Positions 1-32,841 of a DNA stretch of 32,841 bases are shown piece by piece. This stretch comes from Minisyncoccota bacterium. Its GTDB lineage: Bacteria; Patescibacteriota; Minisyncoccia; Minisyncoccales; JAQTVQ01. The DNA lies in NCBI GenBank assembly GCA_028706715.1, contig JAQTVQ010000007.1, positions 11,411 through 44,251 on the forward strand, in the 5' to 3' direction. A program made the translations under genes and the position numbers. Position 1 is the stretch's first letter. Each line of letters opens with the position of its first letter. The notes below the pieces were generated by a model, which made no database searches, had not been told where the DNA came from, and worked only from the letters and a program-made list of their open reading frames with translations.

Positions 1-127
1 GTTTTGCTTCCATATTCTTGGATGTTCGCCAAGAATGTTTTTTCGGGTGCGGTTTCCATGTTTGGGAAAACCGCGGCAGGGTTGGATCCTGGTAATGGAT
101 CTCCCAAAAAAGGTTAAACTACTCTTT
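1..127. repeat. 127-bp exact direct repeat, copy 1
   Basis: Bases 1-127 recur exactly at 339-465, an offset of 338. The copy begins at the window edge, so the true repeat may extend further left. Inside it are three inverted repeats able to form hairpins: ATTCTTGG/CCAAGAAT, GCGGTTTCC/GGGAAAACCGC and GGATCC/GGATCT. Bases 128-210 beyond the exact repeat stay recognisably similar in layout to 466-540 (see the hairpin entries). It is not CRISPR-like, because there are only two long copies. It could be a duplicated structured RNA or a duplicated small gene. Confidence 0.9.
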
Positions 128-153
128 TTGCCTCGCTTCTTTCTGTAATACCG

Positions 154-191
154 CCTCGTATCTCCCTCCTAGAAACCCTAAGAAGGAAATT
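154..191 (-). ncRNA. Position-conserved hairpin beside repeat copy 1
   Basis: Read on the minus strand, this segment forms a stem of TCCTTCTTAG with CTAGGAGGGA, pairing at every position with two G-U wobbles. It is flanked by CCG.TTTAAA on one side and GAGATACGAGGCG on the other. The same flanks surround a differently sequenced hairpin beside copy 2. Conserved pairing with changed sequence suggests selection on RNA structure, but two copies alone cannot prove it. Confidence 0.4.
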
Positions 192-214
192 TAAAACGGC
201 ATAAAAAAGGGAAA

Positions 215-263
215 AGATAGCCAGAGAGTCGTCGCGCTTTTACGCGAAGACTTCTGGCTATCT
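215..263 (-). terminator. Long terminator-like hairpin between repeat units
   Basis: AGATAGCCAG pairs with CTGGCTATCT, and the arms continue inward with a few mismatches to CGCG/CGCG. On the minus strand the stem is followed by TTTTCCCTTTTTT, which fits a rho-independent terminator for the copy-2 unit. The plus strand has only an A-rich flank. Confidence 0.65.
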
Positions 264-277
264 ATAAAAAAGAACTG

Positions 278-445
278 TTACAAGGCGATTATGCCGGATG
301 GAGCGGCTTCTCTGTTCAAGAAACCGAGAGGGAAGCTGGTTTTGCTTCCATATTCTTGGATGTTCGCCAAGAATGTTTTTTCGGGTGCGGTTTCCATGTT
401 TGGGAAAACCGCGGCAGGGTTGGATCCTGGTAATGGATCTCCCAA
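278..445 (-). CDS. Possible 55-aa ORF inside the repeat unit
   Basis: This untracked minus-strand frame starts at a TTG immediately after an in-frame TAA and ends 15 nt before the terminator-like hairpin at 215-263. Its composition looks protein-like (for example FPNMETAPEKTFLANIQEYG), with no membrane segment or signal peptide. The identical frame opens in repeat copy 1 from about position 107 and runs off the window. There is no Shine-Dalgarno sequence, and the only internal ATG would give about 40 aa. The same DNA also forms several hairpins and has an open frame on the other strand, so a noncoding role is at least as likely. Confidence 0.25.
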   Translation of the reverse strand: MGDPLPGSNPAAVFPNMETAPEKTFLANIQEYGSKTSFPLGFLNREAAPSGIIAL

Positions 446-465
446 AAAAGGTTAAACTACTCTTT
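339..465. repeat. 127-bp exact direct repeat, copy 2
   Basis: This is identical to bases 1-127. It lies between the minus-strand terminator-like hairpin at 215-263 and the terminator of the 46-aa ORF at 575-595, so copy 2 with its flanks could be a self-contained minus-strand unit of about 300 nt. Exact identity across 127 bp next to diverged flanks points to a recent duplication or to gene conversion. Confidence 0.9.
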
Positions 466-499
466 ATCCGTCGGCTATAATTATCGCCTCATATCTTCT

Positions 500-531
500 T
501 CCAAGCATAGCTTGGAAAGAAGATTTAAAGC
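500..531 (-). ncRNA. Position-conserved hairpin beside repeat copy 2
   Basis: On the minus strand TCTTCTTTCCAAGC pairs with GCTTGGAAGAAGA around a TAT loop, with one bulged base. It occupies the same place relative to the 127-bp repeat as the hairpin at about 154-191 and has the same flanking words (CCGCTTTAAAT before, ATATGAGGCG after). I could not match it to the lysine, T-box, FMN, M-box or other common riboswitch consensus sequences. Confidence 0.4.
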
Positions 532-565
532 GGTAATTTGTTTTTTGCAAATGAACGGCCGTATT

Positions 566-595
566 AAATAAAAAAGCCTTCTTTTTAAGAAGGCT
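566..595 (-). terminator. Rho-independent terminator of the 46-aa ORF
   Basis: AGCCTTCTT pairs with AAGAAGGCT around a 3-nt loop at 575-595. On the minus strand it is followed by a T-rich tract. It lies 27 nt after the stop codon of the small ORF at 622-762 and would end that transcript. Confidence 0.75.
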
Positions 596-621
596 GTCTT
601 TTTGATATTTATTCCTGTTTA

Positions 622-762
622 TTAAACCGTTGGAATCAATATTGAAAAGACAGCCTTGCTAAGAAGAAGGCTCATAATAATGACAAACAAAATAGCGCTA
701 TTGGTTATAGCTATTCTTTCAAAAACATTTATATCAATTTGCGATTTTACTGATGCGCTCAT
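622..762 (-). CDS. 46-aa predicted single-pass membrane peptide (too short for the ORF track)
   Basis: An ATG at 762 opens a 46-codon frame ending in TAA at 622-624. The peptide starts MSASVKSQIDINVFERIAIT and continues into a long hydrophobic stretch (ILFVIIMSLLLS, then VFSILIPTV), so it is predicted to be one or two short membrane helices with a polar N-terminus. A TTGACA box with a weak -10 lies just upstream and a good terminator lies just downstream, so the ORF has its own transcription unit. No Shine-Dalgarno sequence is present and the promoter position implies a leaderless start. I do not recognise a family. It could be a small membrane regulator, a toxin-like peptide, or an accessory subunit. 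The case for it being real rests on architecture, not homology. Confidence 0.55.
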   Translation of the reverse strand: MSASVKSQIDINVFERIAITNSAILFVIIMSLLLSKAVFSILIPTV

Positions 763-771
763 AATGTAATT

Positions 772-800
772 AAATTAACAAAACCTAAAAATCTTGTCAA
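772..800 (-). promoter_or_regulatory. Promoter of the 46-aa ORF
   Basis: A perfect TTGACA (795-800), a 17-nt spacer and a weak -10 TAATTT (772-777) lie on the minus strand. The ATG at 762 begins 9 nt past the -10, so transcription would start at or within a few nucleotides of the start codon. Confidence 0.5.
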
Positions 801-827
801 TAGATTTCAACCACCCTAAGCACGCCT

Positions 828-856
828 TTAAAAAATGCACCAATCGGATTGGTGCA
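828..856 (-). terminator. Terminator-like hairpin
   Basis: TGCACCAAT pairs with ATTGGTGCA around CGG at 836-856. On the minus strand it is followed by TTTTTTAAAGG. It is the second hairpin downstream of the hypothetical gene ending at 936. Confidence 0.65.
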
Positions 857-908
857 GATTGAAGCTCTTGGCAAGGAGCAGTAAAGTTTTTAAAATTTAA
901 AAAAGGAA

Positions 909-937
909 AGGCTGGGGGTGATGGCAACGCCCAGCCT
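909..937 (-). terminator. Terminator overlapping the stop codon of the hypothetical gene
   Basis: AGGCTGGG pairs with CCCAGCCT. On the minus strand the stem is followed after a few bases by TTTCCTTTTTT. The 5' arm includes part of the TAG stop codon at 936-938. Confidence 0.6.
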
Positions 938-1511
938 ATGATGCGGCAATTTTCTCTTCGGACGAAGGAAGGTCTATCCAGCTGGCGGCAATTATTAGAA
1001 CATCTCCTTCTTTTTTGATGTGAAAAGCAGGTTCATGTTCGCCGCTGTTAGGCTTAATTGAAGCTTTTTCCAGCTTCAGGCCTATGCTTCTCCATTGGAC
1101 CATGGCATATCCAAGGATAAAATCAGAGAGAGTTGTTTCTCCGATTTTTCTTTCCTCAAAAATAAAGCCTGCGGACTTTTTGTCCGGCTTTTTCTGCGAG
1201 CACGGCAAAGGCCTTATTCCGACAAGCTGATAATAGCCTGCGGCCAAAGGATTATCCGGCCTTATAAAATCCACTTGGTATCTTGTGGCTTTAGGATCCA
1301 TGCCCAGCCTCTTAAGAATAGGCCCAAGGTCGTTATGGATTCGCATCCAAGAAACTACCTCCACTCCTCCGCTAACCCTTAGATTGGCTTGGAAAATGTC
1401 GCTTATGCTTTTTCCTGCGAAACGATTAAGCAAAGCGTATTTGCTCGGTTCGCCGAAGGACTTTTCTCTCGCCGATACTTCCACTCCGTTTTTTTCTGCT
1501 CCTGTTTTCAT
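936..1511 (-). CDS. Hypothetical protein, no family recognised
   Basis: The tracked frame starts at a TTG at 1619 (227 aa) with no ribosome binding site. I prefer the internal ATG at 1511 (191 aa, MKTGAEKNG...), which is preceded by GGGAG at a plausible though slightly long distance. An ATG in between (MSDGRRG) is also possible. The protein is soluble and mixed alpha/beta in appearance, with no transmembrane segment, no cysteine cluster and no nucleotide-binding motif that I can see. It forms its own transcription unit: a promoter at 1778-1806, a leader with a small ORF and a hairpin, and two terminators downstream. The gene sits between metG and the repeat region and shares no operon with either. 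I assign no function. Confidence 0.6.
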   Translation of the reverse strand: MKTGAEKNGVEVSAREKSFGEPSKYALLNRFAGKSISDIFQANLRVSGGVEVVSWMRIHNDLGPILKRLGMDPKATRYQVDFIRPDNPLAAGYYQLVGIRPLPCSQKKPDKKSAGFIFEERKIGETTLSDFILGYAMVQWRSIGLKLEKASIKPNSGEHEPAFHIKKEGDVLIIAASWIDLPSSEEKIAAS

Positions 1512-1641
1512 CTCTTTCGTCTCCCGTATATGGTTTTGCAAATGAACTGTTTGAGCAAGGCCGCGTCTGCCATCAGACATATTGCTTGCTCTTGAATATT
1601 CCCTAACGGATCCATTCAAGAAAAAACAATTTAGCCCAAAA

Positions 1642-1664
1642 TAAAAAATCCTCAGAGGACTGAG
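1642..1664 (-). terminator. Terminator or attenuator-like hairpin in the leader of the hypothetical gene
   Basis: On the minus strand CTCAG pairs with CTGAG, followed by GATTTTTTATTTT. It lies downstream of metG and also between the promoter at 1778-1806 and the hypothetical gene, so it could end metG read-through or act as an attenuator in the leader. The stem is only about 5-6 bp. Confidence 0.45.
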
Positions 1665-1697
1665 AATTTGTAATCTTTTTAAATCTTTTTTACAAAG

Positions 1698-1769
1698 CTA
1701 AATTCCCAGACCTTGAGTCTTTCTAAAGGTAAAGTAAAACCAAAAATTGTTTTTTATCTGGGTTGCCAT
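1698..1769 (-). CDS. Candidate 23-aa leader ORF rich in aromatic residues
   Basis: This untracked frame runs from an ATG at 1769 to a TAG at 1698-1700. It begins MATQIKNN and contains FWFYFTF, six aromatic residues in seven. The ATG is 8 nt past a candidate -10 box. A hairpin with a T tract follows about 35 nt after the stop, and then comes the hypothetical gene. That order (promoter, aromatic-rich short ORF, terminator hairpin, gene) resembles transcription-attenuation leaders. No alternative antiterminator pairing was demonstrated, and the ORF could be fortuitous. Confidence 0.3.
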   Translation of the reverse strand: MATQIKNNFWFYFTFRKTQGLGI

Positions 1770-1777
1770 TGTCTTTT

Positions 1778-1806
1778 TATTTATCAAACCAGCCGGAATT
1801 TGTCAA
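1778..1806 (-). promoter_or_regulatory. Promoter upstream of the leader ORF and hypothetical gene
   Basis: TTGACA (1801-1806), a 17-nt spacer and TAAATA (1778-1783) lie on the minus strand. The -35 is perfect and the -10 is weak. The predicted start is about 1771, giving roughly 150-260 nt of leader before the hypothetical gene, depending on its start codon. Confidence 0.45.
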
Positions 1807-1880
1807 TTCTAGCGGTATTTAACGGTTGTTAAAAGAATAGAAACATTTTTTACCCTTGCCTCCCACAACCAATCCACAGC

Positions 1881-3395
1881 CTATCCATTATTAATCCTCG
1901 GGAAAAGAGGCTCCGGTTTTTTTGACTCAAGCTGTTTTCTTATTTCCAAAGAAGTTTTCGGCAAAAACGGTTCTGCCATTTCGCTTATCCTTCTCAAGGC
2001 AAATAATATTTCTCCTATCGCTTTTTTATTTTTTTCAATTAGAGATTCTTCCTTTTCCCACGGTCTCTCTCTTTCAATTATTCTGTCGCAAAAAGCGGCT
2101 AAATCCCAAATAGAAGCCAAGGCTTCGTTGAATTTATACAAATCGGTTTGCTCAAAAGATTTTTTTTCGGCTTCTTGGATTTTAATTTTTAATTCTTTTT
2201 GAGGCTCCTCTTCTTGCGCGTCCAATTTTTTGGCCATAGCCAAAGTCCGCGATAATAAATTGCCCAGTCCTCCGGCCAAATCTCCGTTGTATCTTTGTTT
2301 GAATTTTTCTTCAGAAAAATCTCCGTCATCCCATCCGGGAATCTCTCGCAAAAGATAATAACGCACCGCATCTGTCCCATATTTATCAACCAAAAAAATC
2401 GGATCAACTACATTCCCAAGGCTTTTTGACATTTTTTGTCCGCTGGAAGTAATATAGCCATGGATAAAAACCTGTTTTGAATTGGGAAGTCCGGCCGACA
2501 TCAGCATTGCTTGCCACATCGCGGTTTGCTGTCTTAAATTATCCTTACCGGCAACCTGTACGGCATTTCTCTTTTCTTTTGTCCCCCAAAATTGCTCAAA
2601 TTTTCGGGCCTCGCCGCTGCGGGCCTCTCCGCTGCGGGCCTCGCCCGCCATAGCTTTAGCGGAGGCGGGCCACCCAAGACAGGAGATATAGTTCACCAAG
2701 GCGTCAAACCAAACATACATTACATGTTTTTCGTCTCCCGGAATCGGCACGCCCCACGGCATTTTTTCTTTTAAGCGAGAGATACTGAAATCCTGCAGCC
2801 CCTCTCTAACAAAATTATAAATTTCATTTTGCTTTGTGTCCGGGATAACAAAATCGGGATTGGCTTCGTAAAAATCAAGCAAAGGCTTTTGATATTTGGA
2901 AAAACGGAAAAAATAGTTTTCTTCTTCTATGGCTTCAAGCTCCTTGTTCGGATGAATCGGGCAACGGCCCTCTACCAGCTCAGAATCGGTCTTTTCCAAC
3001 TCGCATCCCACGCAATATTTGGCTTTATAGCTTGCTTTATAAATATCTCCGTTGGCCTCGCATCTTTTCCAAAACTCCTGCGCGGCTTTGATATGGCTCG
3101 TATCGGTGGTGCGTATAAAATTATTGTAAGAAAGGTTCAATTTTTCTTTCAGCAGGCTGAATTTTTCGGCATATTCATCGCAATAAGCCTGCGGGTCTTT
3201 TTTTTCTTCCAAGGCTTTTTGATAAATTTTCAATCCGTGCTCGTCTGTGCCGGTATTAAAAAAAACTTCTTTGCCTCTTTTTGCCATGCTCCTCGCGACA
3301 ACATCGGCTTGGACAATTTCCAAGGCAAATCCTATATGGGGAGCGGCGTTGACATAAGGCAAGGTTGTAGTGATGTAGAATTTCTCTGAATCCAT
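1881..3395 (-). CDS. metG: Methionyl-tRNA synthetase
   Basis: MetG charges tRNA-Met with methionine in the cytoplasm. It is a class Ia synthetase. The HIGH motif is HIGF at residues 20-23 and KMSKS is intact at 321-325. A zinc-binding insert in the connective domain is visible as CVGC (128-131) with CPIH (145-148). At 504 aa it carries the catalytic and anticodon-binding parts but no C-terminal EMAP-like tRNA-binding domain found in longer MetRS. Between GWP and KFEQFWG (residues about 244-264) there is a tandemly repetitive insertion (GEARS repeats) encoded by a GC-rich palindromic block and absent from the usual alignment at this point. rsmI lies 61 nt upstream on the same strand. A TTGCAA/TAATTA promoter candidate sits just before the ATG. 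Confidence 0.96.
   Translation of the reverse strand: MDSEKFYITTTLPYVNAAPHIGFALEIVQADVVARSMAKRGKEVFFNTGTDEHGLKIYQKALEEKKDPQAYCDEYAEKFSLLKEKLNLSYNNFIRTTDTSHIKAAQEFWKRCEANGDIYKASYKAKYCVGCELEKTDSELVEGRCPIHPNKELEAIEEENYFFRFSKYQKPLLDFYEANPDFVIPDTKQNEIYNFVREGLQDFSISRLKEKMPWGVPIPGDEKHVMYVWFDALVNYISCLGWPASAKAMAGEARSGEARSGEARKFEQFWGTKEKRNAVQVAGKDNLRQQTAMWQAMLMSAGLPNSKQVFIHGYITSSGQKMSKSLGNVVDPIFLVDKYGTDAVRYYLLREIPGWDDGDFSEEKFKQRYNGDLAGGLGNLLSRTLAMAKKLDAQEEEPQKELKIKIQEAEKKSFEQTDLYKFNEALASIWDLAAFCDRIIERERPWEKEESLIEKNKKAIGEILFALRRISEMAEPFLPKTSLEIRKQLESKKPEPLFPRINNG
2605..2670. repeat. GC-rich tandem and palindromic block inside metG
   Basis: Three 15-bp units begin CGGGCCTC (2605, 2620, 2635), and an inverted repeat GCCCGCC/GGCGGGC lies at 2643-2649/2664-2670. 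The block is much more GC-rich than its surroundings and is translated in frame as part of the roughly 21-residue GEARS insertion in MetRS. In behaviour it resembles a protein-coding palindromic element, like those described in Rickettsia, though I cannot say it belongs to a known family. Confidence 0.8.
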
Positions 3396-3401
3396 AACTT
3401 A

Positions 3402-3430
3402 TAATTAACAAAAAGAACGATCTTTTGCAA
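3402..3430 (-). promoter_or_regulatory. Candidate promoter of metG
   Basis: TTGCAA (3425-3430), a 17-nt spacer and TAATTA (3402-3407) end 6 nt before the metG ATG. The match is moderate and the region is AT-rich, but the spacing to the start codon repeats that seen at argS and smpB. Confidence 0.35.
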
Positions 3431-3456
3431 AAAGAAGCTTTTACAAGCAGAAAATA

Positions 3457-4152
3457 TTAGCTGGCAGAAGGCCCGACAACAACGACGAACTCTCCCTTTG
3501 CCGTTCCTCTTTCCAGCTGGACGGCTATCTCTCCCGCCGAGCCTCTGTAAATTGTTTCAAATTTTTTGCTAAGCTCGCGGCAAACGGCGAGTCTCCTTTT
3601 CTTCCCCAAGGCGGATTCTTTTTCCAGCGCAGCCAATTCTTCAAGGCTTTTTATTATCCTATGGGTTGATTCATAAAAAATAACCGGATGCTGTGAAGCC
3701 AAAACTTCTTCAAAAAACTTTTTTCTTTTGTTCTTTACGGGAGGAAAGCCTAAAAATAAAAATTTATCCATTGAAAAATCGCAGACGCTGGCTGCGGCCG
3801 CCAAAGCGCATGCCCCTGGCACGGGAATTATTTTTAGTCCGGGTAAAAATTTTAAGGCCTCTTCTATCAATTTATTGCCCGGATCGGAAACGCCGGGAGT
3901 GCCGGCGTCAGAAACCAGCGCTATGTTGCCTCCATTTTTCAGCAATTCTATAATTTTTTCTGTTTTTTTAATTTTGGAATGCTGATGATAGCTTAATAAG
4001 GGTTTTTTGATTGCATAATGCTCTAATAATTTTTGGGTATTGCGAGTATCTTCGCATAAAATCAAATCCGCCTCGGACAGAATCCTTACGGCTCTGGCGG
4101 AAATATCTTCCAAATTGCCTATCGGCGTAGCGATTATATAAAGTTTCGGCAT
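3457..4152 (-). CDS. rsmI: 16S rRNA (cytidine(1402)-2'-O)-methyltransferase RsmI
   Basis: RsmI uses SAM to methylate the ribose of C1402 in the decoding centre of 16S rRNA. It belongs to the tetrapyrrole-methylase fold. The family signatures are clear: ATPIGNLEDIS at the N-terminus, LCEDTRNTQKLL, then ALVSDAGTPGVSDPG, and VPGACA. The 231 aa are shorter than the roughly 280 aa typical of the family. The methylase core is complete, and the missing part is the small C-terminal extension. The downstream gene is metG, and the 7TM-GAF gene ends 5 nt upstream of the rsmI start, so transcription from the upstream gene is likely. Confidence 0.95.
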   Translation of the reverse strand: MPKLYIIATPIGNLEDISARAVRILSEADLILCEDTRNTQKLLEHYAIKKPLLSYHQHSKIKKTEKIIELLKNGGNIALVSDAGTPGVSDPGNKLIEEALKFLPGLKIIPVPGACALAAAASVCDFSMDKFLFLGFPPVKNKRKKFFEEVLASQHPVIFYESTHRIIKSLEELAALEKESALGKKRRLAVCRELSKKFETIYRGSAGEIAVQLERGTAKGEFVVVVGPSAS

Positions 4153-4157
4153 TTTAA

Positions 4158-5708
4158 TTAGGCCTTATTGTTAATTTCTTCTTTTTCTTCCAGCTTTTTA
4201 ATCTGATCCTTAAGCTCTGCCATCCTCAATTCCCTGCCGATGGTCAATTTATAAAATCTTTCCAGCTCTTCTTTTCTATTCTCAAGCTCTTCATAGGCCA
4301 AAGAATTGTTAAAGGCTACTGAAGCTTGAGCCATAAATGACTCCAAAAGATCCATCTCCTGCCCGCTGTAAATTTTGCCGGCTTCTTTTTCACCTAAAAA
4401 TATTATCCCTATCAGCTTATTCTCCACGAAAAGAGGTATCGCCGCCGCGATTTTGCTCTTTTCCATCTCCTCTTCCAGTTTTTCAAATTTTCCCTCCAAG
4501 GATTTTTTCTCTTCTTTTTGCAGGCCTCCGGCAATAATTTTTATTTTGGATTTCAACAGGCTTTTTTTTGATTTTTTAAGCCAAAAAGGCAAAAAGCCTT
4601 CTTCCTCATCAAGCAGAAACATAATGATTTCTTTGGACAGACCGTTTTGTTTTTGAACGAAGAAAGAGTCCTTCTCGCTATTCCATAAAACAATTGCCGC
4701 TTTTTCTGTTTTTAAAGAATTCCTTAAGGAGTCCATCATAAATCCGGAAAGCTTTTCCATCTCAATCATTTGGTTTATTTTTTTGGAAAGAAAAGATATT
4801 TTTTCCTGCAAACCGTAAAAAGAATTGTAAAAATAACGGCTGGCAATCTTTTCAACAAACCGCAAAAATCGGTTAAAAGAAAAAATGCACAAGAAAGCGA
4901 AAAGCGCTTCCAAAGAGAAAGAAACCAAGCTATTTTTAATAAATGGCAGAGCATAAGAAAGCAGCGCGGACATTAAAATAATAGGCAAAAAAGCAAGGAT
5001 ATAAACCCCTGTACGGCTCAAAATGGAACGGACCTCCATAAAGCTGTAGCGAAAAACTATATATAAAAAAGACAGTCCCCAAACGGAAACAAAAATATTA
5101 AACCATGGAGGAAACGGTATTCCATACCATAAGAAAAAATTGGTAAATCCCCCGCCAAAACCGATAGGCATGGAAATTAAAATATATTTAAGCTGTATTT
5201 TTTTACTTCCCGAGCTTTCTTGCCAGCCTCTAAAAAGCCTCCAATAAGTATAAAATAAAATTATTCCCCAAGAAATAATCAGATAATAGGGATGAATCTT
5301 CCCAGGCATGGGCCAATAAGGGAAAAAAAGCGCTGGCTCCACTCCTCTTACATAATAAGGATGAAAGCTGACTGCCGTAAAAAAGGCGGTAGCCGAATAA
5401 GCCAAAAACAAAAAAAATTTTTGGCTCTTTCGCTTGTCTATCCCAAGCAATACAAGAACCCAATGGCAAAAAAACATAGGGATAAATACGGCAAAAAGAT
5501 TCAATACCCTAGCCCAAAACAAAGCCTGTGATTCAACGCCGGAACTTAGCCACAAAATATAACTTGTTGACCATCCGGCCACTGAAGCGCAAAAAAGGGA
5601 ATAGAGTATATTGCTTTTACTCCTACGGTCGTTTAAAAAGATAAAACAACCCATAAAAGTAAAAAATACAGCATTGACAAAGGAAAATGTAATGAAAATT
5701 TCCAACAT
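4158..5708 (-). CDS. 7TM-GAF membrane sensor-like protein without a visible output domain
   Basis: The N-terminal half (about residues 1-300) is strongly hydrophobic, with seven or more predicted membrane helices like the N-terminal 7TM module of some histidine kinases. After a basic linker comes a cytoplasmic GAF-like domain (about 320-470; note AAIPLFVENKLIGIIFLGEK and the QASVAFNNSLAYEEL helix). The protein ends in a charged coiled coil with GRELRMAELKDQIKKLEE, a segment often seen in signalling proteins just before an output domain. No H-box, HATPase, GGDEF or other output domain follows before the stop. It could recruit a separate partner or simply be a degenerate sensor. The gene begins 6 nt after the AI-2E permease gene and ends 5 nt before rsmI. 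Confidence 0.75.
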   Translation of the reverse strand: MLEIFITFSFVNAVFFTFMGCFIFLNDRRSKSNILYSLFCASVAGWSTSYILWLSSGVESQALFWARVLNLFAVFIPMFFCHWVLVLLGIDKRKSQKFFLFLAYSATAFFTAVSFHPYYVRGVEPALFFPYWPMPGKIHPYYLIISWGIILFYTYWRLFRGWQESSGSKKIQLKYILISMPIGFGGGFTNFFLWYGIPFPPWFNIFVSVWGLSFLYIVFRYSFMEVRSILSRTGVYILAFLPIILMSALLSYALPFIKNSLVSFSLEALFAFLCIFSFNRFLRFVEKIASRYFYNSFYGLQEKISFLSKKINQMIEMEKLSGFMMDSLRNSLKTEKAAIVLWNSEKDSFFVQKQNGLSKEIIMFLLDEEEGFLPFWLKKSKKSLLKSKIKIIAGGLQKEEKKSLEGKFEKLEEEMEKSKIAAAIPLFVENKLIGIIFLGEKEAGKIYSGQEMDLLESFMAQASVAFNNSLAYEELENRKEELERFYKLTIGRELRMAELKDQIKKLEEKEEINNKA

Positions 5709-5714
5709 AAAAAA

Positions 5715-6740
5715 CTAGCCTATTGTTTCTTCTTTTTTCTTTTGGAGAAAGTCCTTTAGGAATTCATAGAGGATCCCGGCCATAGGGATAACCAAAATCG
5801 CTCCCATTATGCCCCAAAGCCTGGCTCCTACAAGCAAAGAAATAATAACTACCACCGGCGGAATGCCTACCATTTTCTTGGTAAGCATAGGAGTCAAAAT
5901 ATTCCCTTCCACTTGCTGTATCAAAATAAAAGCGATTAAAATCAATATCGCCGCATTCAATCCGGGGTCCAGCAAAGCGAAAAAACCTATAAAAAGCCCG
6001 GCAACCATAGGTCCGGCAATAGGAATTATATTGGTGACCGCGGCGATAAGAGATAAAGTAAAAGAATATTTTATCGCAAAAGATTCAAGGAGCAGGTAAG
6101 TAAGAATTCCCACAAAAACACAGCTTAATACTCTGCTGCCGAACCATCCGGCAACCTTGGCTTCAATCCTGGAAAAACGGCTGCAGACATATTCTTCATA
6201 TTTTTTAGGCGATGCCAAAAACAAAAACTTTTGGACGGGTTTTTCTTCCAAGGATAAGAATATCGCAATGGTAAAGATCGCGAACATTGTAAAAATTCCT
6301 CCGAAAAAAGTGGAGGCCGCGCTAAAGATATTGCTTGAAGCAGCCAGTAAAATTCCCTGCAAATATTTGTTAAAAACTTCAAAGCTTTGGAATTGGTTTA
6401 TGTTAAAATCCTTTAAAAAAGGAGCCGCTTTTTCAAAATAAACAGGCAAAAGCTGGGAAAAATTGGTAAGCTCTTTGGAAAGGATATCAGCGGTAAAATA
6501 AACGAATCCTCCAACCAACAGGAAAAAGATTAAATAAACCAAAGCCGTCCCCGCGGGCCTTGGAATTTTTCTTTTTTGCAAAAAATCAATTACCGGATTA
6601 AAAAGAACTGAAATTATCAAAGAAAAGATAAAAAGAGTTAAAATATCCTGCGTCAAAAAAATGACATAAAAAAATATTAAAGCCAAGCCTATTTTAAGAA
6701 GAGACCCCCATGAAATATCCAAGCTGTTTCCGTTAGCCAT
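5715..6740 (-). CDS. AI-2E family transporter (PerM/UPF0118)
   Basis: This 341-aa polytopic membrane protein matches the AI-2E/PerM family in length and pattern. It has paired N-terminal helices (LFIFSLIISVLFNPVIDFLQKR), a central soluble segment, and a conserved C-terminal helical block with PIAGPMVAG, LLDPGLNAAILILIAFILIQQVEGN, LTPMLTKKMVGIPPVVVI and GIMGAILVIPMAG. The family is annotated for autoinducer-2 export, but members also act as ion exchangers or have unknown substrates, so the substrate here is not inferred. The gene lies 4 nt downstream of the M16 peptidase gene and 6 nt upstream of the 7TM-GAF gene, all on one strand, suggesting an operon. Confidence 0.92.
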   Translation of the reverse strand: MANGNSLDISWGSLLKIGLALIFFYVIFLTQDILTLFIFSLIISVLFNPVIDFLQKRKIPRPAGTALVYLIFFLLVGGFVYFTADILSKELTNFSQLLPVYFEKAAPFLKDFNINQFQSFEVFNKYLQGILLAASSNIFSAASTFFGGIFTMFAIFTIAIFLSLEEKPVQKFLFLASPKKYEEYVCSRFSRIEAKVAGWFGSRVLSCVFVGILTYLLLESFAIKYSFTLSLIAAVTNIIPIAGPMVAGLFIGFFALLDPGLNAAILILIAFILIQQVEGNILTPMLTKKMVGIPPVVVIISLLVGARLWGIMGAILVIPMAGILYEFLKDFLQKKKEETIG

Positions 6741-6744
6741 AAAT

Positions 6745-8013
6745 TTAAAAATTATTTAACAAATTAATAAATTTTTCTTCTTTTTCAAACGGACCCACCA
6801 AAGCTAAATTGAGTTTTTCCGGCTTAAAAATATCTTGGGCAACAGCCAGTATCTCTTCGGCTGTTACATTGTCAATTTTAGCAAATAACTGCTCCGGAGT
6901 TAAGATTTCTCCTTCAAACAGCTCCTGTTCGGCGCAGAAAGAAGCCAAAGCATCGGAAGACTCCAGCGCCATCACAGATCTTCCTTTAATTATCTCTTTC
7001 GCTTTTTTAAGCTCTTCATTTTCCACTTTCTCTCGGGAAATTATTTTATATTCTTTTAATATGGCGGAGATTCCTTCTTCTATCCTGGAATTATCAAGGC
7101 CTATTCTAGTCGCTAAATATCCGGCATCCGGATCCAGCAAGCATTCCGTGGACAGATAGTAAGAAAGGCCGAGTTTTTCCCTCACATTCATAAACATTCT
7201 TGAGCTCATCCCTTTTCCCAAGATTACGCTTAAAAGCTTTAAAGCGTATTTTCTGCCGTCAAAAACATTAAAAGCTCTCACTCCCAAAAACATATGAGCC
7301 TGATCGGTTTTCTTCTGGCGGAGAAGAACCATAGGCTTGTCTTGAGAATCCAAAACTTTTTCTTTTTGGCAAGGCTCTCTTTCTTCAAAAGATCCAAAAT
7401 ATTCTTGAACTTTGGCCAAGGCTTCTTCTTCTCCAACTCCCCCGGCGATACATACTACAGTATTGGATGGAGAATATTTTTTTTCTTTGTAATCAACCAA
7501 TTTTTTTCTGTTGATAGCGGCGATGCTCTCTTTACTCCCGAGAATTAATCTTCCTGCAGGACAATCTCCGTAAAGAAGCTTTGACCAAAAATCCTCAACC
7601 AATATTTGAGGATTGTCCATACACATATTAAATTCTTCCGTAATCACTTTTCTTTCTTTTTCTATCTCTTTTTCCGGCAAAAGAGGATTTAAAAAAATAT
7701 CAGCGATAAAATCAAGGGCCAGTTCAAAATTTTCATTCCGCGTCTTCGCCCAATATCCCGTGCAGTCATATCCTGTAAAGGCGTTAAAAATTCCACCGAC
7801 TTTTTCCATTGTCTCCGCAATATCCTTTTTGTTCGGTCTTTTTTTGCTGCCGTTAAAAATCATATGTTCCAAGAAATGGGAAATTCCGTTATCTTCTTTT
7901 GTTTCGTGTTTGGCTCCCGCTCCCGTCAAGGCTAAAACCGCCGCAGTTTGGCTGGACGGCAGGGGAACGACGACGACTCTCAATCCATTTTTTAAAGTAG
8001 TTTTTTTGTACAT
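6745..8013 (-). CDS. M16 family zinc metallopeptidase
   Basis: This is a 422-aa processing-peptidase-like enzyme of the M16 (pitrilysin) family. The inverted zinc motif HxxEH is HFLEH at residues 46-50, and the third zinc ligand glutamate is expected in ITEEF near residue 126, the usual spacing from the motif. The N-terminal LKNGLRVVVVPL is typical of the family, and an M16 C-terminal half follows (about 175-360). Members cleave peptides or presequences, and the substrate is unknown here. No signal peptide is visible, so it is probably cytoplasmic. The start has no obvious ribosome binding site. It is the first gene of the run leading into the AI-2E permease. Confidence 0.93.
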   Translation of the reverse strand: MYKKTTLKNGLRVVVVPLPSSQTAAVLALTGAGAKHETKEDNGISHFLEHMIFNGSKKRPNKKDIAETMEKVGGIFNAFTGYDCTGYWAKTRNENFELALDFIADIFLNPLLPEKEIEKERKVITEEFNMCMDNPQILVEDFWSKLLYGDCPAGRLILGSKESIAAINRKKLVDYKEKKYSPSNTVVCIAGGVGEEEALAKVQEYFGSFEEREPCQKEKVLDSQDKPMVLLRQKKTDQAHMFLGVRAFNVFDGRKYALKLLSVILGKGMSSRMFMNVREKLGLSYYLSTECLLDPDAGYLATRIGLDNSRIEEGISAILKEYKIISREKVENEELKKAKEIIKGRSVMALESSDALASFCAEQELFEGEILTPEQLFAKIDNVTAEEILAVAQDIFKPEKLNLALVGPFEKEEKFINLLNNF

Positions 8014-8051
8014 CCGGCTAATAAGATTAAAAATTTAATATTTAAGATTAA

Positions 8052-9479
8052 TCAGCATCCGAATTTCTCTTTTAACAGTCCCGCTAAATCGCTTATTCCC
8101 ACTCTCTCCTGCTCCATAGTATCTCTGTCGCGCAAAGTAACGCAATCGTCTTGCAGCGTTTCAAAATCTATCGTAATTGCATACGGAACGCCTATTTCGT
8201 CCAAACGGCGATAGCGCCGGCCGATTGATCCGGTTTCGTCATACTTGCACATAAAATATTTCTTCAGCTCTTCGTGAATTTCTTTGGCTTTATCAACCAA
8301 TTCCGGCTTGTTTTTTAAAAGAGGCAAAACGGCAGCCTTAACGGGCGCCAAACTTTTAGTAAAACGCAAAACCGTTTCCGCTTCTTTTGCGGATTCCGTG
8401 GTTTGAGTCCTTCCTCCTTTAATCTCTTCAAAAGAATCGCATAAGACTGCAAAGAAAAGCCTTTCCACTCCGCAAGAAGGCTCTATCACATAAGGAATAT
8501 AAGAGCTTTTATCCGACTCGTCAAAATATTGCAAATCCGTTCCTGAAAACTTTTGATGGCGTCCAAGATCAAAGTCGCGGCGATTGGCAATTCCTTCTAT
8601 TTCCGACCACCCCCAAGGAAATTTATATTCAACATCAACGCACGCCTTGGCGTAATGGGCCAGTTCATCCGGGCGATGAGGCCTGAATCTCAAGTTTTCT
8701 TTTTTTAACCCCAAATCTTCCTCATACCAGCGCATTCTTTCTTTGGTCCAATATTCAAAAGCCTTGTCGTCTTCGCCGGGCTTGACAAAATACTCCAGTT
8801 CCATCTGCTCAAACTCGCGGCTTCGGAAAATGAAATTGCCGGGAGTAATTTCGTTGCGAAAAGCTTTTCCGATTTGGGCTATTCCAAAAGGAAGCTTAAC
8901 TCTTTGAGTATCAAGAATATTTTTATAGCTGGCAAAAATCCCTTGAGCCGTCTCCGGACGCAAATAAGCGAGAGAAGCGCTGTCTTCGGCCGGACCCACA
9001 AAAGTTCTGAACATCAAATTAAATTTGCGGGGAGCGGCAAGTTCTCCTCCGCAATCAGGACATTTGGCGTTAGCCAAGACTTTGGCCATTTGGCTGATAT
9101 CCGCCGTATCTTTGACTTCCTCTTCACTAAATCCAAGATTTTTAAGCGTGCCGTCGTCTCTTAATTTTTCCATTAAATGATCCGCTCTAAACCTTTTATG
9201 GCAGCCCTTGCATTCCGACAAAGGATCGGAAAATTCGGTGGTATGTCCGGAAGCTTCCCATATTTTCGGACTCATGATAATTGAGCTGTCCAACCCGACA
9301 ATATCGTTTCTTTTTTGAACCAAAGCTTTCCGCCAAGCTTTCTTGATGTTATTTTTCAGCTCGGCTCCCAAAGGTCCAAAATCAAAAAACCCTCCAAACC
9401 CTCCGTAAATTTCAGAACTGGGAAAAACAAATCCCCTTCTCTTAATCAAAGAAAGAATTTTTTCTGTTGTGTCCTCCAT
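8052..9479 (-). CDS. glyQS: Glycyl-tRNA synthetase (single-chain, alpha2 type)
   Basis: The enzyme attaches glycine to tRNA-Gly. The 475 aa match the homodimeric class II form (COG0423), not the alpha2beta2 GlyQ/GlyS pair. Visible signatures include SSEIYGGFGGFFDFGPLGAE near the N-terminus, motif 2 (GKAFRNEITPGNFIFRSREF) and motif 3 (EPSCGVERLFFAVL). CKGC and CPDC pairs in the insert may bind zinc. The C-terminal anticodon-binding domain is present (LAPVKAAVLPLL, and TGSIGRRYRRLDEIGVPYAI). The neighbours are an M16 peptidase downstream and a surface-type protein upstream, which share no pathway with it. Confidence 0.96.
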   Translation of the reverse strand: MEDTTEKILSLIKRRGFVFPSSEIYGGFGGFFDFGPLGAELKNNIKKAWRKALVQKRNDIVGLDSSIIMSPKIWEASGHTTEFSDPLSECKGCHKRFRADHLMEKLRDDGTLKNLGFSEEEVKDTADISQMAKVLANAKCPDCGGELAAPRKFNLMFRTFVGPAEDSASLAYLRPETAQGIFASYKNILDTQRVKLPFGIAQIGKAFRNEITPGNFIFRSREFEQMELEYFVKPGEDDKAFEYWTKERMRWYEEDLGLKKENLRFRPHRPDELAHYAKACVDVEYKFPWGWSEIEGIANRRDFDLGRHQKFSGTDLQYFDESDKSSYIPYVIEPSCGVERLFFAVLCDSFEEIKGGRTQTTESAKEAETVLRFTKSLAPVKAAVLPLLKNKPELVDKAKEIHEELKKYFMCKYDETGSIGRRYRRLDEIGVPYAITIDFETLQDDCVTLRDRDTMEQERVGISDLAGLLKEKFGC

Positions 9480-9551
9480 AATATTGCAACCTGTTCTGTT
9501 CCTTTTTTCCTTTTTTGGCTTTTGCCTGCGGAATTAAAGTTTTAGAAGGTT

Positions 9552-11207
9552 TTATTGGCTGTTAGATTGATTATTATCTTTAACTTGTATCCGTAATTCC
9601 TGTATTTCGGAATATAAAGAAGTTTTAGTCCATTGGTCTTCTCCCGAAACTTGGACCGTGCCCAAGGCAAGAACTTCTTTCCCGGCGTCTTCGGCCCTAG
9701 GTATGACAGAAAGTTGGAAGGCGCATAATTTCGGTTCTGTTAAAATCCCCAGGCCGGCTTCCGCATCTCCTGCCTGCCATAATATTTCTCTTGACTCGGA
9801 GTCATAAGTAAGTCCGGAATTTTCTTCGGGCCAAACTTTTCCGGTAAAAATCGCTCCTTCCGGCAAAATAGCCCTAAGTTTTATATTGTTAACGCTGTTA
9901 TAAGAATTGGAAATTTTCCAAACAACGGCAAAAGTGTTGGCTTCTCCCGGGTTCAAAGGCAGGGATCCTCCGCTTACAAAATATTTGCTATCCAAAGAAG
10001 TTTCCTGCTCTCCTTTAAGAGTGGAAGAAATTTTATTGGTAAAACTTTCGGACAGCTGGCTTATCGTAACTTTGTTTTTAATCTCCGGGTTTTTGTCCGC
10101 CGCGGTTTCAACCGGCCACTCGTCTTTTAATTCTATCCAAAATTCCGCCTTGCCTTCTTCTCCTTTGTCCAAATATTGCAGCTGGGGATTTTTTTTGCCG
10201 TCCCAAATGATAGAACTGTCTCCCTTGCCGAAATCACCTTCCGGAGCCTTGATGGAATAGAAATCAAAGCTTTCTCCTTCCAATCGGGAAATCAAGACCA
10301 AATCGGTCAAGGGTTCTTCCCCTATGTTGCGGAAAAATATTTCATAGTGAAGAATGTCTCCCGGCACCGCCGTATATTGCGGACTGTTGTTGATGCTCTG
10401 CGTAATGTAAAGATCGGGAACGGAAATTTCCACGCCTTTTATATCCTCTTTCAACAGGATAAAATCATCATCTTGCCATATTCCGATTTGAGCTTTAAAT
10501 ATCTTTTGCTCTTTCACTTCTCCGCTGACCTTGCCGGTAACTTCTATCCTTCCTCCTTCCCCCTCGTTAAGGTTGGAAATATTCCATTGCGTTTGGTCTA
10601 TGGCTTGAGGCTTGGCTGACACGAAATCAAAGCCTGAAGGATATTGGATCTTACAAGTCAAATCGGACAAAGGGTAAGAAATGTTAGACCAATAGTTTAT
10701 TTTAAAAGTAAAAGCCTTGCCTGCCGCGATTGAAGACGGCACGTCAAGCGCAAAGCTTAAAGAAGCTTTTTCCACGATAGTGGTAAAGGTCGTAGAAACT
10801 TCATTGCGCGTGTTCAGCCCCTTCGGCTGGAAAGTCAAAACCGCTTTGGCCGTCTTTGCTTCTCCTTCCTTTCCCAAAAGACGGGCCGGAAAAGTAAAGA
10901 TACGCTCTTCTCCGGGGTAAATATCTCCTTTCAGCTGGGATGACGACATTCTTTGTATTCTGTTGAATCCCTCTTCTAAGATTGAATTTTGAGGAAATTC
11001 AAAAGAAAGTTCCGGGTTCTCCGCCCTGACAGTGCCATTATTTTTGAACTTAACAATATATTCAACTTCATCTCCCAAGGAAGCGTTTTGCGGCCCCAAA
11101 ATTTCAATTTTAATGGTCTCCTTGGAATAAGAGCTTTGGTTCCACAGATAAAAACTGCCTCCCAAAATTAAGATAAGAATTGCAAAAATGAGAATAATTT
11201 TTTTCAT
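9552..11207 (-). CDS. Membrane-anchored extracellular protein with DUF11-like beta repeats
   Basis: The N-terminus (MKKIILIFAILILILGGSFYLW) is one hydrophobic helix with a basic start, an uncleaved signal anchor or signal peptide. The remaining roughly 525 aa form several Ig-like beta domains of the DUF11/CARDB kind. Recurrent phrases are LGDEVEYIVKFKNNGT, AGKAFTFKINYWSN, VPGDILHYEIFFRNIGEEPL and LNPGEANTFAVVWKISNS, each beginning a repeat of about 110-130 residues. No catalytic motif or C-terminal anchor is visible. It is likely displayed on the cell surface, possibly as an adhesin or structural protein. A GAGG ribosome binding site lies 8 nt before the ATG. ileS lies 55 nt upstream on the same strand. 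Confidence 0.8.
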   Translation of the reverse strand: MKKIILIFAILILILGGSFYLWNQSSYSKETIKIEILGPQNASLGDEVEYIVKFKNNGTVRAENPELSFEFPQNSILEEGFNRIQRMSSSQLKGDIYPGEERIFTFPARLLGKEGEAKTAKAVLTFQPKGLNTRNEVSTTFTTIVEKASLSFALDVPSSIAAGKAFTFKINYWSNISYPLSDLTCKIQYPSGFDFVSAKPQAIDQTQWNISNLNEGEGGRIEVTGKVSGEVKEQKIFKAQIGIWQDDDFILLKEDIKGVEISVPDLYITQSINNSPQYTAVPGDILHYEIFFRNIGEEPLTDLVLISRLEGESFDFYSIKAPEGDFGKGDSSIIWDGKKNPQLQYLDKGEEGKAEFWIELKDEWPVETAADKNPEIKNKVTISQLSESFTNKISSTLKGEQETSLDSKYFVSGGSLPLNPGEANTFAVVWKISNSYNSVNNIKLRAILPEGAIFTGKVWPEENSGLTYDSESREILWQAGDAEAGLGILTEPKLCAFQLSVIPRAEDAGKEVLALGTVQVSGEDQWTKTSLYSEIQELRIQVKDNNQSNSQ

Positions 11208-11262
11208 TTTTATTGCCTCAAAGGCTGCGATTTAAACAATTTGGATAAAAAGAGCCTTTATT

Positions 11263-14139
11263 TTATTTTTTATTAATTTTAATGCCAAGCCAAAGTTCTT
11301 CGCCGTTAATTTTCAATTTCTTTTGTCCTGTAACGCTTGGGTCTTCTTCTCTCTTTTCAACGGCATCGGCGATTACTTCTTTGGCTAAAAATTTTGCATT
11401 TTTTTCCACCATCCGGCAAATTTCTTCTCCTCCGTTAAATCTTACCAAAATTTTGTCGTTTGGGGTAAGCCCGGCCTCTTTTCTTATCTGTTGAACTTGT
11501 CTAATAATCTCGCGAAGGTCTCCCTCTTCTTTTAAATCAGGGGTAATTTCAAAATCAAGCTCTATATCGTTTTCAATTTCTTTGCAAAAAGAAATCTTTT
11601 TAATATTTGTTTCTTCTTTTATCAGTTTATGGAAAGACTCGTTTTTTTGTATATTCTCCATGGCCTTTTTTATTTTAAGCTCTGCCAAGGGCTGTTTTAC
11701 TTTTATCCCTTTTTCGGACCTCAAGCGCAAGACTTCAGCCACTATTTTTCTTGTTTCATCCATATCTTCTTCCAGCTCCTTGCTGATAAAATCGCTGTTT
11801 GCTTCAGGCCAATCGGACAAATGGACGGACTCTTTTTCTCCTCCTATCGTTTTATAAATATATTCTGAAACAAAAGGAGCGAACGGAGCCATTATTTTGG
11901 CAGTTTGAAAAATAACATAGCCGAATGTTTTTATTCCTTCGGAATCTCCCTCTTTGAACCTTTGCCGAGATCTTCTTAAATACCAGGTAGAAAGGCCGTT
12001 GATAAATTCCTCAATTTTTCTTGCGGAAGAAACGACATCGTAATTATCCATTTTTTCGGTAACTTCTTTGATAAAAAGATTAAGCTTTGACAAAATCCAT
12101 TTATCCAAAATATGCCCGCTTTCAGGCAAAGAAAAATCAACCGTTCCTTCTTTTCGGTATGTTTTATAAAAAGAATAAACATTCAAAAGCAGTAAAATAT
12201 TTTTTTGGTAAGTTTCTTTAAGTTCTTTTTCGGAAAAAAACAAATCTTCTCCCTTCATAACCAAAGAAGACATCAAATAAAGCCTTAAAGAATCGGCTCC
12301 GTATTTTTCAATCGCTTCCCACGGATCGGGAAAATTCTTTTTTGACTTGGAAAGCTTTTCTCCTTTTTCGTTTAAAACCGTTCCTGTGGTAACGACATTT
12401 TCAAAAGGAATTTTATCAAACAAAATAGCCGACATTACGTGCATAACATAGAACCATGCCCTTGTTTGGGCGATATATTCAGCCACGAACTGCGCAGGCA
12501 GGCGTTTTTCAAAAGCTTCTTTATTCTCAAAAGGATAATGCAGTTCTGCAAAAGGCATAGAAGAAGACTCCACCCAGCAGTCAATAACTTCCGGGACTCT
12601 TTCCATCTCTTCTCCGCATTCGCATTGAATTTTAACGCCGTCAATAAACGGCCTATGCAAATCTTCAATTTTTGTCCCGCTAAGCTCTTCCAGCTCGGCG
12701 ACAGAGCCGATAACTTTCATCTCTTTGCATTTCTCACATCGCCAAATAGGCATCGGAGAAGCCCAATAACGATTTCTAGAAATATTCCAATCAGGAGCGG
12801 ATTCAAGGCCTTTTAAGAAGCGGCCGTATTTCAGGTGGTTTGGATGCCAGCTGATTTTTTCGTTAAGTTCAACCAGCCGGTCTTTTATTTTTTGGATATT
12901 AATAAACCAAGCGGGAATGGCATTATAATACAAAGCCGTTCCGCATCTCCAGCAAAAAGGATAAGGATGGACGGTTTTTTCTTTTTTATAAAGCAATCCT
13001 CTCTCTGCCAGTTCTTTTTTCACAAATTCGTCGGCTTCTTTGAATTTTTTCCCTTGAATAAATTCCGGAGAATCTTCAATAAATTTTCCTTTGCCGTCCA
13101 GCAAGGATAAAACCGGCAAGCCGTATTTTGCTCCAAGTTTGTAATCGTCCTCGCCGTAAGCCGGAGCAATATGCACAATTCCGGTTCCGTCTTCCGCTGT
13201 CACAAAATCAGCGGACAAAACTTTGTAAGATTTCTCTGCTTCTTCCTCGCTTAAGCCAGCTTTGTAAAGAGGCTCATATTCAAGGCCTGCCAGATCTCCT
13301 CCTTTAAATTCTTTTATAATTTTCTTGTCCAGCCCGTAATTTGACGCCCTATTCTTGGCAATAATAAATTTTTCTTCTCCTTCTTTTGCCAAGACATAAG
13401 AGAATTCGGGATTGACGGCCAAAGCAAGATTGGACGGCAGCGTCCACGGAGTTGTCGTCCAAGCCAATATGGAAGCTCCGGAAAAATCGGAACCGTTTTT
13501 GATTTTAAATTTGACTATTACGGATTCTTCTTCCAGCTCTTTATAGCTGTTGTCCATTGCCACTTCAAAATTGGACAAAGGAGTCTCGCATCTCGGACAA
13601 TAGAGCAAAACTTTTTTGCCCTCGTAAATCAGCCCTTTTGCCCATATTTCTTTAATCGCCCACCAAACGGATTCAATATAAGAACTGTCCATTGTTTTGT
13701 ATGAGTTTTCAAAATCAATGAACCGGCCGATTCTTTCAATCATTTTCCCCCATTCATTGGCATAAGTTAAAACATTCTCCCTGCAGGTTCGGTTAAAAAC
13801 ATCTATGCCTATTTCTTCAATCTGCTTCTTCCCGGAAATTTTCAGCTTTTCTTCAACAATGTTTTCTATAGGCAATCCATGGCAGTCCCAGCCCCAGCGC
13901 CGGGCGACATAACGCCCTTTCATTGTCCAATAGCGGGGAACCACATCCTTAATAGTTGAGGCCAAAATATGGCCATAGTGAGGCAAGCCGGTGGCAAAAG
14001 GAGGCCCGTCGTAAAAATTAAAAACAGGACAATTTTTTCTTTGTTCCAAGGATTTTTCAAAAATTCTTTTATCCTTCCAAAATTCTATGATTTGTTTTTC
14101 CCTCGTGGAAGGATTTTTATCTCCTTCTTCAAAAAACAT
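11263..14139 (-). CDS. ileS: Isoleucyl-tRNA synthetase, type II-like
   Basis: This 958-aa class Ia synthetase charges tRNA-Ile and edits mis-activated valine. The HIGH motif is HYGH at residues 54-57 and the KMSKS loop is KLSKS at 595-599. The CP1 editing domain is recognisable from TTTPWTLPSN (about 228) and GTGIVHIAPAYGEDDY (about 318). Cysteine pairs CPRC (181), CWRC (396), CEKC (468) and CECG (506) suggest structural zinc. HYGH and SKSKKNFPDP resemble the eukaryote-like type II enzymes, many of which tolerate mupirocin, rather than type I; this subtype is inferred from motifs only. The anticodon-binding domain is present. It follows argS on the same strand but is separated by 289 nt with its own candidate -10 box. 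Confidence 0.96.
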   Translation of the reverse strand: MFFEEGDKNPSTREKQIIEFWKDKRIFEKSLEQRKNCPVFNFYDGPPFATGLPHYGHILASTIKDVVPRYWTMKGRYVARRWGWDCHGLPIENIVEEKLKISGKKQIEEIGIDVFNRTCRENVLTYANEWGKMIERIGRFIDFENSYKTMDSSYIESVWWAIKEIWAKGLIYEGKKVLLYCPRCETPLSNFEVAMDNSYKELEEESVIVKFKIKNGSDFSGASILAWTTTPWTLPSNLALAVNPEFSYVLAKEGEEKFIIAKNRASNYGLDKKIIKEFKGGDLAGLEYEPLYKAGLSEEEAEKSYKVLSADFVTAEDGTGIVHIAPAYGEDDYKLGAKYGLPVLSLLDGKGKFIEDSPEFIQGKKFKEADEFVKKELAERGLLYKKEKTVHPYPFCWRCGTALYYNAIPAWFINIQKIKDRLVELNEKISWHPNHLKYGRFLKGLESAPDWNISRNRYWASPMPIWRCEKCKEMKVIGSVAELEELSGTKIEDLHRPFIDGVKIQCECGEEMERVPEVIDCWVESSSMPFAELHYPFENKEAFEKRLPAQFVAEYIAQTRAWFYVMHVMSAILFDKIPFENVVTTGTVLNEKGEKLSKSKKNFPDPWEAIEKYGADSLRLYLMSSLVMKGEDLFFSEKELKETYQKNILLLLNVYSFYKTYRKEGTVDFSLPESGHILDKWILSKLNLFIKEVTEKMDNYDVVSSARKIEEFINGLSTWYLRRSRQRFKEGDSEGIKTFGYVIFQTAKIMAPFAPFVSEYIYKTIGGEKESVHLSDWPEANSDFISKELEEDMDETRKIVAEVLRLRSEKGIKVKQPLAELKIKKAMENIQKNESFHKLIKEETNIKKISFCKEIENDIELDFEITPDLKEEGDLREIIRQVQQIRKEAGLTPNDKILVRFNGGEEICRMVEKNAKFLAKEVIADAVEKREEDPSVTGQKKLKINGEELWLGIKINKK

Positions 14140-14428
14140 ATTGCCGGCTTTTTCAAAAATTTAAAAATTATAAATAGACTCGCTATTCAGTGCATAAATT
14201 CATTTCTATCCATACAAATTTGCCTATTTTTAGACAAATTAAAACCCGATTCCATCTTGATTAGAGAAAAAATATATCGTAAGCCTATACAATTTGTCCT
14301 CTATAAATTCCTTAGCATTTTTGCCTCTTTTTGACAATTCCACAAAAAAGATAAAAAGCGGTCAAAATGGCCTCCTTAATAAAGATTAAACCGGCCGAAG
14401 TTGGTCCTTATCCATCTTTCGTCGGTTT
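14140..14428. other. AT-rich intergenic region between argS and ileS
   Basis: No gene, tRNA or T-box element is visible here. It contains a perfect TATAAT (minus, 14167-14172) 27 nt before the ileS ATG, without a good -35. At the argS end, AACCG.CGAA and TTCG..CGGTT can pair (about 14388-14428) and form a weak terminator after argS. The short plus-strand ORFs here are not convincing. Confidence 0.6.
14167..14172 (-). promoter_or_regulatory. Candidate -10 box of ileS
   Basis: TATAAT on the minus strand ends 27 nt before the ileS ATG, which would give a 5' leader of about 20 nt. No convincing -35 is found at the right distance. Confidence 0.35.
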
Positions 14429-16171
14429 TTACATTTTTTTAGGAATTTTTATGCCTAAAAGACTTAAGGAAATTCCTAAAATTTGGACTACTGCTTCGGT
14501 TAGAGATAAACGGAAATCTTTTTCTTTGGATTTTAAAATCGGGCATTTTTCGTAAAATAAATTGTATTTTTGCGCCAGTTCGTAAGCGAAACTGCATAAA
14601 AGATTAGGCGAAAATGTTTTGGCCGCTTCGGCAACTATTTCGGAAAACTTGAAAAGCGCGCCCAAAACCGCCCTCTCCTCCAAAGAAAGCTTACAGAGGC
14701 CCGGCCTCTGTAATGTTTTTGCTTTGTTTATAAGGCTTTGGCAGCGCACGGCCGTATATTGCAGGTAAGGAGCGGAATTTCCTTTGAGATTAAGCATCCT
14801 GTCCCAATCAAAAATAATTCCTTTGGAATAATGCTGGGAAAGGTCGTTGTATTTTATCGCGCCAATGCCTATTATCTTGGAAAGTTCTTCTTTTTCTTCG
14901 GGTAGAATCTTGCTTTGCTCCGATGCTTCAATCAATTTTCCGGCGCGCATAATTGCTTCTTCCAAAACCTCTTCCAAATGGATAGTTTGGCCTTTGCGAG
15001 TTGAAAATTTTCCTTCAGACGCACGGTAAAGCCCATGGGCTACATGGATAAGCCGATCTTCTTCTGCCCAGCCCAAGAGTTCGGCGGCCAAAAAAACTTG
15101 GCGAATATGCAAATTTTGCTCCACTCCGACCTCATAGACAAACAATTCCGGCTTCCATTTGTCAATACGGTATTTTAAAGCGGCCAAATCTCTGGCAAAA
15201 TAGGTTGAGGCCTCGTCCGACTTCAAAAGCATAGCCGGAGGCAGATCGTCCTTTGGATATTCAAAAATCAAAGCTCCTTGGCTTTGTTTGGCAAATCCTT
15301 TTTTCTTGGCTTCTTTTATAACGGACTCTGTTTTATCCAAATAAAAACTTTCTCCTATCGCGTTGTCTATTTTTATTCCAAGGAGATCATAAATTTTAGC
15401 AAATTCCTCCATACTGATTTTTACGCAGGCATTCCAAATTGTTTTGGCGGCTTTATCTCCCTGTTCCAATTTTTTAAACCATTCCCGGGCAGATTCTATC
15501 ATTTCAGGATTATTTTCCGCTTCTTGATGAAAGTCCACATATATTTTCTCAAGCTCCGCAATAGTTAAACCGGCCAGCTCTTTGGAGTAATCTTTTAGAG
15601 GCAAATCCTTTAATTTTTTCTCAAATATCTGATAGCTTAATTTGCCATACTGCGTTCCCCAGTCCCCCAAATGATTGTCGCCAATCGCTTTCCAGCCCAA
15701 AAATTCATATAAATTATATATGGCCTGGCCTATAATTGTTGATCGCAAATGGCCGATACCGAACGGTTTGGCAATATTAACCGAAGAATAGTCAATTAAA
15801 ACGGTTTTGCCGTTCTTTTTGCCGCGGCCGTAGTCTTTCCCCTCTTCCAATATTTTTTCCATCTCTTTCAGCAAAAACTTTTCAGAAACAAAAAAATTTA
15901 TAAATCCGGGAGAAGCAATTTCAATTTTTTCAAACTCTTTCGGCTGCTGCTTTTCTATTTCTTCTTTTAAAATGGAAGCCGCTTCCATCGGGCTTTTTTT
16001 GATTATTTTTGCCGCCTGCAAAGCCAAGCCTGTCGCATAATCTCCCCGGCCGTAATCGGGATATTCTATTTTTATTTTAGCCAAATCAAAGTCGGCCGGA
16101 AAACGGCCTTCTTCTTGCAAAGACTCAATGGACTTTTCCAAATATTCCAAAATTTTCTCTTTCATCTGCAT
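14429..16171 (-). CDS. argS: Arginyl-tRNA synthetase
   Basis: ArgS attaches arginine to tRNA-Arg. It is a 580-aa class Ia enzyme. The HIGH motif is GIGH (138-141) inside SSVNIAKPFGIGHLRST. The KMSKS equivalent is the degenerate KFSTRKGQT typical of many ArgRS. The N-terminal Add-1 domain (about 1-115) and the C-terminal DALR anticodon-binding domain are both present. The ORF begins ATG CAG ATG; the first ATG sits 6 nt after a TAAGAT -10 box with TTGAAT 16 nt upstream, suggesting a leaderless transcript. It is divergent from smpB. Confidence 0.96.
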   Translation of the reverse strand: MQMKEKILEYLEKSIESLQEEGRFPADFDLAKIKIEYPDYGRGDYATGLALQAAKIIKKSPMEAASILKEEIEKQQPKEFEKIEIASPGFINFFVSEKFLLKEMEKILEEGKDYGRGKKNGKTVLIDYSSVNIAKPFGIGHLRSTIIGQAIYNLYEFLGWKAIGDNHLGDWGTQYGKLSYQIFEKKLKDLPLKDYSKELAGLTIAELEKIYVDFHQEAENNPEMIESAREWFKKLEQGDKAAKTIWNACVKISMEEFAKIYDLLGIKIDNAIGESFYLDKTESVIKEAKKKGFAKQSQGALIFEYPKDDLPPAMLLKSDEASTYFARDLAALKYRIDKWKPELFVYEVGVEQNLHIRQVFLAAELLGWAEEDRLIHVAHGLYRASEGKFSTRKGQTIHLEEVLEEAIMRAGKLIEASEQSKILPEEKEELSKIIGIGAIKYNDLSQHYSKGIIFDWDRMLNLKGNSAPYLQYTAVRCQSLINKAKTLQRPGLCKLSLEERAVLGALFKFSEIVAEAAKTFSPNLLCSFAYELAQKYNLFYEKCPILKSKEKDFRLSLTEAVVQILGISLSLLGIKIPKKM

Positions 16172-16177
16172 TTTTTA

Positions 16178-16205
16178 ATCTTAACGGATTTTGTTTAAAA
16201 TTCAA
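16178..16205 (-). promoter_or_regulatory. Promoter of argS
   Basis: TTGAAT (16200-16205), a 16-nt spacer and TAAGAT (16178-16183) lie on the minus strand, ending 6 nt before the argS ATG. The predicted start is on or next to the A of the ATG. The facing smpB promoter has the same -10. Confidence 0.5.
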
Positions 16206-16277
16206 AGAAGCCCGCCGATAAACAGCGATTTTTTGAGAGATAAGAGAATTTTTGGGATTTAAAAATGCGAAAAGCGG

Positions 16278-16307
16278 TGGACAAGCATTAATTAAACGGT
16301 TTAAGAT
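16278..16307 (+). promoter_or_regulatory. Promoter of smpB-ssrA
   Basis: TGGACA (16278-16283), an 18-nt spacer and TAAGAT (16302-16307) end 6 nt before the smpB ATG at 16314. This predicts a leaderless smpB message. No other promoter is evident before ssrA, so ssrA is probably processed from the same transcript. Confidence 0.55.
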
Positions 16308-16313
16308 AAATCT

Positions 16314-16775
16314 ATGAAAATTATTTCCGAAAACAGAAAAGCAAAATTTGATTATGAGATCCTTGATCGGTTTGACGCCGGGATTGTTTTGAACGGACAG
16401 GAAGTTAAATCAATAAAAACAAGCGGCGCCAGCCTGAACGGCACATATGTCGCTTTTCAACAGGATAAAAGGGTTAAGCATCCGGAGTTATTTTGGGTAG
16501 GAGCCAATGTCCCCCCTTATCAGCCAGGAAATATTATGTCCAATTACGATACGCACAGGCCGAGAAAACTGCTTTTGAATAGGAAAGAAATCAATTATTT
16601 AATAGGAAAAACAAAGGTTAAAGGCTTGACTTTGGTGCCCTTAAAGTTGTATGATGAGAACGCTAAATTGAAGCTTGAGTTTGGTATTGGAAGAGGAAGA
16701 AAGAAGGCCAACAAAAAGGAACTTCTTAAAACTCGCGATGCCGAACGAGAAATGAGGAGAGCCCTCGTAAGATAA
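16314..16775 (+). CDS. smpB: SsrA-binding protein SmpB
   Basis: SmpB binds the tRNA-like part of tmRNA, delivers it to stalled ribosomes and mimics the codon-anticodon helix. The 153-aa length is normal. The OB-fold core signatures are visible: NRKAKFDYEILDRFDAGIVL, GQEVKSIKTSGASL, and the LGKTKVKGLT-like segment IGKTKVKGLTLVPLKLY, followed by GIGRGRKKANKK and a basic C-terminal tail. Its partner RNA gene starts 6 nt after the stop codon, a very tight arrangement that supports both calls. No ribosome binding site is present. Confidence 0.97.
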   Translation: MKIISENRKAKFDYEILDRFDAGIVLNGQEVKSIKTSGASLNGTYVAFQQDKRVKHPELFWVGANVPPYQPGNIMSNYDTHRPRKLLLNRKEINYLIGKTKVKGLTLVPLKLYDENAKLKLEFGIGRGRKKANKKELLKTRDAEREMRRALVR

Positions 16776-16781
16776 AGACGC

Positions 16782-17130
16782 GGGGGCGATTGTTTTGACA
16801 GAAAAATTCTTTTCAAAGCAAGCAAGCCGAGCTTGATAAGCGGCTCGCAAATATGCTTATCAAAAGTATAAGTGCCAACTTATTCAAAAAACCCGCATTA
16901 GCTTTAGCTTAATGCCATCCGCCAGCCGATTCTCAATAAGCTTCAGCGGGTGTCGATCATTGAGATAGGCAGCTGTCTTTCCTAAAACAGCAGCCGAACA
17001 GGCTTAGGATAGAAAAGCTGAAATTTTTGCCTGTTGCATATTCAGTTTTTCAAAAAATCAAAACAGGCTAAGCTTGTAGAAAACTTTGGATAATTTTTTT
17101 GGACGGGGTTTCAATACCCCCGCCTCCACC
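16782..17130 (+). ncRNA. ssrA: Transfer-messenger RNA (tmRNA)
   Basis: This RNA rescues stalled ribosomes and encodes a degradation tag. The acceptor stem is GGGGGCG (16782-16788) with CGCCTCC (17121-17127), which includes the G3-U70 wobble needed for alanine charging. The T arm is GGGGT/ACCCC with TTCAAT in the loop. After discriminator A at 17128 only CC is encoded, followed by T, so the final A would be added by the CCA enzyme. The resume codon and tag lie at 16874-16912, and several hairpin-rich segments between tag and T arm are consistent with pseudoknots. It is about 349 nt long and lies 6 nt downstream of smpB. Confidence is high because both termini, the tag and the neighbour agree. 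Confidence 0.95.
16874..16912 (+). other. tmRNA tag-peptide reading frame
   Basis: The frame starts at resume codon GCC and encodes ANLFKKPALALA before TAA. With the alanine carried by tmRNA, the added tag would be AANLFKKPALALA. The hydrophobic ALALA end fits recognition by tail-specific or ClpXP/Lon-type proteases, and KK in the middle differs from the acidic middle of the E. coli tag. Confidence 0.9.
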
Positions 17131-17143
17131 TCGTAAGCTTAAT

Positions 17144-17181
17144 TTTTGCTTTAGACTTAAAGATGTCCCCTTTAAGCAAAA
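17144..17181 (+). promoter_or_regulatory. Hairpin between ssrA and infC
   Basis: TTTTGCTT pairs with AAGCAAAA around an internal AAAG/CTTT stem. There is no clean U tract, so it may be an ssrA 3' processing or weak termination structure, or part of an infC-operon leader. I cannot tell which from the sequence. Confidence 0.35.
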
Positions 17182-17217
17182 TTATTTAAAAAGAATTAAA
17201 TTTAAAAAGAATTTATT

Positions 17218-17232
17218 AAGAGGATATACATC
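17218..17232 (+). promoter_or_regulatory. Ribosome binding site that sets the infC start
   Basis: AAGAGGA (17218-17224) lies 5 nt before ATC (17230-17232). In this frame there is an upstream stop at 17203-17205 and no ATG, GTG or TTG before conserved IF3 residues, so only ATT, ATA or ATC could start the protein. The spacing favours ATC. Confidence 0.7.
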
Positions 17233-17724
17233 AACAATCAAATAAGGGCTTCCGAAGTCCGGCTGATAGACGAAGAAGGAAAACAAATAGGCGTTTTGCC
17301 TTTGAGCCAGGCTTTAAAGGCCGCGCGAGAAAAAAGCCTTGATTTAATACAAATTACCGAAAAAGTGGAGCCTCCGATTTGCAAGATTGGAAATTACGGC
17401 AAATACCTCTATTCCGTCCAAAAGAAAGAAAAGAAGGACAAGTCCGTTGGCAAGACCGGAGAGATAAAAGGCATTAGACTCGGCTTTAATATCGGAATAC
17501 ACGACTTGGAAACAAGAGCGAGAAAAGCCGAAGAATGCTTGAAAGACGGCTCTAAAATAAAAGTGGAATTGATTTTAAGGGGAAGAGAAAGAGGATTAAA
17601 AAACTTTGCCGAACAAAAAATCCAGCAATTCTTGGATATCTTAAGCTCCAAAATGCCGATAAAAACAGAAAGAGAGTTAAAAAAAGAAGCAAGATCTTTA
17701 ACGATAATCATCTCAAAAAAATAA
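17230..17724 (+). CDS. infC: Translation initiation factor IF-3, AUC start
   Basis: IF-3 binds the 30S subunit, prevents premature 50S joining and checks start-codon fidelity. The track begins at an internal TTG (17296), which would cut off the conserved N-terminal strand; the full 164-aa protein starts NNQIRASEVRLIDEEGKQIG, matching the family. The C-terminal domain is complete (IRLGFNIGIHDLETRARKAEE, then VELILRGRERG). The start codon is ATC after a good Shine-Dalgarno. Non-canonical starts such as AUU in E. coli are known to let IF-3 repress its own synthesis, so the same autoregulation is inferred here. The operon infC-rpmI-rplT is the standard order. Confidence 0.93.
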   Translation: MNNQIRASEVRLIDEEGKQIGVLPLSQALKAAREKSLDLIQITEKVEPPICKIGNYGKYLYSVQKKEKKDKSVGKTGEIKGIRLGFNIGIHDLETRARKAEECLKDGSKIKVELILRGRERGLKNFAEQKIQQFLDILSSKMPIKTERELKKEARSLTIIISKK

Positions 17725-17725
17725 T

Positions 17726-17923
17726 ATGGCGAATAAACCAAAAACTAGAAAAGCAATCATCAAAAGGTTCAAAATAACCAAAACCGGAAAGATTTTGAGG
17801 CGCGCATCCGGACAGAACCACCTTTTGTCTAAAAGATCTTCCCAAAAGAAAAGAAGCCTAAGAAAATGGGTGGAAGTTTCCCCCAGCGAAACCAAGAAAA
17901 TAAAAAGAGTTTTAACCTACTAA
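17726..17923 (+). CDS. rpmI: 50S ribosomal protein L35
   Basis: This is a small basic protein of the large subunit, 65 aa as expected. Family signatures are NKPKTRKAIIKRFKITKTGKI, RRASGQNHLLSKRS and KKRSLRK. It starts 1 nt after the infC stop codon and ends 3 nt before rplT, so the three genes are almost certainly co-transcribed and translationally coupled. No separate promoter is visible. Confidence 0.97.
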   Translation: MANKPKTRKAIIKRFKITKTGKILRRASGQNHLLSKRSSQKKRSLRKWVEVSPSETKKIKRVLTY

Positions 17924-17926
17924 AAT

Positions 17927-18271
17927 ATGGTAAGAGTAAAAAGAGGCGTTGCCGCCAATAAAAGAAGAAAGAATACAATCAAAGAAGCGAAAGGATTTAA
18001 ATGGGGACGAAAATCTAAATTTAAATCAGCGAAACTGGCATTGATGAAAGCGCGCAAATACGCTTATCGCGACCGAAAAGTAAGAAAAAGAACAGCTAGA
18101 GCGCTTTGGCAAGTTCATATTAGCTTCGCTGTCCGGGAAGAAGGGTTGTCTTATAGCAGGTTCATTGATTCCTTGAAAAAAGCCAATATTGAACTAGACA
18201 GAAAAATATTATCCAGCTTGGCCTCTAAAAATCCGGAAATATTCAAGGCAGTGGTCGCCAAAGTAAAATAA
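17927..18271 (+). CDS. rplT: 50S ribosomal protein L20
   Basis: L20 is an early-assembling 23S rRNA-binding protein and, in several bacteria, a repressor of its own operon. The 114-aa length is normal. Signatures are VKRGVAANKRRKNTIKEAKGF, the alternating basic helix KALMKARKYAYRDRKVRKR-like segment, WQVHISFAVREEGLSYSRFI and the IELDRKILSSLA C-terminal part. It is last in the infC operon and is followed 17 nt later by a strong terminator. No leader structure for L20 control was identified with confidence. Confidence 0.97.
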   Translation: MVRVKRGVAANKRRKNTIKEAKGFKWGRKSKFKSAKLALMKARKYAYRDRKVRKRTARALWQVHISFAVREEGLSYSRFIDSLKKANIELDRKILSSLASKNPEIFKAVVAKVK

Positions 18272-18287
18272 CTTTTTCAAAAGATTT

Positions 18288-18326
18288 AAAACCGCCACAC
18301 GATCTGATCTGTATGGCGGTTTTTTA
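18288..18326 (+). terminator. Terminator of infC-rpmI-rplT
   Basis: AAACCGCCA pairs with TGGCGGTTTTTT around a 16-nt loop. The plus strand has a T run. The minus-strand flank is also T-rich (TTTTAAAT), so it may also serve the convergent PP-loop gene ending at 18346. Confidence 0.9.
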
Positions 18327-18345
18327 AATGCAAAAAGCCAGCCTC

Positions 18346-19269
18346 TTATAATATCCTAATCTCAATATTAGAAGGCATTTTTTCTTTTTTTGAATATTTT
18401 ATTATTAATTCTTCGGCTCTTCTCAAGGCCTTCTCTTTTTTGTCTTTTGTCTTTTGTCCTAAAAATCTGACCAAAACAGCCGGTCCGGCAAAGTTCTTCG
18501 GCTCGGCAAGCAGATCTTTTGGCTTCTTTAAACCGGCTAGCTCCCCTCCTTCTTTTTGGTCGCGCGCCACAGCTATAAAAAAATCTTTTTCAAAAAATGT
18601 TCTTCCTTTTTTTAAAACTGAAATGTCTTCTCCTGTAAAAGCCGGTTTTATTTCCATCAAATTCTCCAGCTTTTTTGAGAATTGGCAGTCAGTAAGCAAA
18701 CATCCTCCCGCAGGCTGGGGAAAATACCTTATATTAAATTTTTTCGCCAGTCCCAGCTGGCCTTTTCTAGTCTTCCCTTGAAAATCAAAAAAATTATCTC
18801 TTTTTACAAGTTTTCTTTTTTCAGGGTTTGTTTCCGGCAAAAGTTTGGCCGAAAGAGGCCTTACAATAAGCTCTTCCATTCCGGACTTTTTTTCGGCGAT
18901 GTTAAAAACTCTGCCGCTTTGGGAGAAAGGCCTTTGTCCCAAAACCTCGCCGGTGGCAAGGAAGTCGGCTTTTTCCCTCTTCATTATTTTTTTGGCCTCT
19001 TGAAGCATCAGCAGATGGCAGTCAATACAGGGATTTAAATGCTTCCCTCTTCCATGCCGCGGATTTTTTACTATATCAAGCTGGGCTTTGGATATATCAA
19101 CGGTTTTAATCTTAAAGCCATTGTTCCCAGCAGATTTTTGGGCTTGATCGCAATTAAAAAAATAGCTTTCAAAGCAAATCGGAACAACATTTATGCGCTG
19201 GCTCTCTAAAATTTTATAAGCCAAAATAGAGTCCAGTCCTCCAGAAAAAAGTAAAATCGCTTTAGGCAT
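18346..19269 (-). CDS. PP-loop ATP pyrophosphatase, probable tRNA thiolation enzyme
   Basis: The 307-aa protein has the N-type ATP pyrophosphatase signature SGGLDS at residues 9-14, an adenylating fold shared by MnmA, ThiI and TtcA. NPCIDCH (about residue 80) and GGCLLTDC (about 190) supply cysteines that could act as catalytic or persulfide sites, as in MnmA-like thiouridylases. The length and the second half (GEDISVLKKGRTFF, AVLVRFLG) match a MnmA/ThiI-related group annotated as tRNA 4-thiouridine or 2-thiouridylate enzymes, but lack of a THUMP domain argues against classical ThiI. The exact modified nucleoside is not assigned. It converges on rplT and shares the terminator region. Confidence 0.8.
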   Translation of the reverse strand: MPKAILLFSGGLDSILAYKILESQRINVVPICFESYFFNCDQAQKSAGNNGFKIKTVDISKAQLDIVKNPRHGRGKHLNPCIDCHLLMLQEAKKIMKREKADFLATGEVLGQRPFSQSGRVFNIAEKKSGMEELIVRPLSAKLLPETNPEKRKLVKRDNFFDFQGKTRKGQLGLAKKFNIRYFPQPAGGCLLTDCQFSKKLENLMEIKPAFTGEDISVLKKGRTFFEKDFFIAVARDQKEGGELAGLKKPKDLLAEPKNFAGPAVLVRFLGQKTKDKKEKALRRAEELIIKYSKKEKMPSNIEIRIL

Positions 19270-19327
19270 ATTATGTTGGCTCCGTATCTCAAGGTTAAAA
19301 TTTTTTTGGTTTCCAAGTTAAATATTG

Positions 19328-19774
19328 CTAACCGAGGATAGAGCCTTTTATCAAATAATTATTGGCTTGCTTTAAAGTATTTTTAGCATTGGCAAATTTC
19401 ATTTCCTTGAACGCTTCTTCAAACGGCAGCCATTGGTATCCGATATGCTCGTCGGATATTGTTATTTCCTTTTTCCTTGTTTCTGCTAAAAAAAAGGCGA
19501 CTGTCTTAAAAACGGTCCTTCCCTTAAATTTAAAAAAATAATCAATGGACTGCCTAAACCCGGAAACGAAAGAAAGGTCTTTTAATCCTGTTTCCTCTTC
19601 TATCTCTCTGCGTGCCGCCGCTTCTTCCGTTTCTCCCTCCTCTAAATGGCCTTTGGCAAAATCCCAATAGCCCCTGGATCCGGGTTTGGATCCGGCATAA
19701 TGCAAGAGCAAATAAAAAATTTCTCCCTGCTCTTCCCTAAATATAACCGCACCGGCAGATTTTTCTGAAAACAT
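19328..19774 (-). CDS. Nudix hydrolase (Ap4A hydrolase-like)
   Basis: This 148-aa Nudix-fold protein hydrolyses a nucleoside diphosphate linked to another moiety. The Nudix box is complete from G42 to L64 (GHLEEGETEE, then RREIEEETGL), matching Gx5Ex7REUxEExGU. The N-terminal SAGAVIFREEQGEIFYLLL and the WDFAKGHLEEGE context resemble bis(5'-nucleosyl)-tetraphosphatases (MutT/Ap4A group). The C-terminal HIGYQWLPFEEA is typical of that group. A TTGAAA/TAATTA promoter candidate lies 6 nt before the ATG. Substrate assignment is tentative. Confidence 0.9.
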   Translation of the reverse strand: MFSEKSAGAVIFREEQGEIFYLLLHYAGSKPGSRGYWDFAKGHLEEGETEEAAARREIEEETGLKDLSFVSGFRQSIDYFFKFKGRTVFKTVAFFLAETRKKEITISDEHIGYQWLPFEEAFKEMKFANAKNTLKQANNYLIKGSILG

Positions 19775-19780
19775 AATAAA

Positions 19781-19808
19781 TAATTAATTTCTAATTTTGA
19801 ATTTTCAA
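19781..19808 (-). promoter_or_regulatory. Candidate promoter of the Nudix gene
   Basis: TTGAAA (19803-19808), a 16-nt spacer and TAATTA (19781-19786) end 6 nt before the ATG at 19774. The region is very AT-rich, so chance matches are easy. Confidence 0.3.
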
Positions 19809-19837
19809 TAAATCAATTTTTAAACCAACGGCAAAAA

Positions 19838-21568
19838 TTATTTTCTATGCCGCAAATATTCTAACAATTTTTCCAATGGCCAAGAATTGATAATATCCGC
19901 TGGCTCGGCCCAGCCTCTTCTTGCTTGCGCCGCTCCCATCTCCATAAAACGCATTCTATCTTTAACGTGGCTGTCGGTATTTATTGCCATTTTTACTCCC
20001 GAATCTTTCGCTTTTCTAATATTTACATCATTCAAGTCAAGCCTTTCCGGGCAGGCGTTTATCTCCAACGCCGTATTAAATTCTTTTGCCGCCCGTAAAA
20101 GCTTGGCAAAATCAACCTCGTATTCATCTCTTTTTTTCAATATCCTGCCCGTCGGATGGGCAATTATTTTGATATTCGGATTCTTCATCGCCTTGATAAT
20201 TCTTTCGGTCATTTGCTGTTTTTCCATTTTGAAATGGGAGTGCACTCCGGCGATGGCGTAATCCAATTCAGCCAAGGCATCGTCTTTGATATCTATGGAT
20301 CCGTCTTTTAGAATATTGGTTTCGGCGCCGTGTAAAATCCGAAAAGACGGCTTTTGGCTTTGAAGCTCAAGGTTTATTTTTACAATTTCGCTTTTCTGCT
20401 TTTTCAGCTTTTTTTCATCTAAACCGTTTTCTATCTTTAAATATTTTGTATGGTCGCTGATACCGATATAGTCATAATTTAACTCTATGGCTTTTTCAGC
20501 CATTTCCTTTATGCTGTTTTCTCCTCCGTTCCAGTCCGTATGGCAATGCAAGTCTCCCCTGATATCTTCCAGCTTAATCAGCTTAGGCAAACTGCCGCTT
20601 TTTGCCGCTTCAATCTCTCCGCGATTTTCCCTTATTTCCGGAGCAATCCAATCAAGGCCCAAAATATTATAAATTTCTTTTTCGTCCTTTCCCGCAACCA
20701 TTTTATCTCCCTTAAAAAGCCCGTATTCTGAAAGCTTCATTCCTTTTTCAATGGCAATTTTCCTTAAAATAATATTGTGTTCTTTGGAGCCGGTAAAATA
20801 CTGCAAAGCCGAGCCGTAGCTTTTTTCAGGAACTACGCGAATATCCATATCAAAGCCCTTCTTCATTCTTACTGATGCTTTGGTTCCTCCTTTTCCCCAA
20901 ACTTTAACTATGCCGGGCAAATTAACAAAAAAATCCATTACCTTCTTTGGATTATTTGAGGCTGCCAAAAAATCAATATCGCCAATTGTTTCTTTTCTTC
21001 TCCGCAAAGAGCCGGCAAAATCAATCCGCCGAACTTCTTTTAAATTTTTGAGATCGTTATATGTCTTTTGCGCCGTTGGAAAAATTTCTCCCAGTAAAAA
21101 TCTTCCTTTGGCTCTCTTTAGAAATTCTATGCTTTGAAGGATGTTAGCCTGGGCCTTCGGCCCGAAGCCAAACAGCATGGAAATCTTATCCTGCTTGGCC
21201 GCTTTTTCCAAGTCTTTAAGATTCGCTACGCCAAGCTTTTGAAAAAGAAGCTTGGCTCGTTTTGGGCCCATTCCCTCAACCGCAATAAGTTCTTCCATCT
21301 TAACCGGTAATTTCCTTTGCAATTCTCTATGATATTTTATTCTTCCCGTTTTGATATACTCTTCTATCTTTTTGGCAATGCTGTCTCCCACTCCGGGAAT
21401 CTCTTCCAGCGCTTTCAGTCCTCCTTTTTTATAAATATCGGCAATGTTCTTCTCCAAAGAGTCAACCGTAATAGCCGCGCTTTTATAAGCGTAAGGCTTA
21501 AAGGGAACTTCTTCGCTTTCTAAGAAGTCTCCTATTTCGTATAAAATTTTAGCGAGATCTTGATTCAT
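19838..21568 (-). CDS. polX: DNA polymerase/3'-5' exonuclease PolX
   Basis: PolX is a gap-filling family X polymerase fused to a PHP exonuclease and acts in base excision and end repair. The 576-aa protein contains N-terminal helix-hairpin-helix segments (EEIPGVGDSIAKKIEEYI and IAVEGMGPKRAKLL), the polymerase palm with GSLRRRKETIGDIDFLA and a further catalytic aspartate in DMDIRVVP, and a C-terminal PHP domain from about residue 338. Its metal-binding motifs appear intact: DLHCHTDWNGG, GISDHTKYL, HGAETNIL, GVHSHF, AHPTGR and NTDSHVK. Its ATG overlaps the stop codon of the upstream MFS gene by 1 nt (TAATG), implying translational coupling. Confidence 0.96.
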   Translation of the reverse strand: MNQDLAKILYEIGDFLESEEVPFKPYAYKSAAITVDSLEKNIADIYKKGGLKALEEIPGVGDSIAKKIEEYIKTGRIKYHRELQRKLPVKMEELIAVEGMGPKRAKLLFQKLGVANLKDLEKAAKQDKISMLFGFGPKAQANILQSIEFLKRAKGRFLLGEIFPTAQKTYNDLKNLKEVRRIDFAGSLRRRKETIGDIDFLAASNNPKKVMDFFVNLPGIVKVWGKGGTKASVRMKKGFDMDIRVVPEKSYGSALQYFTGSKEHNIILRKIAIEKGMKLSEYGLFKGDKMVAGKDEKEIYNILGLDWIAPEIRENRGEIEAAKSGSLPKLIKLEDIRGDLHCHTDWNGGENSIKEMAEKAIELNYDYIGISDHTKYLKIENGLDEKKLKKQKSEIVKINLELQSQKPSFRILHGAETNILKDGSIDIKDDALAELDYAIAGVHSHFKMEKQQMTERIIKAMKNPNIKIIAHPTGRILKKRDEYEVDFAKLLRAAKEFNTALEINACPERLDLNDVNIRKAKDSGVKMAINTDSHVKDRMRFMEMGAAQARRGWAEPADIINSWPLEKLLEYLRHRK

Positions 21569-22233
21569 TATTTTTCTTCTTTACCTCTTCTGCGCGGGCG
21601 GAAAAAAAATACGTTTTTTTTGATAAAATCAAACTTTATGGGAATAATTATTGACGGCTCAACTTTATTTCTTAAAAGCAAAAGAAGAAAAGCCCCGAAA
21701 ATCCCCAAAAATCCGGTTGCGACAAAAACTTGCTGGAAAGAAAAATACGTGACTGCCAGCCCTCCCAAAGCTCCCGAAATGCCGGTGCCCAAGCCGACGG
21801 CCGTAGCGTCCAGTCCAAATTCTGTCGCTTCTTTCCCTCTATCAAGATGGCGGCTAAAGATAGCGGACCACCCTGATAAACTCATAGCCATTGCCAATCC
21901 ATGCACGGCTTCAAAAGAATAAAGCTGCCACGGCTGAACGGCATAAATATAACCGAAAGGAATCAAGGCGGAGATAAAAAGTCCGCCTGTCATAAGCCAA
22001 TAGTCGTCTTTTTCCCCGTTAAAAGAGTCCAAAAACATTCCAATCGGCACTCTTGCTAATGACTTCACAATCCAAAAAACCGCAGTGGCAAAGCCGGCGA
22101 CCATAGCGTTTCCGCCTTCAATGTTCTGCAAGATGAATATGGCAAAAACCGGGCCTATCAGCCCCCAGCCAAGCCAAAAAATCAAATCGCTCAAGACCAA
22201 TATTTTTATAATTTGATTAACTTTAAAAGCCAT
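21568..22233 (-). CDS. Half-size major facilitator superfamily protein
   Basis: The 221-aa polytopic protein has about six predicted membrane helices and a motif A-like loop (RVPIGMFLDSFNGEKDD) between helices 2 and 3, as in the N-terminal half of 12-helix MFS transporters. It ends with a basic tail (RPRRRGKEEK). The stop codon is part of TAATG shared with polX, and no second half or frameshifted remainder is found downstream. It may work as a homodimer, be a reduced relic, or be a distinct short family. Substrate unknown. The operon link with polX is clear from the overlap, while any functional link is not. Confidence 0.75.
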   Translation of the reverse strand: MAFKVNQIIKILVLSDLIFWLGWGLIGPVFAIFILQNIEGGNAMVAGFATAVFWIVKSLARVPIGMFLDSFNGEKDDYWLMTGGLFISALIPFGYIYAVQPWQLYSFEAVHGLAMAMSLSGWSAIFSRHLDRGKEATEFGLDATAVGLGTGISGALGGLAVTYFSFQQVFVATGFLGIFGAFLLLLLRNKVEPSIIIPIKFDFIKKNVFFFRPRRRGKEEK

Positions 22234-22284
22234 ATAGTTGTTTTCGTTGTTTCATTCTATGGCAAAAAGACGGAGCAGTCCACA

Positions 22285-22309
22285 AAAAAGCCGCTATTGA
22301 CGGCTTTTT
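22285..22309 (-). terminator. Terminator after greA
   Basis: AAAAAGCCG pairs with CGGCTTTTT around a 7-nt loop. The minus strand ends in a T run, 14 nt downstream of the greA stop. It is symmetric and could work in both directions. Confidence 0.85.
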
Positions 22310-22323
22310 CGCTCTTAAAAGCC

Positions 22324-22794
22324 TTACGCCTCTCCGTAAGAAATTTTTAAAACTTTATAAATAAGGCTAGAAGACGGAACAGAAACGGTTTCTCCCGCCT
22401 TTTTGCCAAGTAAAATTTTTCCCACCGGAGATTCGTTGGAAATCTTTCCTTCAAAAGGATTGGCTTCAATCGTTCCGACAATGGTAAAATCAAGCTTTTT
22501 CCCTGAATTATCTTTTAAGGAGACTTTGGACCCTAGACAGACGGACCCTCCGCCGTCTTTGGGAGGCTTTATTATCTCATAATTTTTCAAGACTCTTTCC
22601 ATTTCTCGCAGCCTGCTTTCAAGCATTTCCATATCTTCATGAAAAGACAGATATTCCGAATCAATATCTTCCGACTGCAAAACCTTAGGAATTTCTCCTT
22701 TGGTCTTTGCTTCCCTTATTTTTTTTAATTCTTCAAATTCTTTTTCAATCTTAGCCAATCCCTCTTTGGTTAAATAAAATTTTTTGCCCTGCAT
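22324..22794 (-). CDS. greA: Transcript cleavage factor GreA
   Basis: GreA enters the RNA polymerase secondary channel and stimulates cleavage of backtracked RNA. The 156-aa length is normal. The N-terminal coiled coil (residues about 1-75) begins YLTKEGLAKIEKEFEELKK and has acidic residues at the tip (SEDIDSEY), which coordinate the catalytic metal in the family. The C-terminal FKBP-like domain shows FTIVGTIEANPFEGKISNESPVGKILLGKKAGE. It is transcribed from a strong promoter at 22992-23020 through a leader of about 190 nt that contains a 30-codon ORF and a hairpin ending about 25 nt before the ATG. Confidence 0.96.
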   Translation of the reverse strand: MQGKKFYLTKEGLAKIEKEFEELKKIREAKTKGEIPKVLQSEDIDSEYLSFHEDMEMLESRLREMERVLKNYEIIKPPKDGGGSVCLGSKVSLKDNSGKKLDFTIVGTIEANPFEGKISNESPVGKILLGKKAGETVSVPSSSLIYKVLKISYGEA

Positions 22795-22814
22795 AATTTT
22801 CGTTTTCGTATTTT

Positions 22815-22842
22815 TAAAAGCTCCCTTTTTGCTAAGGGAGCT
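22815..22842 (-). promoter_or_regulatory. Hairpin in the greA leader
   Basis: AGCTCCCTT pairs with AAGGGAGCT (22819-22827/22834-22842). On the minus strand it is followed by TTTT then AAAAAT, so it is a weak terminator or attenuator between the leader ORF and greA. The T run is short. Confidence 0.5.
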
Positions 22843-22888
22843 GCTTCTGTGTTTTTTATTTGTGTTAAACTTATAAGCTTTCTCCCTT

Positions 22889-22981
22889 TTATGGCTGGCC
22901 TCCTCCGCAAATTAAAAATTTACCGGCAAGACTAACGGTTAAAGGGCAATGCATTGCAATCTGAAGCTTAAGTTTCCTCAT
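22889..22981 (-). CDS. Candidate 30-aa leader ORF upstream of greA
   Basis: This untracked frame runs from an ATG at 22981 to TAA at 22889-22891. The peptide begins MRKLKLQIAMHC, is basic then moderately hydrophobic, and ends in LICGGGQP. The ATG is 10 nt past the -10 of the best promoter in the window, so it would be the first ORF on the greA transcript. A hairpin follows before greA. No family is recognised. Its position makes it a candidate leader peptide, but coding potential is unproven. Confidence 0.35.
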   Translation of the reverse strand: MRKLKLQIAMHCPLTVSLAGKFLICGGGQP

Positions 22982-22991
22982 ATTAAATATA

Positions 22992-23020
22992 ATAATAGGC
23001 TCTGCAAAATTCTTTGTCAA
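22992..23020 (-). promoter_or_regulatory. Promoter of the greA transcript
   Basis: TTGACA (23015-23020), a 17-nt spacer and TATTAT (22992-22997) form a near-consensus sigma-70 promoter on the minus strand. It lies between the ATP operon terminator and the leader ORF. Confidence 0.8.
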
Positions 23021-23082
23021 CGGCTGGAATCTCCTTCTTTTTTAAGGCTTTCCGGCCTTTATCAACAGACAAGAACGGAAAC

Positions 23083-23112
23083 AAAAACTCCGCAAGCAAA
23101 ATGCTTGCGGAG
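23083..23112 (-). terminator. Terminator of the ATP synthase operon
   Basis: CTCCGCAAGC pairs perfectly with GCTTGCGGAG around an AAAAT loop. On the minus strand it is followed by TTTTTGTTT. It lies 14 nt after the atpC stop codon. Confidence 0.92.
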
Positions 23113-23125
23113 GCGATAAAATCTT

Positions 23126-23401
23126 CTAATTCTTCTCTCCTGCTTGGCAATAGAGAAAAACTTCTCCCGTTACCAAAACCGTTGTTTCTTTGGGCTGGAC
23201 TTCCAATATCCCTCTTTCTATGTCAAAAATAAAATCTTTTGACTTCTTGTCGTGGATTTCTATTTTCCCTTTTTTTAAGGGAGTGATTAATGGAATGTGT
23301 CCGTCAAGAACTGTAAGCTCCCCGGCAAGCCCGGGCAAAGTAACGGAAGCTGCTTCTCCCTGAAAAACCGTTTTTTCGTGGCTGATAAGGCTTAACTTCA
23401 T
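23126..23401 (-). CDS. atpC: ATP synthase F1 epsilon subunit, short form
   Basis: Epsilon links gamma to the c-ring and, in long forms, inhibits hydrolysis through a C-terminal helical hairpin. This 91-aa protein has the N-terminal beta sandwich (MKLSLISHEKTVFQGEAASV, PGLAGELTVLDGHIPLITPL, then IERGILEVQPKETTVLV) and stops there; the usual 130-140 aa form has an extra 40-50 aa helical domain. The stop is followed directly by the operon terminator, so the truncation looks genuine. Loss of the inhibitory helices would leave hydrolysis control to other mechanisms. It follows atpD after 6 nt. Confidence 0.93.
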   Translation of the reverse strand: MKLSLISHEKTVFQGEAASVTLPGLAGELTVLDGHIPLITPLKKGKIEIHDKKSKDFIFDIERGILEVQPKETTVLVTGEVFLYCQAGEKN

Positions 23402-23407
23402 AATAAT

Positions 23408-24817
<1,410 letters not shown>

Positions 24818-24874
24818 ACAACCGGCTATTCCTATATAAAATCCTTGTTTAAAAATTGGTTCATTGAAAATTTT

Positions 24875-25777
24875 CTAGCTTATCGCTTCTTTGGCGGAAG
24901 TGATTTCTCCCAGCTCGGAAGTAATTTGCTCCTGCCTTGCCTTGTTATAATCTAAAATCAAAAGCTTGATAATTTCTTTGGCGTTATCGGAAGCGTTTTT
25001 CATTGCAATCATACGGGCGGAATGTTCGGAAGCGTTGGCCTCCAAAATAGAATGGTAGACTTCAAAAGTAACCAGCTCCGGAACCAAGCTTTCATAAATA
25101 TCTTTTGAGCTTGGCTCAAAAACATATTCCAAAAAAGGTTCAGACATAATTTTTTCAAAATCTTTCGGAAATCTTTCTTTTAAAAAATCTTCCAATATTC
25201 TTTCTTCCACCGGAAGAAGCTGAACCATGCAAGGCTCTTGAGCGAAAGTCGTTACAAAATCAGTGAAAATAATATAAATTTTTTGATATTCTTTTTCAAA
25301 ATACTTTACAAACAATTCGGCCAAAGGCCTTATCTCGTTTAATTTTCCGAAGTCTCCGATCCCGCTGAATTCTATTTTTATTTTCCGGCCCTTTTTTCTG
25401 AAAAAAGCCGCTGATTTTTTCCCGACGGCGGCAATTTCCACCGGCGCAGTTTTTTCAAGTTCTTGGATTTGCTTTTGGGCGTAATTTAAAATATTTTTGT
25501 TGAAAGGCCCGCAAAACCCTCTATCGGAGCTGACCACTACGGCTAATATTTTTTCAACCGGCCTTTCTTTAAAATAAAATCCTGTTGCGCCTTCTTTTTT
25601 TTGGTGAGCGCTCAATTTTTTTAATATTTGATAAACTTTCAGAGCAAACGGACGAGAGTTTAAAGCCAGCGTCTGCGCCTTGCCCATTTTTACCGCCGAA
25701 ACCAAGCCCATAGCATTGGTAATCTTGGAAATATTTTGAACGGATCCGATTTTCTGCTTAATTTCCTTTGACTTCAT
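24875..25777 (-). CDS. atpG: ATP synthase F1 gamma subunit
   Basis: Gamma is the central rotor shaft. The 300-aa protein has the conserved N-terminal helix (KEIKQKIGSVQNISKITNAMGLVSAVKM), the Rossmann-like middle with SSDRGFCGPFN, and the C-terminal helix SARMIAMKNASDNAKEIIKLLILDYNKARQEQITSEL that enters the alpha3beta3 core. The start overlaps the 3' end of atpA by 20 nt, suggesting translational coupling. Confidence 0.96.
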   Translation of the reverse strand: MKSKEIKQKIGSVQNISKITNAMGLVSAVKMGKAQTLALNSRPFALKVYQILKKLSAHQKKEGATGFYFKERPVEKILAVVVSSDRGFCGPFNKNILNYAQKQIQELEKTAPVEIAAVGKKSAAFFRKKGRKIKIEFSGIGDFGKLNEIRPLAELFVKYFEKEYQKIYIIFTDFVTTFAQEPCMVQLLPVEERILEDFLKERFPKDFEKIMSEPFLEYVFEPSSKDIYESLVPELVTFEVYHSILEANASEHSARMIAMKNASDNAKEIIKLLILDYNKARQEQITSELGEITSAKEAIS

Positions 25778-27272
25778 ATTTTTGCAAAGCTTCTCTTAAT
25801 CCTTTTTCCAGTTCCGAACGCAGCTCGGTACTGATATCCCTGGATTCCTTGATCTCTTTTAAAACCCCCGGCTTAATTGATTCAAAGTATTCAATAATAT
25901 CGTTTTCAGCCTGCTTAACTTGGGACAATTCAATTTTATCCAGCCATCCCTTTACAGCGGCAAAAATGACCAAAACCTCTTTTTCAAAAGGCAAGGGAGC
26001 TCTTTCTTCCTGCCTTAAGAGCATCATCATTCTTTGCCCTCTTTGGATTTTTTCTTTAGTTTCCTGGTCAACCTCTTCGGCAAATTCTAAAAAGGCTTCC
26101 AGCTCTTTAAATTGGGCTAGCTCCAATTTTAAAGTTGACGATATCTTTTTCATAGCCTTGGTTTGCGCCGCTGACCCGACCCTTGAAACGGAAAGGCCGA
26201 CATTTACTTCCGGCCTTTGGCCTTTGAGATATAAGCCGGCGTCAAAGAAAAGCTGTCCGTCGGTGATGGAAATAACATTCGTCGGAATATAGGCGGTGAT
26301 ATCTCCTCCTTGCGTCTCAATAATCGGAAGAGCGGTCAAAGATCCTCCCCCCTTTTCTTTGCTAAGCCTTGCCGCTCTTTCAAGAAGCCTTGAATGAAGG
26401 TAGAAAATATCTCCCGGATAAGCTTCTCTCCCGGGAGGCCTTCTTAAGATTAAAGCGACTTCTCTCCACGCCCACGCATGCTTTGTAAGATCGTCGTAAA
26501 TTACCAGCGCGTCTTTCCCCGCATTCATAAAGTATTCTCCCTGCGCAGCTCCGCAATAAGGAGCCAAATACCAAAAAGGAGCCGGATCAGATGATGTTGC
26601 CGCCACAACGATTGTATATTCCATGGCTCCGTTTTTTTCCAAAATTTCAATGGTTCTTGCCAGTTTGGATCTTTTTTGGCCTATGGCGACATAAATGCAA
26701 ACAGGCCTTTTTGCTTCGTTTTTTTGGTTTAAAATTACATCTATGGCCAAAGAGCTTTTAGTGGAAATTCTGTCTCCTAAAAGAAGCTCTCTCTGCCCTC
26801 TTCCTATTGGAATTAAGCTATCTACTATCTTGATGCCCGTATGCAAAGGATAATCAACCGGTTCTCTTTCTATTACCGACGGCCCTATTTTTTCAATAAG
26901 ACCGGAATCTTTGAAATTAATTTTTCCTTTTCCGTCCAACGGCCTTCCCAAAGGATCTATTACTCTCCCTATCATTTCTTCCCCCACCGGAACGGAAGCG
27001 ACTTTGCCCGTCCTCTTAACAATGTCTCCTTGCTTGATTTTGGAATCTTTTCCCAAGATAATCGCTCCCACTTCAGATTCTTCCAAGCTTAAAGCTATCC
27101 CTAATGTTTCTTCTTCTCCTTCAAATTTGATAATTTCCATTGAGCAAACATCCAACAACCCGCTGATTTTAGCGGTTCCGTCTTTAACCTCAATTACTTG
27201 GCCTACCTCCTCTTTTTGGGAGCTAAAATCCAAATTTTCTATCTCTTTTTTTAAATAATCTAAAATTTCCAT
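25758..27272 (-). CDS. atpA: ATP synthase F1 alpha subunit with altered P-loop
   Basis: Alpha carries the noncatalytic nucleotide sites and forms the hexamer with beta. I prefer the ATG at 27272 (504 aa, MEILDYLKKEIEN...) over the tracked TTG at 27296, because it matches the usual alpha N-terminus. Family hallmarks are REPVDYPLHTGIKIVDSLIPIGRGQREL, LRRPPGREAYPGDIFYLHSRLLERAA and VGLSVSRVGSAAQTKAMK. The P-loop, normally GDRQTGKT, reads GDRISTKS (residues 166-173): the glycine before the lysine is threonine. The lysine and the following Ser remain. This predicts weakened or altered nucleotide binding at the noncatalytic sites. The overlap with atpG is 20 nt. Confidence 0.96.
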   Translation of the reverse strand: MEILDYLKKEIENLDFSSQKEEVGQVIEVKDGTAKISGLLDVCSMEIIKFEGEEETLGIALSLEESEVGAIILGKDSKIKQGDIVKRTGKVASVPVGEEMIGRVIDPLGRPLDGKGKINFKDSGLIEKIGPSVIEREPVDYPLHTGIKIVDSLIPIGRGQRELLLGDRISTKSSLAIDVILNQKNEAKRPVCIYVAIGQKRSKLARTIEILEKNGAMEYTIVVAATSSDPAPFWYLAPYCGAAQGEYFMNAGKDALVIYDDLTKHAWAWREVALILRRPPGREAYPGDIFYLHSRLLERAARLSKEKGGGSLTALPIIETQGGDITAYIPTNVISITDGQLFFDAGLYLKGQRPEVNVGLSVSRVGSAAQTKAMKKISSTLKLELAQFKELEAFLEFAEEVDQETKEKIQRGQRMMMLLRQEERAPLPFEKEVLVIFAAVKGWLDKIELSQVKQAENDIIEYFESIKPGVLKEIKESRDISTELRSELEKGLREALQKYEVKGN

Positions 27273-27305
27273 ATAATTTGCGGGCCTTGGATACAAGCCC
27301 CGGAA

Positions 27306-27689
27306 TTAAACTAATTTTTTCCTAATGCTCCCAATAAGAGTTTTTATTGAAGAGTCAATCAAAACATTATTGGTTTTGGCTTTAAAGCCTCCTATAATAG
27401 ATTTGTCTATCTGAATTTTAAATTTATCAACTTTTCCCAATTCCGGTTTCAACCTGCTTTTTATTGCTTCTACCTCCTCCTCTCCCATATCTCTGGCTAA
27501 AATTAAGACAGCTTCTTTCTCTTTGCTTATTGCTTCCATCTCTTTTAAAATTTTGGGAAGAAGATGTTCCTTCTTTTTGGCGACGGCCACCTGTAAAAAA
27601 TTACGGACGATTTCTTTTTGCCTTTCTTCTTCTTTCCCTTCCAAAGCCGCGGCAAGAGCCTTGCCAAAAATTTTTGCTTCGTTTTCCAT
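27306..27689 (-). CDS. atpH: ATP synthase F1 delta subunit, short form
   Basis: Delta (OSCP) joins the peripheral stalk to the top of F1. The 127-aa protein is shorter than the usual roughly 175-180 aa. The C-terminal signature is clear (KIQIDKSIIGGFKAKTNNVLIDSSIKTLIGSIRKKL), while the N-terminal six-helix F1-binding domain is reduced. Identification rests on this C-terminus plus its place between atpF and atpA. It shares TAATG with atpF (1-nt overlap), implying coupling. Confidence 0.88.
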   Translation of the reverse strand: MENEAKIFGKALAAALEGKEEERQKEIVRNFLQVAVAKKKEHLLPKILKEMEAISKEKEAVLILARDMGEEEVEAIKSRLKPELGKVDKFKIQIDKSIIGGFKAKTNNVLIDSSIKTLIGSIRKKLV

Positions 27690-28174
27690 TATTTTCGGGC
27701 GGCTAAAAATTTATTTATCAGATCTTTGTCTTTTTGAGCATCAATTTTTTCTTCCAATATTTTTTCCGCCAAAGCCAAGGCCGCTTCTATTTCTCTGTTT
27801 TTCTCGGCTTCTTTTATTTTTTCCGCTTCCAGCAAGGCTTCCTTTTTAGCCGATTGTATCATGTTGATTCTTTCCTGCTCTCCCAATAAAACGGATTCTT
27901 TCATTTTATCTTCTCCTTTCTTTTTTCCTTGCTCAAAAATTTCCACCGCTTTTTGCTGGGCCTTTGAAATAATATCTTCCCGTTTCTCCCTAATGTCCTT
28001 TATTTTTTCTTCTGCGGCTTTTGATTTTTCCAGCCCTTCTTCTATCCTCTGCTTCCTTTCCCTCAAAATTCGTAAAAACGGGCTTAAAGCGAATTTTTTC
28101 AGCAAGAACAAGACAATCAAAAAATTGATTATTTGCCCCAGTAAAATTTTCCAATCAATTCCCAGCATAAACAA
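27689..28174 (-). CDS. atpF: ATP synthase Fo b subunit
   Basis: Subunit b forms the peripheral stalk. The 161-aa protein has one N-terminal membrane helix (WKILLGQIINFLIVLFLLKKF) followed by a long charged coiled coil (RILRERKQRIEEGLEKSKAAEEK and onwards), the standard design. Two possible starts, MF-MLGIDW, differ by two residues. It overlaps atpH by 1 nt. Confidence 0.95.
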   Translation of the reverse strand: MFMLGIDWKILLGQIINFLIVLFLLKKFALSPFLRILRERKQRIEEGLEKSKAAEEKIKDIREKREDIISKAQQKAVEIFEQGKKKGEDKMKESVLLGEQERINMIQSAKKEALLEAEKIKEAEKNREIEAALALAEKILEEKIDAQKDKDLINKFLAARK

Positions 28175-28279
28175 AATAATTAAAGCGGCGCGGCAAAGCG
28201 AAACGAAAGCTTCTGCCGAAAACCGGCCATAGGCGGCAGTTCCGCCTTTTTTAGAAAGCGGAACCGCTTAATAAATAAA
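28175..28279. other. atpE-atpF spacer with inverted repeat
   Basis: The 105-nt gap contains GGCGGTTCCGC-type pairing (AGGCGGCAGTTCCGCC, about 28230-28250), a small GC-rich inverted repeat on an AT background. It could be an RNA processing or stability element that adjusts the high stoichiometry of subunit c, but this is a guess. Confidence 0.3.
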
Positions 28280-28758
<479 letters not shown>

Positions 28759-28769
<11 letters not shown>

Positions 28770-29475
28770 GGAGAACGGTCGCCGTCGTATAAAAAACCAC
28801 TACCAGCGAAGAAAAAATAAAAGCCTGTATAAACCCGACCAAAATTTCCAGCGCCAAAAAAGGCAAGGGAATCAAATAAGCAAGACTCCAATGGATCCCC
28901 GTCGCCACCACTATCAATAATGTTTCTCCGGCAAACAAGTTTCCAAAAAGCCTCATGGACAAAGAAATTATTCTGGTAAACTCTCCCAGCCCCTCCAGTA
29001 TCCCCACAAAAAAAGCCACAGGGCTTCTAAAATCAAGAAATCTTTTAAGGTAAGAGAAAAAGCCAAGTTCTTTAACCGCGGAAAAATTAATGAAAAAAAC
29101 AGACAGAATCGCCAAAGCCAAAGTAAAGTTTATATCAGAGCTTGGAGACCTTAAAAAGTGAAAAAGCCCCAATCCCGGCAAAAGCTCGGTTAGATTGGAT
29201 AAAAGTATCATTAAGAACAAAGTAACCGCTATGGGAAAAACTTTTTCCGATTTCGCCCTGTTGTGGGTAACGCTGTCAATGAAATTAAGATAGCTTTCCA
29301 AAATCCATTCTAAAAAATTTTGGATTTTTCCGGGAGAAATGCTGTTTTTTTTAAAAGCCCAAAAAAACAGGAGAGATAAAAATCCTCCTATTAAAACAAT
29401 TAATAAGAAAGTGTTGGTAACCGGAAAATCGCCAATTTGGAAAAATTTTGCGGCTTCAATGGATATTTCTTCCAT
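28759..29475 (-). CDS. atpB: ATP synthase Fo a subunit
   Basis: Subunit a forms the proton half-channels against the c-ring. The 238-aa membrane protein has the conserved arginine in ISLSMRLFGNLFAGE, NLTELLPGLG, and PLPFLALEILVGFIQAFIFSSL near the C-terminus, all diagnostic. It is the first gene of the operon. A promoter lies 8 nt before the ATG and there is no Shine-Dalgarno sequence, so leaderless translation is predicted. Confidence 0.97.
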
Positions 29476-29483
29476 AATGTTCT

Positions 29484-29513
29484 ATTGTAGCCTCGCAAAA
29501 TCAAAAATGTCAA
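29484..29513 (-). promoter_or_regulatory. Promoter of the ATP synthase operon
   Basis: TTGACA (29508-29513), an 18-nt spacer and TACAAT (29484-29489) lie on the minus strand, a near-consensus promoter. The -10 ends 8 nt before the atpB ATG, so the transcript should start at or within a few bases of the start codon. Confidence 0.8.
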
Positions 29514-29547
29514 GAATCGCTTTTTTTTTACAGAGCAGACGCCCTCT

Positions 29548-30588
29548 CTAGTCGGCCAAGGCCGGCTGGTAAAATTCGTTGATTTCTATTTTTCTAGCTA
29601 CAGCCTGCTTAATCTCTTTATTTTCAATAAAGGCTTCTAAAATCAGGCCTTCCATCGTTTCTTCTGAAAAACTTTGATCAAAGATAAAATTTCCTAAAGA
29701 ATAAGCTATATATTTGCTTTTATAGCGCTCCGCTTCCTGCGCCACATGAGGATGGTGCCCCACTACCAAATCCGCTCCCAAATCAACAGCCAAGCGGGCA
29801 AAACTTTTTTGGCTGTCGTTTGAAAACGATTGATACTCTTCTCCCCAATGAAACATCGTTATGATTATGTCTGCCTCTCTTCTCGCGCTGGAAATGCCTT
29901 CTTCCAAACTTTCCCTGTCCAGCCATGCCAGTCCCGTTGAATCGTCTTTGGCTTCCCATGTTTTCGGCCCCAAATTGGAAAAAGCCAAAAAAGCGACTCT
30001 TGTTCCGTCAGACAATTCAATTATTTTTGGAGACAAGGCTTCTTCTTTATCCCATCCGGCGCCGGCATATTTTATCCCCGCCTTTTGCAAACGGACAAAA
30101 GTATCTTCCAGCGCGGCGGAAGTATAATCAAAAGCATGGTTATTGGCCAAACTGACCAAGTCAAACCCCGCAAATTCCAGTCCTTTTATTGCTTTTGGTT
30201 CGCTCCTAAAAGAATATATGCTCCCAACATTATATCCTTTGTCGGAGATCGCTCCCTCTAAGTTCCCCACCGTTAAATCCGCTCTTTTTAAATAATCCGC
30301 TATTTTCAAAAAAGGAAAAGAATAGTCTCCTCCGCCATACTCGCTTATTGCCGTTTCTACCCCGCGATCCAGCATAATATCGCCGGTAAAAATAATTTTA
30401 TAGCTGTTTAATTTAGCCGAACTGGCATAGTTTCTTAGAATATAGCGGTCGGAATATATGGCTTCAACTTCTTTCCTCACGTTAACCGCTTTTTGAAACA
30501 GCAAAAATCCAACAAAGACGGTAAAGGCTAGAAGGATTAACATCCCCTTATAGCGCAAATTTAACTCCAAAATACTTTTAAGTTCCAT
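29548..30588 (-). CDS. CapA family protein (PgsA-like metallophosphatase fold)
   Basis: The 346-aa protein has an N-terminal membrane anchor (GMLILLAFTVFVGFLLF, about residues 14-30) followed by a CapA/PGA-synthesis domain outside the membrane. Conserved motifs of the calcineurin-like fold are FTGDIMLDRGVE, VGNLEGAIS, SLANNHAFDY, MFHWGEEY and VVGHHPHVAQ. In Bacillus, PgsA/CapA takes part in poly-gamma-glutamate synthesis or anchoring; the partner genes pgsB and pgsC are not seen here, so that role is not inferred. It starts 4 nt after the EndoQ-like gene. Confidence 0.9.
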   Translation of the reverse strand: MELKSILELNLRYKGMLILLAFTVFVGFLLFQKAVNVRKEVEAIYSDRYILRNYASSAKLNSYKIIFTGDIMLDRGVETAISEYGGGDYSFPFLKIADYLKRADLTVGNLEGAISDKGYNVGSIYSFRSEPKAIKGLEFAGFDLVSLANNHAFDYTSAALEDTFVRLQKAGIKYAGAGWDKEEALSPKIIELSDGTRVAFLAFSNLGPKTWEAKDDSTGLAWLDRESLEEGISSARREADIIITMFHWGEEYQSFSNDSQKSFARLAVDLGADLVVGHHPHVAQEAERYKSKYIAYSLGNFIFDQSFSEETMEGLILEAFIENKEIKQAVARKIEINEFYQPALAD

Positions 30589-30592
30589 AGGA

Positions 30593-31855
30593 TTAAAAAA
30601 GCGTTTTTTGAAAAACGCAGTTATTTTTCTCTTGGTCCGAAAATATTCTTATTTTCCCGAAAACGCCGTCATACCCGGGAGCGATTGAAACATCCCCGCT
30701 TCTCATTTTTTTAATTCCTTCCGCTATTCTCGTCCAAGGCGTTTTTGACAAACTATCAATGGAATATTTTAATAAGATCGCAAATTCCGAGCCAAAATCT
30801 TTTATCATCTGATGATAGGCTAAATTCACTTTTTTTGAAGAAGGACCAACTCCCAAAGATTCTGCTATGATTTCCTGCAAGGGTATTATGCTTTTAAAAG
30901 GCGCGGCTTTTTCCGGAGCAAACCCTATCGGACGGTCAGACAGCTCTGCTGCGCGGTTCAAAACCCCTATTGTTAACGGACGTCCGCAGACAGGGCAAAG
31001 ATTATTATATTTTCTTGACTCTTCCGGGGAAAGGCAAACGCCGCATTCCCTATGGCCGTCATTATGATATTTTCCCTCTTCGGGATAAAATTCAAGGGTA
31101 TATAAAAATTTCTTCGGATCTTTTTCTTTTAACGCTTGTATTATAGCTTCATAACTTAATTCCGTATCAAAAACCGTAGCCTCTCTTCCCAATTTGGACG
31201 GAGAATGGGCGTCGCTGGAAGAAACAAAAGCTATTTTATCAAGGCTGGAATTTCTCCAGCTCATAGCCGGGTCAGAGGATAGTCCCGTTTCTGCCGCATA
31301 AATATATTTGGAATATTCTTCAAAGCATTCTTCCAAAGAATTAAATCCGGAACGGGAGCCAAACAAAGAAAACCATGGGGTGTAAATATGCGCAGGGATA
31401 ACAAAAGCCTCCGGCTCCGCATTCAAGACAATCTCAACTAATTTTTTTGCGTCCAGCCCTAAAATGGGTCGGCCGTCCGATTTTAGATTTCCTCCGGCCG
31501 AAACTAAATCTTTGTTTATCTTGGTTGCTCCCTCAAAAGACGGCGCCAAAAAAACGATATGAATTTTCCGCACTCTCCCGTTTTTTTTGTAAATACAGCT
31601 TATTTCCGAAGTTAAAAGAAAACGAGTTTTATTTTTAAAATCTTCTTCTGCGTTTTTTAAAACAAAAAGCCCGGGTTCGGCCGGTTCCAATTTTTTAATT
31701 AAATCCGCCAGCCAAATCGGATGGGTAAAATCGCCCGAGCCCAAAACCTGGATGCCTTTTATTTTTGCCCATTGGTTTAACGGCTCAAGCTCCATCTGGC
31801 TGCTCGTAGCCCGGGAATATTTGGAATGGATATGGAGATCGGCAATAAATTCCAT
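30593..31855 (-). CDS. EndoQ-like PHP-domain nuclease
   Basis: The 420-aa protein starts with the PHP motif DLHIHSKYSRA (residues 6-16) and carries other PHP metal ligands (GSGDFTHP, TSEISCIY, PAHIYTPW, SSDAHSPSKLG). A zinc-ribbon-like CGVC...CPVCG block (about 280-300) follows, as in endonuclease Q (COG1379), which nicks DNA 5' of deaminated bases and is known mainly from archaea and some bacteria. Length and domain order agree. The likely role is repair of uracil or hypoxanthine in DNA. It could also be a related PHP protein of unknown substrate. Downstream capA is 4 nt away, an apparently unrelated operon partner. Confidence 0.88.
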   Translation of the reverse strand: MEFIADLHIHSKYSRATSSQMELEPLNQWAKIKGIQVLGSGDFTHPIWLADLIKKLEPAEPGLFVLKNAEEDFKNKTRFLLTSEISCIYKKNGRVRKIHIVFLAPSFEGATKINKDLVSAGGNLKSDGRPILGLDAKKLVEIVLNAEPEAFVIPAHIYTPWFSLFGSRSGFNSLEECFEEYSKYIYAAETGLSSDPAMSWRNSSLDKIAFVSSSDAHSPSKLGREATVFDTELSYEAIIQALKEKDPKKFLYTLEFYPEEGKYHNDGHRECGVCLSPEESRKYNNLCPVCGRPLTIGVLNRAAELSDRPIGFAPEKAAPFKSIIPLQEIIAESLGVGPSSKKVNLAYHQMIKDFGSEFAILLKYSIDSLSKTPWTRIAEGIKKMRSGDVSIAPGYDGVFGKIRIFSDQEKNNCVFQKTLF

Positions 31856-31912
31856 TGATAAAAGTGATTAACCGGATTAGTTAATTTTAAAACCGAAAAA
31901 TCAAAAATTCAG

Positions 31913-32413
31913 CTAAATTTTATAAACCTTGTAGCCTTCTCTGGCTTTTCCTTTTAGCCCAACTCCTATTGCCTGTCCCTTTTTAGCTTTCTTGATTTTT
32001 TTATGATCCAGCTCCATTGATTTAATGGCTTGCTTAAAATCGGTTTCCTGCCCTCCGATAACTCTAATCATATCTCCAACGCACAGCCCTCCGTCTAACT
32101 CAACGACTGCCACGCTGATTTTGTCAAAATAATGCAGAATTTTTCCAATCTGTTTTCCGTTTTTCTCCTTGCCGGTTTTTGCCGCAGAAATCAAAGTTTT
32201 TTTATTTTTGACAGCGGGCTTTTTAGCCAAGGCTTTGGGTTTTTTAACAGGTTTTTTCGCTGCTTTCTTGATTGGTTTTTTAATAGCCTTCTTGTCTGTT
32301 TTTTTAACAGGTTTGGCAGTTTTCCCGACCGGCTTTTTCGCGGTTTTTTTAGCAGGATTCTTAATCTCCTTCTTCACGGATTTTTTAGCTGGTTTTATTT
32401 TTTTTGTTGCCAT
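31913..32413 (-). CDS. Lysine-rich protein with a C-terminal EF-Tu domain-2-like beta barrel
   Basis: I prefer the ATG at 32413 (166 aa) to the tracked start at 32479, because the extra N-terminus is not protein-like. Residues 1 to about 85 are a low-complexity, histone H1-like tail of repeats such as KKPVKKxxKK and PAKKTAKKP. The C-terminal roughly 75 aa resemble the translation-factor domain-2 barrel (GKILHYFDKISVAVVELD, GDMIRVIGG, KAKKGQAIGVGLKGKAREG), a stand-alone form also seen in other small-genome lineages. It may bind RNA, ribosomes or DNA. The basic tail suggests nucleic acid binding. No catalytic GTPase domain is present. Confidence 0.8.
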   Translation of the reverse strand: MATKKIKPAKKSVKKEIKNPAKKTAKKPVGKTAKPVKKTDKKAIKKPIKKAAKKPVKKPKALAKKPAVKNKKTLISAAKTGKEKNGKQIGKILHYFDKISVAVVELDGGLCVGDMIRVIGGQETDFKQAIKSMELDHKKIKKAKKGQAIGVGLKGKAREGYKVYKI

Positions 32414-32499
32414 GGATATAATTTTTGGCCACTTTTTGCTCGCCTCCTCTCTCTGTCTGCGAGAGCTGCGGCAAAGCAAAGTAAAATAAACGGGCGAAA

Positions 32500-32841
32500 T
32501 TATTGCCCGATGTCGACCTCTTCGTTCAATTTTTTTTCCTTGTCTATTAATTTTATTATCTTCTCCACTATTTTGTGCGGGTCCTTTTCGTAAATTATTT
32601 TATTAACTCCCGGGCAAGGAGTATCGGCAACCATTCTTGCCTTATCGGCAAAACCTCCCGTTCCCTCCAAAACCGCCAGGGGCTTTTTGGTTTCAAAGGC
32701 TGTGGCAAATTCATGCATTGTCCCCATTCTGCCGCAAACGATTATTACTCCGTCGGCTGATTTTGTCATCATTACGTTGCGGCCGACATAATCAGCCCCG
32801 GTATAAACCATTACGTCAAAAGGTTTTACCGGCAGTCTATA
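32500..32841 (-). CDS. SLOG/LOG-family protein (TIGR00725-like), 5' end cut by the window
   Basis: The open frame runs past the tracked ATG at 32811 to the window edge without a stop, so the gene is partial and at least 114 codons are present. The Rossmann-like signature CGRMGTMHEF (cf. GGxGTxxE) and KPLAVLEGTGG match the lysine decarboxylase-like/LOG superfamily, whose members hydrolyse nucleoside monophosphates or bind nucleotides. Visible sequence ends in a charged tail. The exact substrate cannot be inferred. Confidence 0.8.
   Translation of the reverse strand, partial: YRLPVKPFDVMVYTGADYVGRNVMMTKSADGVIIVCGRMGTMHEFATAFETKKPLAVLEGTGGFADKARMVADTPCPGVNKIIYEKDPHKIVEKIIKLIDKEKKLNEEVDIGQ

What the first reader, a model, noticed from the sequence alone, without database searches (positions are those of the whole stretch)
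29475..29513. Recurrent promoter placement predicts leaderless mRNAs
At atpB (8 nt), smpB (6 nt), argS (6 nt), the 46-aa ORF (9 nt), the ORF at 1769 (8 nt) and the greA leader ORF (10 nt), the -10 box ends just before an ATG, so transcription should begin at or near the start codon. metG and the Nudix gene have weaker boxes with the same 6-nt spacing. Few genes here have a Shine-Dalgarno sequence; infC is a notable exception.
Basis: partly seen in the sequence, partly recalled or inferred. Interest (0 to 1): 0.6.

Follow-up and report, generated by a model that had tools for sequence, protein, structure and literature searches.

The report
Bacteria with SD-blind ribosomes, leaderless genes
Many genes in this tiny uncultured bacterium have their promoter so close to the start codon that the message should begin at the start codon itself, and the ribosomal RNA of its whole order has lost the sequence bacteria normally use to find gene starts.

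Summary
Genome-wide (755 kb, Patescibacteria), 99 of 339 promoter-facing ATG genes carry TANNNT 6-9 nt before the ATG. Dinucleotide shuffles give 47±6, shifted windows about 45, and column permutation 69±7 (z 4.6). Operon-internal genes show no excess over column permutation. A -35 element sits at the canonical 17 nt. So leaderless or near-leaderless transcripts are predicted for roughly 15-25% of such genes, a minority. No Shine-Dalgarno (SD) signal exists, while the same code finds it in E. coli. The infC "exception" is not conserved. 5' ends could not be mapped.

Following this led to something larger. The 16S rRNA of this genome ends GGAUCA-AUUAUUUUUUUG: helix 45 is intact but the anti-SD CCUCC is gone. 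In the same order, 72 of 73 sampled genomes with this 16S end lack CCUCC (22 families; the exception is a probable contaminant). Every match outside the class (32) keeps CACCUCC; the class is mixed. The leaderless placement is also strong in class members that keep the anti-SD. The likely order of events is that initiation stopped using SD first and the anti-SD then decayed. I found no report of this, but two key papers were not readable.

The parts
29473..29475 (-). atpB start codon (ATG); gene 28759-29475, F0F1 ATP synthase subunit a
   Evidence: TIGR01131, 120.7 bits against cut-off 102.6
29484..29489 (-). -10 box TACAAT of atpB, 8 nt before ATG
   Evidence: sequence; same-genus relative has TAGAAT at the same 8 nt (L288)
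29508..29513 (-). -35 box TTGACA of atpB (18 nt from -10)
   Evidence: sequence; conserved in L288
16302..16307 (+). -10 box TAAGAT, 6 nt before smpB ATG (16314); -35-like TGGACA at 16278-16283
   Evidence: smpB orthologues in G439, G463 and G745 also have TANNNT exactly 6 nt before ATG; gene identified by NF003843
16178..16183 (-). -10 box TAAGAT, 6 nt before argS ATG (16171); -35-like TTGAAT at 16200-16205
   Evidence: TIGR00456
772..777 (-). -10 box TAATTT, 9 nt before the ATG (762) of a 46-aa ORF; -35 TTGACA at 795-800
1778..1783 (-). -10 box TAAATA, 8 nt before the ATG (1769) of a 23-aa ORF; -35 TTGACA at 1801-1806
22992..22997 (-). -10 box TATTAT, 10 nt before the ATG (22981) of a 30-aa ORF in the greA leader; -35 TTGACA at 23015-23020
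   Evidence: greA by NF001263
17230..17232 (+). probable AUC start codon of infC; the SD-like AAGAGG at 17218-17223 is not conserved
   Evidence: ATCAACAAT conserved in G439, G463 and G675 while AAGAGG is absent there; TIGR00168

Best explanation
This Patescibacteria lineage starts translation without Shine-Dalgarno pairing. Its single 16S rRNA keeps helix 45 and GGAUCA but has an AU-rich tail in place of CACCUCC (shown). A minority of promoter-proximal genes have a sigma70-type promoter whose -10 box ends 6-9 nt before the ATG (shown statistically). RNA polymerase should therefore start at, or within about 1-3 nt of, the A of the ATG, giving leaderless or near-leaderless mRNAs (inferred from the known -10 to +1 distance). 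These would be taken up by ribosomes carrying fMet-tRNA through start-codon pairing at the 5' end (inferred, as for other leaderless mRNAs). Operon-internal and leadered genes would rely on translational coupling, unstructured AU-rich starts and an initiator context with U at -1 (57-65%, shown; mechanism inferred). SD-independent initiation came first, because relatives that keep the anti-SD show the same promoter placement and weak or no SD signal. The anti-SD then decayed throughout this order and in some other families of the class.
For: -10 enrichment at 6-9 nt with several kinds of control. -35 at 17 nt, sharpest in the relatives G463 (13 of 37) and G439 (10 of 43). Same signature in class members with the anti-SD: G675 (GC 52%) 52/144 vs 11 shuffled and G745 49/157 vs 20. 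E. coli K-12 as control: 2/78 vs 5.5 for -10 placement, and SD motifs in 52% vs 20% shuffled. Orthologues share the state between order and anti-SD-keeping class (odds ratio 2.7, p 0.007). 16S tail. No pairing of upstream regions with the AU-rich tail beyond shuffles in promoter-facing genes. bS21 over the family cut-off in 0 of 34 order members vs 13 of 23 anti-SD-keeping class members.
Against: No mapped 5' ends or mature 16S 3' ends. The excess covers only about 15% of promoter-facing genes, so most initiation is unexplained by leaderlessness. Ortholog conservation of the state is weak within the order (p 0.38) and significant only in the cross comparison. At 8-10 nt spacing a short leader is as likely as none. 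Two of seven anti-SD-less genomes from other families keep a good bS21, so bS21 loss is not a necessary companion. G372, from another class, keeps the anti-SD, shows no SD and no leaderless excess, so SD loss and leaderless placement are separable.
Confidence: 0.78

Rival explanations
1. The -10-like boxes before ATGs are a by-product of AT-rich start regions, not promoters.
For: Upstream regions are very AT-rich; tight operonic genes also exceed dinucleotide shuffles (42 vs 21).
Against: Column permutation, which keeps position-specific composition, still leaves z 4.7 for promoter-facing genes and only 1.0 for tight ones; z is 9.5 in the 52% GC relative G675. -35 hexamers peak at 17 nt. Non-start intergenic ATGs show 8.6% vs 29%.
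Confidence: 0.06
2. The mRNAs have short but real leaders (3-15 nt), and the ribosome binds an unstructured AU-rich start, perhaps with the S1-like protein; strict leaderlessness is rare.
For: Spacers of 8-10 nt are common; A-rich -3 to -12 and U at -1 occur also in operonic genes; a multi-domain S1-like protein is kept; several atpB orthologues in other families place the box 8-13 nt away.
Against: The single most populated spacer near the ATG is 6 nt (33-34 genes in G000, 18 in G463, 24 in G745), which puts +1 on the A of ATG.
Confidence: 0.3
3. A new SD-like code pairs with the AU-rich 16S tail.
For: Upstream regions are A-rich and the tail is U-rich.
Against: Duplex energies with the genome's own tail are not better than shuffles in promoter-facing genes (+0.14 kcal) and only marginally so in tight genes (-0.21+-0.10), against -1.0 in E. 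coli tight genes. The tail sequence varies freely between families.
Confidence: 0.04
4. The missing anti-SD is an assembly, contamination or intron artefact.
For: The 16S end in this genome is on a short contig (C23) apart from the window contig; CPR rRNA genes can hold insertions.
Against: 72 of 73 order genomes from 22 families agree, including 16S genes inside single 660-kb contigs (G463, G439). The same-genus relative has nearly the same tail. Helix 45 is paired and no CCTCC follows within about 280 nt before a tRNA gene in this genome.
Confidence: 0.03

Closest known systems
Leaderless (TA-led) bacterial genes of Actinobacteria and Deinococcus-Thermus (Zheng et al. 2011, PMC3160421)
   Same: TANNNT about 10 bp upstream of the start codon, significant over dinucleotide shuffles, at a comparable share of genes.
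   Different: Those groups also use SD motifs and keep the anti-SD (from general knowledge); here there is no SD signal and no anti-SD.
Bacteria lacking the anti-SD: Flavobacteriia (Chryseobacterium and relatives), some Mycoplasma, Carsonella, Hodgkinia (Amin et al. 2018, PMC6107228; PMC10783764)
   Same: No CCUCC in the 16S tail and no SD upstream of genes.
   Different: Those cases are mostly genera or scattered species; here loss spans an order-level clade (22 families sampled) plus some other families of the class, together with leaderless promoter placement. The main texts of the two surveys did not yield a mention of Parcubacteria, Patescibacteria or CPR in my term searches.
Bacteroidetes/Flavobacterium johnsoniae SD-independent initiation (PMC6847099)
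   Same: No SD in mRNAs; start context matters.
   Different: Flavobacterium johnsoniae keeps the anti-SD (PMC6847099); here it is gone, and the favoured context is U at -1.
Mammalian mitochondrial leaderless translation (PMC7797035)
   Same: Small rRNA without anti-SD (PMC10582724) and leaderless mRNAs.
   Different: Mitochondrial mRNAs arise by processing (general knowledge); here the 5' end would be set by promoter position in a whole cellular genome.

Membership tests
TA-led/leaderless bacterial genes | -10-like TANNNT box about 10 bp upstream of the start codon, above dinucleotide shuffles | tested here: met
   99/339 vs 46.8+-6.3; z 4.7 against column permutation
TA-led/leaderless bacterial genes | box is part of a promoter (-35 at about 17 nt) | tested here: met
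   peak at 17 nt in G000, G463 and G439
TA-led/leaderless bacterial genes | mapped transcript 5' end at the start codon | not testable with these tools
   no transcript data held
Organisms lacking the anti-SD | helix 45 present but no CCUCC in the 16S tail | tested here: met
Organisms lacking the anti-SD | no SD motif enriched upstream of genes | tested here: met
   SD 4-mers 10.4% vs 13.1% shuffled; E. coli 51.6% vs 19.7%
Organisms lacking the anti-SD | mature 16S 3' end mapped on RNA | not testable with these tools
   gene sequence only
SD-led initiation | anti-SD in 16S plus SD upstream of genes | tested here: not met

The most novel reading that the evidence does not exclude
A bacterial order of dozens of families, plus other families of the same class, has dispensed with the Shine-Dalgarno mechanism at the rRNA level, after leaderless and context-driven initiation had already taken over. 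This would be, to my knowledge, the largest natural experiment in anti-SD loss in bacteria.
Probability: 0.7. Interest if true: 0.8.

Novelty: new variant of a known kind. Interest (0 to 1): 0.66.

Why it matters
The CCUCC anti-SD is among the most conserved sequences in bacteria, and whether it is dispensable has been debated for decades. An order-wide clade without it, beside relatives in the same class that keep it, allows a direct test of what the anti-SD is needed for. Practically, gene finders that score SD motifs may misplace starts in these uncultured bacteria. A class member, Minisyncoccus archaeiphilus, is in co-culture (PMC12281837) and could be used for 5'-end mapping; whether it lacks the anti-SD was not tested here.

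Tried and rejected
AT-composition artefact: rejected by permutation, -35 spacing and the GC-rich relative. Alternative SD pairing with the AU-rich tail: not supported. infC as a true SD gene: rejected, not conserved. 'Leaderless because the anti-SD was lost': rejected as the order of events, since anti-SD-keeping relatives show the same placement. 'Class-specific leaderlessness', which I first inferred from G372: withdrawn, because the strict promoter-6/7-ATG pattern occurs in 48 of 116 phylum genomes (2 hits of the reversed pattern) and 47 of 112 class genomes (4 hits); that reversed-pattern control does not isolate spacing. Loss of Era as a companion of anti-SD loss: rejected, because Era was found in none of the 59 genomes tested, including those with the anti-SD, as the literature also says for most CPR (PMC10582724, PMC12641178). 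bS21 loss as a strict companion: only partly, since G777 and G815 lack the anti-SD and keep it.

Full report
Setting. The window is part of contig C7 of a 755,410-base, 24-contig Patescibacteria genome, 97% complete, GC 40%. I rebuilt the genome from loci and called 637 genes with a codon-based model that uses no upstream information, so that start calls could not be biased towards promoter motifs.

Check of the observation. Every named box is present at the stated distance. In 339 ATG genes with at least 50 nt upstream gap, TANNNT occurs 6-9 nt before the ATG in 99. Dinucleotide shuffles give 46.8±6.3, equally wide windows further upstream about 45, and column permutation, which keeps base composition at each position, 68.8±6.6. 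Operon-internal genes show no excess over column permutation. Away from the ATG itself the most populated spacer is exactly 6 nt, which by the usual -10 to +1 distance puts +1 on the A of ATG. TTGACA-like hexamers peak at 17 nt from these boxes. The whole arrangement with a perfect TTGACA occurs 10 times at 5-9 nt against 1.5±1.2 in block-shuffled genomes; promoters of this kind also lie at other distances, at about 4 per 5-nt bin beyond 10 nt and 10 at 0-4 nt. The excess is about 15% of promoter-facing genes.

Shine-Dalgarno. GGAG/GAGG is found in 4.4% of start regions against 3.5% in shuffles. The same code on 150 kb of E. coli K-12 finds SD motifs in 52% against 20% shuffled, and no -10 excess near ATG. 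So the absence is real. infC most likely starts at a conserved AUC; its AAGAGG is not found in orthologues from four genomes.

Why there is no SD. The only 16S gene found (C23) matches the Rfam model to its end with a sound helix 45 (GCACGGGUAGC-GGAA-GCUGCUCGUGG) followed by AUCA-AUUAUUUUUUUG; CCUCC is missing. All 22 matched 16S ends in the first sample (this genome and 21 relatives of its order) also lack it. In a larger sample of the order, 73 genomes had this 16S end and 72 lack CCUCC, from 22 families; two have CCUCA. The exception, G452, has a very different helix 45 and looks like a foreign contig. All 32 matches from outside the class read CACCUCC. In the class outside this order, most matches keep it (for example f49, f219, f230), while f216, f204, f253, f243 and f64 lack it and f50 has CUUCUUAUCU. 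A pattern scan of one genome per GTDB species gives names for tails without it: Staskawicz-, Nealson-, Gribaldo-, Lipton-, Harrison-, Jorgensen-, Nomura- and Campbellbacteria; some other hits in that scan have foreign helix 45 sequences and look like contaminants. Two order members carry their 16S inside single 661-kb contigs, so binning error is not the cause.

Comparative test. I ran the same pipeline on about 400 kb each of two order members and three genomes that keep the anti-SD. Promoter placement 6-9 nt before ATG is enriched in G463 and G439 (order) and most strongly in G675 and G745 (same class, anti-SD kept; G675 has GC 52%, 52/144 vs 11 shuffled). It is not enriched in G372 (another class, column-permutation z 0). 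Strict promoter patterns 6-7 nt before ATG are nevertheless spread through the phylum. SD motifs are weak or absent in all of them. Orthologues tend to share the state (odds ratio 2.7, p 0.007, order vs anti-SD-keeping class; not significant within the order). smpB keeps a box exactly 6 nt before ATG in four genomes, and atpB keeps it in the same-genus relative with the surrounding bases changed. This ordering says that SD-free initiation preceded anti-SD loss.

Companions. bS21, which sits next to the SD helix, passes its family cut-off in 0 of 34 order members tested and 13 of 23 anti-SD-keeping class members, but two anti-SD-less genomes of other families keep it. An S1-like multi-domain protein is present in nearly all. 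Era was not found in any genome tested. U precedes the start codon in 57-65% of genes in this genome, operonic ones included, against 22-32% in E. coli. Pairing of U(-1) with A37 of initiator tRNA is a possible reason (own knowledge, not tested).

Literature. The leaderless category itself is known (PMC3160421). Anti-SD loss is known mainly in Bacteroidetes, Mycoplasma and insect endosymbionts (PMC6107228, PMC10783764). Searches of the held library for Parcubacteria, Patescibacteria or CPR together with Shine-Dalgarno or anti-SD returned nothing on this. Tsurumaki et al. 2022 (CPR ribosomes) and Nikolaeva et al. 2021 (small genomes) could not be read, so prior mention is not excluded.

Shown and inferred. 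Shown: box placement, its enrichment and -35 spacing, absence of SD, absence of CCUCC in the 16S gene across the order, and the same placement in anti-SD-keeping relatives. Inferred: start of transcription at ATG, direct loading of leaderless mRNA, coupling for internal genes, and the order of events.

Noticed in passing
window 16782-17131 (+): A tmRNA gene (Rfam RF00023, 140.5 bits) lies between smpB and infC; ARAGORN missed it.
   Followed up: partly
window 17230-17232 (+): infC appears to start with AUC (ATCAACAAT conserved in several relatives); in G439 and G463 it lies closely downstream of what looks like the 3' end of tmRNA.
   Followed up: partly
G000 genome-wide: Strong preference for T immediately before ATG (57-65%), also in tightly spaced operonic genes where no promoter is expected.
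   Followed up: partly
window 22795-23020 (-): The greA leader has a strong promoter, a 30-aa ORF and a hairpin followed by T-rich sequence just before greA, which looks like an attenuator.
   Followed up: no
window 1-480: A direct repeat of roughly 120 bases, seen near 1-120 and again near 338-460, at the window start.
   Followed up: no
G452:C43:616-669: The only CCTCC-bearing 16S end in the order sample, with a very different helix 45; probably a contaminant contig.
   Followed up: no
Genome-contig loci such as L079, L082, L115, L125, L134: Identical short rRNA tails (GTAGGTGAACCTGCGGAAGGATCATTAAAGAAA) in unrelated bacterial genomes; they look like foreign contigs in assemblies.
   Followed up: no
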